From Salinibacter sp. 10B (GTDB taxonomy: Bacteria > Bacteroidota > Rhodothermia > Rhodothermales > Salinibacteraceae), in assembly GCF_002954405.1 (NCBI RefSeq), contig NZ_MQWC01000004.1:384318-448317 (forward strand): DNA of 64,000 nt, written 5' to 3'. Made by a program: the position numbers and the translations under genes. The notes below the pieces were generated by a model. The model was not told the origin of the DNA. It made no database searches and saw nothing but the letters and a program-made list of their open reading frames with translations. Position 1 is the first letter of the stretch. Each line of letters begins with the position of its first letter. Positions 1 through 64,000 of this stretch are shown here, piece by piece.

Positions 1-110
1 CGGCGTTGATGGGGCGGCGCTTCCCCGATCCGCCCCGCCCCGTCGAACGATCGTCTGGCACGCGTCCCGTCGTACTACTCACACTCTTCTCAATAGTCGA
101 CACTCCCTCA

Positions 111-431
111 ATGGCTGGACTTCCCCCTGACGTCTGGGCGATGATGATCTTCAGCATCCTCGCCTTCTTCGGTGTATCGCTTTGGACGCTCGTGTACACT
201 CTCTTTCAAGAGGAGCGAAAGCTGGACCTCCTTCGCTCTGAAGAAGCCATCGACACCCATGCACCAGCCGCTCTTCGTGATCTTCGGGCGTGGATCGAGG
301 CTCATCCCAATGACCCTGATCTTGATGAGGCCCAGCGCACGTATCGCGAATGCGTAGAGGCGCTCCAGACCACCGATCGGCACTTCTACGACTGGACGGC
401 CGAAGACATCGAACGCTTGGAGGCGCTGTAG
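111..431 (+). CDS. Small single-pass membrane protein, unknown function
   Basis: This 106-residue protein is not one I recognise. Residues about 8-30 form one hydrophobic transmembrane segment rich in Phe, Trp and Leu, and the remaining 75 residues are a charged, acidic, probably helical cytoplasmic tail ending in EDIERLEAL. I chose the ATG at 111 because an in-frame start at position 6 would add a proline/arginine-rich stretch without protein character. The gene converges on the penicillin-acylase-like gene. No catalytic motif is visible. The single anchor plus soluble tail could suit a small accessory subunit, but nothing shows of what. Confidence 0.55.
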   Translation: MAGLPPDVWAMMIFSILAFFGVSLWTLVYTLFQEERKLDLLRSEEAIDTHAPAALRDLRAWIEAHPNDPDLDEAQRTYRECVEALQTTDRHFYDWTAEDIERLEAL

Positions 432-500
432 TCCTCAGCGGTCCGGGGACAAGCGTCGAACTACAAGTGGAGACCTCTGACCACACAACACACGGCCCCA

Positions 501-2993
501 TTACGAATCTGCTGCTTCCAGCCGCAGGGTCGACCGTACGTTCTCATCGGCCAGCCCCGACGGGGAGGCTGGCGTCTCAAGTCGAAAATACTCAAAGTTG
601 AGATACGCCGGGATCTGCGTATCGTAGAAGTTCGGATCAAGGGGGCGGCCGTTTTGTCCCCCGGGCACTACCCCGTATCCCGTAGGAGGAGACGTGGAGA
701 AGTCGACAATGACGCGCTGGCTAGCACTGTGGGTCGTCGGACGCCCCCCAGCCGGAGACAGTGTAGAGGCAAACCCCGGATACTCATACGGACCACGATC
801 AAGCGGACGTAGCAGCTCACTACCGGTCAAATGCCGGAACCGCACCTGATGGTGATCTCCCCACCGCCAGGTGGAGGGGGGCCAGCCGTATTTCGCAGCC
901 ATTGTGTCGGCAGTCGCCTCCATCACTCGCGCCAATAGGGCCGATGCATCCTCTGTTGCGTCGGTGGCCTGGACGTCGAACCACCGAGCGTTTGGCGCAG
1001 TGCGGAGGAGCTGGACGAGGATAGCATCCGCCGGATTTGGTGCTCCCCCAAAAACCGACTCATCCCACATCTGCCCGCGGAGAATCGACAGCAACTCGTC
1101 AAAGACAAGCGGTTCAGGCCGATCGACGGTCGCCTCGCCGTTCCACTGTTGAAGCAACTGTCGTAGCGTATCGGCCCGTGGAGACAGGCCTTTCGCATCA
1201 GAAAGAAACGGCATTAGGACGCGGTGCTGTTGTACCCGCACATCGGCCTGATAGTGCTTAAAGTCCTCCACGGAGTGAGACGCGGATCCTCGTAGGAGCG
1301 AGTCGATGCGCAGCGACCGATAGCCGTCGCCCCAATCGTGACCTAGATAATAGGGATATCCGGGTCCGGTTGGCTTCTGATTGGTAGAGGTCAGGAATTC
1401 CTGTCTCGGGTTCCGGGCAGCCGGCAGCGAATCGAAGGGGACGCGGTGCGTCCATGCGTACGTGTCGGTGGACCCCGGCAGGAGCCCACGCCCCTCCCCA
1501 GCCCGCCGCACGGGCAGGTGCCCAGTGGCCCGAATGGCAATGTCGCCGCTCTGCCCCGTATAGAGAATGTTTTGCATCGGCGTGTCCCATTTACGGAGCG
1601 CCTCCGTCACGGCCTCGAAACTGTCCGCCCGGTTCATCTTCCAGAGGGCTTGAAGGGTACGGGACGGCTTGTGGGCAGTCCAGCGCTCCGCAATGGCCGT
1701 CCCGTTCCCCTCCTCGCCCGAAAAGCGCACCGGTCCATGGTGAGAAAAATACATCGTATCGAGTACCGCGGGGGCCCCCTTGACACGAATTGTGTCTACA
1801 ACGCGGCGGAGATCGCGCCACTGTCCCTCGTACCGATAGCGCGTGCGAGTGGAGTCCAGCGCAAGGGATAGATGATCGATCTGATCGGCCCCGGTATTGG
1901 TCATCGTCCATCCGACCTGCTGGTTAAAGGCCTGTACGAGCACCGGCGCTCCGGGAAGGGTGAGGCCATACGCGTTCATGGACGGCGTCACGATGTGGGC
2001 CTCGTACCAGATGGACGGCAACGAGAGCGAGAGATGCATGTCTCCAGCCAACAGTGGGGCCCCGGTCGCTGAGCGGGTCTCGTGAACGGCCCAGTTGTTC
2101 GACCCCTTCCCCGGCACCTCCCGCGGCCCGAGGAAGGACCGAACGGCCTGCTGCCCCTCTTGCCGGTACTGATGCACCGCCCCTGCCTCCGCCAGAAGCG
2201 TCGGTTTCTCGGCCGCCTGGACCGGCCCTGCCGACGCCGTGCGCTGCTGTTCCGATGGAATCATGGGCTCGAAGAGGCCCGGCGGATGCTCAGGATAGAG
2301 CATTTCGTACGCCTCGTCGCCCAGCGCCCGACGCAGGGACGTGTACACAGGGTCGTCCGTGTTGTAGGTGAGGTCGTAGCTCATATACTGAATGAGCCGA
2401 AGCCCCTGAATCGGAGAAAACCGATCGGGACGGTAGCCCAGGAGTCGAAACTCCAGGGGAAGGTCCTCCGGAGGCGTCTGGTCAAGGTAGGCATTGACCC
2501 CCCTTCCATACCACTGCAGCGCGTGGAGTTCGATGCCATCCACCGCCCGGATCCGCTCTAAATTTTTCTGCGCCCCCCACTCCATGCCCGTCCGCCGCAG
2601 GTATCGATCGGCTCGCACCGACGCCTCTCCGAACGCTTCGGAGAGGCGGCCCGACGCCACCCGCGGGAGGAAATCAAGCTGAAAGAGGCGGTCTTGTGCG
2701 ACGACGTACCCGAGCGCAATGAGGGCATCTCGGTCACTCTCGGCGTAAATGTGAGGCACGTGCCGTTCATCCCGAACGACAGTGACGGCCTGATCGAGGG
2801 CTGGAAGGCGGAGCGTCGTCGAATCGGCGGGAGGGACCGCCGTCCGCGCCGTCCGGTATAGGCCGTCGGCCGGGTCGAGAAGAATACTCGCGGACGGGAA
2901 CGCCGCAAATCGATGCTGGAGCCCGTATATCGCAGCCCCCGTTACGACAAGAAGTCCCGCGAGAAGCACTAGACGTTTTGACAGCGAAGACAT
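501..2993 (-). CDS. Penicillin acylase family protein (Ntn hydrolase, peptidase family S45)
   Basis: This 830-residue protein belongs to the penicillin/acyl-homoserine-lactone acylase family, which hydrolyses amide bonds after self-cleavage into alpha and beta chains. Residues 8-26 are a hydrophobic signal or anchor segment, so it is exported. The family N-terminal motif VPHIYA is at about 79-84. The predicted autocleavage site is Gly297/Ser298 in the KGSNNW motif, with Ser298 becoming the N-terminal nucleophile of the beta chain. Length matches the family. It lies 33 bp downstream of a ParA gene on the same strand, so the two may be co-transcribed. The substrate (beta-lactam, AHL or another acyl amide) cannot be told from sequence. 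Confidence 0.9.
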   Translation of the reverse strand: MSSLSKRLVLLAGLLVVTGAAIYGLQHRFAAFPSASILLDPADGLYRTARTAVPPADSTTLRLPALDQAVTVVRDERHVPHIYAESDRDALIALGYVVAQDRLFQLDFLPRVASGRLSEAFGEASVRADRYLRRTGMEWGAQKNLERIRAVDGIELHALQWYGRGVNAYLDQTPPEDLPLEFRLLGYRPDRFSPIQGLRLIQYMSYDLTYNTDDPVYTSLRRALGDEAYEMLYPEHPPGLFEPMIPSEQQRTASAGPVQAAEKPTLLAEAGAVHQYRQEGQQAVRSFLGPREVPGKGSNNWAVHETRSATGAPLLAGDMHLSLSLPSIWYEAHIVTPSMNAYGLTLPGAPVLVQAFNQQVGWTMTNTGADQIDHLSLALDSTRTRYRYEGQWRDLRRVVDTIRVKGAPAVLDTMYFSHHGPVRFSGEEGNGTAIAERWTAHKPSRTLQALWKMNRADSFEAVTEALRKWDTPMQNILYTGQSGDIAIRATGHLPVRRAGEGRGLLPGSTDTYAWTHRVPFDSLPAARNPRQEFLTSTNQKPTGPGYPYYLGHDWGDGYRSLRIDSLLRGSASHSVEDFKHYQADVRVQQHRVLMPFLSDAKGLSPRADTLRQLLQQWNGEATVDRPEPLVFDELLSILRGQMWDESVFGGAPNPADAILVQLLRTAPNARWFDVQATDATEDASALLARVMEATADTMAAKYGWPPSTWRWGDHHQVRFRHLTGSELLRPLDRGPYEYPGFASTLSPAGGRPTTHSASQRVIVDFSTSPPTGYGVVPGGQNGRPLDPNFYDTQIPAYLNFEYFRLETPASPSGLADENVRSTLRLEAADS

Positions 2994-3026
2994 GACGCGG
3001 GCTCAACAAAGACAAAAAACGCGTGA

Positions 3027-3875
3027 TCAGGAGTCGAGCGCCTCATCCGGCAGCGGCACATCGTCGGCATCAATCGACTCGTCCGTCACAGTAGCCCGAA
3101 CGTCCTCCTGCGATTCCATGGCGCGGAGACGACGCAGCATCTCGTCGGTCGCATTCGCATAGTCCCGCGCGCCCCGGGCACTGGAGTCATGATCAAAAAC
3201 TGTCGTTCCGCCGTCACGCGATTCCGCGAGCGCCGTACTGGTCCGAATCACGTTGTCCAGCACCCGCTCGCCGTACTTTTCGCGGAGGTACTGCTGATAG
3301 GTGCGGTGGATGCGCTTGCGGGCATCCACCTGCGTGAGCAGAAACGTGCGGGATTGAAGCCGCGGATTGAGCTTGTCGCGCACAAGAGTCGTCGTCTGAA
3401 ATGTTTGCTCCGCTCCAACGACCGCCTGGTACTCCGGAAGGACCGGGATGAGAACGTGCTGACTCGCAACGATGGCGTTTAGACTAAATACCGTCACCGC
3501 AGCCGCGGTGTCGAACAGAACGAGATCGTAGTTTAGCTTTGCCCTCTGTAGAGCCTCCCGTACCCAAAGCACGTCGGTCGGCTTGTTGAGATCTCGCAGC
3601 CGCTTCGTAAGCGTGCTGGACGAGGGCAGCAGATCAAACCCGCTGGCCTCCCGCACCGGAAGTCGCCCAACCTTAACGTCGGGACTAAAAAGCGCCGCCA
3701 CCGACGCCTCGGGCGCCGGCTCATCGATGCCCATCGTGCGGGTCAGAAATCCCTGCGGATCCAAATCGACGACGAGTGTACGCCACCCCGACAGCCCCAT
3801 CGCAGCCGCGAGGTGGATGGCGGTCGTCGTTTTTCCCGTACCTCCCTTGTGGTTGCAAACCGACAGGACGATCAT
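3027..3875 (-). CDS. ParA/MinD-type ATPase (orphan)
   Basis: This 282-residue protein is a deviant Walker A ATPase of the ParA family, which uses ATP-dependent dimerisation on DNA or membrane to position cargo. The motif HKGGTGKTTT at 9-18 contains the signature Lys10 and the P-loop Lys15. It is followed by VVDLDPQG at about 35-42 and a switch region LVLFDTAAA. The last 45 residues are strongly acidic, typical of a halophile tail. No parB or parS site is seen beside it. It precedes the acylase gene and diverges from maf. The cargo is unknown; chromosome segregation is only one possibility, since a second ParA is present at 40941-41813. Confidence 0.85.
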   Translation of the reverse strand: MIVLSVCNHKGGTGKTTTAIHLAAAMGLSGWRTLVVDLDPQGFLTRTMGIDEPAPEASVAALFSPDVKVGRLPVREASGFDLLPSSSTLTKRLRDLNKPTDVLWVREALQRAKLNYDLVLFDTAAAVTVFSLNAIVASQHVLIPVLPEYQAVVGAEQTFQTTTLVRDKLNPRLQSRTFLLTQVDARKRIHRTYQQYLREKYGERVLDNVIRTSTALAESRDGGTTVFDHDSSARGARDYANATDEMLRRLRAMESQEDVRATVTDESIDADDVPLPDEALDS

Positions 3876-4046
3876 ACAAGTGGAACCAAGTGCGGAACAG
3901 CATCAACCTGAAAGGTAGCCGCCCACGGGGGTGGTGTCAACCTCACCTCCGCCTGTTGTCGACGGCCCGGAGAACATCCGTACCCGAATCATCAATCAGT
4001 TACATCCCTCACCGTTTTCTCACAAATACGCACACCGATTTCGACC

Positions 4047-4664
4047 GTGACTGTACTTACGAATTTGTCCGCTCCCCTCATTCTGGCGTCGCAGTCTCCC
4101 CGTCGCCGGGCCCTTCTCGAACAGGTCAACGCCAATTTCCAGGTGCAGGTGAGCCCTGCCGATGAGGAGTTGGCGACTTCTCGCCCCCCATACGAGACGG
4201 CACGTGCCCTTGCGGACCGAAAAGCAACCCCCGTCGCCAAGCAACATCCCTCGGCTCTCGTGCTCGCCGCCGACACGATCGTCGTGCATGAAGGCGACAT
4301 CCTCGAAAAGCCCGGATCCCCGACTGAGGCTCGCCACATGCTTCGGCGTCTCAGCGACGACGTGCACGCAGTGTATACGGGGATTGCCCTCCACCACCGC
4401 GCTTCAGACCGCACACTCACGACGGGCCGGGAAACCCAGGTTCATTTCGCTAGGCTCACCGACGACGAAATTGCGTCCTATGTCGCCACGCAGTCCCCGA
4501 TGGATAAGGCCGGCGCCTACGGAATTCAAGACCACACTGGGCCGTTTTTTGTCCAGCGCCTCGATGGCGACTACTACACGGTGGTCGGTCTACCGCTGCG
4601 TCAACTATACGAGGCGTTGCGGATCCATTTCTCGGACCTCCTGAACTCCTCAACATCTTCCTAA
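4047..4664 (+). CDS. maf: Maf family nucleoside triphosphate pyrophosphatase
   Basis: This 205-residue cytoplasmic enzyme hydrolyses non-canonical or methylated nucleoside triphosphates (dTTP/UTP-type Maf) to monophosphate and pyrophosphate. The family signature SQSPRR is at 15-20, the catalytic/metal Asp76 is in ADTIV, and the C-terminal KAGAYGIQ and VVGLPL motifs are present. Start is GTG at 4047: the next in-frame ATG would remove the SQSPRR motif, so the GTG is required. It diverges from the ParA gene and is followed 85 bp later by an amidotransferase gene on the same strand. The older septum-inhibition role of Maf is possible too. Confidence 0.93.
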   Translation: MTVLTNLSAPLILASQSPRRRALLEQVNANFQVQVSPADEELATSRPPYETARALADRKATPVAKQHPSALVLAADTIVVHEGDILEKPGSPTEARHMLRRLSDDVHAVYTGIALHHRASDRTLTTGRETQVHFARLTDDEIASYVATQSPMDKAGAYGIQDHTGPFFVQRLDGDYYTVVGLPLRQLYEALRIHFSDLLNSSTSS

Positions 4665-4749
4665 GCAAGCCCCATGCATAACCGCTCAACTTTTGGGGGA
4701 TTTCAAAGTATATGAACTGTCCGATTTATCAGAACTCGAGTGCGTCTCC

Positions 4750-5643
4750 ATGAACGCCCCCGCCCGTTCCGATGTCCCCTCCCGCCTGCGTTCTCCACTG
4801 TGGTCGCGCTCCTTGCAATTGCTGCTCATACAGGCCCGAAGCGCCCCACGCATGGTTGAACAAGAACAGCAGTGCTTCGTCGAGCGGTGCCGGGTCCCCC
4901 TCGATCGATTTCGGATTGTAAACGTCGTTCGTGGGACGCCCCCTTCCCCAGAACACCTGTCGGCAGTCGACGCGGTTCTGATCGGAGGCGCAGGCAAATA
5001 CTCGGCGGCAGAGGATTACGAGTGGACAGCGCCCCTCCTCGACTTCGTCCGTCACGTCGTGGACAGACAACTGCCCCTCTTCGGGTCGTGTTGGGGTCAC
5101 CAAGTGATCGCCCGAGCCCTGGGCGGCACCGTGGTGTACGACCCCGACCACGCCGAGCTGGGATGCCTCGCGGTGGAGCTCACGGAGGCGGGTGCCAACG
5201 ATCCGCTTTTCCACCGCTTCCCAAAGCACTTTCGAGCCAACATGGGCCATCACGATCGCGTCATCGAACTACCGCCGGGCGCAACAGAGCTGGCCCGCAA
5301 CGACCAACCCTACCAGGCTTTTCGTCTGACCGATGCGCCTGTGTACGGCACCCAGTTCCACAGCGAGCTCGATGCGGAGCGCGAACGTGAGCGCATCCGC
5401 GTGTATCGGAAGCACTATCGCGACGCACTGCCGGACGAGGCAACTGTGCAACGAGTCATGAGCAACCTGGCCGACACGACGGAGGTCGATCACCTCCTGT
5501 ACGACTTCCTCACCACCTTCGTGGCTCGGGGGCACCCCCTTTCCGAGACTTCGTCCCTCGAATCCCCGTCGTCTCTTCCGCCCGCAAAAAGACTCCCTGC
5601 CGCCTCGTCCCCTCCCGAAAAACGACTGCCCAGTGCCGAGTGA
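4750..5643 (+). CDS. Class I glutamine amidotransferase-like protein
   Basis: This 297-residue protein carries a complete class I glutamine amidotransferase triad: Cys114 in FGSCWGHQ, His204 and Glu206 in YGTQFHSEL. It resembles stand-alone GMP-synthase-like GATase domains, which act as amidases or gamma-glutamyl hydrolases; no synthetase domain is fused. The C-terminal 40 residues are a low-complexity Ser/Pro/Lys tail with a repeated KRLP element. I chose ATG 4750; an upstream TTG at 4693 is in frame but the added residues look unlike the family. Its stop abuts folB on the other strand, and a 7-bp hairpin spans the junction. The substrate is unknown. Confidence 0.82.
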   Translation: MNAPARSDVPSRLRSPLWSRSLQLLLIQARSAPRMVEQEQQCFVERCRVPLDRFRIVNVVRGTPPSPEHLSAVDAVLIGGAGKYSAAEDYEWTAPLLDFVRHVVDRQLPLFGSCWGHQVIARALGGTVVYDPDHAELGCLAVELTEAGANDPLFHRFPKHFRANMGHHDRVIELPPGATELARNDQPYQAFRLTDAPVYGTQFHSELDAERERERIRVYRKHYRDALPDEATVQRVMSNLADTTEVDHLLYDFLTTFVARGHPLSETSSLESPSSLPPAKRLPAASSPPEKRLPSAE

Positions 5644-5656
5644 GTCGTTACTCGGC
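5635..5656. terminator. Hairpin at convergent gene junction
   Basis: GCCGAGT (5635-5641) pairs perfectly with ACTCGGC (5650-5656) around an 8-base loop. The stem contains the stop of the amidotransferase gene and lies on the stop of folB, so one hairpin could end transcription from both sides. There is no clear T-run, so intrinsic termination is only possible. Confidence 0.4.
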
Positions 5657-6088
5657 CTCATCGGTATTGTCAATGTAGTATGTCGCTTCCGCCCGGTCAC
5701 ACGGTCCCCCCACCGGCGGATTTGGCTTTCGGACCGTTACCTCTACCCCCTCAACCGAGGGGTACGTCTCCAGCACCTTGTGAGCAATTCGGTACGCTAG
5801 CTTCTCGATCAGGTAAAAGTTATTCTCCGTCACGAGCGTCCGGACGTACTCATAGACCTTCTCGTAATTCACCGTCCGATCCAGGTCGTCGTGGAGGGCA
5901 GCTTCCTCAAAATCCAACTCCACCCCTACGTCCACCTCGTAGCGCCCGCCCACTTTGTGTTCTTCCTGCATCACGCCGTGATGACCGTAAAATACGGCAT
6001 TCACCAGGCGGACCCGGCCGGTCGAGGATCGGCCGGAGGACGGATGGGCATCAGACTCAGACACGTCGTCGGCGTTTATATCAGTCAT
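5648..6088 (-). CDS. folB: Dihydroneopterin aldolase
   Basis: This 146-residue enzyme converts 7,8-dihydroneopterin to 6-hydroxymethyl-7,8-dihydropterin and glycolaldehyde in folate synthesis. Family motifs seen in order are FYGHHGVMQEE (33-43), DLDRTVNY (about 69-76), FYLIEKLAYRIA with the pterin-binding Glu (about 90-101), and VRKPNPPVGG with the catalytic Lys (about 118-127). The first 24 residues are a Ser/Asp-rich extension not found in most FolB. It is 37 bp downstream of the PfkB kinase gene on the same strand, probably one transcript. Epimerase activity is common in this family as well. Confidence 0.92.
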   Translation of the reverse strand: MTDINADDVSESDAHPSSGRSSTGRVRLVNAVFYGHHGVMQEEHKVGGRYEVDVGVELDFEEAALHDDLDRTVNYEKVYEYVRTLVTENNFYLIEKLAYRIAHKVLETYPSVEGVEVTVRKPNPPVGGPCDRAEATYYIDNTDEAE

Positions 6089-6125
6089 TGGAGAAGCCCC
6101 GATGCAAATAAATCCGAACCGGGGG

Positions 6126-7064
6126 CTACGCGGGCTGCTTCTCTACGGAAACGAGGCTGGGAATGGCCGCCAGGTCTCGGAACGACTGCGCCCGCTCACT
6201 GATGTCGATCGGGCCCAGCTCAAGCAGGCGCTCCGGCCCGAACCGTTCAACCACGAACGACGCCATGACGCTGCCATAGACGACCGCGCGGCGGAGGGCT
6301 TCATGATCGATGCTCTCTGCCCGCACCAAATGGCCCGCGAGTCCTCCCGCAAACGCGTCTCCAGCCCCCGTCGGATCCTGAATGTCTTCCAAGGGATAGG
6401 CCGGTGCACTAAACACGGACCCGTTGGCAAACAGGAGCGCCCCGTGCTCCCCCTTCTTGATGATCAACGTCTCCGGGCCCATGTCTCGGATGACGTCCGC
6501 TGCCGTCACGAGGTTCGGCTCATCGGCCAGCTCTCGGGCCTCTGAGTCATTGATGACGAGGCAGTCCACAAGTTTGAGCGTCTCGCGCAGGCTCTCGGGC
6601 GTATTCTCGATCCAAAAGTTCATCGTGTCGGCAATCACGTAGCCCGGATCGTCGACCTGCCGGAGCACGTCGCGCTGCACCTTCGGATCGAGGTTGCCAA
6701 GACAAACGATTTGACTGTCATTGTACGAGGCTGGAATGTCCGGCGCGAATCCCTCAAGCACGTTGAGCTGGGTCTCCAGCGTGTCGCGCTCGTTCATGTC
6801 GTAGTGATAGCGCCCATGCCAAAAGAAGGTTTTCCCGTCCTCATTCACGTCAAGGCCTTCGAGATCAACCCCTCCGTCCAATAGGGTTTGACGATACTCG
6901 TCGGGAAAATCATTGCCCACGACGCCCACGAGACGAACATCGTCGGTAAAATACCGGGAAGCGAGGGTAATATAGGAGCCACTTCCCCCCAGTACCCGCT
7001 CAGCGGAGCCGAAGGGGGTTTCGATAGAATCAAACGCAACAGTGCCAACAGCGAGAATGCTCAC
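6126..7064 (-). CDS. PfkB family carbohydrate/nucleoside kinase
   Basis: This 312-residue protein belongs to the ribokinase/PfkB family, which phosphorylates sugars or nucleosides with ATP. The N-terminal GGSGSY motif (about 26-31) and the C-terminal signature DPTGAGDAFAGG, carrying the anion hole and catalytic Asp, are both intact. Middle residues include a VINDSEA segment typical of the family, and IIKKGEHGALL near the ATP site. Substrate specificity cannot be fixed from sequence; adenosine, ribose or another sugar are all possible. It sits just upstream of folB on the same strand. An inverted repeat at 7136-7169 separates it from the next gene upstream. Confidence 0.88.
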   Translation of the reverse strand: MSILAVGTVAFDSIETPFGSAERVLGGSGSYITLASRYFTDDVRLVGVVGNDFPDEYRQTLLDGGVDLEGLDVNEDGKTFFWHGRYHYDMNERDTLETQLNVLEGFAPDIPASYNDSQIVCLGNLDPKVQRDVLRQVDDPGYVIADTMNFWIENTPESLRETLKLVDCLVINDSEARELADEPNLVTAADVIRDMGPETLIIKKGEHGALLFANGSVFSAPAYPLEDIQDPTGAGDAFAGGLAGHLVRAESIDHEALRRAVVYGSVMASFVVERFGPERLLELGPIDISERAQSFRDLAAIPSLVSVEKQPA

Positions 7065-7135
7065 AGGTACGTCTAGACGACTCTTAAAAAGTGGACTCGA
7101 ACGCGAAGAAGCTAAGGGTCAGGCACGGCTCATAA

Positions 7136-7169
7136 CAGGGCCTTGTACGAATTCCCGACCAAGGCCCTG
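7136..7169 (-). terminator. Perfect 10-bp stem-loop, possible terminator
   Basis: CAGGGCCTTG (7136-7145) and CAAGGCCCTG (7160-7169) form a perfect GC-rich 10-bp stem with a 14-base loop. It lies just after the end of the gene at 7213-7956 and before the PfkB start, both minus strand. Only a short TTAT follows on that strand, so it could be a weak terminator, an attenuator or an mRNA-stabilising hairpin. Confidence 0.5.
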
Positions 7170-7212
7170 CGCCGCACTCTCCAGCCTACAGGCCGGGTCT
7201 CTTCAGCTCACC

Positions 7213-7956
7213 TTACAGCCAATGGCGGAGCTTCGCAGCTAAGTAGCTTCCCGCGGCAAGGCCAGCCAGCCCCAAAGCCGTCCGCGTGTACGAGCGACCC
7301 TCTGTTGACGCTCCAGAAACGGTATCAGACACGGCATCTGCGTACTCCTCCACGGCCTCCGTGGCCTGCTCGCCCAGCGTTTCCCCGAGCTCTTTGGCCC
7401 CCTCTCCAGCCTTGGCGCGCTGCTTCTTGAGGCGCTGCGCGGCTTTGCCGGTCGCCTCGCGGAGTCGTTCGGATGCACTCTTGGCAATGTCCTGTGCTTC
7501 CCGCTGCGCACTGCGACTGGCCTCCTGCGCGTCCGCTGCCAGGCGTTGCCCGGTCTTCTGGGCTCGTTCACGCAGCTCAGCACCGGAGCGGGCCGCACGA
7601 TCACTCACCTGATGGCGGAGACGAGACGCCGCCTGTCGGGCATCGTCGGTCAGTCGGCGCAGGCGCTGCCGGGCGTGCTCGGAAAGGGTGCGGGGTGGGC
7701 GGGGACGAGTCGCCATTGAAGCGCCGTAGCCCGCCGCGGCCCCAACCCCGACCGAGAGCGCCATGGTGAGAAGCGGGTGCCGCTGAATCCAGTTCTTCGC
7801 GCGGGCTTTCGCCTGCTGGGCTTTGAGACGGGTAATCTCGGCGCGCAATTCGCCAACGAGCTCTCGGAGATCCTTCGAGGTCTCGTCAGCCGCTTCCTCA
7901 TTGTTGCGAGTATCGGGGTCCTGGGACGTGGAAGATGCAGAATCGTCGGTGCTCAT
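7213..7956 (-). CDS. Ala/Arg-rich coiled-coil protein with ElaB/YqjD-like membrane segment
   Basis: This 247-residue protein has an acidic Ser/Thr/Asp N-terminus and a short coiled coil (about 28-55, LRELVGELRAEITRLKAQQ). A Gly/Ala-rich hydrophobic segment follows at about 64-84 (HPLLTMALSVGVGAAAGYGA). Then come about 110 residues of Ala/Arg/Glu/Gln-rich amphipathic helix and a second hydrophobic patch at the C-terminus (LAGLAAGSYLAAKL). The first membrane segment resembles the DUF883 (ElaB/YqjD) anchor, a family tied to ribosomes at the membrane. The helix resembles apolipoprotein/LEA-like repeats. I chose the ATG at 7956; upstream codons read as Cys/Arg/His-rich noise. Function is not established. 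Confidence 0.7.
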   Translation of the reverse strand: MSTDDSASSTSQDPDTRNNEEAADETSKDLRELVGELRAEITRLKAQQAKARAKNWIQRHPLLTMALSVGVGAAAGYGASMATRPRPPRTLSEHARQRLRRLTDDARQAASRLRHQVSDRAARSGAELRERAQKTGQRLAADAQEASRSAQREAQDIAKSASERLREATGKAAQRLKKQRAKAGEGAKELGETLGEQATEAVEEYADAVSDTVSGASTEGRSYTRTALGLAGLAAGSYLAAKLRHWL

Positions 7957-8095
7957 GAGTGGATGGGTGCTTGAACGGAGAAACGTAGATGAACAGGAGT
8001 GGAGCCTGGCACAACGGCACGGGTAGCCGTGCCACTGCACAAAGCCTCATGCGGAAAGTATCATCGGCCCGGCAGAAATCGACCGTACCTTCTTC

Positions 8096-8347
8096 CTAGT
8101 CGCGAAAAAGGGATCCGAGAACAACGCCGGTGGCAAACGCTCCGAGCATAGAGGCCTTCTGATGCTCCTCGACCCACGATCGCGCGACGCTCAGGGCGAA
8201 CGACGCCTGCATTTTTGCCGAAGAGAGGGGATCGGGCTCCCCGGAGGCATCGGAGGCCCCGAACGATGGACCGTCGTCGGCCTCCGAGTCTCTCATCTGT
8301 TGGAACGGATCCGGGTCCTTCTCTTCGCGTGAAGGGGAATCAGTCAT
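8096..8347 (-). CDS. Small protein with C-terminal DUF883-like anchor, unknown
   Basis: This 83-residue protein starts with an acidic, Ser/Asp-rich 45 residues and ends with a Gly/Ala-rich hydrophobic segment, SMLGAFATGVVLGSLFRD. That segment closely resembles the C-terminal anchor of ElaB/YqjD-type proteins. I took ATG 8347; the longer reading adds a Cys/His-rich stretch without matching composition. It lies upstream of the related 7213-7956 gene on the same strand and diverges from the TPR gene. I infer that it is a small membrane-bound stress or ribosome-associated protein; I cannot name it. Confidence 0.6.
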   Translation of the reverse strand: MTDSPSREEKDPDPFQQMRDSEADDGPSFGASDASGEPDPLSSAKMQASFALSVARSWVEEHQKASMLGAFATGVVLGSLFRD

Positions 8348-8571
8348 ATCGCTGTGAAAACACCAATGACCAGAACACGGCGAGCGGTTCACGTGAATGC
8401 CCCCTCCGACTAACAGTATTCCTTCATGGGGCGGTCCAAGATACCGCTCAGAAAGACACACTTGTTCCCGGTAGTGCGCTCATTTTTGACGAACCTCTGG
8501 GCACCTCATCCCTTCCATTCCGTTAGGCTGTGGTATTCGATGCTCTTCGGTCTGTCCTTTCGATTGCGAGT

Positions 8572-11500
8572 ATGACTTCTACGCGTTCGGATATCGTTCC
8601 TCGGATGACTGTGTGGGGCCTTGTGATGGCGAGCCTTCTTGCGCCCTTCACGGCGTTTGCTCAGGAAACCGCGCCTTCTGCCCAAAGAGAATTTGCATCG
8701 GCGGTGGAGCTCTACAACCAACGGCTCTATGCCGAGGCCATGACGGCGTTCGACGCCTACCGGGCAGCCTACCCTACCCATTCGCAGGCCGGCCAGGCCC
8801 TCTACCTGGAGGCCAAGGCGGCGCTCGCGCAGAACCGCGACCAGGAGGCCATTCGGCTCTTCAAGCGATTCCAGCGTACGCGCCCCTCCCATCCGCGAGC
8901 AGCGGAGGCCCAATTGAGCCTCGCACAGTACTTCCTTGATGAAGGAGACACCGACGCCGCTCGAAGCCAGCTTCAATCTATCATCGACGACCCCGCCACG
9001 CCCGCCCAGGCGGCTCGCGCCTTGTACCTCTTCGGGAAAACCGAACGCGAGCGCGGCAGTCTCGACCGGGCCCTGCGCTATTTTCAACAGGTAAAGCGCG
9101 ACTACCCCGACACAGACGTGGCGCCCGCTGCCTTTTATGCTCTCGGTGCCACGCAGGTGCGCCTCGAACGCTACGACGCAGCGGCCGCCTCGTTCGAAGA
9201 GTTGGGACGGCAGTTCCCGACCTCTCCTTTTGCACGCAACCTTGGAACCGCCCTCGCCGAGGTGTACTACCGTCTTGAACAGTACGAGCAGGCCGCCACT
9301 GAGCTTCGCGGACGTCTCGACCAACTGCAAGGCTCGCAGCGGGCCCGTGCCCTGTTCCTCCTCGCCGAAGCCTCAAACCACCTGCGCAACGGCGAAGATG
9401 CGGTCGTGCACTACCGTCAGGTGATCGACGAATACCCGAACACGCCGTATGCGGGGCCGGCCACGTACGGTCTGGCCTGGCACTACTTTCGGGCGAAGGA
9501 ACATCAACAGGCGGCCGAGACCTTTTCGCGGGTTCGACGTGAGGCTGCATCTCCCCTCTCGGAAAAGGCCACCTACTACGAGGCCGTAAGCCGGGCGTTG
9601 GCCGGCGCGACAGATCGAGCGGTGGAGCTCTACCAAACCACCGCCGAGCAGCAGCCTGAGAGCCGTCTTGCCGCAGAGGCCTTGTTCGAGGCCGGTCTGC
9701 TCCGCTACCAACAAGAGCAGTATGGCTCGGCAGCAGCCTTTCTCCGTGCCCTCGTGCGCGACCATCCCGAGGCCGAACGGGTCGGCGATGCGTACTACTG
9801 GCTCGGCAACGCGTACCTCGTGGACGAGAGCCTAGACCGCGCGCTTCAGGCGTACAACCAGGCCGCCAAACGCGATTCCGCTCCCGACTCCCTGCTTGTC
9901 GAAGTCCGCTTCCAAAAGGCCTGGGCCCAGTATGAGAAGGATCGATTTGCGGACGCGGCTCCGGATTTTCTTGCATTGGCCGATGCTCACGCGAATACCC
10001 CCCGCGGCCGGGAGGCTCTCTTTTGGGGAGCCGACTGCCACTATCAGCAAAACAACTATGGTCGGGCCCGCACCCTCTTTCAGCGGTACTTGGAGGAAAA
10101 TCCAACCGGCGATCACGCCGTGGCCGCCCAATACGCTCTGGCCTGGACGTACTTCAAACAGAATCGCTTTCAGCCCGCAGCGCGCTTCTTTCAACAGTTC
10201 CTGAATGCCTTCGACGACCAACAGACGGACATTCCCTACGCTCAGGACGCTCGTCTACGCCTCGCCGATAGCTATTTGGCCATGAAGCAGTACGAGAATG
10301 CCCTTGAAGTCTATCGGCGGGTCGGCGGCCAGGGGGCCGATTACGCGCTCTACCAGGCGGGGGAGGCACTCAACTATGCAGGTCGACGCGAGGAGGCCCT
10401 CCGCACACTTCGCCGCTTTGTGGAGCGCTATCCAGATAGTCGCTGGCACCCGGAGGTCCTCTACCGAATCGGGGCCGTACACTTTCAACTACAAGAGTAC
10501 GAAGCGGCTGTGGAAGCGTATCAGCGCTTCCTGGACACGTATGCGGATCATCGTCTCTCCCCAGAGGCCCAATACGGCATTGGGGACAGTCACTACAATG
10601 CTGGCGAGATGGAGCAGGCCGTACAGGCCTACCGGACCGTACTCGAAGAATACCCCGAAAGCCCAACCGCCAACGAGGCCGCCTCAAGCCTTTTCTTTGC
10701 TCTTAGCGCAGCGGGGCAAAGCGATCGTGCCGACGAGCTGATCGCGTCGATTGCCAAGCAGAACCCGAACGCAAACCTTGAAGACCGGCTTCGCTTCCAG
10801 CGTGCAAAAGCGGCCTACCAGAGCGGCGATTCTGAGCAGGCCCTCCGCCTTTTCCAGGAGTTTGTGCGCACCTCGTCCACAACCGCTCTCCTGCCCGAAA
10901 CCTACTACTACCTCGGCCTTCTATACGCCAACGACGACGCAACGACTGAGGCCAAAAACTACCTACAACAGCTCGTCAACCAGTACCCCGATAGCGATGT
11001 CCTGCCAGAGGGGGCCCTTCGGCTCGGAGATCTCTACATGGACGAGGATGCCTATACGAAAGCCATGGACGCCTACAAGGCAGCCGCTGAAAGCGACGCC
11101 ATCAATGACGAGCTTCGCGCCCAGGCCCGGTACGGGCAAAGCACAGCCCTGCTAAACCTCGACCGCAACGATGAGGCGAAAACCATTCTAAACCGGATTC
11201 TGGACGAGGCGCAAGGAGGCCCGCTGCAAGCCTCGGCGCGGCTTGGGCTCGCCCGAATCTACGAGGACGAGGGACAGTCCGGAAACGCCCTTGGACTCTA
11301 CCGGCGCGTCGTAGAAGACTCCGACAGTGAAACCGGGGCTGAGGCCCTATTCCGACTCGGGAAACTGCTCCGCGAGCAGGGCAATCGGCAGGACGCGATC
11401 CAGGAGCTCGACCGTATGTCCGCTCTCTTTGCTGGATACCCTGAATGGGTGGCCAAGTCCCTTCTCGAACAAGCCCGAGCCTATCAGGAAATGGGTCAAA

Positions 11501-11595
11501 CCGGCCAGGCCGCTCAGCTTTACGATCAGGTTGTAAACTCGTACCCGGGCACGCCCTTCGCCCAAACCGCGAAGGAGGAGCGCCAGTCCCTCTAG
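8572..11595 (+). CDS. Exported tetratricopeptide-repeat protein (BamD/YbgF-like TPRs)
   Basis: This 1007-residue protein begins with a signal peptide ending near ALLAPFTAFA-QE and then consists almost entirely of TPR units. The recurring pattern is YPxSxxAxEAxYxLGxxxxxxxxYxxAxxxFxxFLxxYP, as found in periplasmic BamD, YbgF/CpoB and gliding/secretion scaffold proteins. There are roughly 25 repeats. ATG 8572 is chosen; another ATG at 8605 also leaves an intact signal peptide, and an upstream GTG at 8530 is less likely. It heads a plus-strand run with an outer-membrane barrel (45 bp downstream), HU, HU-SPOR, ExbB and ExbD genes. A role as a large periplasmic scaffold is likely; its partners are unknown. 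Confidence 0.85.
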   Translation: MTSTRSDIVPRMTVWGLVMASLLAPFTAFAQETAPSAQREFASAVELYNQRLYAEAMTAFDAYRAAYPTHSQAGQALYLEAKAALAQNRDQEAIRLFKRFQRTRPSHPRAAEAQLSLAQYFLDEGDTDAARSQLQSIIDDPATPAQAARALYLFGKTERERGSLDRALRYFQQVKRDYPDTDVAPAAFYALGATQVRLERYDAAAASFEELGRQFPTSPFARNLGTALAEVYYRLEQYEQAATELRGRLDQLQGSQRARALFLLAEASNHLRNGEDAVVHYRQVIDEYPNTPYAGPATYGLAWHYFRAKEHQQAAETFSRVRREAASPLSEKATYYEAVSRALAGATDRAVELYQTTAEQQPESRLAAEALFEAGLLRYQQEQYGSAAAFLRALVRDHPEAERVGDAYYWLGNAYLVDESLDRALQAYNQAAKRDSAPDSLLVEVRFQKAWAQYEKDRFADAAPDFLALADAHANTPRGREALFWGADCHYQQNNYGRARTLFQRYLEENPTGDHAVAAQYALAWTYFKQNRFQPAARFFQQFLNAFDDQQTDIPYAQDARLRLADSYLAMKQYENALEVYRRVGGQGADYALYQAGEALNYAGRREEALRTLRRFVERYPDSRWHPEVLYRIGAVHFQLQEYEAAVEAYQRFLDTYADHRLSPEAQYGIGDSHYNAGEMEQAVQAYRTVLEEYPESPTANEAASSLFFALSAAGQSDRADELIASIAKQNPNANLEDRLRFQRAKAAYQSGDSEQALRLFQEFVRTSSTTALLPETYYYLGLLYANDDATTEAKNYLQQLVNQYPDSDVLPEGALRLGDLYMDEDAYTKAMDAYKAAAESDAINDELRAQARYGQSTALLNLDRNDEAKTILNRILDEAQGGPLQASARLGLARIYEDEGQSGNALGLYRRVVEDSDSETGAEALFRLGKLLREQGNRQDAIQELDRMSALFAGYPEWVAKSLLEQARAYQEMGQTGQAAQLYDQVVNSYPGTPFAQTAKEERQSL

Positions 11596-11640
11596 CGCTT
11601 GCGATGCCCCCATCGCTGCTTTTCCGAATCGACTCCACCC

Positions 11641-13419
11641 ATGCGCTTCCCCGTGATCGCCGCTCTTGTCCGTATCTCCGCCCGTTCCACGTGCCGCCTT
11701 TTCGCTGTCTTCATTTTGGTGTGCGTTTTGCCCTACAACAGCGTCGCCCAGGAGCAAGGCGACGCCCCCGAGCAGCAGTTGCCTGAGATTGCTCCGCAGG
11801 AGATCGAAATCCGGGGGGAACTTCAGTTGTCGTTTCCGTCCCTGAAACGCCAGCCGCTCCGGGGCTTTGCCTCGCCACCGACCATCCCCTCAGTTCCAGA
11901 CGGACGGATGCCGTACGTTGAGCCCTACAAGCAGGCCTTGGAAGATCTGCCGGAAAGTTTGCCGGCGCCGGACGCTGCGTCTCAGACGGTGAGTACCCCA
12001 GCCGACCCTCAGGAGGGGTTTGTGGAGATGGGCGGCGGGCGGTACCTTTCTCGATTTGCTCGGGGTCGCCTCTCCTTTCCCTTCACAGCACAACAAACGC
12101 TCTCCGTTCGCGCCGACTATTCGGGTCTGGACGGCTTCTCGCCATTTCCGGGCTCAGACGTGTCCACTCCCTCCGACGTCTTTGATGGAGCCCTCTTGTT
12201 CGAGAGCCGCCACGACGCTCTGGCAGTCACGGCAGACGTCCACGCACAGGCCCAGCGCTATACCCTCTACGGCCTCCCACCCGTCGGGCAAGATACCGCC
12301 GCGATTGCCCCCGATCGGTCGGGGTACACGACGGGCTCTGCCCTCCGACTTCGCACGTTCGGATCGATCACGTCGTCGGTAGAGGTCTCCTTCGATCGTA
12401 CACAGTATACCAGCCAGTTGGCCCCTCGTCCGGATGCTCCATCGGACGCGTACCACGAACACCGGCTCGCCTTCGACGGGTCACTCACGGTCCCCATCGG
12501 GCGCATGGCTACGACCCTGGATGCGCTCGCCCACCGTGCCTCGTATGGCGGCGACGTGCCCAACCATACGGGGTATCGGGTCGGCAGCGGTCTTTCCCTT
12601 CAGTTGGCAGACTCCGATGCTCTCTCGGCCACCCTGGGAGGACGATTCCTTGGGTTTGAGGCTCCCGCGACTCCACGCCAGCGCACCGACAACACGGCGT
12701 CCGCTGCCTTCATCGCCCCGGCGGGGCGGGTGGAGCTCTCGTTGGCCCCTGGGGTCACCCTCTTTGCCGAAAATGCTCCGTCGGTCACGTCGGACGGCCT
12801 CGCCGATCTTTATCGTCGGAATCCGTACGCCGAGCACGCCCCCTCCGTTCGCCCCACCCTCTACACCACAAAGGCCGAGTCCGGCGTACTTCTCTCTCTC
12901 GGCCCGCTTCGCATCCAGCCCACAGCGGGATACCGGTATGCCCCAAGCTACCAGTACACCCAAAACCCCTCCTCCTTTGTCCCCAACGTCCCTCTGCTCG
13001 TTCAACACGCCTCTGCCCGAATCATTCACGGAGGCGGCCAGATCGCCCTCCAGGGCCTCACCGGGGTGGAAGCATCGGTAGATGTCTCCGTTCGAGACGG
13101 TGAGCTAGTTGGAGATAATGCCCCTATCCCTTACTTTTCCCCACTGGTCACCGATGCGATGCTCTCGGTCTCCTTTGCGGATCAACGCGGTTTACTCCAA
13201 ACGACGGGCACGATCGAAAGTCCGCGTCCGACGACGCCCTCCGGCGATACCGAAGTGGGCACCTACATACACTTCGACCTCGAAGGCTCTTACGCCGTAT
13301 CCTCCCTCCTTGACATTGTCGTCCGGGCAAAGAACCTCGGCCCTGAGGCCCCAAAGAAATGGGCCCGGTATGCCCGTCCCCCTGCAATGATCATGGGTGG
13401 GGTTCGAATTCATTGGTAG
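11641..13419 (+). CDS. Outer-membrane beta-barrel protein (TonB-receptor-like)
   Basis: This 592-residue protein has a signal peptide cleaved near NSVAQEQG (residues about 35-38). A Pro/Gln/Glu-rich leader follows, and then alternating hydrophobic/polar beta-strand sequence to the end. It finishes with IMGGVRIHW; a terminal aromatic residue is typical of outer-membrane barrels. No clear plug domain or TonB box is visible, so it is shorter than a full TonB-dependent receptor. It follows the TPR gene by 45 bp and comes before the HU and ExbB/ExbD genes, suggesting it is the outer-membrane part of the same system. Cargo or function is unknown. Confidence 0.75.
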   Translation: MRFPVIAALVRISARSTCRLFAVFILVCVLPYNSVAQEQGDAPEQQLPEIAPQEIEIRGELQLSFPSLKRQPLRGFASPPTIPSVPDGRMPYVEPYKQALEDLPESLPAPDAASQTVSTPADPQEGFVEMGGGRYLSRFARGRLSFPFTAQQTLSVRADYSGLDGFSPFPGSDVSTPSDVFDGALLFESRHDALAVTADVHAQAQRYTLYGLPPVGQDTAAIAPDRSGYTTGSALRLRTFGSITSSVEVSFDRTQYTSQLAPRPDAPSDAYHEHRLAFDGSLTVPIGRMATTLDALAHRASYGGDVPNHTGYRVGSGLSLQLADSDALSATLGGRFLGFEAPATPRQRTDNTASAAFIAPAGRVELSLAPGVTLFAENAPSVTSDGLADLYRRNPYAEHAPSVRPTLYTTKAESGVLLSLGPLRIQPTAGYRYAPSYQYTQNPSSFVPNVPLLVQHASARIIHGGGQIALQGLTGVEASVDVSVRDGELVGDNAPIPYFSPLVTDAMLSVSFADQRGLLQTTGTIESPRPTTPSGDTEVGTYIHFDLEGSYAVSSLLDIVVRAKNLGPEAPKKWARYARPPAMIMGGVRIHW

Positions 13420-13470
13420 TGAGACGTTCTGTGCCGCTGCACCTTCAACTCTGCCCCTTGCAATCGGACG

Positions 13471-13498
13471 ATACGAAACGGATTTTCGCTTTTCGTAT
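13471..13498. promoter_or_regulatory. Inverted repeat upstream of mini-HU gene
   Basis: ATACGAAA (13471-13478) and TTTCGTAT (13491-13498) form a perfect 8-bp inverted repeat with 12 bases between, in the 131-bp gap between the barrel gene and the HU gene. It could be an operator, or a hairpin modulating readthrough. No T-run follows, so a classical terminator is unlikely. Confidence 0.4.
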
Positions 13499-13550
13499 AT
13501 CCTGACCCCCCTGTTCGCTCGTCCTTTTCGCTGTCCTCCCATTTGCTGCC

Positions 13551-13757
13551 ATGAGCACGCCCTCCGCCGAAGACATCATCAAGGCATTTGTTCGCGTTAC
13601 GCGCAAGAAACTCGAAAATGGAGAGACCGTGCAGGTCCCCGGCTTCGGCACCTTCTCTGTGGAGCACCGTCCTAGTGAACAGAAAGAAGGCCCGGACGGT
13701 GACAGCTACATGAAACCCCCTCGGGACGTCGTCACCTTCGAGCCCGAACAGCAATGA
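13551..13757 (+). CDS. Short HU/IHF-family DNA-binding protein
   Basis: This 68-residue protein keeps the core of the HU/IHF fold. The N-terminal helix (EDIIKAFVRVTRKKLENGETV) is present, as is the invariant turn VPGFGTFSVEHR at 29-40. MKPPRDVVTFEP at the C-terminus corresponds to the post-arm strand. Canonical HU is about 90 residues: here the first helix pair is shortened and the DNA-binding arm is reduced to a Glu/Lys/Gly/Asp-rich loop (41-53). It is probably a divergent nucleoid-associated protein, perhaps unable to bend DNA strongly. It lies 30 bp upstream of a second, membrane-tethered HU-like protein. Confidence 0.85.
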   Translation: MSTPSAEDIIKAFVRVTRKKLENGETVQVPGFGTFSVEHRPSEQKEGPDGDSYMKPPRDVVTFEPEQQ

Positions 13758-13787
13758 CCTTTTTTTCTCGTTGGCCTCTCTACCGCT

Positions 13788-15335
13788 ATGTCTGCCCCGA
13801 TTCATTCTCTGCTCGCCGACGAACTGGACCTCCCCGACGCGAAGGCAAAAAAACTGCTCGGGGCCATGCTCCGTGAGGTACGCAAGCGGGCTCGTCAGGG
13901 GGTACGCCTGCCCGACTTCGGAAAATTCTCGGAGGAAAATGGCACCTTGGTCTTTGAGCCCAGCGAGTCACTGGCTCGTGCTGTGAACCATCGGTTTGAG
14001 GGGCTGGACACAGAGGACCTTGGGAGCGCCCCCGACACATCAGCGGAAACGAACACAGACGACTCGGACGGCGGGCCCGATACCATTACGCTCGGCTACC
14101 AGGAAAGCAGCAACTGGAGCCCGATTGATGGCGAGGACGACGAAGAAGAAACGGAACAAACGAGCGACGAGCCAGACACGGCAGAATTCGAGGTCCCGTC
14201 GGCGGAAGAAGCGGCAGACACCGAGGAGCTTCAGACCTCTTCTACGGAGCCCTCTGACGCACCGACCGACCCGCCCTCCGATTCCTCTTCAGACGTTTCT
14301 TCTACCGAGGAGGGAGGGGCCCGTACAGAAACGGAAGAACTGTACCCACTTGTCGAGGACATGCCGAGCGGCCCCGACGAAGAAGACGCCTCGTCGGCCT
14401 CTGCCTCTTCGGCCCCTTCGGACGAGGAGTACGACGAAGAGCGCGATTCCCTCTCCGGCATCTGGGGATCCGAGGAAGAACAGTCCGAAACGGAGGCGCC
14501 CCCCTCCTCCCCATTCGAGGAGGAGCCTGAGCCCGCGTCTGCGTCGGACGAGGATGTCGATCCATTCTCTGGTTCAGATACATCGGAAGACGCTCCTGCG
14601 ACGAAGCCCGTCGACCAGTCCCCTCCCACCTCCGATTCCGATCCAGAACCTGCCCTGGACCCCGAACCCACCCCGGATGCCCCCGAAGAACCTCAACCGG
14701 CTCCGCCGGCATCGGAAGACCCACCAGAAGATACGGAAACAACCTCTACCACCCTCCGGGTCCTTACCTCCCTGCTGATCCTACTGCTGGTGGGGGGAGG
14801 GGCGTGGTACATCCTCGGCCAGCAGGGCATGGTTCCCGGCCCCGGAACCACGTTTGCCCAACTGGAATCCCGCCTGCAGGGCACGACGGCCCAACCCAAT
14901 GCGTCATCCTCAACCGGCCCGACCACCTCGTCTTCTGGGGAGACGCCCGAAACGTCGGCCTCTGAGGAAGCAGAAACGACCTCTAGCACAGACAATGCAG
15001 AATCGACTGCGTCCTCCGCATCGTCGGATTCCCCCTCCGACGAGACGACCGCAACGACCGACTCGTCTCCGCGCCTCGATCCGACAGCAGGCGGCTGGAC
15101 GATCATCGTTGCGTCTCGCACCCAGCAAGCTCCCGCCCGCACCCTTGCCTCCGACTTTCGCCAACGTTTTGCCGATCAGCAGACGCCGGTCGGCGTCCTT
15201 TCCGGAAACGTCGAGAACACGACTCGGTACCGTGTGGGCGTCGGGCAATTTGACTCTCGAGAGGCTGCCCAACAATTTCTCGACCAGCACGGCTCGAAAC
15301 TGCCGGACGGCGCTTGGCCTCTGCGTCTACAGTAA
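13788..15335 (+). CDS. HU-like domain, acidic linker, transmembrane segment and SPOR domain protein
   Basis: This 515-residue protein joins four parts. Residues 1-70 resemble the HU domain found in Bacteroidota SPOR proteins (helix pair, then VRLPDFGKFSEENGTLVFEP). Residues about 75-320 are an extremely acidic, Ser/Thr/Pro/Glu/Asp-rich disordered linker. Residues about 325-343 are one transmembrane helix. After a Ser/Thr-rich spacer, residues about 435-514 form a SPOR domain (GGWTIIVASR ... YRVGVGQFDSREAAQQFLDQH), a fold that binds glycan strands of peptidoglycan lacking stem peptides. The topology would put the HU domain in the cytoplasm and the SPOR domain in the periplasm. It follows the mini-HU gene and precedes exbB by 41 bp. 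Confidence 0.85.
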   Translation: MSAPIHSLLADELDLPDAKAKKLLGAMLREVRKRARQGVRLPDFGKFSEENGTLVFEPSESLARAVNHRFEGLDTEDLGSAPDTSAETNTDDSDGGPDTITLGYQESSNWSPIDGEDDEEETEQTSDEPDTAEFEVPSAEEAADTEELQTSSTEPSDAPTDPPSDSSSDVSSTEEGGARTETEELYPLVEDMPSGPDEEDASSASASSAPSDEEYDEERDSLSGIWGSEEEQSETEAPPSSPFEEEPEPASASDEDVDPFSGSDTSEDAPATKPVDQSPPTSDSDPEPALDPEPTPDAPEEPQPAPPASEDPPEDTETTSTTLRVLTSLLILLLVGGGAWYILGQQGMVPGPGTTFAQLESRLQGTTAQPNASSSTGPTTSSSGETPETSASEEAETTSSTDNAESTASSASSDSPSDETTATTDSSPRLDPTAGGWTIIVASRTQQAPARTLASDFRQRFADQQTPVGVLSGNVENTTRYRVGVGQFDSREAAQQFLDQHGSKLPDGAWPLRLQ

Positions 15336-15376
15336 CGGTCCGTTTTCCGTCATTCACTCGTTTGCCTCGTTGCTTC

Positions 15377-16090
15377 ATGGTCTTTCTTCAGCAAGTCGAT
15401 AGTGTGGCCGCGGACACGGCCCAAGCAGCCGCCGCGCAGACCTCCTCCGTCCTCGACATGCTCGTGCTTGGAGGATGGGTCATGATTCCCCTCGTCCTCC
15501 TCTCAATTCTCACGATCTACCTGCTTATCGAGCGGCTCATCACAATCCGACAGGCATCGTCCAATCCCGATGCCATTACGGATCGAGTTCGGGACTTTGT
15601 GCGCAACGGAGACGTGGAGGGGGCCATTGCCTACTGCGAAAAGAAGGATGTCCCGATCACCCGCATCCTGCAACAGGGACTCGAACGACTGGGACGTCCC
15701 ATCTCGGAGATTCAGGACGCCGTGCAGGCAGCTGGGAAGCACGAAACGTTTGAGCTCGAAAAGCGCACCAATCTCCTGGCCAGCATCGCGGGCATTGCCC
15801 CCATGCTCGGCTTTTTCGGTACTGTGCTTGGAATGATTCGGGCCTTTCAAGAAATCCAGAACCTGCAAGGAAATGTAAATCCGAGTGTGCTGGCGGGCGG
15901 GATCTGGGAGGCCCTTGTGACAACAGCTGCCGGTCTCCTCGTCGGGATCCTGGCCCTCTTCTCCTACAACTTCCTCATTGGCCGCATCCGTCGCCTGACG
16001 AACGATATGGAGCGGTCCGCTACCGACTTCATCGATCTGCTACAGGAACCGGTGTCCTCCGGCCAGCGAAAGAAGGAGGCCCTCGGATAA
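15377..16090 (+). CDS. exbB: MotA/TolQ/ExbB proton channel family protein
   Basis: This 237-residue inner-membrane protein has the ExbB/TolQ layout: TM1 at about 29-52, a cytoplasmic loop, TM2 at 135-157 with the family signature GFFGTVLGMIRAF, and TM3 at 180-203 (TTAAGLLVGILALFSYNFL). With ExbD it would form a proton-driven motor that energises a periplasmic arm protein. ATG 15377 is preferred; an upstream start overlapping the SPOR gene would add a non-hydrophobic arginine-rich leader. It sits between the HU-SPOR gene and exbD. No TonB or TolA gene is adjacent, so I cannot say whether it serves TonB-type transport or a Tol-like envelope role. Confidence 0.92.
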   Translation: MVFLQQVDSVAADTAQAAAAQTSSVLDMLVLGGWVMIPLVLLSILTIYLLIERLITIRQASSNPDAITDRVRDFVRNGDVEGAIAYCEKKDVPITRILQQGLERLGRPISEIQDAVQAAGKHETFELEKRTNLLASIAGIAPMLGFFGTVLGMIRAFQEIQNLQGNVNPSVLAGGIWEALVTTAAGLLVGILALFSYNFLIGRIRRLTNDMERSATDFIDLLQEPVSSGQRKKEALG

Positions 16091-16135
16091 CCGTCCTGGT
16101 TCTCGCGTGTCGTCTTCAGCACTTGTCTCTGCTCT

Positions 16136-16543
16136 ATGTCCCTCGACTTCTCGCCCTCCCGGGAGCCCATGACGGACATCAGCTTGGCCGGCATGACGGA
16201 CATTGTCCTGCTCCTGCTGATCTTCTTCCTGCTCACCTCGAGCTTCATCCCTCAAATGGGCATTCAGGTGACCCTCCCGGAGGTGGACACTTCCGCTCCG
16301 GTCGACGAACAATCCATCACGGTCGCCCTCACGAAGGACGGCACCTACTATGTGAACGGCACGCCCGTGGCCGGCTCTCGCCTGCTCGAGGAAATCCGCG
16401 CTGCACGCACCGCTCAGAGTACCCTCATCGTTCGTGCCGACCAGGCCGCCACGATTGAACAATTCGCTTCGGTCGCTTCTGCCGCCCGCGCGCTCAACAT
16501 GCGCATCCTCGTGGCAACCGAACGCAGCGGCCGCTCCCCGTAA
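16136..16543 (+). CDS. exbD: ExbD/TolR family biopolymer transport protein
   Basis: This 135-residue protein has a short cytoplasmic N-terminus, one transmembrane helix at about 20-38 with the proton-carrying Asp22 (GMTDIVLLLLIFFLLTS), and a periplasmic domain with the family pattern ITVALTKDGTYYVNG and LIVRADQAAT. It pairs with ExbB encoded 45 bp upstream. Only one ExbD copy is present, whereas many Bacteroidota clusters encode two. The gene is followed by a 329-bp gap with no TonB/TolA gene, which leaves the arm protein of this motor unidentified; the SPOR protein encoded just upstream is the closest candidate. Confidence 0.92.
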   Translation: MSLDFSPSREPMTDISLAGMTDIVLLLLIFFLLTSSFIPQMGIQVTLPEVDTSAPVDEQSITVALTKDGTYYVNGTPVAGSRLLEEIRAARTAQSTLIVRADQAATIEQFASVASAARALNMRILVATERSGRSP

Positions 16544-16872
16544 TCCTCTCTCTTTCTTGGGTCGGGTACAGTCTCCAAGAACGGCCTCTCCGCCGGAGAT
16601 TCTCCCCTTTTCGTCGGAAAAAGTTACCATCCCGCCCCTCTCTCTTCGTCCCGGTCCGGCGTACTTTTTTCCCCGTCTCTGTCCGCGGACCACAACTCTG
16701 AAGCGAATTAGCGTTCGAATCCCGCATCCGCCCGGAAAAACCGTCTCTTCTTGCCGTCCTCGGGGCCCCATTTGTCAAAACGGTCGCCCTATCCCTTTCC
16801 TCTGGTCCAGATTTTGCTGGGTGGAGTAGTAGTCATTCGTTCCAACGTTTCTCCGCCCTCCTGGCTGCCTTC
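16544..16872. other. Intergenic gap (329 bp)
   Basis: No credible gene is seen. The stretch is C/T-rich on the plus strand, contains a 10-base palindrome GTCCGCGGAC at 16681-16690, and ends before the small gene at 16873. It may hold that gene's promoter, but no convincing -35/-10 pair is visible. Confidence 0.5.
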
Positions 16873-17163
16873 ATGACCCGCACCGCTGTCCATCAAGCCA
16901 TTCAATTTGAAGGGTTAATTGAGGGCTGCACCGACTACCAGTGGTTGCTCACGGATGCATTGTATGAGGCAGCCTCGTCGTCGGGCGAGCCGTCCCCGCG
17001 CTGGCTCATCAAAAGCCAGGATCAGAAAGCCGAGGAATCCTCCTATCAGGTACACTACCACTTTACGGATCGCCAGTTAGGACTGCATCTGTCGGCGCCC
17101 TCCGCACCGGCACTGGCCGAAGAAATTCGCACCCGCTTCCACAACCACAAGACGAATCAGTGA
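16873..17163 (+). CDS. Small soluble protein, unknown (first of overlapping pair)
   Basis: This 96-residue protein has no signal or membrane segment and no motif I recognise. It opens with helix-like sequence, has Trp/Tyr-containing turns (CTDYQWLLTDALYEA; SPRWLIKS), then a beta-like VHYHFTDRQLGLHLSAP segment and a C-terminal helix. The mixed alpha/beta look suggests a small globular fold. Its TGA stop overlaps the GTG start of the next gene in GTGA, a sign of translational coupling, so the two products probably act together. No function is assigned. Confidence 0.6.
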   Translation: MTRTAVHQAIQFEGLIEGCTDYQWLLTDALYEAASSSGEPSPRWLIKSQDQKAEESSYQVHYHFTDRQLGLHLSAPSAPALAEEIRTRFHNHKTNQ

Positions 17164-17423
17164 CTCCTCCGAAGGTTGATGACACCGTGCATTTCGAAGG
17201 GTCGTGGCTCCCGGAGCAACGTGCCCTTCTGTCTAATGCCATCGAAGATTTTGAGGCCACACGGAACGACGACCGCCTCTTCGAGGAGGTCCCTGCCTGG
17301 GTCTGCGTCGCGTACGACGTAGGCCGCTCTACGCTGTTTTGTGCCCACCGTCCGTACCTTTCGAAAGTCTTGGCCGCCGAAAGCGCAGGGGGACTCGCCC
17401 AACGGGTCCGGAATGCGGGATAG
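17160..17423 (+). CDS. Small soluble protein, unknown (second of overlapping pair)
   Basis: This 87-residue protein starts at a GTG that shares bases with the preceding stop (GTGA). It is acidic and apparently cytosolic, with features such as FEGSWLPEQRALLSNAI and VPAWVCVAYDVGR. I do not recognise a family. The similar length and mixed fold of its partner, and the overlap, suggest a heteromeric pair or a toxin/antitoxin-like or subunit arrangement, but there is no diagnostic motif and this is only speculation. A 375-bp gap follows before the 3' end of alaS on the other strand. Confidence 0.55.
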   Translation: MTPPKVDDTVHFEGSWLPEQRALLSNAIEDFEATRNDDRLFEEVPAWVCVAYDVGRSTLFCAHRPYLSKVLAAESAGGLAQRVRNAG

Positions 17424-17798
17424 CCGTCGCACATACGTTCTCCCTTCATCGCAGATGTCCGGCGGCGTAGACCGCGCGTCGCTTGGAGATATCGGGGGCT
17501 TCGATTTAGCTTTCAACTCTCTGAGAAACAAAATCGGGGCTCTGGGACCGTTCTCTCTCCCCCTCTGTCGACCTCGACTGGGGACTCCACAGGCCCCAGG
17601 TCAGAATGGGCGTTGAAGGGGGCCGTCTTCCTTCATCCGGGAAGCCGCATTCTACGTTTGAGAGTGGACGACTCCGAAATTAGGCCTCAAAACGCCTCCC
17701 GTACGCCAGTATCCGCCGGCACACTCTGCCCGGAATATGGCATACGAATCCCCGTCCCCGCCTCGGATTCGATTCCATGAATGTGACCCTGGGAGTGC
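17424..17798. other. Intergenic gap between convergent genes (375 bp)
   Basis: No gene or clear terminator is seen between the small gene pair and the end of alaS. Short open frames here lack protein-like composition and the only longer one overlaps alaS out of frame. Confidence 0.5.
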
Positions 17799-20687
17799 TC
17801 ATCCCCGCTGCTCTCGAACCAGCGCAGGCACCTCCTCAAGAACCTCGCCCAGCTTCTCAGCGTCTCGCCCCCCGGCCGAGGCCAGTTGTGGACGTCCGCC
17901 CCCACCGCCGCCGAGTCGTTTGCCGAGTGTACCGACAATAGCACCGGCCTGTAGTACACCGGATTCAATCAAATCGTCGGAGACCGTGGCCACCACGTAC
18001 ACCTTCTCCCCCTCCTCTCCCGTACTGCCCAACACGCCCACGGACTGTTCTCCGAGCTTGTCGCGAAGCTCCTGCCCCAGCTCCTGGAGATCGTCCATGT
18101 CTGCGCGATCGATCCGGCCGGTGACGACCGTAATGCCGTCTACCTCCGTCGCCCCCTCTGAAATGATCGAATCGAGGCGCCCGGCCAGCTGCTGATGGCG
18201 AAGTTCCTCCACCTGCTCCTGCAGCGCGTCACGTTCGTCTTGCAGCCGCGCAATGGCGTCCGGCAGCGGGTCCTGCAAGGACCGGAACTGCCGACGGGCC
18301 TGCGTGAACTCATCGAGTTGCGATTCCACATGGTCGAACGCAGCCTCGCCCGCCACGGCCTCGATGCGCCGCACGCCAGAGGCGACGGACCCTTCCGACA
18401 GGAAGCGAAAGAGCCCGATTTCGCCGGTGGCGTCGACGTGCGTGCCCCCGCAAAGCTCCATGCTGTAGTCCGGGTCGAACGTAATGACGCGCACCTGGTC
18501 CCCGTACTGCTCGCCGAAGAGCGCCATTGCCCCCCGCTCTTTCGCTTCGTCGATGGGCACCTCGCGGGCCTCCTGCTTTGGAATGTTGCGGCGGATGGCG
18601 GCGTTCACCTGCCGCTCCAGGTCGCGCAGCGTGTTTTCGTCCACCGCCTCAAAGTGACTAAAGTCGAACCGCAGGCGGTCCGGGGCCACGAGCGACCCTT
18701 TCTGCTGCACGTGATCGCCGAGCGTTTCGCGCAACGCAGCGTGCAGAAGATGTGTGGCCGTGTGGTGGGCGCGGATCCGTCGACGCCGATCCGTATCCAC
18801 GATGGCCTCCACAGGCGCGTCTAACTCATACGGCAGGTGATCAACGACGTGCGCGATGCGCTCGCCCTCGTGCTGCGTGTCGTGCACCGCGACCTCTTCG
18901 TCGCCGATGCGGAGAATGCCTGAATCGCCCACCTGCCCGCCCGCCTCGGCGTAGAACGGGGTACGGCTGAGCTCGAGTTCGTACTGCTCCCCCTCCTCCG
19001 TCTCGACGGTGCGCACCGCACGGATCTCAGCGTCGCCGACCGACTCCTGGTCATAGCCCACGAACACGGACGACGCCTCGCCCTCCGTCACTGGCTGCCA
19101 GGCATTCACGTCGCTCTGATCCACCTCAAAGGAGGACGCGGCGCGGGCACGGCTCTTTTGGCGCTCCATCAGGTCCTCGTAGCCCTCCATGTCGACCGAC
19201 AGGCCCCGCTCCCGAGCCATCAGCTGCGTGAGGTCGACCGGAAAGCCGTACGTATCGTGCAGGAGAAAGGCGACCGGTCCCGGCACGGCCTCCTCACGCG
19301 CGACACTAGCGAACGAGCGAAGAATCTCCGCCTCGTCGTCGGCATCCACGTAGGCCTGCTCCAGCAGGTCCATTGCCCGCCCGTCCTGCTGAAGGTCGCC
19401 GAGAATCTCGTCGGTGGCCTCGCCGTCCTTGCTCGAGAGGTCTTCGACGTACGGCACCACGCGTTCAAAGAAGTCGATTCCTGTCCCCAGCGTCTTCAGG
19501 AAGCTCTCCTCCTCCGACCGGATGGCCTGCTCAATGAAGTCCTGTTGATCGACGAGATCGTCGAACTGGCCGCCCATCTTGTCCACGAGCGGATCCATGA
19601 GTCGGTGCAGGAATGGCTCATCCAGATCGAGGGTCTGGTACCCATAGCGCACGGCCCGGCGCAGGATGCGACGGATGACGTATCCCGCCCCGGTGTTGCT
19701 CGGCATCACGCCGTCCGAGATGGCGAAAGCAATCGCCCGAATGTGGTCGGCAACGACGCGGAGGGCAATGCGAGCCTTCTCGCGTTCCTCCTCGTCGTCA
19801 ATGGCGAGATCGTCGTAGCCGCGCACCTCGTCTCGCGGTGAAAGATCGCAGGTCGCCTGCAGGAGCGGGGCGAAGAGGTCCGTATCGTAGGTCGACTCCT
19901 TCCCCTGCAGCACGGCCACGAGGCGTTCGAAGCCCATCCCAGTGTCCACGTGCTGGTCGTCCAGGCGCTCCAGGCTCCCGTCCGGCTGCGCATTGTACTG
20001 GATGAAGACGAGATTCCAGATCTCCATCACCTGTGGGTGATCCTCGTTCACCAGCTCCACACCCGGCGTCTCCTTCCGTGCGGCTTCGGGGCGCAGATCC
20101 ACGTGTACTTCGGAGCACGGACCGCAGGGCCCCGTGTCGCCCATCATCCAGAAATTCTCCTTGGAGGGCTCGTAAAGCACATGATCCTCTGGAATCGGCG
20201 TCTCTTCGAGCCAGAGGTCGTAGGCCTCCTCGTCGGCGTCCAGGCCGAAACCCTCGTCGCCCTCGTGGACGGTGGCGTAGAGGCGCTCCGGCGCCAAGCC
20301 CCACTGATCGACCAGCAGCTCCCATGCCCAGCGGATGGCCTCGGCCTTAAAGTAGTCGCCGAAGCTCCAGTTGCCCAGCATCTCAAAGAAGGTGTGGTGG
20401 TAGGTGTCGTGCCCCACCTCCTCCAGGTCGTTGTGCTTCCCGGACACGCGCAGGCATTTCTGCGTGTCGACGGCACGGGTATACGGACGCTGTCCCGTAC
20501 CCAGGAAGACATCCTTGAATTGGTTCATCCCCGCGTTGGTGAAGAGCAGGGTGCTGTCGCCCTCCGGAACCAGCGACGCACTAGGAACGATTTCATGATC
20601 GCGCTGGGCAAAGAACTCCAGGAATTCCTCCCGGATCTCTTCCGAAGTGCGGGCGGTGTCGACCGAGTCTTGCAGGTGTGGCTCCAT
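17799..20687 (-). CDS. alaS: Alanyl-tRNA synthetase
   Basis: This 962-residue enzyme charges tRNA-Ala. The class II catalytic core opens with the eubacterial pattern REEFLEFFAQRDHEIVPSASLVP and FTNAGMNQFKDVFLG. The editing domain has the zinc-binding HHTATHLLHAAL (HxxxH) and CGGTHVDATGEIG (Cys-x3-His) motifs, and the DHHA1 C-terminal domain ends with GGGGGGRPQLASAGG. It is somewhat longer than the E. coli enzyme (876 residues); much of the extra length is acidic insertions. It stands apart from its neighbours, with a gap on each side. Start at 20687 fits the family. Confidence 0.98.
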   Translation of the reverse strand: MEPHLQDSVDTARTSEEIREEFLEFFAQRDHEIVPSASLVPEGDSTLLFTNAGMNQFKDVFLGTGQRPYTRAVDTQKCLRVSGKHNDLEEVGHDTYHHTFFEMLGNWSFGDYFKAEAIRWAWELLVDQWGLAPERLYATVHEGDEGFGLDADEEAYDLWLEETPIPEDHVLYEPSKENFWMMGDTGPCGPCSEVHVDLRPEAARKETPGVELVNEDHPQVMEIWNLVFIQYNAQPDGSLERLDDQHVDTGMGFERLVAVLQGKESTYDTDLFAPLLQATCDLSPRDEVRGYDDLAIDDEEEREKARIALRVVADHIRAIAFAISDGVMPSNTGAGYVIRRILRRAVRYGYQTLDLDEPFLHRLMDPLVDKMGGQFDDLVDQQDFIEQAIRSEEESFLKTLGTGIDFFERVVPYVEDLSSKDGEATDEILGDLQQDGRAMDLLEQAYVDADDEAEILRSFASVAREEAVPGPVAFLLHDTYGFPVDLTQLMARERGLSVDMEGYEDLMERQKSRARAASSFEVDQSDVNAWQPVTEGEASSVFVGYDQESVGDAEIRAVRTVETEEGEQYELELSRTPFYAEAGGQVGDSGILRIGDEEVAVHDTQHEGERIAHVVDHLPYELDAPVEAIVDTDRRRRIRAHHTATHLLHAALRETLGDHVQQKGSLVAPDRLRFDFSHFEAVDENTLRDLERQVNAAIRRNIPKQEAREVPIDEAKERGAMALFGEQYGDQVRVITFDPDYSMELCGGTHVDATGEIGLFRFLSEGSVASGVRRIEAVAGEAAFDHVESQLDEFTQARRQFRSLQDPLPDAIARLQDERDALQEQVEELRHQQLAGRLDSIISEGATEVDGITVVTGRIDRADMDDLQELGQELRDKLGEQSVGVLGSTGEEGEKVYVVATVSDDLIESGVLQAGAIVGTLGKRLGGGGGGRPQLASAGGRDAEKLGEVLEEVPALVREQRG

Positions 20688-20754
20688 GAGGCGTAGGGAT
20701 GATCGTGCCAGTCAGTGTACCCAGAGAATACAAAGACGCGCCCCCAAACGAGGT

Positions 20755-21228
20755 CTATCCGTCGTCAAAAATTGCTGAGATCTCGACCTCGATGTCCGTG
20801 GCCGGATCCTGGATCGTATCCGTCGACACGGTGTGCGGCTTGTTGCCGGGCGTAAAGATCGTCACCGTTTCCGTCGTCGGCTGGACGAGCCAGCAGGATT
20901 GAACGCCCGCGTCCAGCATCGCGGTAATCTTGTCCACCACGTCCTGCGTGCTCTGCGACGGACTCACAATCTCGACGGCGAGGAGGGGCGGCTCTGTTTT
21001 TCGGACCGTATCCTCCTGGTAATTCACCTCCAGGGGCGGATATACGCAGAGATCCGGCGTGAACCGGTTCCCATCGAGTTCGAGTGCCAGCTCACTCAAG
21101 ACCGTGTACTCCGGTTCGTACTCAAAAAGGGCAACGGAGAGACGAATCTGGAGACGACTGTGATTGACACTCGGCAAGGGCTTTCCACGCTCTTGTTCGT
21201 AGTCTGTGCGCTCTTGGGTGGTCTCCAT
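20755..21228 (-). CDS. Uma2 family (DUF820) PD-(D/E)XK endonuclease-like protein
   Basis: This 157-residue protein matches the Uma2/DUF820 fold of restriction-endonuclease-like nucleases. TPDLCVYP (about 57-64) supplies the metal-binding Asp, followed by the LLAVEIVSPSQS strand with the conserved Glu, then a helix KITAMLDAGVQSCWLVQP ending in the typical VWLVDP-like strand. ATG 21228 is chosen; the longer form adds residues unlike the family. The biological role of Uma2 proteins is largely unknown; they are often found in many copies in cyanobacteria and in fewer in other phyla. The gene is downstream of the alkyladenine glycosylase gene on the same strand. Confidence 0.78.
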   Translation of the reverse strand: METTQERTDYEQERGKPLPSVNHSRLQIRLSVALFEYEPEYTVLSELALELDGNRFTPDLCVYPPLEVNYQEDTVRKTEPPLLAVEIVSPSQSTQDVVDKITAMLDAGVQSCWLVQPTTETVTIFTPGNKPHTVSTDTIQDPATDIEVEISAIFDDG

Positions 21229-21308
21229 GATAGAATCACGGGTGTGAGGCCAGAGGGAGAATGCGTCTTTTCCTGTTGTACGGACGGACGAGCCGAGGAT
21301 TCCGAACG

Positions 21309-21950
21309 TCACGTCGTCTGATCACTCGGCGTGGCGGGCGACACGTAAGGATGGCCGTCGATAAAGAAGCGCCACTCCCGCTCCACGGCCTTCGAAATAC
21401 CGATGCGGGAAGACGTGGCGACCGTTTCGTCCTTTTCGAGCTCTCCGGAGGTAAAGTAGAGCGGCGCCTGCGTGAGGTCGGCCTGATGAAATGCGTCGTC
21501 AATGCCAAACGCCTCGCTCAGCTTGCCCGGCCCGTTCGTGAGATCCACGGTCCGATGCTTCTCGCCCCGATTCGCCCGAATCACGTTCTGTCCCTCCACC
21601 GGTTCCACCGCCCGGATGAGCACCGCTCCTCCCGTCCCCTCCGGCTCCGTCACGACATTCAGGAGCCAGTGCATCCCGTAGATGAGGTAGACGTATCCGA
21701 GGCCGGGGGATGTAAACAAGTCGGCCCCACGCCCTTCGCGCCGGACCGATTCCGTCTCCGGGTCGTACAGGTTCCATCCATGAAAGGCGGGATCATTCTG
21801 CGTGTACGCTTCCGTTTCTACGATCCGTCCGACGAGCGGCCCCCGGCCTCGGCCCGGAAATTCGCGAACGAGACGATATCCAAGAAGCTCTCGCGCAACG
21901 TCGAGCGTATCTCGACGAAAAAAAGACGACGGACAGGGATCCATTGCCAC
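21309..21950 (-). CDS. DNA-3-methyladenine glycosylase (AAG/MPG family)
   Basis: This 213-residue enzyme belongs to the alkyladenine DNA glycosylase family, which removes 3-methyladenine and other damaged purines in base excision repair. Motifs seen are GRIVETEAY with the catalytic Glu (about 41-49), VYLIYGMHWLLNVV (about 87-100), VLIRAVEP, LTNGPGKLSEAFGI and RIGISKAVEREWRF. Length fits the bacterial family. The start at 21950 gives MAMDP; the ATG two codons later is equally possible. It diverges from the DUF4097 gene. A uracil-glycosylase-like gene at 38740 is a second base-excision enzyme in the window. Confidence 0.93.
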   Translation of the reverse strand: MAMDPCPSSFFRRDTLDVARELLGYRLVREFPGRGRGPLVGRIVETEAYTQNDPAFHGWNLYDPETESVRREGRGADLFTSPGLGYVYLIYGMHWLLNVVTEPEGTGGAVLIRAVEPVEGQNVIRANRGEKHRTVDLTNGPGKLSEAFGIDDAFHQADLTQAPLYFTSGELEKDETVATSSRIGISKAVEREWRFFIDGHPYVSPATPSDQTT

Positions 21951-22027
21951 GTTGACGATTGGTATTGGGAAGCGGTTCCTGCTATATTGCCCGTACGCTC
22001 AACCGTTTCTACGCGTCACACTTCAGC

Positions 22028-22969
22028 ATGCCCGACTCGGCCCCACCGCAGGACGCGGTGTCTGTCATCGCTCAGGAATTCCTCGTCGACGAGCCGTGTT
22101 CAATCGCCGTGGATGTCCCCGGTGCCCATGTACGTATGCGACCCGGTCCGGCAAAGGATCGGGTAGAAGTCGACATTTCCGTCTCCGGCTGTCCCCCAGA
22201 CACCGCGGAGGATATCCTCGACCGCATGCAGGTGGGCACCCAACAAATGAAAGACACGGTGCGGGTGTACGGCGACGGGGACCAATCCGACGCCGAGTGG
22301 TGGCGCTGGGTCCGTACACTCGATGTTACGGTACATGTGGACCTTCGGCTCCCCTCCCGTGTGGAGGCGGACCTCCGCGTGCCGGGTGGAGAAATCGACA
22401 TCGCCGACCTCCAAGGCCACCTGGACCTCAAGGTGATGGGAGGTCCCTGCCGTGCAGAAAACCTGGAGGGCACCCTCGACATTCGAGCCGAGAGCAGCGA
22501 CGTCGCGATCAGTGGCTTCTCGGGCGACCAGGTGATTGCTCGTATCGCGGTGGGCTCCCTCACGATTACGGACGTGCAGGCCGATACGCTTACCCTTCGC
22601 TCGGTGGCCGCTCCCGTGTCGCTTACGGACGTGGACGGCGCGACCGATGTCACGGCCAACAGTACGTCGGTCGAAATTCAATCACTGAATGGTCCCCTCA
22701 CTGCTCGCTCTCAGGGCGGTGATCTCTCCTACACAGGCGCCCCGACACACGAAACCGAACTAACGGTGGTTGGCTCCTCCCTGTCCCTGCGTGTGCCCTC
22801 CGACCACCCCGCCGACCTTACCATGGTTGGGGATACCCTCACCCTGGACGAGGCCTTCGCGTTCGGGGGCGACCACACTCCTCATGAAATCAGCGGTCCC
22901 CTCAATGACGGTGGGCCCCCGCTCGTCCTGCGGGCCATCGGGGGCTCGGCCCACTGCCATCCCTCCTAA
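22028..22969 (+). CDS. DUF4097-type beta-solenoid protein
   Basis: This 313-residue protein is built of short repeated beta segments in its second half (for example LDIRAESSDVAIS, DTLTLRSVAAPVSLTDV, DVTANSTSVEIQSLNG). This is the pattern of the DUF4097 adhesin-like family, predicted to fold as a beta-helix. No signal peptide is visible from ATG 22028, so it is probably cytosolic. Some DUF4097 proteins sit beside anti-sigma or membrane-stress genes, but here the neighbours are a DNA glycosylase and a thiolase. The only Cys/His pairs are scattered and no catalytic motif is evident. Function is unknown. Confidence 0.72.
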   Translation: MPDSAPPQDAVSVIAQEFLVDEPCSIAVDVPGAHVRMRPGPAKDRVEVDISVSGCPPDTAEDILDRMQVGTQQMKDTVRVYGDGDQSDAEWWRWVRTLDVTVHVDLRLPSRVEADLRVPGGEIDIADLQGHLDLKVMGGPCRAENLEGTLDIRAESSDVAISGFSGDQVIARIAVGSLTITDVQADTLTLRSVAAPVSLTDVDGATDVTANSTSVEIQSLNGPLTARSQGGDLSYTGAPTHETELTVVGSSLSLRVPSDHPADLTMVGDTLTLDEAFAFGGDHTPHEISGPLNDGGPPLVLRAIGGSAHCHPS

Positions 22970-23059
22970 TGGAACCAAATGGGCAGACGGCGGCTCCGGT
23001 CGGGGGAGGCGGCCGTTCCGGGCATGTGCCAGACCCGAACGTGCTATTGCCACACGGGC

Positions 23060-24250
23060 CTACGCAGACCGCTCAATGGGAAGCGCAACCCCACCCCCTG
23101 TACCATGACAAATGGCCGCGAGGCCACGCGTCCCCTCATGCTCGCGCAGGGCATGGAGGAGCGTCACGACAATGCGTGTGCCAGACGCCCCGATGGGATG
23201 CCCCAGTGCAATGGCCCCGCCGTGGACGTTGAGTTTGTCGTACGGCACGCCCAGTTCGCGATGAAATAGGACGTTATTGAGCGCGAACGCTTCGTTGTTC
23301 TCGAAGAGGTCGAAGTCCTCAATCGTCGTGTTGGTGTCCTCCAGCACCTGCTGAACGGCCGGAATGGGGGCCTCTGGAAAACGGTAGGGCGCGCCCGCCG
23401 ACCACTGTCCGGTGCCGACCTTTGCCAGCGGCGTAAGGCCGTGCGTCTCCACCGCCTCAGCACTCGCCAGCAGCATTGCCGCCGCTCCATCGGAAATCTG
23501 ACTGCTATTGCCGGCCGTAAGCACTCCGTCCTCCTGGAACACGGGACTGAGATTCGCAAGTCCGTCCGCCGTTGTGTCGGGCCGAATGCCTTCGTCTGTA
23601 GTGAGGGTTTCGGTCCCGCCGCGGGTCTCGTACTCTACTGGTGTAATCTCGTCGTCGAAGCCCCCGTCCTCGGTCGCCTGGGCCGCCCGTTGCTGCGACA
23701 TCGCAGCCACCTCATCAAGCGTGTCGCGGGCCACGTCCAGCTCTGCACAGAGCCGTTCCGTCTGCACGCCCATGGCCTCTCCACTCATCGGATCGGTGAG
23801 TCCATCGCGGTGCATGATGTCCTGCACAGTCTCGCCTCGCGGAGCCATGGTGTATCCCCATCGCGCCCCCGAATCGAGATAAAACCCGGCATCCGACATT
23901 GACTCGGTGCCCCCCGTCAAGATTAGATCTGCTTCTCCGGCCTTGATCTTCGTGGCCGCGTTCATAATCGACATCATGCTGGACGCACACACCATGTCGA
24001 CGGCGTATCCGTCAATGCTCTCCGGGATGCCGGCCTGCAGTGCCGCCTGCCGGGGCACCAGCTGGCCGTGCCCGGCGCGGAGCACATTGCCAAAGATGTA
24101 GAGGTCAAGGGCCTCTCCCTCCACATCGGCGCGGTCGAGCGCGGCCTCCATTACCGGAGCGGCAAGATCGACGGGCGAATGGTCTTTCAGGGCGCCTCCG
24201 AAGCGGCCGATGGGAGAACGAACGGCACTGGCGATATAGACATCACGCAT
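23060..24250 (-). CDS. Thiolase (acetyl-CoA C-acyltransferase)
   Basis: This 396-residue enzyme is a full-length thiolase II family member. The acylated nucleophile is Cys88 in DMVCASSMMS, and the other catalytic residues are His351 in ALGHPIGASGTR and Cys381 in AICHGTGGGVAL. Start is ATG 24250 (MRDVYIASAVRSPIGRFGG), the typical thiolase opening. Such enzymes either condense two acetyl-CoA to acetoacetyl-CoA or cleave 3-ketoacyl-CoA in beta-oxidation; no partner dehydrogenase or hydratase gene is adjacent, so the direction is undetermined. It converges on the DUF4097 gene. Confidence 0.94.
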   Translation of the reverse strand: MRDVYIASAVRSPIGRFGGALKDHSPVDLAAPVMEAALDRADVEGEALDLYIFGNVLRAGHGQLVPRQAALQAGIPESIDGYAVDMVCASSMMSIMNAATKIKAGEADLILTGGTESMSDAGFYLDSGARWGYTMAPRGETVQDIMHRDGLTDPMSGEAMGVQTERLCAELDVARDTLDEVAAMSQQRAAQATEDGGFDDEITPVEYETRGGTETLTTDEGIRPDTTADGLANLSPVFQEDGVLTAGNSSQISDGAAAMLLASAEAVETHGLTPLAKVGTGQWSAGAPYRFPEAPIPAVQQVLEDTNTTIEDFDLFENNEAFALNNVLFHRELGVPYDKLNVHGGAIALGHPIGASGTRIVVTLLHALREHEGTRGLAAICHGTGGGVALPIERSA

Positions 24251-24708
24251 GGAAACGGAAAAGGGACTCGTGCAACGAAACGCGAATGGAGACGGATCTC
24301 CGGATACATTCAGAATAGTGGGAGCGCTTCCATAACACAAGCGAATTTTGCGTTGGAGGAAGACAACATCCGACTCACAATGCCGGAATCCCGGAGCGGG
24401 TCTCGCATCAGACTGACGTGAAATGTCATTTTCGAAGATGTTAGACTGTCATCACCCGTCGGATGTCGCATCACACCGAAAGCACGTCAACGATCGCTCC
24501 CCCAGCGTACGTCACGGTCCGCTCAGCTGTCAAATGAGAGAGCTTGGGAGATGCGCCAAAGGAGGAGTCTCCCTTCCATCGGGAGTCCTATTCTACATCG
24601 TCCCTCGTAGTGAGATATGGACCCCAATGGGGGCTGCCTGTCCTCTTATGCTGCCCTCTCCCCTTGTACTTCCCTGGTCGAGCCCCTCCACTCCAAGAGA
24701 AGCACCGG
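24251..24708. other. Intergenic gap between divergent genes (458 bp)
   Basis: The region separates the divergent thiolase and CPBP protease genes and should hold both promoters. A short palindrome AAATGTCATTT lies at 24421-24431. No gene, RNA or convincing promoter is visible. Confidence 0.5.
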
Positions 24709-25455
24709 ATGTGCAACATACCGCGCAAATCATCGATGAGCACACTGTCCTCTCGCCCCCTCTCCCCACAGCAGAACGATGAGGCAACGCCCCAGAGTCG
24801 AATCTGGAACCCAACCCCTCTCGGTCGACTGTACCTTGGACTCGAGTGTGCGGCGTTATATGTGGGACTCCCGATTTTTCTCTACCTGGAACGCCAACTC
24901 CTCGACACCTGGCTGACATTTATCCTCCTCCTGCTCGCTGCTGGCTGCACGGCTCTACTCCTGCGGGACGGCAGCTTCCAGCGCCGTCATCTGTGGAACC
25001 GGGCGTCCTTCCGAACCCACCTGCGTCGAACTCTGTGCTGGTTCCTTCCTGGTGCTCTCGTGGTGGGGACAGTCTTTGCTCTCGCGCGCCCCGATCTCTG
25101 GTTCACCTTTCCCCGGGTCCACCCCGAAGCGTGGCTCTTAATTGTCGTTACGTACCCCATCTTGTCGGCCTATCCCCAGGAAATTATCTTTCGGGCCTTC
25201 TTCTTTCACCGATACCATGCTCTTTTCCCAAGCCGGTGGGGAAAAATCACCGCGAGTGCCCTCACCTTTGGCTTCGCCCACATCGTGTTCGCAAACTGGC
25301 TCGCCCCGGCGATGACAGTCATCATGGGACTTCAATTTTCCCTCACCTACGCCCGGACTGAATCGACGCTCCAAGTCGCGGTCGAGCACGGGCTCTGGGG
25401 CCTCTACGCCTTTACCGTGGGGCTGGGATGGTTTGTCTACAGCGGCGCACTCTGA
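24709..25455 (+). CDS. CPBP family intramembrane metalloprotease, variant motif
   Basis: This 248-residue protein has several hydrophobic helices and the three CPBP (Abi/Rce1-like) motifs. Motif 1 is YPQEIIFRAFFFHRY (155-169), where the usual Glu-Glu pair is Gln157-Glu158 with Arg162 kept. Motif 2 is FGFAH with His191, and motif 3 is the AVEHGLWG segment with His227. The family includes prenyl-protein proteases, bacteriocin self-immunity proteins and PrsW-like site proteases. The first Glu-to-Gln change may still permit metal binding or may reduce activity. ATG 24709 has a weak AGAAG upstream; ATG 24736 is an alternative. Substrate is unknown. Confidence 0.8.
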   Translation: MCNIPRKSSMSTLSSRPLSPQQNDEATPQSRIWNPTPLGRLYLGLECAALYVGLPIFLYLERQLLDTWLTFILLLLAAGCTALLLRDGSFQRRHLWNRASFRTHLRRTLCWFLPGALVVGTVFALARPDLWFTFPRVHPEAWLLIVVTYPILSAYPQEIIFRAFFFHRYHALFPSRWGKITASALTFGFAHIVFANWLAPAMTVIMGLQFSLTYARTESTLQVAVEHGLWGLYAFTVGLGWFVYSGAL

Positions 25456-25658
25456 CATCTCGCTCTATGACCAGCTTGCGCTATCGTGCATAGGATATAC
25501 ATCGCTTCAGACGTAAGCTCCTCCCAAGCCCCCCTTCGTCGCTTCAGGCCATCTAGAGGGCCAGCATCTGGATGGCCTATATGCTAAGTCTGGAGTGACG
25601 GTTGAAGGGGATTTTTCGGTGTCATCATCAGAGTGTTCGGTCGGTTCAGTAAGGGCCT

Positions 25659-27755
<2,097 letters not shown>

Positions 27756-27821
27756 GTACGGACTGTACGGACGGTGGATAAAGAGAACGACTTGAGGTGA
27801 ACGGCAGGCCCGGCGTTCAGT

Positions 27822-29171
27822 TCAGGCGTTGTCCTTCTCCTCCGATGGTTTCACGAGTCCGACGTGCACGTCCATTACGTTCGTATGCGTCGGGCCGGGT
27901 CGCAGCAGCTGGTCGATGCGATTGAAGAGCGTGTACGAGTCATTGTCCCGCAGGTGCGCCTCCGGATCACAGCCATTAGAGCGAGCCCCCTCCACCGTCT
28001 CCGGCGTCGCCCAGGCCCCCGCCGCGTCCGTCGGCCCGTCGATGCCGTCCGTGCCCCCACTTAAGAGCACCGCGTCCACGTCCGCGTCGTTCAGAGCAAT
28101 CGCCCCCGCCAATGCGAGCTCCTGATTGCGCCCGCCTTTCCCGTCGCCCGTCACCGTGACGGTCGTCTCCCCGCCCCAGAGCCAGCACGTCGGCTTTTCT
28201 GGGTCTGCCTCCATCATCGTCTCAACGTGCTGGTGCGCCACGTCACGCGCCTCGCCCTCCACGCCCGACTCGACACGCACCTGATACCCTCGCTCCTCGG
28301 CGGCCGTACGAGCCGCATCCAGCGCCATCTGATTGGTGCCCAGCAGCGTCGTCTTCGTCGTGTCAAAACAGGGATCATCCTCCGAAGGGGTTTCGGAGCG
28401 CTTGCCGCGGGCCCCGGCCGCCAGATGCTCGCGAACCGATGCCGGCACGTCGTGCCAGAGCTGGTGCTGATATAGGACCTGCATCGCCTCGTCGTAGGTG
28501 GAGGGATCGGGGACGGTGGGCCCACTTGCAATAACGGAAGGGTCATCGCCCACAACATCCGAAACCACCAATGCTCCTACGTGCGTCGGATGGGCCGCCC
28601 GGGCCAATTGCCCGCCCCCCACCTGCGTGAGGTGTTTACGAACGACGTTCGCCGGCTCAATGGATACCCCCGCCGTGAGCAACCGATGATAGGTCGTTTT
28701 GAGGTCGGCCAAATCGATGAACTCGACGGGCAGTGACGACAAGGCCGTACCGCCCCCCGACACAAGGACGAGCAGCAGATCGCCTTCGTCCAGCCCTCGG
28801 GCGTGCTCCAGCATCCGCCGGGCTGCGCGGACGCTCTTCTCGGTCGGGAGCGGATGTCCGCCCTCCATCACGCGAATCGCGTCGGGCGCCGGGAGCCGAT
28901 TCGGGTACGTCTCCGGATAGCTCTCAGGCACCACCACGATTCCGTCATCCACCAGCCCCTCATGCCGTTCCTCCAGCACGCCGGCCATCGCCATCGCAGC
29001 CTTGCCCATGCCAACCACCTGCACCGTATCGTAGTCGATTGGCTTCCGCGCGGCCCAGGCCTCAAGTGGGGAAGATTCAAATAGACGGTCCGCCTGGACC
29101 CGACGGATGGCGGCCCGAAAAATGGCGTGTGCATCCGAAACGAGTGTAGAGGAGATTGATGCGTTCGACAT
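27822..29171 (-). CDS. Glycerate 2-kinase (MOFRL family)
   Basis: This 449-residue protein belongs to the GckA/TtuD glycerate kinase family, which phosphorylates D-glycerate to 2-phosphoglycerate. The N-terminal DUF4147 domain has the GGHPLPTEKS motif (about 104-113) and LVSGGGTALSSLP (about 141-153). The C-terminal MOFRL domain has LWGGETTVTVTGDGKGGRNQE and LLSGGTDGIDGPTDAAGA. It diverges from dnaA across a 332-bp gap and precedes the YyaL gene on the same strand. It would feed glycerate, from serine or hydroxypyruvate or compatible-solute breakdown, into glycolysis. Confidence 0.93.
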   Translation of the reverse strand: MSNASISSTLVSDAHAIFRAAIRRVQADRLFESSPLEAWAARKPIDYDTVQVVGMGKAAMAMAGVLEERHEGLVDDGIVVVPESYPETYPNRLPAPDAIRVMEGGHPLPTEKSVRAARRMLEHARGLDEGDLLLVLVSGGGTALSSLPVEFIDLADLKTTYHRLLTAGVSIEPANVVRKHLTQVGGGQLARAAHPTHVGALVVSDVVGDDPSVIASGPTVPDPSTYDEAMQVLYQHQLWHDVPASVREHLAAGARGKRSETPSEDDPCFDTTKTTLLGTNQMALDAARTAAEERGYQVRVESGVEGEARDVAHQHVETMMEADPEKPTCWLWGGETTVTVTGDGKGGRNQELALAGAIALNDADVDAVLLSGGTDGIDGPTDAAGAWATPETVEGARSNGCDPEAHLRDNDSYTLFNRIDQLLRPGPTHTNVMDVHVGLVKPSEEKDNA

Positions 29172-29503
29172 TGGTGTGGGGGTCGATGACCAAAAATACT
29201 CACTGCAAGTACATGACGTACAAAAAATGGTTGAGGGGCGCCGGCCGTACGACCTCTAAAGCGTGACCGACCCAATCGACATCGACACCCTTCGTTTGTC
29301 GTTTATTTTCCAGAGAGCGCATACGTATCATTAAACATCGCCCCAATCGTCCTGAGCGGCGTTCGACCGCGCGTATATAAATTTTCCCAGGATGCGCTTG
29401 CGAAGGTGGTGCCTCAGGTCTACGTTGTGCACGCGTCGATTTGGGCATACCCTCCGGCGCCGTCTCGCTGTCCATCGCGAACGCCTGGCCCGTCTTTCTC
29501 TCT
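29172..29503. other. Intergenic gap upstream of dnaA (332 bp)
   Basis: This divergent gap should carry the dnaA and glycerate kinase promoters. An AT-rich TATATAA lies at 29374-29380, about 125 bp before dnaA, without a good -35. I see no TTATCCACA-type DnaA boxes. Confidence 0.5.
29374..29381 (+). promoter_or_regulatory. Possible -10 element upstream of dnaA
   Basis: TATATAAA stands out in GC-rich sequence about 125 bp before the dnaA start. No matching -35 is seen 16-18 bp upstream, so it is only a candidate. Confidence 0.25.
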
Positions 29504-31198
29504 ATGGTTCCGTCCGCTCCCAACGCTTGGCGCGATGCCCTTCATGACCTGCGTGATGCCCTTCCTGAACGGACGGTTCAGAATTGGCTTGATCCCATTG
29601 AGCCACTTTCCCTCGACACTGAGGGAGGCACCCCGACCCTCACGCTTCAGGTGCCGACCCCGTTCGGGATTCAGTACCTGCGCAGTCGATTCAATAAGGA
29701 GATCAATCAGGCCGTAACGCAGGCCGTGGGAGAACCAACGGACGTTGAATACGAAGTCACGCCGGAGTCCGAACGGCCGGACGAGATTGTGACGGACGGG
29801 GACGAGCCCGACTCCTCTTCGCCTCCATCCCCGGACGCCGCTTCTGAGCAGTCGTCCTCGTCTCCTCCTCCCTCTCGTCCCGAGGGCCCTTCCACTTCTG
29901 ACGACCGGTCGGCGGCGTCCTCTTCGTCCCCGCGCTCTCCCCAGCGATCTCAAAAAACCGCCTCCCCATCCTCCTCGCCCTCCGGCCCCAGCAACACCGA
30001 GCGCTCGTCGGCCGCTCAGCCGTCCTCACCGTCCAGCGCAGACGAAACGCCCGACGTGGCGGGGGAAGCTGCCCCAACGCCGGAAGAGTTGGCAAGCATT
30101 GAGCGGGCCGGTGCCGGGTCCGCCGACGAGCGCTCGGCCCTCTACGAGAAAGCCCATGAGCATCTGCGGCCGGAATACACGTTCGACGAGTTTATTGAGG
30201 GCGACGGCAACCGACTGGCACGCAGCGCGGCGTTTGCGGTGGCCGAAGAGCCAGGCAGTACAAACTATAATCCGCTCCTCGTGTACGGAGGCGTGGGGCT
30301 CGGCAAGACCCACCTCGCACAGGCAGTCGCCAACTACGCCCTCGAACACAACACCGCCGAGCACGTCCTGTACGTCTCTAGCGACCGCTTTACGAGCCAG
30401 TTCGTTCAGTCGGTCCGAGAAAACCGAATTGCGGCCTTCTCCAGTTACTACCGGCAGGCCGATCTCCTCATCGTCGACGACGTGCAGTTTTTCGGGGAAA
30501 AAGAAAAGACCCAAGAGGAGTTCTTCCACATCTTCAACGACTTGCACCAAAACGGCAAGCAGATCTTTCTCTGCGCCGATCGCCCCCCAGCTAAGATTCC
30601 CGGCATTGAGGAACGTCTGCTCTCCCGCTTCCAGTGGGGCCTGAGTGCCGATATCCAGCGCCCCGACCTGGAGACTCGTATTGCCATTCTCCAGCGCAAG
30701 GCGGCTCGTCAGGATATCGACGTGGAGCCGAAAGTGCTGGAACTCATTGCCCAGCGCATCGACTCCAACGTCCGGCAGCTCGAAGGGACGCTCACCCGGC
30801 TCACGGCACTCGTACAACTGGACAACGGCACTCTTGACCTCGAAACGGCTCGCAAATATCTCCGCGAACATACCGACGAGGAGCCGACCGCTCTCGATGC
30901 CGCCGAAATCATTGAGCAGGTCTCCGATTATTTCCGGCTGTCGGAAGACGACATCCTCTCCCGGTCCCGCAAGCAAGCCGTAGCCCGAGCCCGCCAAATC
31001 GCGATGTACCTCTGTCGTGAACTGACGGACGAGTCCTACTCCCATATTGGCACCCGCTTCGGTGGGCGCGACCACTCCACCGTGATCCACGCCTACCGGA
31101 AGATCGAGGAAAACCTGGAGTCGGACCCCGACCTGCAGGACGACATTTCCTCCCTTGAATCCCGCTTGCGCAATCGGTCGCTCTCATCTCCGATGTAG
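29504..31198 (+). CDS. dnaA: Chromosomal replication initiator DnaA
   Basis: This 564-residue protein opens chromosome replication by binding DnaA boxes at oriC. Domain I is at about 1-90 (NAWRDALHDLRDALPERTVQNWLDPI). Domain II is an unusually long, Ser/Pro-rich disordered linker at about 95-200. The AAA+ domain has Walker A GGVGLGKT at 262-269 and Walker B LLIVDD at 321-326. Domain IV ends with the DNA-binding signature YSHIGTRFGGRDHSTVIHAYRKI. ATG 29504 is chosen over an upstream TTG. No dnaN or recF follows; instead there is a 790-bp gap. gyrB is far away, at the right edge of the window. Confidence 0.98.
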   Translation: MVPSAPNAWRDALHDLRDALPERTVQNWLDPIEPLSLDTEGGTPTLTLQVPTPFGIQYLRSRFNKEINQAVTQAVGEPTDVEYEVTPESERPDEIVTDGDEPDSSSPPSPDAASEQSSSSPPPSRPEGPSTSDDRSAASSSSPRSPQRSQKTASPSSSPSGPSNTERSSAAQPSSPSSADETPDVAGEAAPTPEELASIERAGAGSADERSALYEKAHEHLRPEYTFDEFIEGDGNRLARSAAFAVAEEPGSTNYNPLLVYGGVGLGKTHLAQAVANYALEHNTAEHVLYVSSDRFTSQFVQSVRENRIAAFSSYYRQADLLIVDDVQFFGEKEKTQEEFFHIFNDLHQNGKQIFLCADRPPAKIPGIEERLLSRFQWGLSADIQRPDLETRIAILQRKAARQDIDVEPKVLELIAQRIDSNVRQLEGTLTRLTALVQLDNGTLDLETARKYLREHTDEEPTALDAAEIIEQVSDYFRLSEDDILSRSRKQAVARARQIAMYLCRELTDESYSHIGTRFGGRDHSTVIHAYRKIEENLESDPDLQDDISSLESRLRNRSLSSPM

Positions 31199-31988
31199 TC
31201 CTCGATCTCTTTTTGGGAAAATACGCCCCCCGATCTACTTGCGTGGGGTGCCAATCCTTTTTCCTTCCCTCAGTTGTGATTGGAAAAACCCGAGAGTCCC
31301 AGACTCCTAGTGTCGTCGAATGACACGTTCCGAGTGAAGCGACACGTCAACCGCATCGGTGCGTCTGGAATCGGAGGAACTGTGAGGGCACGGTGGTCTC
31401 ATAATCGACGCGCAACTTCCTGAAGGCGTTGGGCACAACGTTTCTCCCCACCCTTCCGCTTCAAAGGCGACTTTCGTGATTGCGGTTCCCCTCGCGCACA
31501 AGGCTTATCGATTTGCTGTCGAATGGCCTCTCCGCCTCCCCCCAGCAACGGTCCCACCTTTAGAACCTGGTTTGCGAGCGGATTCGTCGCCGAGATACAG
31601 TGGGCGAAGAGTCCTGGAGCCCCCAAATAGAGGTCGGCAAGCTAGCTTCCCCGTAGTGGAACCACCATGCGATTGCGCAAGCCTATAGACCCAAAACGGA
31701 AGACTCGATGTCGAGGCGCACCACCGCAGACCGGAGCGGGTTCGGTCTGGGAGTCGTCTTTCCTTTTCGTATCAAAGGCCTAGGGATGCTTCTTTGCAAT
31801 AACGGAAACATCATTCGATCCTGCTCATCTCCGCCATCGCTCATTCCTCCTCGAAGACTCCGCGCGCAATGTCCTCCGGGATCAATGCGTTCAACAACCG
31901 TCCGGTGGCATCGCACAAGTCAAACGGGGCCTTGATTTCTCCATCTCTCCTAACTCCCCTCGCAACGATACAATTTGAGATGAGTCAT
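31199..31988. other. Long intergenic region after dnaA (790 bp), possible origin region
   Basis: This is the longest gene-free stretch in the window. All open frames in it are short, cross-strand and without protein-like composition. I looked for TTATCCACA-type boxes, AT-rich repeats and RNA hallmarks and found none that convince. Its size and its position beside dnaA make it the best place for oriC or a non-coding RNA, but this is inferred from position only. Confidence 0.4.
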
Positions 31989-32492
31989 TCAGGATCGAGG
32001 AAGGTCTTTTTCAATCCCCCACTCTTCGCAAAGAAGATCAAAGAGCTCATACTCTTCGGCCGCCACGTTTGCATCTGCCACAATGAGCCCCTTTAGAAAG
32101 TCCAGATAATGCTGTGCCAGCACTTCCGCACGATCGCCCGCCTGCTCTGCTAGCTCAGCCGCCAACGCCTGCACCCGTTCACGAACGGCCTCAGGTCCCT
32201 TCTCCAAAAGAGGAGCCAGCTCGTCCGCCCGTGCCTCCGCATTCACACTTCCCTCCTGCTCCATCCGTCGTTCGAGCTTCTGCACCAGCATCCGTTCGGA
32301 GATGTGCTCCGTCCCGTCCGCATTCATGATCAAATAGGACAGATCAAAGAGCGCCCGCTTCAGCACCTGCACCCGATCGGCATCGGCAGGGGACGCTCCA
32401 TCAGCGGCCATGTCGAAAAGACTTACGTTGGTCTCCTGTTCGTCGGAGGGGGAAGCGGTCATTGGATCGTAGTCGTGATAATGAAAAGACAT
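31989..32492 (-). CDS. TerB-like (tellurite resistance/co-chaperone type) all-helical protein
   Basis: This 167-residue acidic protein resembles the TerB/DjlA N-terminal helical fold. It has LKRALFDLSYLIMNADGTEHISERMLVQKL, in which an acidic loop replaces the metal-binding DG motif, and ends in GLIVADANVAAEEYELFDLLCEEWGI, typical of TerB's second half. No membrane segment is seen. ATG 32492 is chosen; ATG 32462 ten codons in is possible, and the longer frame up to 32615 adds a Cys-rich leader that looks wrong. It is downstream of hisI on the same strand. The family is linked to stress responses and membrane-associated chaperones; no specific role is shown. Confidence 0.6.
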   Translation of the reverse strand: MSFHYHDYDPMTASPSDEQETNVSLFDMAADGASPADADRVQVLKRALFDLSYLIMNADGTEHISERMLVQKLERRMEQEGSVNAEARADELAPLLEKGPEAVRERVQALAAELAEQAGDRAEVLAQHYLDFLKGLIVADANVAAEEYELFDLLCEEWGIEKDLPRS

Positions 32493-32614
32493 CTCGATAC
32501 GAAGTGCAGCGGCCCAATCGCACGAATCGGGACGGCCTGAAGGTGCGTTCCCTGTCCCCGCAAACGCCTCAACGGAGGTAGTCCCGTTGCAGTCCCCGAA
32601 GGACAATCGGCACA

Positions 32615-33007
32615 TTAAGCATCGTCGTACACGGCGTCGGGATCAAACACCTTCTCCCCATCCGCCACGAGCTCTTCCCCCTCGACCCGTCGATAGAAGC
32701 AAGACTCATATCCCGTGTGACAGGCCCCGCCCTCCTGTTCCACTTTAAACAGAAGCGTGTCGCCGTCACAGTCCAATCGTACCTCCTGTACCATCTGGGT
32801 GTGGCCACTCGTCTGCCCCTTCACCCACCGTTCCTGCCGCGACCGACTCCAGTACACCATGCGGCCCGAATCAAGGGTATCGCGGAGTGTCTCGGCAGTC
32901 ATGTACGCCATCATAAGCACTTGGTCTGTGCTCGCATCCTGAACGATGGCAGGTACGAGACCGGCCTCATCGAAGGACACGGCCTCTAAAAGGGCACTAT
33001 CGGTCAT
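32615..33007 (-). CDS. hisI: Phosphoribosyl-AMP cyclohydrolase
   Basis: This 130-residue enzyme opens the adenine ring of PR-AMP in the third step of histidine synthesis. The family motifs are all present: [27 protein letters not shown], the metal site [12 protein letters not shown], and the zinc-binding [12 protein letters not shown]. It is the stand-alone form without the HisE (PR-ATP pyrophosphatase) domain, and no other his gene is nearby, so the pathway genes are scattered. It lies upstream of the TerB-like gene on the same strand, separated by 122 bp. Confidence 0.96.
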
Positions 33008-33280
33008 AAAAACGGGAGCATCGGGGGAAAACCAGAATTCGAGAGTTGAAAGGCCGTCTCCGACAATGGTTCACCAGACGATCGGGAGATTCCCTCCACT
33101 CCATGCATCGCCCCAACCCCGGAACTACGCCTCCGCTTCTGTTCACTGTGGTCCGGGCGAACCATCGGACCCACGCCGTCATTCTCTTCCGAAGCACTGA
33201 ACTGGACGTCACCCTATCGAACTCCGAGATGTGCGCAACGTTCTAGAAATGAGTTTTTAGTCTTAAAGCTAAATGGTGCC

Positions 33281-33598
33281 ATGCGGCGTGTTGGGGCCTT
33301 TTTATTGCGACTTCCCCGTCTTCTGCTCATTGGACTCGTGCGGGCCTATCAGCTAATTCTTTCTCCGCACCTGCCCAGGACGTGCCGCTACCAGCCCACC
33401 TGCTCCCAGTACTCGATTCAGGCCTTCCGGAAATATGGGGCAATTCGCGGGCTTATCCTCACAGTCTATCGACTGGGACGTTGTCATCCCTGGGGCGGAC
33501 ACGGCTACGATCCGCCCCGCTGGTTCGACGAACCGCCCCCCAAACCTGCATCTGGAAAGGAGTCTAACGTCCCACCACCGTCCGAGCTGCAGCACTAA
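33281..33598 (+). CDS. yidD: Membrane protein insertion efficiency factor YidD
   Basis: This 105-residue protein has the YidD core: an amphipathic N-terminus (LIGLVRAYQLILSPHL), then the invariant RYQPTCSQYSIQAFRKYGAIRG and GRCHPWGGHGYDPP. It helps YidC and the Sec translocon to insert membrane proteins. In many bacteria yidD lies in rpmH-rnpA-yidD-yidC; none of those genes is beside it here, although dnaA is only 2 kb away. The extra C-terminal tail is Pro/Ser-rich. It diverges from hisI over a 273-bp gap. Confidence 0.95.
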   Translation: MRRVGAFLLRLPRLLLIGLVRAYQLILSPHLPRTCRYQPTCSQYSIQAFRKYGAIRGLILTVYRLGRCHPWGGHGYDPPRWFDEPPPKPASGKESNVPPPSELQH

Positions 33599-33748
33599 GA
33601 GACTGTTTTCCTTTCATACGCTGTGAGACTCTGCGGACCCGTTTCTTCCAGCCGGGGATGCAGACGTACACGCTCCGACTTGCTAGCTATCTGCAAACCA
33701 TCGGCCTTGAGGGTAGAGTCGGGCGTACATTAACACAGGCTCCACACA

Positions 33749-34855
33749 CTATCGCATGTGTTTTCGGCGGTTGCGCACGTAGTCCTCAAACAGGAAGGAT
33801 CCAAGATCGTCGAGCTCCGCGTAGTACGCTCGGCCCCGGTTCACCTCGGTAAGCTTCCGCACGAAGTCCTGAAGCCCCGGATCCCGAGCAATCATGAAGG
33901 TGGTGATTGTGATGTTCTGGCGCCGGCAAATGACCCCTTCGTCTAGCACCTTGTTCACAATCTTCGGGTCTAGCCCGTAAGGGTTGCGGTACATCTGCCC
34001 ATCTTCGATATGACAGCTGGGCTTGCCGTCGGTGATCATGAAGATCTGCTTGTTGCGGTTGTTGCGACGGTGCAGAATCCCACGCGCCCGCCGCAGCCCT
34101 GCTCGCGTATTCGTGTGATAGGGTCCAACATCGAGGTACGGTAGGTCCTCCATTTCAATCTCCCAGGCGTCGTTGCCGAAGGCTACGATGTCGAGCGTGT
34201 CCTTCGGATACTTGCTGGTGATGAGCTCGGCCAGCCCCATGGCAACCCGGCGAGCAGGCGTGATGCGATCCTCCCCGTACAGCACCATTGAGTGGGAGAG
34301 ATCGATCATCAGCACCGTGGCCATCGTGGCGTGATGGTCGGTCTGGTGAACCTGAAAGTCGTCCTCGGACAGATTCCAGTCGTCCCCGAGCCCCGACCGG
34401 CGGAAGGAGTTGGAGAGCGTGCCCGTCGCGTCGAGGCGAGAAATGTCATCTCCAAACGTCCAATCGCGAGTTTCGGGCAAGCGCTCGTCGCCCTGACCCG
34501 TATGCGGCGTCTGATGGTCCCCTTGCCCGTGCTTGCGAAGCTCACTGAAGATTTCCTCGAGCGCCGATCGGCGGAGGGACCGCTCCGCCTTTGCCGTAAT
34601 CTCGACCGTGCCGTCCTCTTCGTTCTCCGTGAGGTAGCCCCGCTTCTTGAGCTCCTCAATGAAGTCTTCGATCGACTGATCGGAGCCCTCCGTGAGGTCG
34701 TACTCCTCGTCGAGCTGTCGGAGCCAGCGCAGCGCTTCCTCTGCATCCCCCGCCGTGTGCTCCAACAGCTCCTCAAAGAGGTCAAAGAGCTCCTCAAAAA
34801 GCGGCTTTTGGCTGCCGTGTCGCTCGGGATCCCACTCGGTGTATCGAAGACGCAT
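33749..34855 (-). CDS. von Willebrand factor A domain protein
   Basis: This 368-residue protein has an acidic, helical N-terminal half (long Glu/Leu-rich stretches) and a C-terminal VWA domain. Within it a MIDAS-type motif is seen: MIDLSHSM around 183-190 (DxSxS) and FMITDGKPS further on, ending with RGRAYYAELDDLGSFLFEDYV. VWA proteins of this kind act with AAA+ MoxR-type ATPases in complex assembly or metal insertion, but no MoxR gene is near. Start ATG 34855 (MRLRYTEWDPE) is preferred over 34885. No signal peptide is seen, so it is cytosolic. Confidence 0.85.
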   Translation of the reverse strand: MRLRYTEWDPERHGSQKPLFEELFDLFEELLEHTAGDAEEALRWLRQLDEEYDLTEGSDQSIEDFIEELKKRGYLTENEEDGTVEITAKAERSLRRSALEEIFSELRKHGQGDHQTPHTGQGDERLPETRDWTFGDDISRLDATGTLSNSFRRSGLGDDWNLSEDDFQVHQTDHHATMATVLMIDLSHSMVLYGEDRITPARRVAMGLAELITSKYPKDTLDIVAFGNDAWEIEMEDLPYLDVGPYHTNTRAGLRRARGILHRRNNRNKQIFMITDGKPSCHIEDGQMYRNPYGLDPKIVNKVLDEGVICRRQNITITTFMIARDPGLQDFVRKLTEVNRGRAYYAELDDLGSFLFEDYVRNRRKHMR

Positions 34856-34990
34856 GGGCCTGTACCAGATCGCTGGGGGTGACATCGCTTTGGGGATACG
34901 CCCCCCCAGAGACGTTTGTTTTCGGGTGACGCCCCATACGCTCCCGGAAGCGGATCACGGCAGCCGTCGAGCAGACACGTGTGCAGGACG

Positions 34991-35392
34991 TTACATTTCC
35001 GACTCACGTACTGGATCGGATGCCGAGAAGGACTCCTCCGCTGCATTATGCGAGGGCGCTTCGCCCAACTGGGTCTCCCGTTCCACAAAATAGTAGCCGA
35101 GCAGAGCCATGCCGGTGGCGAGAAGCAGAATCGCGTAGGCCAACGGCGATTCAAATCCAATCGTCAACAGATCAACGAGAAGCACGCCGATCCCGAGTGC
35201 GACGACGATGAGCCCCCATTTCAAAGCGGATCGCGTACTGGGCTCTTTCCACCTCCGGTTCAGAATCGCCTCCGCTACGTCGGCCGACGCATGAGAGTCG
35301 AGGGCCTTTCGTCGGATGCGGGTATCCCCGATTAGTTTGGCGATGTAAGCAATCATGCCGAAAAATCCGAGGGGAACAAGAATATCTTCCAT
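34991..35392 (-). CDS. Small membrane protein (DUF6249-like), unknown
   Basis: This 133-residue protein has an N-terminal hydrophobic segment (ILVPLGFFGMIAYIAKL), a charged middle, then two transmembrane helices (about 59-78 and 84-103), ending in an acidic tail. It resembles small membrane proteins often encoded beside ECF sigma factors in this phylum. I set the start at ATG 35392; a longer frame to 36226 is antisense to the sigma-factor gene and rejected. It diverges from the sigma-factor gene across 291 bp. Function is unknown. Confidence 0.65.
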   Translation of the reverse strand: MEDILVPLGFFGMIAYIAKLIGDTRIRRKALDSHASADVAEAILNRRWKEPSTRSALKWGLIVVALGIGVLLVDLLTIGFESPLAYAILLLATGMALLGYYFVERETQLGEAPSHNAAEESFSASDPVRESEM

Positions 35393-35683
35393 TGCAGTGT
35401 AGGGCCTTGTAAACAAATGCCGAATGCAACGATCGTCATTCAACCGTGCACCAAAAGCAGACAGGGCTATCTGAGAATCGGTTGCACCCTTTCTCATCCT
35501 CTCCCTACTTTCACAAAACTCTTCAACAGAACCTTCACACGACTCCCTGCAACCGATCTCCGCTCTCTCCTGTCTACTGGCAATAGCGTTGCTCGATCGC
35601 CGTTCTCGCTCTCCAAATCCTACCCTCGAATTGAGACGCGTCCTGTTGGTATACGTGGAAATGACCCATTCGAGTAACGGTAT

Positions 35684-36298
35684 ATGAGCACCGAAACTGA
35701 GACACGTTCTGAGCGCGAACTGGTCGAGCAGGTCCTGCAGGGGGACCGTGACGCCTTTCTCTCGTTTATTGACCGCTACGAGCGGCTCGTAAAGCATGTG
35801 GTCTTCCGAATGGTAGATGACGACCGGGACCGCGAGGAGCTCTGTCAGGACGTGTTTATGCGGGCGTATCGTTATCTCGACGACTTTCGGTTTGAATCGA
35901 AACTGTCGACGTGGCTGGCGCGCATCGCCCGCAACACGTGCCTCAACCACCTGGAGAAAAAGGAAATGCCGTTGTATGCGGACCATGCTCCTGAGTCTCA
36001 CGACGACTCTCCGGATGCCCGTGCCGCTCTCAACCGAATCGAGGACCCGGACGAAGACGTGTCCGACGCGGCATCTGACCGGGAGCGCCGCGCCCTGGTG
36101 CGAGAGGGTATCAAGACGCTCTCGGAACACTACCGGACGGCCCTCACCTTGTATCATTTGGAGGGCATGAGCGTATCTCAAATTAGTGACATTATGAACA
36201 ACCCTGAGGGGACGGTGAAAAGTCACCTGTATCGGGGCCGTAAAAAACTCAAAGACTGGCTGCTTGACCGCTACAGTCCGGAGGAATTGACCCTATGA
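35684..36298 (+). CDS. ECF-type RNA polymerase sigma factor
   Basis: This 204-residue protein has sigma region 2 (LVKHVVFRMVDDDRDREELCQDVFMRAYRYLDDF ... STWLARIARNTCLNHLE) and region 4 (LSEHYRTALTLYHLEGMSVSQISDIM...GTVKSHLYRGRKKLKDWL). An acidic spacer lies between them (about 99-136). It is an ECF family member directing RNA polymerase to stress or envelope-response promoters. Its TGA stop overlaps the ATG of the next gene (ATGA), so the downstream membrane protein is probably co-translated and may be its regulator. No autoregulated -35/-10 is visible. Confidence 0.92.
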   Translation: MSTETETRSERELVEQVLQGDRDAFLSFIDRYERLVKHVVFRMVDDDRDREELCQDVFMRAYRYLDDFRFESKLSTWLARIARNTCLNHLEKKEMPLYADHAPESHDDSPDARAALNRIEDPDEDVSDAASDRERRALVREGIKTLSEHYRTALTLYHLEGMSVSQISDIMNNPEGTVKSHLYRGRKKLKDWLLDRYSPEELTL

Positions 36299-36765
36299 CC
36301 GATCGTGACCACTCTCTTCAAGACGAGTTTGATCGCCACTTCCGTGGGGACGGTCCGCCGCCCGACACGGACGATCCGGAGGCTGCCGCCTATGAGGCCG
36401 TGTTTGCCGCCCTGCACGAGGAGCCCGACGGCGACCTGTCGGACAATTTTGCGGAGCAGGTGGCCGATCGGGTGGGCCTAGCCAGCAACGTGGGTCGCGA
36501 GCCCTCCCCTGCTCTCGTGTGGAGTGATGTGCTCCTCGTCTTTCTGGCGGTTGCGGCCCTGGGCGCAACCCTCGTGCTCATGCCGTCCGTGCCGACACTC
36601 CTGCAGGAAACGCTGTGGGTCGTCGTCCGCTCGCTCAACGACATCTCCGCGTACGTCCGCCTTGACGTTGTGGGCTCCATCGGACTCGCCCTCCTCCTCA
36701 CTCTCGGCCTCGATCGCTTCCTGCGCCGCTGGCATCCCCTTCGACGCGCCCCGAGCCCGTCTTGA
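36295..36765 (+). CDS. Probable anti-sigma-like membrane protein (unrecognised)
   Basis: This 156-residue protein has an acidic cytoplasmic N-terminal half (SLQDEFDRHFRGDGPPPDTDD...) and two transmembrane helices (about 77-100 and 123-140). It overlaps the ECF sigma gene in ATGA, the layout of sigma/anti-sigma pairs, so I infer that it holds the sigma factor at the membrane. The zinc anti-sigma HxxxCxxC motif is absent, hence it is not a classic ZAS protein. Other possibilities are a sigma-controlled membrane stress protein. No relative is recognised. Confidence 0.6.
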   Translation: MTDRDHSLQDEFDRHFRGDGPPPDTDDPEAAAYEAVFAALHEEPDGDLSDNFAEQVADRVGLASNVGREPSPALVWSDVLLVFLAVAALGATLVLMPSVPTLLQETLWVVVRSLNDISAYVRLDVVGSIGLALLLTLGLDRFLRRWHPLRRAPSPS

Positions 36766-36932
36766 TTTCGGGGATTGCGGATTTTGGATTGGGGAATTCG
36801 GGCAATGTCATCTTCCTTCACTGGAACGTTCCCCTTCGCCTCCCTCCTAAAAACGACATTTGCGCAGCGTCTCTATGACATTTATCCTTTCGGGGTGACT
36901 TCGACTCCTCGAATTATTGCCTTTGAGACGTC

Positions 36933-38075
36933 ATGGAACGGCGCGATTTTGCGAAGAAAGCCCTGCTCGGCGCGGCAGGCGCGAGTGTGCTTGGTGGTTG
37001 TGCGGACGACAATTCCTCCGCGAGTGGTAGTGGGGCAGCCAACGTGCAGCCGAACAAGCAAGTGCGTTGGAAGCTTGCCTCCAGCTTCAGCCGCTCCCTC
37101 GATACCATCTACGGCGCGGCCGAGGTGCTGTCGGACCGCCTCGCCAGCCTTACCGACGGTAATTTTCAGATTCGCACCTATCCTGGGGGCGAACTCGTCC
37201 CGCCCCTCGAAGTGCTGGGCAGCGTCCAGAACGGAACCGTGGAGATGGGCCACTCGGCCAGCTACTACTTCATCGGGAAAAATCCGGCGCTGGCGTTCGA
37301 CTGCACCGTCCCGTTCGGGCTCACGGCGCGCCAGTATCGCGCCTGGATGTATTACGGCGGCGGGTTGGAGCTGATGCGCGACCTCTTCTCCGACTTCAAC
37401 ATTCTCAACTTGCCCGGTGGCAATACGGGGGCCCAGATGGGCGGCTGGTTCAACGTCGAGGTGAACTCGCTCGCCGATATGAATGGCCTCAAGATGCGGA
37501 TTCCCGGCCTTGGGGGCCAGGTGATGACGGAAATGGGGGTCAACACGCAGGTGCTGCCCAGCGGCGAGATCTATCCCTCTCTGGAGCGCGGCGCGATCGA
37601 TGCCGCCGAGTGGGTGGGTCCCTACGACGACGAGAAGCTCGGCTTCCACGAGGTGGCGCAGTACTACTACTATCCCGGCTGGTGGGAGCCCGGCCCCGCT
37701 CTTACCTTCTACGTCAACCGGGACGCTTACGACCGGCTTCCGACACAGTATCAGGAGGCGCTCAAAACCGCCGCCGCCGAAGCCGACATGCGAATGCTCG
37801 CGCAGTACGACCACAAGAATCCCGCGGCTCTCGACCGCCTGCTCGACAAGGGCACCACCCTCCGCCGCTTCCCGGACGAGGTGATGACGGAGGCCCAAAC
37901 GGTGACGCAACAGCTGCTCGAAGACAACGCGGCGAACAACAAGCAGTACCGGAAGATCTACGAGGCCTACAAATCGGCCCGCGAAGACGCCTATCGCTGG
38001 TTTGGAACCGCCGAGATGGGCTACGCTGACTTCGCCTTCCCCCGCATGGGCGAGAATGCTCCCGATTCGGCTTGA
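36933..38075 (+). CDS. TRAP transporter substrate-binding lipoprotein (DctP-like), Tat-exported
   Basis: This 380-residue protein begins with a twin-arginine signal (ERRDFAKKALLGAAGASVLGGC) ending in a lipobox LGGC, so it is probably a folded lipoprotein exported by Tat. The remainder matches DctP/TakP periplasmic receptors: VRWKLASSFSRSLDTIYGAAEVL, GRxP-like FQIRTYPGGELVPPLEVL, and the dimerisation region RDAYDRLPTQYQEALKTAAAE. The membrane partners DctQ and DctM are not adjacent, so it is an orphan here. Substrates of TakP-like receptors are 2-oxo or other organic acids. Upstream at 36861-36866 TTGCGC is a weak -35-like site. Confidence 0.88.
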   Translation: MERRDFAKKALLGAAGASVLGGCADDNSSASGSGAANVQPNKQVRWKLASSFSRSLDTIYGAAEVLSDRLASLTDGNFQIRTYPGGELVPPLEVLGSVQNGTVEMGHSASYYFIGKNPALAFDCTVPFGLTARQYRAWMYYGGGLELMRDLFSDFNILNLPGGNTGAQMGGWFNVEVNSLADMNGLKMRIPGLGGQVMTEMGVNTQVLPSGEIYPSLERGAIDAAEWVGPYDDEKLGFHEVAQYYYYPGWWEPGPALTFYVNRDAYDRLPTQYQEALKTAAAEADMRMLAQYDHKNPAALDRLLDKGTTLRRFPDEVMTEAQTVTQQLLEDNAANNKQYRKIYEAYKSAREDAYRWFGTAEMGYADFAFPRMGENAPDSA

Positions 38076-38104
38076 TCTCCCAATGCCGAAGAGCTATTCT
38101 TTTC

Positions 38105-38131
38105 TTGACATTAACTTATACAAAATATTTT
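38105..38131 (+). promoter_or_regulatory. Candidate promoter (TTGACA ... TATTTT)
   Basis: TTGACA at 38105-38110 and TATTTT at 38126-38131 lie 15 bp apart in a very AT-rich patch that stands out in this GC-rich region, about 40 bp before the ATG at 38170. The spacing is short of the ideal 17 bp; it may drive the downstream outer-membrane-like gene. Confidence 0.4.
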
Positions 38132-38169
38132 TTATGGCTGAAGCCTTCCTAAACATTTGATATAGTCCC

Positions 38170-38715
38170 ATGTCCCTTCGCTTTCTTCGCCTAGCCGTCC
38201 TTCTGCCGTTCCTCATTCTCGGCCTCTCGCCCGGCTCCGTCTCGGCCCAAGCCGTCAAGGCTGACTCCCCCACCCAATTACGGGGAGCGCCCGTTTCGGT
38301 CATTGGGGAGGTGGGAGGCCCCGCGGGCGGATATACCCTCGGCGTGGAGCATCTCTTCGTTCGCACGTCTGCGTTCCAGCTTGGCATGTACGCGGGCGGC
38401 TCGTACGGACGACGGCTCATCTGGGACGGAACGGCTCGGGCCGTCACGGCGGGAATCGTTAGCATTCACCAGATTGGGACGATTGGCGCGCAGCCCCTCG
38501 CCCTGGAAGGCGGACTGGGGGCCACTCGCGTTCACTCTGAGTTCGACTCCGGAAACACCGACTGGACCACCAGCTACCGCCCCTACCTCTCAGGTGCGCT
38601 CCGTGTGGAATCAGAGGAGGGACGCTTCGCGTATCGGGTCGGAGTGGTGGCATTTGGCGGAGAGCACGACCCCGTCTTCCTTCTTCCCGTCCTCGGACTT
38701 CGAGTCGGCCTCTAA
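38170..38715 (+). CDS. Small exported protein, probable outer-membrane barrel
   Basis: This 181-residue protein has a signal peptide (MSLRFLRLAVLLPFLILGLSPGSVSA-QA) and then alternating aromatic/polar beta segments, with glycine-rich turns, ending with VLGLRVGL. This is the pattern of a small eight-stranded-type outer-membrane barrel or periplasmic beta protein. No family is recognised. It is preceded by a distinct AT-rich promoter-like patch and followed after 24 bp by the uracil-glycosylase-like gene, so they may be co-transcribed. Confidence 0.65.
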   Translation: MSLRFLRLAVLLPFLILGLSPGSVSAQAVKADSPTQLRGAPVSVIGEVGGPAGGYTLGVEHLFVRTSAFQLGMYAGGSYGRRLIWDGTARAVTAGIVSIHQIGTIGAQPLALEGGLGATRVHSEFDSGNTDWTTSYRPYLSGALRVESEEGRFAYRVGVVAFGGEHDPVFLLPVLGLRVGL

Positions 38716-38739
38716 TCGACGATCACTGTTGAGCCTCGC

Positions 38740-39381
38740 ATGCATCAAAACGTTTGGTCCCTCTTTCAGAAACACGTCTTCTCCACTCCGTCCACCGACG
38801 AGGCCTTCAATCCGTACCGCGACCGGCGGGACGACCTCGACGTGGCGGACGCCCCCGACATCCGACGGGAGAACCTGCGCGCCTACCTCGCCGCGTACGA
38901 TGCCGCTCCGCCTCTTTTCCTCCTGCTCGAAGCCCCCGGCCCGTGGGGCTGCCGCTTCTCCGGGGTGCCCATTACGAGCGAGGCGCAACTGACCGACCCG
39001 TCATTCCCGGTTGATGGACAACAGACCAGCCGTGAGGACGAGCCCCACACCGAATACAGCGCCTCCATCTTCTGGCGCGTGCTGCAGCCCTACTTTCCGC
39101 ACTTCTTCGTCTGGAACAGTCTGCCCCTTCACCCACACGACCCGGGTGAGCCGCTCACGATCCGAACCCCACGTCGGACGGAGGTCCGGGAGTGGCAGCC
39201 GCTCCTAACCGGCCTGCTCGACGCACTGAATCCGGAACGCATCGTCGGAGTGGGCCGCAAGGCTGAACGGGCCCTCACCGAAGTGGACGCCGACCCGACC
39301 TACGTGCGCCACCCGTCGCAGGGCGGGGCGAAGAAGTTTGAGGCGGGCATCAACGAGATCGTCGAAGAGATGGGACTGTAG
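38740..39381 (+). CDS. Uracil-DNA glycosylase superfamily protein
   Basis: This 213-residue protein carries the two signatures of the uracil-DNA glycosylase superfamily: LLEAPGPWGCRFSGVPIT (about 62-79), the first active-site loop, and RHPSQGG (about 190-196), the DNA-binding second loop. Between them are FFVWNSLPLHPH and IVGVGRKAERAL. The first loop lacks the usual catalytic Asp of family 1 enzymes, resembling SMUG- or family 4/5-type members; activity on uracil or another lesion is uncertain. No signal peptide. It converges on aroA. Confidence 0.78.
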   Translation: MHQNVWSLFQKHVFSTPSTDEAFNPYRDRRDDLDVADAPDIRRENLRAYLAAYDAAPPLFLLLEAPGPWGCRFSGVPITSEAQLTDPSFPVDGQQTSREDEPHTEYSASIFWRVLQPYFPHFFVWNSLPLHPHDPGEPLTIRTPRRTEVREWQPLLTGLLDALNPERIVGVGRKAERALTEVDADPTYVRHPSQGGAKKFEAGINEIVEEMGL

Positions 39382-39533
39382 ATTTCTCCACAGTCAAACA
39401 GGGGTTGAACAGCGGAGATCGAGCCGAGGTTGCTCCCCATCGTGCCGAGCCAGCCCCCCTTAAATGCCCCTCCCCTGACGTCAGGCGCACCTGAGTTGAG
39501 ACGCCCCCACTAGAAGAAAGGAGACAACTCTCC

Positions 39534-40823
39534 TCAGTGCGACGCCACCCGGTCCATCTCCGTCCAGAAGCCCGGAAAGGAGACCTTCGCGCACTCTGCG
39601 TCGTTGATGGTGGTGGAACCATGTGCCACGAGCCCCGCCACTCCCATCGCCATCGCAATCCGATGATCGTCGAAACTGCGAACGGTGGTGCCTAGCAGAT
39701 TGGGCCCGTTGCCCTCAATGATAAGACCGTCTTCGCGCTCCTGTACCTCCGCCCCAAGCGCGTTCAGATTCTCCGCCATCGCGTGGAGGCGATCCGTTTC
39801 CTTCACCCGCAGTTCCTCAGCGTCGCGGATCTCCGTAGTCCCTTCGGCACAGGCCGCCGCCACGGCCAGCACCGGAATCTCGTCGATGAGATTCGGCACG
39901 AGCCGTCCGCCCACGTCCACCCCCGAAAGGACTGCGCTCCGGACCGTGATGTCGCCGACCGGCTCGGCCCCCTTCACGCGCTCATTTTCGACCGTAATGT
40001 TGGCCCCCATGCCGTCGAGCACCTCCAACAGCGCCGTACGGGAGGGATTAAGGCCCACTCCCTTTAGACGGAGTTCACTGTCTGGCACCAGAGAGCCGGC
40101 CACCAAAAAGAAGGCCGCCCCAGAAAAATCCCCCGGTACGGTCCACTCGGTCGACGGGATGGTATGTCCCTGCTCCACAATGAGGTGCCGCACTCCTCCG
40201 ACCTCCTCAACCGGAAGGCCCAGCATCCGCTCCGTATGATCGCGCGACGGCGTCGGCTCAATGACGACGGTTTTCCCTTCCGCAAAGAGCCCTGCCAGCA
40301 GTACACAGGATTTCACCTGTGCTGAAGCGACTGGCAGCCGATATTCGATCGGATCGAGACCAGACTGAGTGGCACGAATGCGAATCGGGGCATGCCCGTC
40401 CTGCAGCGAGATGCGGGCCCCCATGGCCGTCAACGGGTCGGCAATACGCTCCATGGGCCGCTGCTGAAGCGAGTCGTCTCCCGAAAGAACGGAACCGAAC
40501 CGCTGGCCCGCTAGGATGCCGGAAAGCAGGCGCATCGTGGTGCCGGAGTTGCCACAGTCGAGCGGCGCGGACGGCGGACGGAGACCGTTGAGTCCGCGGC
40601 CCTCTACTTCGAGCACCCCCTCCTCGTCCCGCTCGGCCGCGATGCCCAATCCTCGCACACAGTCGAGTGTCGACTGCGGATCAGCAGAATCTGGAAAATT
40701 CTGGATACGTGAGGTTCCCTCCCCAAGGGCCGAGAGAAGCGCGGATCGATGCGAGATGGATTTGTCGGCGGGAAGTGAAACCGTGCCGCGGAGGGAAGAG
40801 GCCTGTCGGACAGTCTGAATCAT
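39534..40823 (-). CDS. aroA: 3-phosphoshikimate 1-carboxyvinyltransferase (EPSP synthase)
   Basis: This 429-residue enzyme transfers an enolpyruvyl group from PEP to shikimate-3-phosphate in aromatic amino-acid synthesis. Motifs include LPADKSISHRSALL (about 17-30) with the phosphate-binding Lys, GNSGTTMRLLSGILAG (about 90-105), QQRPMERIADPL with RPM, and LIDEIPVLAVAAACAEGTT with the catalytic Asp-Glu. It looks like a standard glyphosate-sensitive class I enzyme, but this is not tested. It stands alone, about 117 bp upstream of the ParA gene's end. Confidence 0.97.
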   Translation of the reverse strand: MIQTVRQASSLRGTVSLPADKSISHRSALLSALGEGTSRIQNFPDSADPQSTLDCVRGLGIAAERDEEGVLEVEGRGLNGLRPPSAPLDCGNSGTTMRLLSGILAGQRFGSVLSGDDSLQQRPMERIADPLTAMGARISLQDGHAPIRIRATQSGLDPIEYRLPVASAQVKSCVLLAGLFAEGKTVVIEPTPSRDHTERMLGLPVEEVGGVRHLIVEQGHTIPSTEWTVPGDFSGAAFFLVAGSLVPDSELRLKGVGLNPSRTALLEVLDGMGANITVENERVKGAEPVGDITVRSAVLSGVDVGGRLVPNLIDEIPVLAVAAACAEGTTEIRDAEELRVKETDRLHAMAENLNALGAEVQEREDGLIIEGNGPNLLGTTVRSFDDHRIAMAMGVAGLVAHGSTTINDAECAKVSFPGFWTEMDRVASH

Positions 40824-40940
40824 GAGATCGGGCTGAGGGCAGAAACTCGAAAAAGCACAGAGACATCATCCATGATAGCAAATAGCCCGCTCATGATCCA
40901 TCCCGCATAGAATATGAAGTGCCCCGAACGGCATCGTTTA

Positions 40941-41813
40941 TTACTCAACGGATTCTGCCGGGCTTGAGGTTGAGGATTTTTCAACGGAGCGACCGTCGAC
41001 TGCTGCCTTGTTCGCCTTGCTCACAAGGCCGTTGTAAATGGATCCGTATCGAGTCAGACGATCTTCCACCTCCTCGATGAGCTGGCCGTACTGCTCGGCC
41101 GCCGTGGACTGCGGCGCGTATTGAAAGATGTCTTGATTTCGACTTGGGGCCTCTTCCAGCGCCGGATCGGGCTCAATTTCGGTGTCGAACACTTTTCCTC
41201 CGTAGTGCCCCCGGAGGTGATCGATGGCCTGCAGGGTACCATCCTGGCTCCGATCAACCATTGTGAGAAGCACGCCAAGAATGGGAGCCGCCTCGCCAAT
41301 CCCCTCCCGCACGCGGCGCACGGTTTCCCCAAGACTCACGACTCCTTCCAAGGAGAGGTACGACGGCGTGACCGGCACGAGAAAGGCATCGGCTGCCACA
41401 AGTGCATTTACCGAGAGGATGGACGTGGAAGGCGCGCAGTCCACGATAATCTGATCGTAACGATGCGCAACTGGGCTCAACACATCTTCGAGTCGACGAT
41501 GTCCCTCCTCCTGTTGCTTCAAACGCACGTCTGCATTCGCCAAATCGAGCGCGCCAGTAAGAAGGTCCAAGTCGTCTCGCTCGGTCGCCCGGATCGCCTC
41601 CGCCATCGACGCGTCTCCGAATAGGACGTCGGCCGAGGACGGGGCCAGCTCCCGTTGATTCACGCCCAGCGAGATTGAGGCGGACCCTTGACTATCGAGG
41701 TCGACCAGAAGAACCGATCGGCCCTTCCGGGCCAATCCCGCCGCTACATTGACGGCCGTCGTCGTTTTACCGACGCCGCCCTTACTATTGATAATTGGGA
41801 TCGTCTTAAGCAT
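40941..41813 (-). CDS. ParA/Soj family ATPase (orphan)
   Basis: This 290-residue protein is a deviant Walker A ATPase closer to chromosomal Soj/ParA than the one at 3027. NSKGGVGKTTTAVNVAAGLA at 9-28 has the signature Lys, VLLVDLDSQGSASISLGV follows, then QIIVDCAPSTSILSVNALVAAD and PVTPSYLSLEGV. No parB lies next to it, though ParB may be elsewhere. It diverges from thiE over a 661-bp gap. It likely helps chromosome segregation or positions a cargo; which ParA does which job is not decided by sequence. Confidence 0.88.
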   Translation of the reverse strand: MLKTIPIINSKGGVGKTTTAVNVAAGLARKGRSVLLVDLDSQGSASISLGVNQRELAPSSADVLFGDASMAEAIRATERDDLDLLTGALDLANADVRLKQQEEGHRRLEDVLSPVAHRYDQIIVDCAPSTSILSVNALVAADAFLVPVTPSYLSLEGVVSLGETVRRVREGIGEAAPILGVLLTMVDRSQDGTLQAIDHLRGHYGGKVFDTEIEPDPALEEAPSRNQDIFQYAPQSTAAEQYGQLIEEVEDRLTRYGSIYNGLVSKANKAAVDGRSVEKSSTSSPAESVE

Positions 41814-42474
41814 CGAAACGAAGAGTAATTCGGAATTAAAAACAGACCTCAGTAACCCACCTCTCTAAGCCTCCCATCCAACCTGTTCAGGCCGTCAGAG
41901 ATCACCGTGAGGTCGCTCCTTCACAACAAGATTGCCAAGAAGATAGGGAAATGTAACGCTCCTTCCGGTTGTACGAATTTTCCGTAACGGGAAGCACGGA
42001 TGCTATGCTCGTCCATCCCGAAGAGTGTGTCTATGGCGTCGGATTCCTCATTCGTCACGTCGCACTGGACATCTGCGTGGCATTAAGAGATTGTTCGCAG
42101 GACAAGGCTCTCCTGAAACGACGCACAAGTCGCCGAACGTGAACTCGTTCCGGTCATGAAGAGTCAGACGAGCGTGATTGATTGTAGCGTAGCCGGAGCC
42201 GGAGTCAGGCCGGGGCCTCGCAGCATCTTTTTGTACATTTTTGGACCCAGCCAACAATGCCCCCATTCTGGAACGGAGCAGGCACTCACAAGCGAGCACA
42301 AGCGGGCTTCGATTCACTTCATAACTCTTCAAGGAGCCAAAGGCCGTTGAGCGCGCAATCTACAGAGAGATCGTGATACCATTCTTTCTCGCTGCTGCAG
42401 CTACACAGCGGAACTGCCTTTGGCTTCAGATGTGAAGAGGAACGCGTCATTATCGTCCACGAATTTGACTTCTC
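41814..42474. other. Intergenic gap between parA-like gene and thiE (661 bp)
   Basis: No gene is supported; a 94-residue minus-strand frame here is not convincing. I looked for a TPP riboswitch upstream of thiE and for a parS site and saw neither. Confidence 0.5.
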
Positions 42475-43152
42475 ATGGAGGAGCCTGTCCCGAACGGCGA
42501 CCCCACGGTCTCGCCCCCCGACATTGGCCGCCTGCACGTTCTCACCGACTTTCACCTTCAGCAGCAACACGCTCACGCCGAGCTAGCCCGAATGGCCGTG
42601 CGCGGCGGCGCCGACACGATCCAGTTCCGCCAGAAGCACGGCGGCATCCAGAACATCTTAGTTGAGGCCCAAAAGGTGGCACAGGTCTGCCAAGATGCGT
42701 CCATCCCTCTCCTCGTGGACGACCGAGTCGACGTCGCCCAGGCCGTCGGGGCAAACGGCGTGCACCTTGGGCAGAACGACTTTCCGATCGACGCGGCCCG
42801 CTCGATCTTGGGCCCCGACGCCACCATCGGAGCCACCGCAACGAAAACGGAACAGGTCGTGGCGGCCTATGAGATGGGGGCCGATTACATCGGATTCGGT
42901 CCCGTCTTTCCCACGACCTCCAAGCGAAACCCAAAATCGGTGAAGGGACCGGAAGGCGTCCGCGACGCAAGTGAGGCCGTGCCCATTCCGATCATAGCCA
43001 TCGGTGGCATTACACACGATCGGGTCCGGCCCACCCTCGAAGCCGGAGCTCACGGAGTAGCGGTCCTCTCCGCCATCTGCACAGCCAAGAACCCCGAGCG
43101 CGCCACCGCCCGCTTCCGAGCCGCCATCGACGGCGCAAAACCAGAATCGTGA
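42475..43152 (+). CDS. thiE: Thiamine phosphate synthase
   Basis: This 225-residue enzyme joins HMP-PP and the thiazole phosphate to form thiamine phosphate. The TIM-barrel motifs are intact: LHVLTD, ADTIQFRQK, LLVDDRVDVAQAVGANGVHLGQND, IGATATKTEQV, DYIGFGPVFPTTSKRN, and IAIGGI ... GAHGVAVLSAI. The loop where most relatives have GVS carries GAT instead, a conservative change. No other thi gene or TPP riboswitch is adjacent. The stop is 3 bp from the end of hemD, so the genes converge tightly. Confidence 0.93.
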   Translation: MEEPVPNGDPTVSPPDIGRLHVLTDFHLQQQHAHAELARMAVRGGADTIQFRQKHGGIQNILVEAQKVAQVCQDASIPLLVDDRVDVAQAVGANGVHLGQNDFPIDAARSILGPDATIGATATKTEQVVAAYEMGADYIGFGPVFPTTSKRNPKSVKGPEGVRDASEAVPIPIIAIGGITHDRVRPTLEAGAHGVAVLSAICTAKNPERATARFRAAIDGAKPES

Positions 43153-43155
43153 CGA

Positions 43156-43887
43156 CTATTCCTCCGCGGCCCGAATCGCATTCAACAGTCCCTTCGGCGA
43201 GGGGGTGCTCGCCACGGCATCGACCGTGAGCCCCTCCGTCCGAAGAGCGCCGGCCGTCGTCGGCCCAATCGCAGCGCACCGGTAAGTGTCGAGGTTGACA
43301 TCAGCAGCTCGAACGGCCTCGAGCCCCGAGGGACTGAAAAAGACGAGCCAGGTCCCGGTCGTGGCCCCGGACAGCGATAAATCGTTTCGAGTATGGGTTT
43401 CGTACACGACCTGCTCCTCGAAGGCAATGTCCTCCGCCCGGAGCCCGTCCGGCAAAACGTCACGACGCCGATTCCCAGACAGAAAGAGAAGCGGGGTTTC
43501 CGGGGGATGTACAGCCATCCAGTCCACCAGGGCACGGGCACTGCCCGTCTCCTCTCCTCGAACATCAAAGCCCAGCGCCCGAAGCCGCTCGGCCGTCTTG
43601 GGTCCCACCACGTAGGCCGGTGCCGTCTTCCAGGCGGCGTGAATGGTCCCGTGTGCGTCGAAGACCCGGCGCAGAGCACGTCCTACTCGGGGCGACGTGG
43701 CCACAATGCCGTCGTAGCGTTCACGTTGACGAAGGTGGGCTCGAAGCTGATCGTCGTTCGGAAACGCAAACGCAAGTACCGGACGGCACACCGCCTGCGC
43801 CCCCGCGTCCTGAAAAACGCGAACATACGGGTCCGGATCATCGGCGGCGCGGAGAAGGATGACATCCGGAGAGACGGTTTCAGTCAT
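43156..43887 (-). CDS. hemD: Uroporphyrinogen-III synthase
   Basis: This 243-residue protein is the diverged HemD family, which cyclises hydroxymethylbilane to uroporphyrinogen III with D-ring inversion. Sequence similarity is low across the family; recognisable elements are GIVATSPRVGRAL (about 60-72), TWLVFFSPSGLEAV and IGPTTAGALRTEGLTVD near the C-terminus. Position right after hemC in the minus-strand hemA-hemC-hemD run supports the assignment. It ends 3 bp from thiE. Confidence 0.87.
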   Translation of the reverse strand: MTETVSPDVILLRAADDPDPYVRVFQDAGAQAVCRPVLAFAFPNDDQLRAHLRQRERYDGIVATSPRVGRALRRVFDAHGTIHAAWKTAPAYVVGPKTAERLRALGFDVRGEETGSARALVDWMAVHPPETPLLFLSGNRRRDVLPDGLRAEDIAFEEQVVYETHTRNDLSLSGATTGTWLVFFSPSGLEAVRAADVNLDTYRCAAIGPTTAGALRTEGLTVDAVASTPSPKGLLNAIRAAEE

Positions 43888-43997
43888 ACCAGTCGTGATA
43901 CGGTCGGGGGCGAGATCAAACGAACGGAGACCCCAGTCGTCCCTCAGCGATCTATGCCCGGAGCACGGAAGAGCGTCGTTTCACACGTACCGACCAA

Positions 43998-44966
43998 CTA
44001 GGGACGAAAGTGAGCGCCTTGCTCGGCCTCCTCCGTTAAGATGCGCTCGACGATGGCCGCTCCGCCGGCCTCGAGCAAGTCGGTTGCCAGTTGCCGCCCA
44101 ACGTCTTCCCCATCCTCCGGGGCACAGAGGCGTCGGTCCCGATACTGCTCTTCTCCGTCCAGAGCGGCGATGCAGGCCTCAACTACGAGCATTCCCTCAT
44201 CGTTGAGGTGCGCCCAGGCGCCCAGTGGGACCTGACACCCCCCTCCCACCGTGCGCAGGAAGGCTCGCTCGGCAGCGGTGGCCACCTCAACGGCCTCATC
44301 GTTCAAAACGTCGCGGAGACGGTCGGCAAGCGCTTGGTCGTCGGCAGTGCAGGCAACCCCAAGCGCCCCCTGCCCCACAGCCGGCACCATGATTTCGGGA
44401 TCGATTCGGTCCCGGATGTGGGCCGAAAGTCCCATTCGCAAGAGTCCCGCCACAGCCAGAACCATTCCGTCCCAGTCGCTGGCCACCAGCTTTTCGATCC
44501 GGGAGTCCACGTTGCCCCGGACGGGTACGACCTGAAGATCCGAGCGCCAGGTCTGGAGTTGCGCCGTACGACGAAGGGACGCCGTCGCCACCGTGGCCTT
44601 CATGGGGAGGTCTGCGAGGTGCCCCTCAAAAGAGGGATGAGCCACGAAAGCATCGAACGGATCCTCCCGCTGTCCGACGGCCGCCAACACGATGCCCTCT
44701 GGCAGGGTCGAAGGAATGTCTTTCAGGGAGTGGACGGCAAAATGAATGTCCCCCGCTAGAAGTGCTCGATCCAACTCTTTGGTAAAGACCGCTTCGTCTC
44801 CAATTTCGGAAATGGGGACATCCTGCGACTCGTCGCCTCGGGTGGTCACTGTACGAAGCGTTACCCGGTGCCCTACGGCTTCGAGGCGGGACTTCACGGC
44901 ATTGGCCTGCCGAAGCGCGAGTTCGCTACTCCGCGTACCAAGAACAAGCGGGTCGGGAATGTCCAT
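43998..44966 (-). CDS. hemC: Porphobilinogen deaminase (hydroxymethylbilane synthase)
   Basis: This 322-residue enzyme polymerises four porphobilinogens to hydroxymethylbilane. Motifs: LGTRSSELALRQA (9-21), FAVHSLKDIPS (about 76-86), VPVRGNVDSR (147-156), and Cys244 in GGGCQVPLGA, the residue that holds the dipyrromethane cofactor. It lies between hemA (84 bp upstream) and hemD (110 bp downstream), all minus strand, in the usual order of the C5 tetrapyrrole pathway. Confidence 0.96.
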   Translation of the reverse strand: MDIPDPLVLGTRSSELALRQANAVKSRLEAVGHRVTLRTVTTRGDESQDVPISEIGDEAVFTKELDRALLAGDIHFAVHSLKDIPSTLPEGIVLAAVGQREDPFDAFVAHPSFEGHLADLPMKATVATASLRRTAQLQTWRSDLQVVPVRGNVDSRIEKLVASDWDGMVLAVAGLLRMGLSAHIRDRIDPEIMVPAVGQGALGVACTADDQALADRLRDVLNDEAVEVATAAERAFLRTVGGGCQVPLGAWAHLNDEGMLVVEACIAALDGEEQYRDRRLCAPEDGEDVGRQLATDLLEAGGAAIVERILTEEAEQGAHFRP

Positions 44967-45050
44967 AGATGCACGTCTCGGTTCTAAAAAACCGCCCCGA
45001 CGAACCCCATCGGAGGCGTCCCTCGCCGACCGGAATCCCCGGTCCTCAAA

Positions 45051-46478
45051 TTACTCATCAGAGGACGCCTTCGAAGCCTCGGCCAGCCGGAGCGCCTGGT
45101 GAACGGACTTGGCCTCGGCACTCCCCTCCTCGGAATTGTGGGTCAGATACGGACACCGGGAGGGCGCATCGGAAAGCGTTGGCTTCTCATCCTCAGAGGC
45201 CCTCGGCAGCGACCGGCCGCCCGAATCGTCGGAAGGAGCAAAAAGGGCGTGGAGAAGCTCGATGCCCTGCACAAAGTCAATGCTGTCCGGATCGACGTTC
45301 TTCAACCGAACGATGGGCACGGCGAGCAGCTTTTGCATGATGGACTGGGTCAACCGGTCGACCTCCTCCCGGTCCATGTCGGTACGATGTGCATGTCGGT
45401 CGACCTCCTGCTCCCGAATGGAGTCGAAGGTGTCCCGAATGGCCTGAATGGCAGGCTGTAGGGCCTGCTGGTGAAACACCCAAGTGACGAAGTCACTGAG
45501 GAGATCTTCACAAATGGCTTCCGCATCGGGCACCGCAGAGCTACGGCGATCCTGCACCTTTTCGGTCCAGGCCTTCAGGTCGTCAAGATCGAAAACCGTA
45601 TACCCCGACCGAGCATCCATCGCCGGATCCACATTGCGGGGCCGGGCAATGTCGACAAGAAGAGGAGAGGCCGTCGGTGCATCCGGTTCCGGAACGTGTG
45701 GCGCCTGGAGAATCGGTTCCGGTGCCCCCGTGGCCACAATCACGAGATCAACCTCGGCAACCGCCTGATGGCGTTCAGCCCATCCCACAACCGTGCCGTT
45801 GTGTGTCTCCGCCACCTCACGGGCCCGGTCGATTGACCGGTTCGTTATCTGCACAGAGACAGGCGCGTCCTCCCGGAGGGACTTGAGGGCGAGACGTCCC
45901 ATCTTTCCCGCCCCCACGAGCAAGACCCGAATCTCGGACAGCGACCGGTCCGCCTGATCCGCAAAGTGCTGCCGCGCCATTTCGACGGAGGCCGTCGACA
46001 CCGATGCCGCCCCGCGAGAGAGAGTCGTTTCATTTGAGACACGTTTGGCCGCCCGGAACGCGGTGTGAAAAAGCCGGTGCATCACCGAATGCACGTGCCC
46101 GGCGTCCACGGCGCGTTGATACGCGTCCTTCATCTGCGCCAGAATCTGCTGGTCGCCCAGCACCATAGAGTTCAGGCCCGACGTTACGTGAAGGAGGTGC
46201 CGAACTGCGGCCTCATTCGTTCGTCGAAAGGCGGCCTCCTCCGGCCAGGGCGTCTCCGCTATCCGTGCAAGAGCAGCTTCTACCCGCTGCACGTCCGGGT
46301 CCCGCCCATACAGATAGGCCTCCGTCCGATTGCAGGTGGAAAGCAACACGACCTCGGCGTCCTCACTGAGAATGAGGGCGTCGTACAGCGCCTGCTGCTC
46401 GTCAACACTTAGGGCAAAGGCATCCGTCTGGGCCACGGACGCATGCTCATGATTAAGTCCGAAGGCGTAAAACGTCAT
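45051..46478 (-). CDS. hemA: Glutamyl-tRNA reductase
   Basis: This 475-residue enzyme reduces glutamyl-tRNA to glutamate-1-semialdehyde, the first step of C5-pathway haem synthesis, with NADPH. The nucleophile is Cys49 in LLSTCNRTEAY. HVTSGLNSMVLGDQQILAQ follows (about 93-111), then the NADPH site VLLVGAGKMGRLALKSL (about 185-201) and DIARPRNVDP. The C-terminal 60 residues (PRASEDEKPTLSDAPSR...) are an acidic extension beyond the usual dimerisation domain. It heads the hemA-hemC-hemD operon; no hemB or hemL is present in this run. Confidence 0.97.
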   Translation of the reverse strand: MTFYAFGLNHEHASVAQTDAFALSVDEQQALYDALILSEDAEVVLLSTCNRTEAYLYGRDPDVQRVEAALARIAETPWPEEAAFRRTNEAAVRHLLHVTSGLNSMVLGDQQILAQMKDAYQRAVDAGHVHSVMHRLFHTAFRAAKRVSNETTLSRGAASVSTASVEMARQHFADQADRSLSEIRVLLVGAGKMGRLALKSLREDAPVSVQITNRSIDRAREVAETHNGTVVGWAERHQAVAEVDLVIVATGAPEPILQAPHVPEPDAPTASPLLVDIARPRNVDPAMDARSGYTVFDLDDLKAWTEKVQDRRSSAVPDAEAICEDLLSDFVTWVFHQQALQPAIQAIRDTFDSIREQEVDRHAHRTDMDREEVDRLTQSIMQKLLAVPIVRLKNVDPDSIDFVQGIELLHALFAPSDDSGGRSLPRASEDEKPTLSDAPSRCPYLTHNSEEGSAEAKSVHQALRLAEASKASSDE

Positions 46479-46825
46479 GAAGGGCTGTCGGCCTACGAAA
46501 ACTGCGTCTGACTTCCTACAATCGAAAAAAGGCCCTGTTCATTGTTCGACGTTGAATAAGAAATGAGTTCCGCCCCCTCCCTTCGTGACCGATCCACAGG
46601 GACCAGCAGCGGAAGCCTCATTTCGTCAATACGCCTCCCGAAGCAGAGCCCCACAACATGAAGATACGTAGAACTGATTGATTTGGATAGGAGTGGAATC
46701 TACGTTTCCAGATAGTTTTTCCGGGGCAATTCTATTCTCGGGGTCCCATATACGATACTGGATTGGTCCCTCGCCTGCGCCGGATCGAAATGTCGGTGGC
46801 TTCCTTACCCTCCACTGTAGCCGTC
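46479..46825. other. Intergenic gap between divergent genes (347 bp)
   Basis: This gap holds the hemA promoter region and that of the small membrane protein. No gene, RNA or clear promoter pair is seen. Confidence 0.5.
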
Positions 46826-47173
46826 ATGAAACGATTGTTCAACTCGCTAGCAGTCCTCGTCGGACTCTGGCTTCTCGCCAGCTTTCTCGGCGTGATGTTC
46901 GATGCAACCCACAAAGATCTTTGGACGCAAAGTTTAATGTGGGCCCTTCTGTCGAGCGTCGTGTTGGCTCCGGTCTTTATGTTCGTCACTACTGCCAGCT
47001 CCGACTCCTCCGAGCCCCCCGCTGCTGAGACGAAGACCTTTGAGGTTGATCAGTCGATGGAGATGAACAACCAAGAATCGACACCGCAACCGAAAGACGA
47101 GTGGCCCCACACCTCCGAACAACATGGGGACCCGGGCTCCAGTGATCCGGGTCCCATTCCATCGAGCAACTAA
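46826..47173 (+). CDS. Small two-helix membrane protein, unknown
   Basis: This 115-residue protein has two transmembrane helices (about 4-26 LFNSLAVLVGLWLLASFLGVMF and 35-56 SLMWALLSSVVLAPVFMFVTT) and a Glu/Asp/Ser/Pro-rich, probably disordered C-terminus. ATG 46826 is chosen as the first that begins just before the first helix. No family is recognised. It converges on a UspA gene with 36 bp between. It is likely to be a small inner-membrane protein; the role is unknown. Confidence 0.55.
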   Translation: MKRLFNSLAVLVGLWLLASFLGVMFDATHKDLWTQSLMWALLSSVVLAPVFMFVTTASSDSSEPPAAETKTFEVDQSMEMNNQESTPQPKDEWPHTSEQHGDPGSSDPGPIPSSN

Positions 47174-47209
47174 CAGTCTGGCTTATGGAATGTGGGGTGG
47201 AATCATCCC

Positions 47210-48148
47210 TTACGCGTCCTGCTGCTCCTCATCCGGATCCGTTGGAATCGTGAGGACGGGACAGGGCGCCACCCGTACGATGCGCTCGGTATTGCTGCCG
47301 AGAAGAAACCGGCTCACGCCCGTCAGCCCTCGGGTGGCCATGACAATCAGATCGACCCCGCGCGTCTCTGAAAAGTCTACCACGTCCCGAGAGACGTTTC
47401 CCTCACGAACGTGATAGGCGCTTTCCACCTCTGGGCCTCCGACATTTTTGTCGAGCTGTTCGAGTGCCCGTTCGGCATTCTTTACAATCTCCGGATCCAT
47501 CTCAACGACCCCAACTCCGGGAATTCCAGTATCGCTGAAGGTAGGTACGGTGCGCTGCTCCGCCACGAAAAGGAGATGTAGACGCGCCTGATACGCACTG
47601 GCAAACGTCTTCGCCGCCTGGAGGGCATCCTTAGAGTGATCGGAGAAATCGGTTGGGGCCAGAATGTCCTGGTACGTCACCTCCTCCTCTTCGTCCGTCC
47701 AGGGCACCTCTTCACGCACCGTCATGACCGGGCAGGGCGCGTGACGGACGATCTTGTTGGCGACATTGCCCAACATTAGCCGATCAAGCCCCTTCCGGCC
47801 ATGGGTGCCCATCACCACGAGGTCGATGTTTCGCTCCTCCACGTACTCGTGAATCGAGTCCGCTACGTCGAAACTAAGCTGAAGCGAGACCGTCGTGTCG
47901 AAGTCGTGGTCCTTCTCCGGTGCCAATTTCTGCAACCGCTCTTCAGCCTCGGCCCGAATCTGTTCACGCAACTTTACGGCCCGATCCTGGGCATCGGTGA
48001 TGCCGTACCAGTCCGGATCCAATTCATTCACGACATGGAGAAGATGCAACCGTGCCCCAAACCGATCGGCCGCTTCCACAGCGTGGGTGAGGGCGTGATC
48101 GGCACAGGCCGAAAAGTCGGTCGGGAGAAGAATGTTGTCGAGAGTCAT
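47210..48148 (-). CDS. Tandem universal stress protein (UspA x2)
   Basis: This 312-residue protein has two UspA domains in tandem. Each shows the ATP-binding pattern G-2x-G-9x-G(S/T). Domain 1 (about 1-148) has VVMGTHGRKGLDRLMLGNVANKIV and domain 2 (about 150-312) has VMATRGLTGVSRFLLGSNTERIV, each followed by a CPVxT strand. Start ATG 48148 (MTLDNILLPTDFSAC) is the family opening; the longer form is not. It is one of two adjacent tandem UspA genes on the minus strand, 45 bp from the other, suggesting co-transcription. Confidence 0.93.
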   Translation of the reverse strand: MTLDNILLPTDFSACADHALTHAVEAADRFGARLHLLHVVNELDPDWYGITDAQDRAVKLREQIRAEAEERLQKLAPEKDHDFDTTVSLQLSFDVADSIHEYVEERNIDLVVMGTHGRKGLDRLMLGNVANKIVRHAPCPVMTVREEVPWTDEEEEVTYQDILAPTDFSDHSKDALQAAKTFASAYQARLHLLFVAEQRTVPTFSDTGIPGVGVVEMDPEIVKNAERALEQLDKNVGGPEVESAYHVREGNVSRDVVDFSETRGVDLIVMATRGLTGVSRFLLGSNTERIVRVAPCPVLTIPTDPDEEQQDA

Positions 48149-48193
48149 AGACAAGTGCGTCAGCGTGGTCAGAATCGAATGGGAATCCAATTG

Positions 48194-49120
48194 TTAAGCG
48201 TTGGCCTCTGACGAGGCGGCTGGCAAAAGGGATTTTCCAAAGGATTTGACGATGAACACGGGCACGGAGGAACGTCGGACAATGCGTTCGGTCACGCTTC
48301 CGAGCAGGAGCCGTTCGAGCCCGCTGCGCCCATGGGTAGCAATAACGATGAGATCTACGTCGTTCTCTTTTTCGTAGTCGAGGATGACGGAGGGAGCATA
48401 GCCAATGGTCGTTTCCGCAACCACGTGCTCATACCCAATTTCCTCTCGGGCCATGTTGGCGAGAGAGCGCTCCACCCGCTCCACAACCTCCGGGCCGGGG
48501 ACATCGGCCATCTCCATACCGTAGGCCGACGGATACATTACCTCTTCTACTGCGTGAAGGAGCGTGATCTGGGCCCCGTACGTCAGAGCCAGTTCCTTGG
48601 CGTGCCGCACCGCCGTGGTCGACTCGTCAGAAAAGTCGACCGGGGCCAGAATATTCCGGACGTTCCAGGCCGATGCCGGCTCTTCACCGGCCCGAACCGT
48701 AAGGACTGGGCACGAGGCCGTACGGAGCACCTCCTCCGCCACGCTGCCAATCAGCATGCGCTGGAGTCCCCGCCGCCCGTGCGTGCCGGTCACCACGAGA
48801 TCCACGTTGTGCTCATCCGCATACGACACGATGGCCTCCGCTGGAGATGGTGCATCCACCTGCTCCTGCTGAAGAGACAGGGCCTCAAGATCGATGGGCT
48901 GTGAGGGCGGATCGCCGCTATGCAGGAGGTTGCCGAGCGTTCCACTGGAAAGCGGAAACTGCTCTGCCATATCCTGTCGAACCTCCGTCTCTCCCTCCCG
49001 CACGTTCAATATGTGGAGTTCCGCGTCATGCCAGTGGGCAAGAGCAGCAGCGTGGGGAAAAGCATGCTCGGCTCCCTGTGAGAAGTCCGTCGGCCAAAGA
49101 ATGCGCTGGATTGAAAGCAT
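48194..49120 (-). CDS. Tandem universal stress protein (UspA x2)
   Basis: This 308-residue protein has two UspA domains, with VVTGTHGRRGLQRMLIGSVAEEVL in the first and VIATHGRSGLERLLLGSVTERIV in the second, so both ATP-binding sites look intact. The start at ATG 49120 (MLSIQRILWPTDFS) fits the family; the longer reading to 49456 is rejected. It lies upstream of the other tandem UspA gene. A 14-base dyad TTCACA-AC-TGTGAA is found at 49214-49227, about 95 bp upstream, as a candidate regulator site. Confidence 0.92.
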   Translation of the reverse strand: MLSIQRILWPTDFSQGAEHAFPHAAALAHWHDAELHILNVREGETEVRQDMAEQFPLSSGTLGNLLHSGDPPSQPIDLEALSLQQEQVDAPSPAEAIVSYADEHNVDLVVTGTHGRRGLQRMLIGSVAEEVLRTASCPVLTVRAGEEPASAWNVRNILAPVDFSDESTTAVRHAKELALTYGAQITLLHAVEEVMYPSAYGMEMADVPGPEVVERVERSLANMAREEIGYEHVVAETTIGYAPSVILDYEKENDVDLIVIATHGRSGLERLLLGSVTERIVRRSSVPVFIVKSFGKSLLPAASSEANA

Positions 49121-49213
49121 AGTGCGGTCAGGGTTGATGTAGAATGCCCCTTCGGTTTTGCCGGGGATGGAAAAGCCTGGGATGACCGGGGCCGCCCCAA
49201 TCATTTTTGGATG

Positions 49214-49227
49214 TTCACAACTGTGAA
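49214..49227. promoter_or_regulatory. Candidate operator dyad upstream of uspA gene
   Basis: TTCACA and TGTGAA flank two bases (AC) in a short inverted repeat, about 95 bp upstream of the UspA start. The arms resemble the half-sites of CRP/FNR-type regulators reversed, but spacing is atypical, so this is only suggestive. Confidence 0.3.
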
Positions 49228-49309
49228 TTCGCCCATCCTTAGAGTGGCAAATTTGACGCGGATCTGCAACCCGTGCCCTTGTGTTTCGGGGACGGGCCCT
49301 GCCCCCCAA

Positions 49310-49339
49310 CGTTGTGGGGACTCTCCCCACCCCACAACG
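49310..49339. repeat. Perfect 10-bp inverted repeat (stem-loop)
   Basis: CGTTGTGGGG (49310-49319) and CCCCACAACG (49330-49339) form a perfect stem with a 10-base loop, downstream of the YbhN-like gene on the minus strand. No T-run follows in either direction. It may be an mRNA hairpin or an incomplete terminator. Confidence 0.5.
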
Positions 49340-49461
49340 AGACTGACCGTAGAAATGCTGAGGATAGAGTGCCAGGCTTCTGGATGAAGCGACCGGGGCG
49401 CGCCTTGCGACAGTTCCCCCCGCTCTGCCCCCACGGGCATCCCCATTCTCAATCACCGGTA

Positions 49462-50538
49462 TTAGGTCATCTCCCGTACCCCGCGACGCAATTCATAGGC
49501 CCCGAATGCCAGTACGGCAAGAAGAAGGGGAAGCAGATGAAAGATGCCCCGATAGGCCAACAGGGTGCCCAACACGATCGGCGCCGGCACTTCAGGCGTC
49601 AACAACAACAGCATAATGCCCTCGAACACGCCAAGCCCTCCGGGAACGTGACTCACCAAGCCTGCGATCAAAGCAATTAGGTAGACCACAACGAGATATG
49701 GCAGGGAGAGCCCAATCTCCGGAGGCAGCAACACATACACGACCGACGACGCCAGGGTTAGGTCTCCCGCCGCAAGCCCCACCTGCACCGGGAGCATCCA
49801 CTGCGGCGGAATGTCAAAGGACCAGCCCCAAAAGATGAATGCGTCGGTCCGGAGCACGGTCATCGTCGCATACCCTCCGACTGGCACAAGGCACAGAATC
49901 CCTAATATCGCGGGGGAAAAGGGAAGATTGAACGCCGCGGCCAGTTCGAGAGGCACCACGAGCAACACGACTCCCCCAAGCGTGAAGAATCCGAGCCAAA
50001 ACGAGACCCCAGCGAAAAGGATCGCTTTGGCCACCTGGGCAGGCGATAGCCCCCACGAGGAGTACAGCCGATAGCGTACCGACCCGCCCGTCAGAATGGG
50101 GTTCCCGATTGCTTGGCTCACGGCGTATCCAATGAACGCCGAAAATATAACCCGACGCGTGGAAAGGTGCCCATCTACATAGCGCAGAGCTAGGGCATCG
50201 TACCCCGTAAGGACAACGAAGGTGAGAGCCGTCAGCCCAAGGGCCGTGACCACATACGAAAGCGGAAGATCGCGCAAGTACCCCCACACTTCAGCGTACT
50301 CGAACCCCTGCAACTCTCGCCCAATGACCCATAGGGACCCGACAAACACGAGACATGCGAGGGCCATTGCCACCACGTGCCCGTTTGTCCACCAGCGGAG
50401 CCGCATTCGAAGCAGGCGCCCCCAGGCACGCCAGGTCTGCGTCGAAGACCATCGAGACCTTGCCGAATCGATCTCCCCCGAATGCCCCCACGATTCTGCA
50501 GCTCCCCAATCGGTCTGTCGCGCGTCAGGATTCGACAT
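49462..50538 (-). CDS. YbhN/AglD-type multipass membrane protein (UPF0104, LPG-synthase TM region)
   Basis: This 358-residue protein has about eight hydrophobic helices and matches the UPF0104/YbhN family, related to the membrane half of lysylphosphatidylglycerol synthase. Recognisable segments are FSAFIGYAVSQAIGNPILTGGSVRYRLYSSWGLS and LIAGLVSHVPGGLGVFEGIMLLLL, the usual conserved PGGLG motif. The soluble MprF-like catalytic half is absent. The N-terminal 60 residues are polar and Arg/Trp-rich. Relatives are implicated in lipid flipping or membrane lipid modification, but the activity is not shown. Confidence 0.85.
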   Translation of the reverse strand: MSNPDARQTDWGAAESWGHSGEIDSARSRWSSTQTWRAWGRLLRMRLRWWTNGHVVAMALACLVFVGSLWVIGRELQGFEYAEVWGYLRDLPLSYVVTALGLTALTFVVLTGYDALALRYVDGHLSTRRVIFSAFIGYAVSQAIGNPILTGGSVRYRLYSSWGLSPAQVAKAILFAGVSFWLGFFTLGGVVLLVVPLELAAAFNLPFSPAILGILCLVPVGGYATMTVLRTDAFIFWGWSFDIPPQWMLPVQVGLAAGDLTLASSVVYVLLPPEIGLSLPYLVVVYLIALIAGLVSHVPGGLGVFEGIMLLLLTPEVPAPIVLGTLLAYRGIFHLLPLLLAVLAFGAYELRRGVREMT

Positions 50539-50775
50539 TCAGAATACGGTATACGATCTGATGGTGGTGGACTCCCCTCAAACCGGTGGACGGCGCCAGC
50601 GATTCATGCCTACAGAGCTCCTTAATGCCTCCCGGTTCGGCCTAACCTGTACGGAGATGCTCTGAACGACCCTCCTTTCCACCCGTATTGGGAAACTTTG
50701 CAGAGCCGCATCGATTGAGTAGTATGGAGTAGCGGTTCCGCCTATGTTCTGCCAGACGAACCCAACCCAACCCAT

Positions 50776-51048
50776 ATGCGAGGAGTTAGCTTCAAGCCCC
50801 AGGACGCCGAAGATTTTTCCACTGGTGAAATCAAATCGTACGGTGGCATTTATGCCGCCACAGCCGAGGACTTTGCTGGTGCGTTCGAGATGGAGCCGGA
50901 CCGGTTCATCGAGATCGTGCAATCGTCGGATGTCGAGCCGCTCACGGAAGTGGGTGACGACGAGGAGCCCGGCAAGTACAGCCTCTCCTTCGAGCGTGAG
51001 GAATTTGAGAAGCTGAAGGACATCCTGCTGGACGAGAACGACGCATAG
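50776..51048 (+). CDS. Small acidic soluble protein, unknown
   Basis: This 90-residue protein is acidic and soluble, with repeated Glu/Asp patches, and has no signal or membrane segment. Segments such as AEDFSTGEIKSYGGIYAATAEDFAGAFEM and YSLSFEREEFEKLKDILL look like a mixed alpha/beta fold. I do not recognise a family. A strong intrinsic terminator sits 23 bp after its stop, so it is a monocistronic unit. The gene may be a small conserved protein of the phylum. Confidence 0.6.
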   Translation: MRGVSFKPQDAEDFSTGEIKSYGGIYAATAEDFAGAFEMEPDRFIEIVQSSDVEPLTEVGDDEEPGKYSLSFEREEFEKLKDILLDENDA

Positions 51049-51071
51049 CCTCGTTTCCCCCCTCTTTCCCG

Positions 51072-51109
51072 CCCCAACCTCCGCTCCCCCGCAGAGGTTG
51101 GGGTTTTTT
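51072..51109 (+). terminator. Strong rho-independent terminator
   Basis: CCCCAACCTC (51072-51081) pairs perfectly with GAGGTTGGGG (51094-51103) around a 12-base loop, followed by TTTTTT (51104-51109). It ends the small acidic gene at 50776-51048. No T-run is present on the opposite strand, so it is directional. Confidence 0.9.
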
Positions 51110-51138
51110 CTTGGCTGTCCCTTCCTTCGTGTCCGTGT

Positions 51139-52404
51139 TCACCCGGCACTGGTCTCCGCCGAGGGCTCTCCGTGTCGATCGTGCACCTGCGTGAGCACCA
51201 GGACCACGGCCCCCGCAGCACAGCCGGCCCCTACCGCAAAGGGAACCGCAAATCCATACTGCACGAAAAAGCCTGCCAAGAGCTGTCCGGCTGCAATGCC
51301 CAACCCGAAGGCCACCGTGAGCACGGAAAGCTGCGCCCCCGACTGGCCCTTCGTGGTATAGTCTCCCGCCAGCGCAAGGGCCGGTGCAAACACCATTGCC
51401 CCAGCCCCTCCCTGCAACACGCGAAGAACGATCATCTCCCAGGGGGCGGTTACAAACCCCTGGAGCACGGTCGTGGGCACAAGACCGATGAGTCCCATAA
51501 TGATGAACGGACGGCGGCCCACACTGTCACTGGCTCGCCCCACAAAGGGCTGAAGGGCCGCGAGGGCTGCAATCAGCGCCACAAACTCCACGGAAAACAA
51601 GATCGGCCCTTGATCCAAGCGGTGATTCACTTCCGGCTCAATGGCTGAGAGCATTGCAATGCAGGCCGCCATGACCAGCGTCGCGAGCCCGAGTGCAAAA
51701 ATCGGGTCGAGCCCCCGTCCGTGGCGCGCCCAGACGCGAACGGCAAGACTGCGGGGCGCGGGCGACGTCTCGTCCGGATCTTCCACGAGAAGCATAACCA
51801 GCCCCACACTCACGATGGCCGTGAGCGCCGCAAGTCCGAAAGTCGCCTCGAAGCCGGTGACCGAAAGGCCAAAAAGCTGAAACGGCCCCATCTCCAACAA
51901 CACACTCGCCAGTAGCGGCCCACTGCCAAAGCCGACGAGCCGAAACGAGTTGTAAATGCCCATGTGACCGCCGCGGTTGTCGGCCCGGCTGCCTTCATTC
52001 ACGAGGGCTATACTGGCCGTGATGGTGAACGCCGCTGCCATCCCCTGCACAATGCGGAGCAGAAAAAGCTCCCAGTAGTGCGTCCCCCCCACAAACGACA
52101 GATTCACGACGGCAAAGACCAGTAATCCGCCGAGCACGAACGACTTTCGTTGCCCCATTCGATCCGAGAGGCGACCGGCGAGAGGCTGGGTAATACTGCT
52201 GGCAATACCAAACAGAGCGAGTACGACTCCTGCTATGAGGGAAGTCGGCACGCCGAAGGTCCCCCCACCCACAAGATCACTGGCCACGTAGAGCGGCAGC
52301 ACAATCACGAGAAAGGAGTTGCCCATTGCATCGGCCATCCGAGCAATGGCCAAGGCAAGAATTCGGCGGTCAACGCCCAACCACGCAGAGAGGCCACTCG
52401 ACAT
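51139..52404 (-). CDS. MFS transporter
   Basis: This 421-residue protein has the 12-helix pattern of the major facilitator superfamily, with the loop signature GRLSDRMGQRKSFVLGG near the second to third helix and a related GRASDSVGRRPFIIMG in the second half. It falls with the drug/multidrug-efflux or sugar-type exporters in general form. The substrate cannot be told. ATG 52404 is chosen; the longer form to 52452 adds a non-hydrophobic leader. It lies next to the penicillin-binding protein gene on the same strand. Confidence 0.87.
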   Translation of the reverse strand: MSSGLSAWLGVDRRILALAIARMADAMGNSFLVIVLPLYVASDLVGGGTFGVPTSLIAGVVLALFGIASSITQPLAGRLSDRMGQRKSFVLGGLLVFAVVNLSFVGGTHYWELFLLRIVQGMAAAFTITASIALVNEGSRADNRGGHMGIYNSFRLVGFGSGPLLASVLLEMGPFQLFGLSVTGFEATFGLAALTAIVSVGLVMLLVEDPDETSPAPRSLAVRVWARHGRGLDPIFALGLATLVMAACIAMLSAIEPEVNHRLDQGPILFSVEFVALIAALAALQPFVGRASDSVGRRPFIIMGLIGLVPTTVLQGFVTAPWEMIVLRVLQGGAGAMVFAPALALAGDYTTKGQSGAQLSVLTVAFGLGIAAGQLLAGFFVQYGFAVPFAVGAGCAAGAVVLVLTQVHDRHGEPSAETSAG

Positions 52405-52511
52405 CAGGGTCCAGGGTGCAGTTAAGAACGGAAGACAATCCGCCCCCTGCAACTGGTTATGCGACGAAAAGGTCGTCCGGAACGAGAAACACGGCCCTCA
52501 ACCACCGACGT

Positions 52512-55500
52512 TCAGGGACTCTTCGTCGTATTCATCGAACGAGCAACCTGAAGAGACGCGTTCCCCCCCTCCGCCTCCCCCGGCGGGGTCTCCAAAAGCG
52601 GGGTCAGATGCGGACCGATGAGTTGAAGAATGGAGGTGGTAAGGGAGCTGGTAAACTGGTAATTGTCCGCTTCGGGCCCTTCGACATACGCCACGACCGT
52701 CCCGAAAAAGCGCTCTCCGGCATTAAAGACAAAGGTGGAGGTTCGACTCATCGCCACCGACGTACGCGTCCCGTCCGCCCCGGTCGAGTACACCCGATTG
52801 TCGCCCGTGCCCGTTTTCCCCCCGATCGCCATTTCGGTCCCGTCCGGCATCGTGATAGCCCCACGAGCCCGTACGGCCGTCCCGCGTTCTACAACGTCCT
52901 GGAGCACGTCCAAGACCACCTGGGAAAGTTCTGGAGACAACACCTGCGTCGGCGCAGGGACCTCATGCTCCAATTTGGTTTCAAAGGGTGTATTGGCGGC
53001 AAAATGGAGGGAATCGATCCGAACTGTCGGATAACGCTTCCCTTCTCGTACAAGAATGCCCATCAACTCGGCAAGGGCAGCCGGGCGATCGGCCGAACTG
53101 CCAAGCGCGGTGGCGAGAGTGGGAATGAGCCGCTCAAACGGATAGCCCAAGCGGGTCCACATCTTGTGAATCTCTCCAAAGGCTTCCTGTTCGAGGATCG
53201 TGCGTATTCGGGGATCTTGCGTGCGCTTTCGGTTCTCGTAGAGCCACTGGTATACGCTCTGCCGAACGTCCACGCTGGCCGACATAACCTCACTGTAGCC
53301 AGCAGCGGGATGCGTGTAGAGGTATCCCACCAACCAAAGTTCCAGCGGGTGAATCCCAGAGAGGTATCCTCGATCTTGCCACGAGATGCCATCTGGATTG
53401 GAATCGTGGTACCACTGCTCAACCTGTTCGGAGGTAATGGATTCGGCATCCGCCGCGTAGGTGCGGAGAAACTGGCCGAAGGCCTCGCGCCCTCCTTCCG
53501 GAAAGACCGACCGAAAGGCCCAGGCCAACCGGCGAGCGGACGTGGTATGACGTTGACCGAGCGCCGCCAGCACTTCTCCGCGCGGCGCCTTCGACTTGTA
53601 CGCTCGAAGATACCGACTCAAGAACAAACTGCCTTCGTGTACGGCAAAGCGCTCCAAGTACTCCGTCCGTCGCTGATCGCTCGGGTCCTCTAGCATGGAA
53701 TATGCCTGTCCCGGCAACCGAGCGATGTGGTAATTCACCACGTCCTCCATCATGCGGACGAATACGAGATTGGCCGACTGCTGCACCGCCGTCCGGATGG
53801 TCATCGTCCGGTCCGACTCGTGACTGTAGTTCTGAAAAACATGGATGCCTCCCCCGGTAAAGAACCGTTCGGCCGGATCACCCGAGATCGGCCGTTCGAC
53901 GGCCGCTGCAAGCACCTGCGCCCGGTCGGCCGTAGGCGTCTCAATGAGGTAGTCGAGGGTCCACCGCGTAATACTGTCCTCCTCGGCGACCGGCACGGCC
54001 CGTAGCATCTCGGGGGACTTCCCTGCATGCGCCTGATAGACCTGCTCTACGAGTTCGAGGTAGGTCACGAGCACGCGCACCTTGGCCGTGGACCCCAACT
54101 CCAGCATCGATCCCTGGTTGACGTCGAACGGACCGTCGACATTATCCGCCTGCATCCGAAGCACGTTGGCGTGAGGGCGGCGCTCAAAAAGCACGACGGA
54201 GTAGTTGATGTTCTCCGGCGCCCCGTCACCAATCATGGAGTGAAGCCCCTTCTCCCGAAGATAAACCGAATCTTCCAGCTGGCTCAGCACGTCTGCTACC
54301 GCCTGTTGGACGTTGCGGTCAAACGTTGTATGGACGGTAAGATCCAGCCGATTCAGGGCCGGCAGGTTCGTGATGCGAAGCTTGCGCAGCAGTTCCATCC
54401 GGACGCTATTGGCCGCCTTCTGGGTCACGTACGAGGCCTCAGGACGACTGGGGGCACGCGACAGCACCGTCACGTCCGTTTTCAGGGCCTTCTGGCAGAG
54501 TCGGTCCGTAATGATGCCGGCCCTCGCCATCAACGGCAGGTAGCGATCCGTCAGACGAGCCAAGTCGTCGGGCCCCTCCGGGCGAACGAGATACCACGAG
54601 GGGCTTCGCGTCGAGAGAATGAGGCTAAGGACCTGCCGGTAGGCAATGGCACGCCGTTCCAGCTTCTCGGCCGTAATTGCCGAGTCGCTGGGCACCTGCG
54701 TCAGCACGTCGTTCACCGCATCAAAGTCGCTCCCGTACCAGGCCCGGAGGCCATCGCCCAGGCCGTTTACCTCCCCGTGATTTGCGGTGGCCGCCAGCGG
54801 AAGCTGGTTGATGTACTCCTTCACAATGTGCTTCCGCTCGTTCAGCGTCTCCATCCCATTGCGGTACGCCATCAAGGAGGCCGACGCCATCTGCTGAAGC
54901 TTCTCCGGGACCGAGTTCGTGCGGCCACCGACCGAGTGCCGAACTTTTGTGAGCTGGGTCGCGAGCGTGCTCCCACCCGGCCCCTCACCGCCCGACACTA
55001 CACGCTGGAAGGCCGCCAGCGCAAACCGATCCCATTCCACTGCCGGATTCTTGTATTCCTGAGACCGATCGAGCAACTCCCGATTTTCGATGTAGAGAAG
55101 CGACCGCCACACCATGTCAGGAATGGAGTCCGGGTCCGTATACGCCTTGCCGGGATACGGGCTCTCGAACAATTTCCGAGTCCGGTGATCCTGAATTTCC
55201 AGCCCCGCCTGGTCCTTGTGACGATAGATGGGATACAACCCGAGGTCCATCGTCCACGCCATCGGCAAAGACATCTTCGACTGTTCCGTAACCTCGTACT
55301 GACGTTCGGTCAGTCCCTCAATCATGGCGGGCAGGCTGCTGTAGCCCATCCGCTCATTGTACGGCCCGTGCTCTGGATAGCGGATGCGGGAGCTGGGACC
55401 GGCCTGCACCTCGTACGTCATCGCTCCGGCCCAATTGGACAAAATCACGGCCTGGCCCACCGACGTCCGCATCTCAATGGCCGCCAGCGCAATAATTACG

Positions 55501-55673
55501 ATTGGAAGCACGACGTACTTCAGTACCGCCGCGTGGTGGTAAACCCACTGTCGGAGACGACTCCAAACAGAAATGGGAGGAGTAGCAACTTCTTTTTCGG
55601 GGGCAATGTACCACCCGGCCGTCGCTTCGTATTCAGTATCGTCCGCCATCGACGAGAGGAAGTAAGAGCTCAT
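52512..55673 (-). CDS. Large bifunctional class A-like penicillin-binding protein
   Basis: This 1053-residue protein has one transmembrane helix (about 49-67), a divergent GT51 glycosyltransferase domain and a transpeptidase domain. GT51 residues include Glu196 (YIENREL), GGSTLATQLTK (233-243) and Glu286 (IVKEYIN). The transpeptidase catalytic set is Ser528-x-x-Lys531 (GSTAK), Ser633-x-Asn635 (SAN) and Lys953-Thr-Gly (GKTGTG). The SxN-to-KTG gap is about 320 residues, clearly longer than usual, suggesting an insertion. ATG 55649 is an alternative start. It would build peptidoglycan in the periplasm. It is upstream of the MFS transporter gene on the same strand. Confidence 0.85.
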   Translation of the reverse strand: MSSYFLSSMADDTEYEATAGWYIAPEKEVATPPISVWSRLRQWVYHHAAVLKYVVLPIVIIALAAIEMRTSVGQAVILSNWAGAMTYEVQAGPSSRIRYPEHGPYNERMGYSSLPAMIEGLTERQYEVTEQSKMSLPMAWTMDLGLYPIYRHKDQAGLEIQDHRTRKLFESPYPGKAYTDPDSIPDMVWRSLLYIENRELLDRSQEYKNPAVEWDRFALAAFQRVVSGGEGPGGSTLATQLTKVRHSVGGRTNSVPEKLQQMASASLMAYRNGMETLNERKHIVKEYINQLPLAATANHGEVNGLGDGLRAWYGSDFDAVNDVLTQVPSDSAITAEKLERRAIAYRQVLSLILSTRSPSWYLVRPEGPDDLARLTDRYLPLMARAGIITDRLCQKALKTDVTVLSRAPSRPEASYVTQKAANSVRMELLRKLRITNLPALNRLDLTVHTTFDRNVQQAVADVLSQLEDSVYLREKGLHSMIGDGAPENINYSVVLFERRPHANVLRMQADNVDGPFDVNQGSMLELGSTAKVRVLVTYLELVEQVYQAHAGKSPEMLRAVPVAEEDSITRWTLDYLIETPTADRAQVLAAAVERPISGDPAERFFTGGGIHVFQNYSHESDRTMTIRTAVQQSANLVFVRMMEDVVNYHIARLPGQAYSMLEDPSDQRRTEYLERFAVHEGSLFLSRYLRAYKSKAPRGEVLAALGQRHTTSARRLAWAFRSVFPEGGREAFGQFLRTYAADAESITSEQVEQWYHDSNPDGISWQDRGYLSGIHPLELWLVGYLYTHPAAGYSEVMSASVDVRQSVYQWLYENRKRTQDPRIRTILEQEAFGEIHKMWTRLGYPFERLIPTLATALGSSADRPAALAELMGILVREGKRYPTVRIDSLHFAANTPFETKLEHEVPAPTQVLSPELSQVVLDVLQDVVERGTAVRARGAITMPDGTEMAIGGKTGTGDNRVYSTGADGTRTSVAMSRTSTFVFNAGERFFGTVVAYVEGPEADNYQFTSSLTTSILQLIGPHLTPLLETPPGEAEGGNASLQVARSMNTTKSP

Positions 55674-56087
55674 TCGTTGCGTAGGTATAATGAGAGAGAT
55701 TCTCCCGACGTGGCCCAATCGATTTGGAAGGGGCAAATCGACCGATGGGGCAACGATACCACAAAGTCGGAAACTCTCTCATTCTACGGTCATCCTCTAC
55801 GTCTCGTGCAGAGGGGAGTTCAGGAGCATGCCGGTCAAGCGTCGTGGATTCCCTTCTACCCTCGATTCGGCACAGGTCACCGCCTCATACTCTCTCCGAA
55901 CGATCAATGTGCACTGAAAGCCATTGTCGGAACGGACGGTCCGTCGCGAAGCACGCCTCGGGACGCGTCGTTCCGAAGCCCCTCGTAGCGAAGTGCACAG
56001 TCCTCCCTATCCATTGGTATAACGCCCCGAACCCGCCCCTCGTGGTCGCCGTTGCAGTTTCGCTTTTGCTCTATTGCCGAAGTTCTT
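55674..56087. other. Intergenic gap between divergent genes (414 bp)
   Basis: This divergent gap holds the promoters of the penicillin-binding protein and sirtuin genes. TATAAT occurs at 55686-55691 on the plus strand but has no matching -35. No gene is supported. Confidence 0.5.
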
Positions 56088-56960
56088 ATGCCCCACCCTG
56101 CCCCTTGGATTGGCTTCGAAAGCCTGACCCGTCTTTTTCGGAATCGATCCGTGGCCGTACTGAGCGGAGCGGGCGTCAGCACCGAATCCGGCATTCCTGA
56201 TTATCGCGGGCCCGAAACGAAGAACACCGACCATACGCCCATCCAGTACCGCGAATTTCTAGAGGAGCCGGAGACACGGCGTCACTACTGGGCGCGCAGT
56301 GCCGTGGGCTGGCCCACCTTCGACGCCGCTTCTCCAAATGAGGGTCACCGAGCCCTTGCCGCCCTTGAGGCAGCCGGGCTCGTCACCGGCATCATCACCC
56401 AAAACGTCGACCGTCTGCATCAAGCCGCCGGCAGTGAACGGGTCGTGGAATTGCACGGCGCCTTGGCGGAGGTCCGGTGTCTCAACTGCGGGGCCCTCAG
56501 CTCTCGACGCACGCTCCAAGAGCGGTTAACCCAACTCAACCCCGGCTGGTCGGCACGGGCTGCTGACCTTGCTCCCGACGGTGATGCGAACCTTCCCCGA
56601 TCGGCGACCCGCTCGTTCCGCGTGCCCGACTGTCGCTCCTGTGGCGGAATTCTCAAACCCCACGTCGTGTTTTTTGGAGAAAATGCCGCTTCCGATCGCG
56701 TGGAGGAGGCCTGGTCCCTCCTGGCAGCGTCGGACGCCTTGTTGGTCGCAGGCTCCTCCCTCACGGTCTACTCGGGCTTTCGCTTCGTCCGGCAAGCGGC
56801 GCAGACCGACCGGCCTGTGGGCATCGTCAATCTGGGTGAAACTCGAGGTACGCCTCTTGCATCAGTACACGTGGACGGCAAGACGGGCGAGGTGCTGCCG
56901 CAACTTGTAAATGCCCTCGGGCTTTCTCCGGAGTCCTCTCCTTCGTCGTCCTCAGCGTAG
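56088..56960 (+). CDS. NAD-dependent protein deacylase, sirtuin family
   Basis: This 290-residue protein is a full Sir2/CobB family sirtuin. It shows the NAD-binding GAGVSTESGIPDYRG (27-41), TQNVDRLH (104-111), catalytic His123 (VELHG), a zinc ribbon with Cys131, Cys134, Cys182 and Cys185, and KPHVVFFGE. It removes acyl groups from lysines using NAD. ATG 56088 is preferred over an upstream TTG at 56052. It is directly followed, 18 bp later, by a UvrD-type helicase gene, so both are probably co-transcribed. Confidence 0.95.
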   Translation: MPHPAPWIGFESLTRLFRNRSVAVLSGAGVSTESGIPDYRGPETKNTDHTPIQYREFLEEPETRRHYWARSAVGWPTFDAASPNEGHRALAALEAAGLVTGIITQNVDRLHQAAGSERVVELHGALAEVRCLNCGALSSRRTLQERLTQLNPGWSARAADLAPDGDANLPRSATRSFRVPDCRSCGGILKPHVVFFGENAASDRVEEAWSLLAASDALLVAGSSLTVYSGFRFVRQAAQTDRPVGIVNLGETRGTPLASVHVDGKTGEVLPQLVNALGLSPESSPSSSSA

Positions 56961-56978
56961 TTCCCCCTCGACAATAAA

Positions 56979-59633
56979 ATGGTCACTCCGGACACCTTGA
57001 CGGCCGAACAACGGACCGTCGTCCGGCATGGCACGGGACCAGCGGTCGTCCTTGCCGTCCCGGGTGCCGGCAAGACGACAGCCCTCGTTCACCGTCTCCG
57101 ACACCTTGTGCGAGAGCGCGACGTAGCCCCGAATCGTCTTCTGGCCTGTTCCTTCAATCGAGACACAACCCGAGACCTCTCCGCCGCCCTTGAGGCGCAC
57201 GGACTCCGTGGGATCGATGTGCGCACGCTCCATAGCCTCGGCTATGCCATCCTTCGGCAGGCGAACAGCGCCTCCGCTACTTCAGTCGATCGTCCAGACG
57301 CAACGGCGTACGACCTTGCCCGTCAGGCCCTTCGAGATCTTGCAGTCAAGCGAAACCAGAACAGGGACGATCTGGGCATCTCGCCCCCCGACCTCGTGGA
57401 TCAAATCGCTGCCTGGAAACAACAGCTCGCCTATCCGGATCTCGACGCTGCCGATCTTCCCCCTGACGGACGCGACTGTGCACAGCAGGCTGCACACGAC
57501 AACGAGGACTATCTCATGCTCTATCGTCGCTTCGAACACCATCGGCGAGCGGCGGGCACCTTAACGTACCCCGACATGGTTCGGGACGGATGGGCAACAG
57601 TATTACGTGAGGATGCCCTCCGGGCGGGTCTTCAGCAGGCCTACGACTACGTGCTGGTGGACGAGTTTCAAGACGTGAGCCGTGCCCAGTTTCAGCTGCT
57701 GGACCTCCTCACGGCCCGGCACCGAAACCTCATGGTGATTGGGGATGACGATCAGTGCATCTATGGGTGGCGAGGGGCCTCCCCCTCTTATCTCCGCCGC
57801 TTCGCCGACCAGTACGATGCCACCACGTACCGGATGCAGGCCTCCTTTCGACTGCCCGGCGCTCCCCTTGTACTGGCTAATGCAGTCATCGGTCACAATG
57901 AGACCCGCTCCTCAAAGCGGATCCGTCTCGTACGCGGCTTTGAAGGCGATGCGCGACTCATCGAGGCAAATTCCCCTGCCACCGAAGCCGCCCGCATCGC
58001 CGATCGAATCCATCGGCTGTGGGCCGAGGAGGAGGTTTCGTTCGATGAAATGGCGATTTTGGTGCGCACGTACGGGCAAACCCCCCCTCTCGAACAGGCC
58101 CTTCTCGACCGTGAACTGCCGTACACCATCCAGGGACACGCCCCGTTTTACCGTCGGCGTCCGGTGCAGACGCTACTCCGCTACCTCTACTGGGCCGTGC
58201 TGGAGCGCCGCCGCCGGACAAACGATGGGTTTCCCTCCCCACAGCAGGTCGAGCAATACACCGATCGATTCAGGCAGATTGTGAATGCCCCAAACCGGTA
58301 CGTGGCCCGCGGACGTCTCGACCACATTGTACAAGAGGTGCATGCACAGCACACATCAGTACTGGACGTGACGGCGCGTCACCTGCCGGACATGCATGAG
58401 CGGACGGCCGAGCGCGTAGACGCCTTCCTTGACGTCGCCGAAGGACTGGTGCATCGTCTCGACGCTCCGGCAGACACCACACTGGAATGGCTCGTGGAGG
58501 CCATCGGCTATGAAACGGCGCTTCGCGAACGAAGTGCGTCCTCCGAGCGGGGAATGGCCCGCGTTCAAACAGTACAATCCCTTATTCGGTACGCCCACGC
58601 CCACGATACAGCTCTCGCCCTCTTGAACGACGTGCGGTCCCTTGCAACCGAGCAGGCGGACACGACGAAAGCCAACGCCGCAATCGACATTCGATCAATC
58701 CACCGGGCAAAGGGACTGGAGTGGCCGGTCGTCATCCTTCCCGGGTGTACGGAGGGGACCTTCCCGCTGAAGCAGGACGGCGCATCGGCGCCGGATGTGG
58801 CGGAGGAGCGTCGCCTCTTCTACGTCGGAGTGACGAGGACGCAGCAGCAGCTATACCTGTCTACGCCCTCGTCCCGCTCCCGATTTCTCGACGAAGCCGA
58901 AGTCGACACGCGACTTCCCCTCTCCCGAGCGATCCAAACGGCGCTCACCACAGATCCGTCCGCTCTCTCCGACGAACAACTCGCCCATCTCTGCCGGGGC
59001 CTTGTTGACCTGAAACTCGAGACGTACATCCAACAAGAATGGTCGCCGAGCGCACCATATAAAGACGCGCTGCGAACCCGGCTCCGCGACTTTTCGTCGC
59101 TTCTCACGGACGCCCAGGACCGATGGAAAGCATATCAGCAGGCGCTCGATGAATACGAGCAGGCACAAGACGAGGCTCGTACCAAGGTTCAGAATCGAGT
59201 GCAGACGCTCCAAGAATCGCTCGGAGATGTGCAATTCACGGCGCGTCACGATGCATCCGAAGCCTTCTATCCGGACGACGCCATCTTTCGTTTTGAGTGG
59301 GCGTCGGACGAAACAGAGATTGAGGTGCACTGGAACGATACACAGATCGGCCTTCTCAATCCCCTCCGATCCGGTGCCCTCGATGCCCAGGCGGTCATGG
59401 CACTTCCCTGGACGCAGTTGGTCGGTCGCTTTGCGAGCATGGGGCGCGGACGCGACCGGCTGCGGTTCACCATTGATTGGACCGAAACGAAAGCCGCCTG
59501 GAGTGCCGCGGCGATGCAAGCCCAAACGGCCCCTACTCCTCCCGATGAACGGTCTTCCCTCCTGGCCCGTGCGGACGTCTCGGACGGCTGTCATCTCCTC
59601 CTTGACCGACTGGCTCCTTCAACAGATGAGTAG
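56979..59633 (+). CDS. UvrD/Rep-type ATP-dependent DNA helicase with extra C-terminal domain
   Basis: This 884-residue SF1 helicase has Walker A VPGAGKTT (28-34, Lys32), Walker B VDEFQDVS around 226-233 followed by IGDDDQCIYGWRGASPSYL, and motifs V and VI (IDIRSIHRAKGLEWPVVILP and FYVGVTRTQQQLYLS near 614-627). It would unwind DNA 3' to 5' in repair or replication restart. Beyond residue about 640 the C-terminal quarter has no recognised domain and includes a Gln/Glu-rich coiled coil (about 715-750). It follows the sirtuin gene by 18 bp. Confidence 0.92.
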   Translation: MVTPDTLTAEQRTVVRHGTGPAVVLAVPGAGKTTALVHRLRHLVRERDVAPNRLLACSFNRDTTRDLSAALEAHGLRGIDVRTLHSLGYAILRQANSASATSVDRPDATAYDLARQALRDLAVKRNQNRDDLGISPPDLVDQIAAWKQQLAYPDLDAADLPPDGRDCAQQAAHDNEDYLMLYRRFEHHRRAAGTLTYPDMVRDGWATVLREDALRAGLQQAYDYVLVDEFQDVSRAQFQLLDLLTARHRNLMVIGDDDQCIYGWRGASPSYLRRFADQYDATTYRMQASFRLPGAPLVLANAVIGHNETRSSKRIRLVRGFEGDARLIEANSPATEAARIADRIHRLWAEEEVSFDEMAILVRTYGQTPPLEQALLDRELPYTIQGHAPFYRRRPVQTLLRYLYWAVLERRRRTNDGFPSPQQVEQYTDRFRQIVNAPNRYVARGRLDHIVQEVHAQHTSVLDVTARHLPDMHERTAERVDAFLDVAEGLVHRLDAPADTTLEWLVEAIGYETALRERSASSERGMARVQTVQSLIRYAHAHDTALALLNDVRSLATEQADTTKANAAIDIRSIHRAKGLEWPVVILPGCTEGTFPLKQDGASAPDVAEERRLFYVGVTRTQQQLYLSTPSSRSRFLDEAEVDTRLPLSRAIQTALTTDPSALSDEQLAHLCRGLVDLKLETYIQQEWSPSAPYKDALRTRLRDFSSLLTDAQDRWKAYQQALDEYEQAQDEARTKVQNRVQTLQESLGDVQFTARHDASEAFYPDDAIFRFEWASDETEIEVHWNDTQIGLLNPLRSGALDAQAVMALPWTQLVGRFASMGRGRDRLRFTIDWTETKAAWSAAAMQAQTAPTPPDERSSLLARADVSDGCHLLLDRLAPSTDE

Positions 59634-59763
59634 CTCTCGTTCCTTGCCCCGTGGCCCCAAAGGGCCGAAGGGCGTTCTACGGGATGTGAGTCCTGTTTTC
59701 CGAAAGGTCGTTGCAGGCCCTGTGAACATTTGCTGACGCCGGAACCTAGAGCGGCGCCTCGTC

Positions 59764-59769
59764 TATATT
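59764..59769 (+). promoter_or_regulatory. Possible -10 element of tRNA-Asp
   Basis: TATATT lies 22 bp upstream of the tRNA. The -35 partner is not clear, so this is a tentative assignment. Confidence 0.3.
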
Positions 59770-59791
59770 CCCGTGCTCAAATAGAGAAGAC

Positions 59792-59865
59792 GGGCCGGTA
59801 GTTCAGTGGTCTAGAATGCTGCCCTGTCACGGCAGAGGTCGCGGGTTCAAATCCCGTCCGGCCCG
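59792..59865 (+). tRNA. tRNA-Asp (anticodon GTC)
   Basis: This is a complete 74-base cloverleaf without encoded CCA. The acceptor stem is GGGCCGG with CCGGCCC and the discriminator base is G. The anticodon stem is CTGCC with GGCAG around the loop CTGTCAC, giving anticodon GTC at 59826-59828 (Asp). The T arm GCGGGTTCAAATCCCGT is typical. A strong terminator hairpin follows immediately. Confidence 0.97.
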
Positions 59866-59869
59866 CTTC

Positions 59870-59909
59870 GCCGCCTATTCCGAACCTGTTCGGGATAGGC
59901 GGCTTTTTT
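59870..59909 (+). terminator. Rho-independent terminator of tRNA-Asp
   Basis: GCCGCCTATTCCGAAC and GTTCGGGATAGGCGGC form a long stem with one G-T wobble, and TTTTTT follows at 59904-59909. It lies 4 bp after the tRNA and ends its transcript before the downstream aldo/keto reductase gene. Confidence 0.9.
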
Positions 59910-59953
59910 ATTTCTCCAACGTTCTCCGATTTCTGCACACCCCTCCCCCTTCC

Positions 59954-60940
59954 ATGGAATATCGTCGCCTGGGTCGCTCCGGCCTCAAAGTCTCTGCCCT
60001 CTCCTACGGCTCCTGGGTCACGTTCGGAGACCAAATCGATACCGACCGCGCGGCCGAGTGCATGCAGATCGCGTATGACCACGGCGTTAATTTCTTTGAC
60101 AATGCAGAAGCATATGCGGGCGGTCAGTCCGAAACCATGATGGGCGAAATCATTCAGGAGAACGGCTGGGACCGCACCGACCTCGTCCTTTCCACTAAGA
60201 TCTTCTGGGGCGGCGACGGCCCAAACGACCAAGGCCTCTCTCGAAAGCACATCCTTGAAGGCACGAGAGCCGCTCTGGACCGGCTGCAGACCGACTATGT
60301 GGACCTTGTCTATTGCCACCGGCCCGACGTGGAAACGCCGATTGAGGAAACGGTGCGGGCAATGAACTACCTTGTGAACCAGGGCTATGCCCACTACTGG
60401 GGCACGAGTGAATGGAGTGCCCAACAGATCCGCCATGCCTACGAGCTGGCGCGGCGCGAGCATCTGGTGCCTCCCACCATGGAGCAGCCGCAATACAACA
60501 TGTTTCACCGCGAACGCGTGGAGCGGGAGTACTCACTTCTCTACGATGACATCGGCCTTGGCACCACGGTGTGGAGCCCCCTCGCGAGTGGCTTGCTCAC
60601 TGGCAAGTACAACGACGGCATTCCCGACGACAGCCGTCTCGCCACCGAGGGTTATGAATGGCTGCAAGACCACGTCCTTCTGGAGGAGCGGATCGAAAAA
60701 GTACAAAAGCTATCCGACGTTGCTGACGACCTTGGATGCGCGACTGCACAACTGGCCCTCGCCTGGTGTCTTCAGACCCCGAATGTGAGCACCGTCATCA
60801 CGGGCGCCTCCAAGCCCTCCCAGGTTGAGGAAAATATGCAGGCCCTCGACGTAGCCGATCACCTCGATGCAGAGACGATGGGGCGGATCGAATCTATCCT
60901 CGACAACGAGCCTGCCGCGAGACCAAATCATCGCGAATAG
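59954..60940 (+). CDS. Aldo/keto reductase (Kv-beta/YghZ-like)
   Basis: This 328-residue enzyme is an NADPH-dependent aldo/keto reductase. The catalytic tetrad is Asp49 and Tyr54 (NFFDNAEAY), Lys82 (LSTKIFW) and His122 (YCHRPD). The opening [19 protein letters not shown] and the segments [10 protein letters not shown] and [11 protein letters not shown] place it with the K-channel beta subunit/YghZ group, which reduces aldehydes such as methylglyoxal. Start ATG 59954; a longer in-frame reading would run back through the tRNA and its terminator. It converges on the glycosyltransferase gene. Confidence 0.93.
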
Positions 60941-60953
60941 CACACGAGATCGG

Positions 60954-61988
60954 TTACGTGCGTCCTACCGACGGACTCGCCTCCCCAGTGGATTCGTTTT
61001 CCGGTAGGAGGGCCTCTCCCACCACGTAGGAGTCCGGGTCCTCCATTCGGGGCTGGATTACCATTTCTCCAAGAAGACCCGTCGTAAACATTTGGGCCCC
61101 GAAGAGAATGAGAAGCAGGCCCAGCAGGAGTAGAGGCCGATCCCCCAGCGGATTGCCAAACACGAGCTTCTCGATCGAGAGCCAGAGATTGATGACAAAC
61201 CCGGCCAGAAAGGTGATCGTACCCAGCCCCCCAAAGAAGTGCATGGGGCGAACCGCAAATCGAGTGAGAAACGTTACGGTCACAAGGTCGAGAAAGCCCT
61301 GAATAAAGCGCTCGACCCCAAACTTCGTCTCGCCGTATTTCCGAGCATGATGCCTCACCGGCTTTTCGGTGATGCGTGTGTAGCCGGCCCACTTGGCCAG
61401 CAGCGGAATGTAGCGGTGAAGCTCCCCATACACATTCACGCTCTTCACCACCTCGCGCCGGTAGGCCTTCAGCCCACAGTTGAAGTCGTGAAGCGGAAGC
61501 CCGGAGATTAGACGAGTGACCCAATTGAAGAAGCGACTGGGGATGGTTTTGCGGGGCGGGTCCTTGCGGTTTTTCTTCCACCCACTCACAAGATCGTAGC
61601 CTTCCTTCAATCGATCGATGAGCGCCGGAATTTCCGCAGGATCGTCCTGCAGATCCGCATCCATCGTCACCACATACTCGCCCTGCACCCGTTCGAAGCC
61701 AACCGCCAGCGCCGCCGATTTGCCGTAGTTGCGCTGAAAGCGAAGGCCTGCGAACCGGGGATCCTCTTCATGGAGCGCCTGCACAGCGTCCCAGGTTCCG
61801 TCCCGGGAGCCATCATCGACAATCCAAACCTGATACGAGAGACCTTCTCCGTCGCACGCCGCCCGAATCCGCTCGGCCAGCTCTGGCAGCGACGCCGCCT
61901 CCTCGTACGCAGGAATCACGATCGAGAGGTCTGGGGGAGACTCGGCGTCAGGGTCTGAAGACTGAGGGGACACGTGCTCCACGATCAA
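60954..61988 (-). CDS. Glycosyltransferase family 2, polyprenyl-phosphate type (DPM1/GtrB-like)
   Basis: This 344-residue protein has a GT-A glycosyltransferase domain. It opens with LSIVIPAYEEAASLPEL, then VWIVDDGSRDGTWD and VTMDADLQDDP, which carries the DxD metal site. The PSRFFNWVTRLISGLPLHDFNCGLKAYRR segment is typical of dolichol/undecaprenyl-phosphate sugar transferases. Two transmembrane helices near the C-terminus (about 233-255 and 268-292) anchor it, as in GtrB and ArnC. It would attach a sugar to a polyprenyl carrier for a surface glycan; the sugar is unknown. It lies downstream of gyrB on the same strand, 85 bp away. Confidence 0.9.
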   Translation of the reverse strand: MIVEHVSPQSSDPDAESPPDLSIVIPAYEEAASLPELAERIRAACDGEGLSYQVWIVDDGSRDGTWDAVQALHEEDPRFAGLRFQRNYGKSAALAVGFERVQGEYVVTMDADLQDDPAEIPALIDRLKEGYDLVSGWKKNRKDPPRKTIPSRFFNWVTRLISGLPLHDFNCGLKAYRREVVKSVNVYGELHRYIPLLAKWAGYTRITEKPVRHHARKYGETKFGVERFIQGFLDLVTVTFLTRFAVRPMHFFGGLGTITFLAGFVINLWLSIEKLVFGNPLGDRPLLLLGLLLILFGAQMFTTGLLGEMVIQPRMEDPDSYVVGEALLPENESTGEASPSVGRT

Positions 61989-62073
61989 AGAAACAAAACC
62001 TTGCCGTTAAGGATGCCGGCTCCGCAAAGCGGTACAGAATGACCGACGGTTCGCACTCTTCCCGCCGCCCTCG

Positions 62074-64000
<1,927 letters not shown>

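Follow-up and report, generated by a model that had tools for sequence, protein, structure and literature searches.

A conserved cluster of motor, barrel, and SPOR genes in Salinibacter sp. 10B and other Bacteroidota, a candidate Tol-like trans-envelope system

Genes and predicted proteins of the locus

The window, that is, the whole stretch of DNA that was analyzed, comprises 64,000 nt of Salinibacter sp. 10B (genome G000; GCF_002954405.1, NZ_MQWC01000004.1:384,318-448,317). Six ORFs, all on the plus strand, were identified within positions 8572-16543, and they encode a TPR protein, an outer-membrane barrel, a mini-HU, an HU-TM-SPOR protein, ExbB, and ExbD (Table 1). A first-pass annotation had described six linked plus-strand genes of these types, and ORF coordinates, Pfam matches, and the barrel model bore this out.

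Table 1. Features of the cluster, with positions numbered from the first letter of the window
Feature	Positions	Strand	Basis
Giant exported TPR protein, ~1007 aa	8572..11595	+	TPR_6 Pfam match; signal; upstream TPR gene in relatives
Outer-membrane barrel, ~22 strands, TonB-dependent-transporter type, plugless	11641..13419	+	AlphaFold2 model, PDB fold matches
Barrel N-terminal disordered tail, residues 45-62, motif LPEIAPQEIEIRG	11773..11826	+	Conservation, low pLDDT
Mini-HU, 68 aa	13551..13757	+	Bac_DNA_binding Pfam match
HU-TM-SPOR protein, 515 aa	13788..15335	+	Pfam, structure model
HU-type domain of HU-TM-SPOR, about residues 1-70	13788..13997	+	Structure model
Transmembrane helix of HU-TM-SPOR, residues 322-345	14751..14822	+	Model and hydrophobic stretch in sequence
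SPOR domain of HU-TM-SPOR, residues 434-514	15087..15329	+	PF05036, E 5.6e-7
ExbB/TolQ-type motor subunit, start inferred	15377..16090	+	PF01618, E 8.3e-33
ExbD/TolR-type motor subunit	16136..16543	+	PF02472, E 1.8e-22

The TPR protein begins with a hydrophobic signal ending in AFAQE and matched TPR_6 in 14 stretches (E 6.6e-87). The barrel had no Pfam match above cut-off. Its AlphaFold2 model (pLDDT 81.5, pTM 0.74) has a disordered N-terminal tail and no plug. In a fold search, all 50 PDB matches listed were TonB-dependent transporters, the best being FepA, PfeA, and BtuB (E 2.6e-17 to 9.1e-15, TMq 0.55-0.63, and rmsd 5-10 Å over the 50), so that both strand number and fold are those of a transporter barrel. 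Across 40 sequences, the tail segment was more strongly conserved than the barrel itself (mean relative entropy 2.29 versus 1.25); I57 was present in at least 90% of them, and the pLDDT of the tail was below 50. To our reading the tail resembles a TonB box, and we propose it as the docking site for a TonB-like arm.

The SPOR domain of HU-TM-SPOR lies beyond the transmembrane helix and scored 30.2 bits (cut-off 21), as expected of a SPOR protein, and glycan binding is predicted. A long acidic linker ahead of the helix, noted in the first-pass annotation, was confirmed: it spans 251 residues (71-321), with 82 D/E and 3 K/R. Three same-genus copies of the protein are only about 282-290 aa in total, and thus the long linker is peculiar to Salinibacter sp. 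10B among the four copies. The HU-like domain of the window copy had no Pfam match; among relatives, HU-SPOR proteins matched Bac_DNA_binding over its cut-off (L059, 2.3e-7), and their match to HU-CCDC81_bac_2 fell short of the cut-off. In the structure model, an HU core is present (helices 5-13 and 17-35, strands 39-41, 45-50, and 53-58, and helix 60-68), with a short hairpin where the DNA-gripping beta-arm would be. A fold search with the whole model gave no match at E ≤ 0.001, as expected from its pTM of 0.33; the SPOR domain of RlpA with denuded glycan (6i09) matched this low-confidence whole model with TMt 0.68 and E 0.024.

The mini-HU matched Bac_DNA_binding (E 3.6e-11). By eye, it is missing the first and last HU helices and retains the arm length. 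HU/IHF DNA-binding proteins have a long beta-arm with a basic RNPxTG tip; neither the HU-SPOR domain nor the mini-HU, from which RNPxTG is absent, combines these features. The mini-HU is acidic (pI 5.0); among other mini-HUs, the pI varies between 4.2 and 9.4. A DNA-bending HU was rejected as a strong claim on the short hairpin, the acidic mini-HU, and the absent RNPxTG tip. In family f7, the mini-HU is fused to HU-SPOR at five loci and is a separate, overlapping gene at one; it and the HU domain of HU-SPOR are the halves of a split tandem HU.

Conservation of the gene order and a displaced arm

Gene content in relatives was determined by HMM scans over all ORFs, with the arm called by a 28-row profile. 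We compared 39 ExbB-centered loci from 27 families, hand-picked as the best ExbB matches, with each family contributing one to a few loci. Another six such loci stand outside this count. ExbD was present at 38, the barrel at 31, a SPOR gene at 31, a TonB-like arm at 28, and an upstream TPR gene at 21, counts that are not fully independent, since the barrel, TPR, ExbD, SPOR, and arm profiles were partly built from the same 39 loci. A second set of 80 named loci, the best 80 of at least 586 confirmed, overlaps the first slightly (L162, L189). ExbD was found in all 80, and the arm in 74 of the 75 having enough DNA. All six core genes were linked in 15 of the 80, and five, with TPR missing, in another 5.

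The order is thus kept across the phylum sample, far beyond Salinibacter sp. 10B, which makes a chance grouping untenable. The linked module around a proton-driven motor that the first-pass annotation had suggested, and the conserved order by which it was to be judged, are supported, with the SPOR protein belonging to the module at the 31 loci given above. Two counts weigh against a Tol-like reading: 60 of the 80 named loci have fewer than five or six linked core genes (many are from Bacteroidales, and some are cut by contig ends), and 7 of the 39 ExbB-centered loci have neither barrel nor SPOR gene within reach.

The HU part is less constant. The SPOR proteins of L109, L110, L122, L125, L167, and L176 begin without an HU domain, and several lineages that have the other genes carry an HU-less SPOR protein; HU is therefore optional. 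The proposed coupling of the nucleoid to the cell wall is accordingly doubtful, given this absence, the short hairpin, and the acidic mini-HU without RNPxTG.

The absence of an adjacent TonB or TolA gene, also noted in the first-pass annotation, held for the 64-kb window, in which there was no TonB_C match. It does not hold for most relatives examined, in which a TonB/TolA-like gene directly follows ExbD. In Salinibacter sp. 10B the arm is displaced: its one orthologue (L071:4239-4964) lies 3.7 Mb along the contig. The genome encodes 10 TonB-domain proteins, and phmmer with four f14 arms matched only this one (E 3.5e-25 to 1.1e-32); weak BLASTP matches of the arms to four other TonB proteins of the genome (E ≥ 0.001) count against a Tol-like reading. 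The arm C-terminal domain scores as TonB and not as TolA, with 39.8 bits against TIGR01352 (cut-off 27.1), 28.7 bits against PF03544 (cut-off 24.6), as in Ton systems, and 30.1 bits against tolA_full (cut-off 59.45). A TonB or TolA protein elsewhere as the sole partner of the motor had been named as what would speak against the linked system. Gene linkage in relatives points to such a partner, and sole partnership would go beyond what gene positions suggest.

The Cytophaga hutchinsonii gene chu_0135, which bears the name tolA, is described as deletable, with no growth defect reported in PY6 medium (PMC5891637). This deletion would count against a Tol-like reading if chu_0135 corresponds to the cluster arm.

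Distribution relative to a second motor and to Tol-Pal

The Salinibacter sp. 10B genome has two ExbB loci, the second being a Ton-like ExbB-ExbD-ExbD (L068). In all seven f7 genomes, the sole ExbB is the orthologue of this second motor (333-345 bits, and 104-110 bits to the cluster ExbB), and the cluster motor, arm, and barrel are jointly absent. Loss of the arm and barrel thus tracks loss of the cluster motor, whereas the second motor is retained. Among 71 genomes of the class present in both samples, all 63 with a cluster-type motor had an arm match (59 strong and four weak, E 1e-9 to 1e-13), and 7 of the 8 without that motor, all from f7, had none. The barrel was found in 67 of 74 class genomes and was absent from the same seven f7 genomes. 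HU-SPOR was present in all six f7 genomes assessed of the seven (G270 is outside the count), and HU-SPOR proteins also occur at f23 loci L060 and L061. In the ExbB tree, which has long branches, the second ExbB is not clearly outside the cluster copies, which counts against a Tol-like reading.

Most of Bacteroidota seems to be without Tol-Pal. TolB_N (PF04052) was detected in 19 of 296 phylum genomes, and the cluster sits mostly in genomes without TolB. The Salinibacter sp. 10B genome had no match to the TolB beta-propeller (PF04052), and the six genes had no OmpA domain, as in Pal, among the Pfam matches listed (25 of 37 for the TPR protein). Five f23 TolB loci carry tolQ-tolR-tolA-tolB-pal-cpoB, and in f23 the barrel match is weak or absent.

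Full complementarity between the cluster and Tol-Pal was rejected. The f7 genomes have no cluster motor and are outside the 19 with TolB_N, which argues against a Tol-like reading and indicates that cells can manage without both. In f17 there was neither a TolB_N nor a barrel match. Conversely, TolB_N and a cluster-type barrel occur together in G243 (446 aa ORF), G238, G047, and G176, again to the detriment of a Tol-like reading, and also in G085, G135, G239, and G242 (1037-1105 aa ORFs); the TolB_N matches in such genomes are mostly marginal.

Interpretation and comparison with known systems

We think it somewhat probable that the cluster encodes a Tol-like machine of Bacteroidota that transmits force across the envelope, made up of the TPR protein, plugless barrel, SPOR protein, TolQR-type motor, and TonB-like arm. 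These proteins would form a physical complex with a putative role in outer-membrane constriction, and the machine may substitute for Tol-Pal. ExbB and ExbD, of TolQ/TolR type, would form the proton-driven motor, and the arm, encoded elsewhere in Salinibacter sp. 10B, would span the periplasm and probably pull the conserved tail of the barrel, which would serve as outer-membrane anchor in place of TolB and Pal. The SPOR protein, predicted to read denuded septal glycan, may position the machine at division sites, with the TPR protein as a putative CpoB-like periplasmic scaffold. The mini-HU and the HU domain of HU-SPOR probably associate with each other on the cytoplasmic side, making up an optional docking unit whose role is more likely to bind protein than to bend DNA. 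A more specific version, plausible but held with less confidence than the general one, is a machine for septal outer-membrane constriction with a Ton system as its immediate ancestor. In it, the plugless barrel would replace TolB-Pal as the component that is pulled, and the SPOR protein would replace Pal's hold on peptidoglycan.

The cluster could instead be an ordinary Ton energizer for nutrient uptake via TonB-dependent transporters, with the barrel a degenerate transporter and the SPOR, TPR, and HU genes neighbors that serve other functions. The arm's TonB_C score, the transporter-type barrel fold, the 10 TonB-domain ORFs set against two ExbB loci, and Bacteroides-type loci consisting of ExbB-ExbD-arm without barrel or adjoining SPOR gene agree with this. 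We nevertheless regard it as unlikely: a second, Ton-like motor exists and is kept by f7 without the cluster motor, arm, and barrel; barrel, SPOR, and TPR genes accompany the motor across families; and the barrel model has no plug. It is still less probable that HU-SPOR and the mini-HU make up a unit of their own for division or chromosome partition (FtsN-like, its cytoplasmic part linked to DNA) that just happens to be encoded beside a Tol- or Ton-like motor. They are present independently in f7 and f23 and lie apart from ExbB-ExbD-arm in f26 (L128 and L129 versus L121 and L141), and Burroughs et al. reportedly predicted in 2017 that HU-SPOR proteins of Bacteroidetes act in chromosome partition. 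The HU-less loci L109, L110, and L125, however, still have a SPOR gene between barrel and ExbB, which places the SPOR part within the module. The first-pass proposal that HU-TM-SPOR is itself the motor arm, or a nucleoid-to-septal-wall cable driven by ExbB/ExbD, was rejected as very improbable: its one transmembrane helix and periplasmic SPOR domain are arm-like and HU-SPOR adjoins ExbB in most class loci examined, but a separate gene encodes a TonB-like arm, HU-SPOR survives in six f7 genomes without the cluster motor and occurs at the two f23 loci while other f23 genomes have Tol-Pal, and the HU domain is missing from the six SPOR proteins named above.

The Tol-like system that we favor shares with Tol-Pal a TolQ/TolR-type motor, a periplasm-spanning arm with a C-terminal domain, and TPR and peptidoglycan-binding proteins at one locus; motor and arm are encoded together in relatives. 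Unlike Tol-Pal, the six genes encode a plugless barrel and a SPOR protein but neither TolB nor Pal, the arm domain scores as TonB, and the cluster ExbB (102.6 bits) falls under the cut-off of 221 of the TIGR02796 tolQ equivalog model, against which TolQ of f23 locus L240 reached 239.8 bits. With the Ton system it has in common the motor and arm families, the transporter-fold barrel, and the TonB-box-like tail. In contrast to the plugged outer-membrane partner of Ton, the linked barrel is plugless in its model, its partnership with the arm is putative, and it is tied to SPOR and TPR genes in a genome with a separate ExbB-ExbD-ExbD. The HU-CCDC81/SPOR proteins of Bacteroidetes, said to have been described by Burroughs et al. 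in 2017, have HU domains, related to the cluster's Pfam clan, joined to a transmembrane segment and SPOR; in Salinibacter sp. 10B, by contrast, the tandem is split into mini-HU and HU-SPOR.

Two further systems invite comparison. The Myxococcus AglRQS-Glt/Nfs machinery combines a TolQR motor, the TonB-motif protein GltG, and TPR and outer-membrane-type proteins; it has outer-membrane proteins of its own (GltH, 209 aa), and no SPOR protein is mentioned in the portion of the source used (PMC3169522). PorE, a single CpoB-TolB-Pal-like fusion lipoprotein, is proposed as a Bacteroidetes outer-membrane tether that would make up for the lack of Tol-Pal in the same phyla (PMC12204202); as PorE is described there, the six cluster genes include no such fusion.

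Our search of the literature available to us found no prior description of the cluster, and as far as checked, the link of HU-SPOR to barrel, motor, and arm is new. With a linked motor-arm-barrel-SPOR module across the phylum, specific genes can be put forward for the missing Tol-Pal-like machine, and the relocated arm shows how one lineage hid this component. The module also offers a test of the origin of TolA from TonB: if it is indeed the counterpart of Tol-Pal, it would represent a still existing intermediate stage in the descent of TolA from TonB that has been proposed.

Composition and gene order of the cluster

The six plus-strand genes reported by the first-pass annotation, encoding a TPR protein, a barrel, a mini-HU, an HU-TM-SPOR protein (HU-SPOR), ExbB, and ExbD, were present among the window ORFs at the described place and strand, and domain scans matched its domain assignments. 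The barrel gave no Pfam family over cut-off in a Pfam scan. AlphaFold2 modeling with 40 orthologues predicted ~22 strands (pLDDT 81.5, pTM 0.74), with a disordered N-terminal stretch followed by the barrel, without a plug. All 50 PDB structures listed as fold matches were TonB-dependent transporters, with moderate TM-scores of 0.55-0.63 (rmsd 5-10 Å).

The comparison across relatives proposed in the same annotation showed the cluster order to be conserved in two sets of loci. Same-strand neighbors were counted around the best cluster-type ExbB at 39 hand-chosen loci (27 families), using purpose-built HMMs trained in part on such loci: ExbD, 38/39; barrel and SPOR, 31/39 each; TonB/TolA-like periplasm-spanning protein (arm), 28/39; HU-type domain, 23/39; and TPR, 21/39. 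The second set, almost independent of the first, was made up of the best 80 of the 586 matches confirmed when named genomes were scanned. ExbB was followed by ExbD at all 80 of these loci, and a TonB-like gene came next at 74 of the 75 loci whose DNA extended far enough, the exception being a Rhodothermales MAG (L161). All six core genes occurred together at 15 of the 80 (including Fulvivirga, Chryseotalea, Ekhidna, Algoriphagus, Echinicola, Belliella, and Pontibacter), five, without TPR, at 5 more, and fewer at the remaining 60. In Bacteroides fragilis (L184), the linked genes are ExbB-ExbD-arm, and a SPOR-type ORF does not appear until ~8 kb beyond.

Upstream of the cluster, PfkB holds the same place in L051, L052, L054, L055, L056, and L067, and the coiled-coil genes do so in L052 and L055. 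No TPR gene precedes the barrel in family f14, where a membrane protein gene lies upstream.

Coordinates of the cluster surroundings and related loci
Feature	Location	Content
Upstream genes	window 5648-8461, other strand	FolB, PfkB, two coiled-coil/YtxH-like genes
ORF 3' of ExbD	window 16873-17163	96 aa; no NCBIfam match
Second motor locus of Salinibacter sp. 10B (G000)	L068 (G000:C4:1347000-1363000), 6154-8461	ExbB then two ExbD genes
G000 arm gene	L071:4239-4964 (G000:C4:4128238-4128963)	single phmmer match to f14 arms
f14 gene upstream of barrel	L059:4255-5286	lysylphosphatidylglycerol-synthase-type membrane protein (PF03706)
TPR protein of f7 genome G270	L156:5381-8431	1016 aa, SPOR-type domain at end

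A displaced arm and its loss with the barrel and motor

The product of the f14 gene 3' of ExbD combines a TM helix with a linker, acidic and containing proline, and a TonB_C domain. When four f14 arms were compared with the 10 TonB-domain proteins of G000, phmmer matched one (E 3.5e-25 to 1.1e-32), and EVEFGEF is invariant across these five sequences; BLASTP gave weak matches (E >= 0.001) to four others. The G000 arm gene lies 3.7 Mb from the cluster, measured along the contig, and the arm is also away from ExbD in genomes of the same order whose positions were compared. By eye, the TonB_C domains of the ten G000 ORFs have unusual partners: the L077 protein is kinase-like and carries repeats, that of L076 is a peptidase-like membrane protein in which TonB_C occurs twice, and those of L069 and L070 have lipoprotein-like starts.

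At E <= 1e-8, the arm was found in 73/80 Rhodothermia genomes, five of these matches being weak (three of f3, G231, and G096; E 1e-9 to 1e-15); the seven genomes without a match all belong to f7. The barrel, found in 67/74 class genomes, is absent from the same seven. Each has a single ExbB, which scores E about 1e-46 against the cluster profile; the second G000 ExbB scores 3.2e-49, and all other class genomes but G096 carry an ExbB at about 1e-87 or better. The seven f7 ExbBs are orthologues of the second G000 ExbB (phmmer, 333-345 versus 104-110 bits), each accompanied by two matching ExbD genes. Arm and barrel are therefore missing together with the cluster motor, and the L068-type motor, near which no arm, barrel, or SPOR was recognized in G000, is retained. 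HU-SPOR persists in 6/7 f7 genomes despite these absences. In G096 (L088), TPR, barrel, mini-HU, and HU-SPOR are present with no cluster motor after them; this genome has a divergent ExbB elsewhere and a weak, partial arm match. The f7 and G096 cases represent no more than one or two evolutionary events. ORFs of 1028-1086 aa with SPOR matches are present in the six f7 genomes other than G270.

The HU parts

In the HU-SPOR model, the HU core has a short hairpin, and a single TM helix and a SPOR fold are also present; as a whole the model is poor (pTM 0.33) because the protein is mostly linker. The G000 linker has 251 residues (82 D/E, 3 K/R) and is short in three same-genus copies; such acidity also fits proteins of halophiles at large. 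Mini-HU and HU-SPOR are fused at five f7 loci and overlap as two genes at a sixth, and SPOR proteins of Pontibacter (L203) and f18 (L118, L126) open with two apparent HU domains by eye. Mini-HU and the HU domain of HU-SPOR therefore resemble a tandem HU split in two, and they probably pair with each other. The fused HU domain lacks the long beta-arm in the model; mini-HU keeps the beta-arm length, lacks RNPxTG, and has a pI of 5.0 (acidic) in G000 and 4.2 to 9.4 in relatives. SPOR proteins without HU occur in intact clusters (L109, L110, L125, L167, and L176) and at L122, a locus without barrel. DNA binding by the HU parts is putative and not the core function.

Relation to Tol-Pal and a possible mechanism

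A 2025 study (PMC12204202) proposed PorE, a CpoB-TolB-Pal-like fusion lipoprotein, as an outer-membrane tether that fills the Tol-Pal gap in Bacteroidetes. TolB_N had no match in G000 and matched 19/296 phylum genomes, 12 of them with TolB-length ORFs (389-476 aa), ten in f23. At 5/5 f23 loci examined, the genes surrounding the TolB match, assigned by eye, are tolQ-tolR-tolA-tolB-pal-cpoB; the one TolQ scored passes its NCBIfam cut-off (239.8 versus 221). Among the 64 f23 genomes, only 8 gave a barrel-profile match, in each case weak (E 1e-16 to 2e-21). In a midpoint-rooted ExbB tree, cluster copies lie far from f23 TolQ, the second ExbB forms a long branch of unsure placement among the cluster copies, and copies without barrel (f26, Bacteroides, and others) are nested among these cluster copies, which suggests an old linked cluster that was later broken up. 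Our literature search recognized no published description of this module; in composition, the Myxococcus Glt machinery (PMC3169522) is an analogue.

The barrel tail at residues 45-62, although disordered in the model, is the best conserved region across 40 sequences (2.29 bits versus 1.71 for residues 63-120 and 1.25 for the barrel). Its forms EIEIRG, EFVITG, and DFVITG resemble TonB boxes, which bind TonB through strand addition. The arm probably pulls on this N-terminal tail, and the SPOR domain would hold or locate denuded septal glycan. The cluster is a real, conserved Tol/Ton-type module, and on genomic grounds it is best read as a Tol-Pal counterpart.
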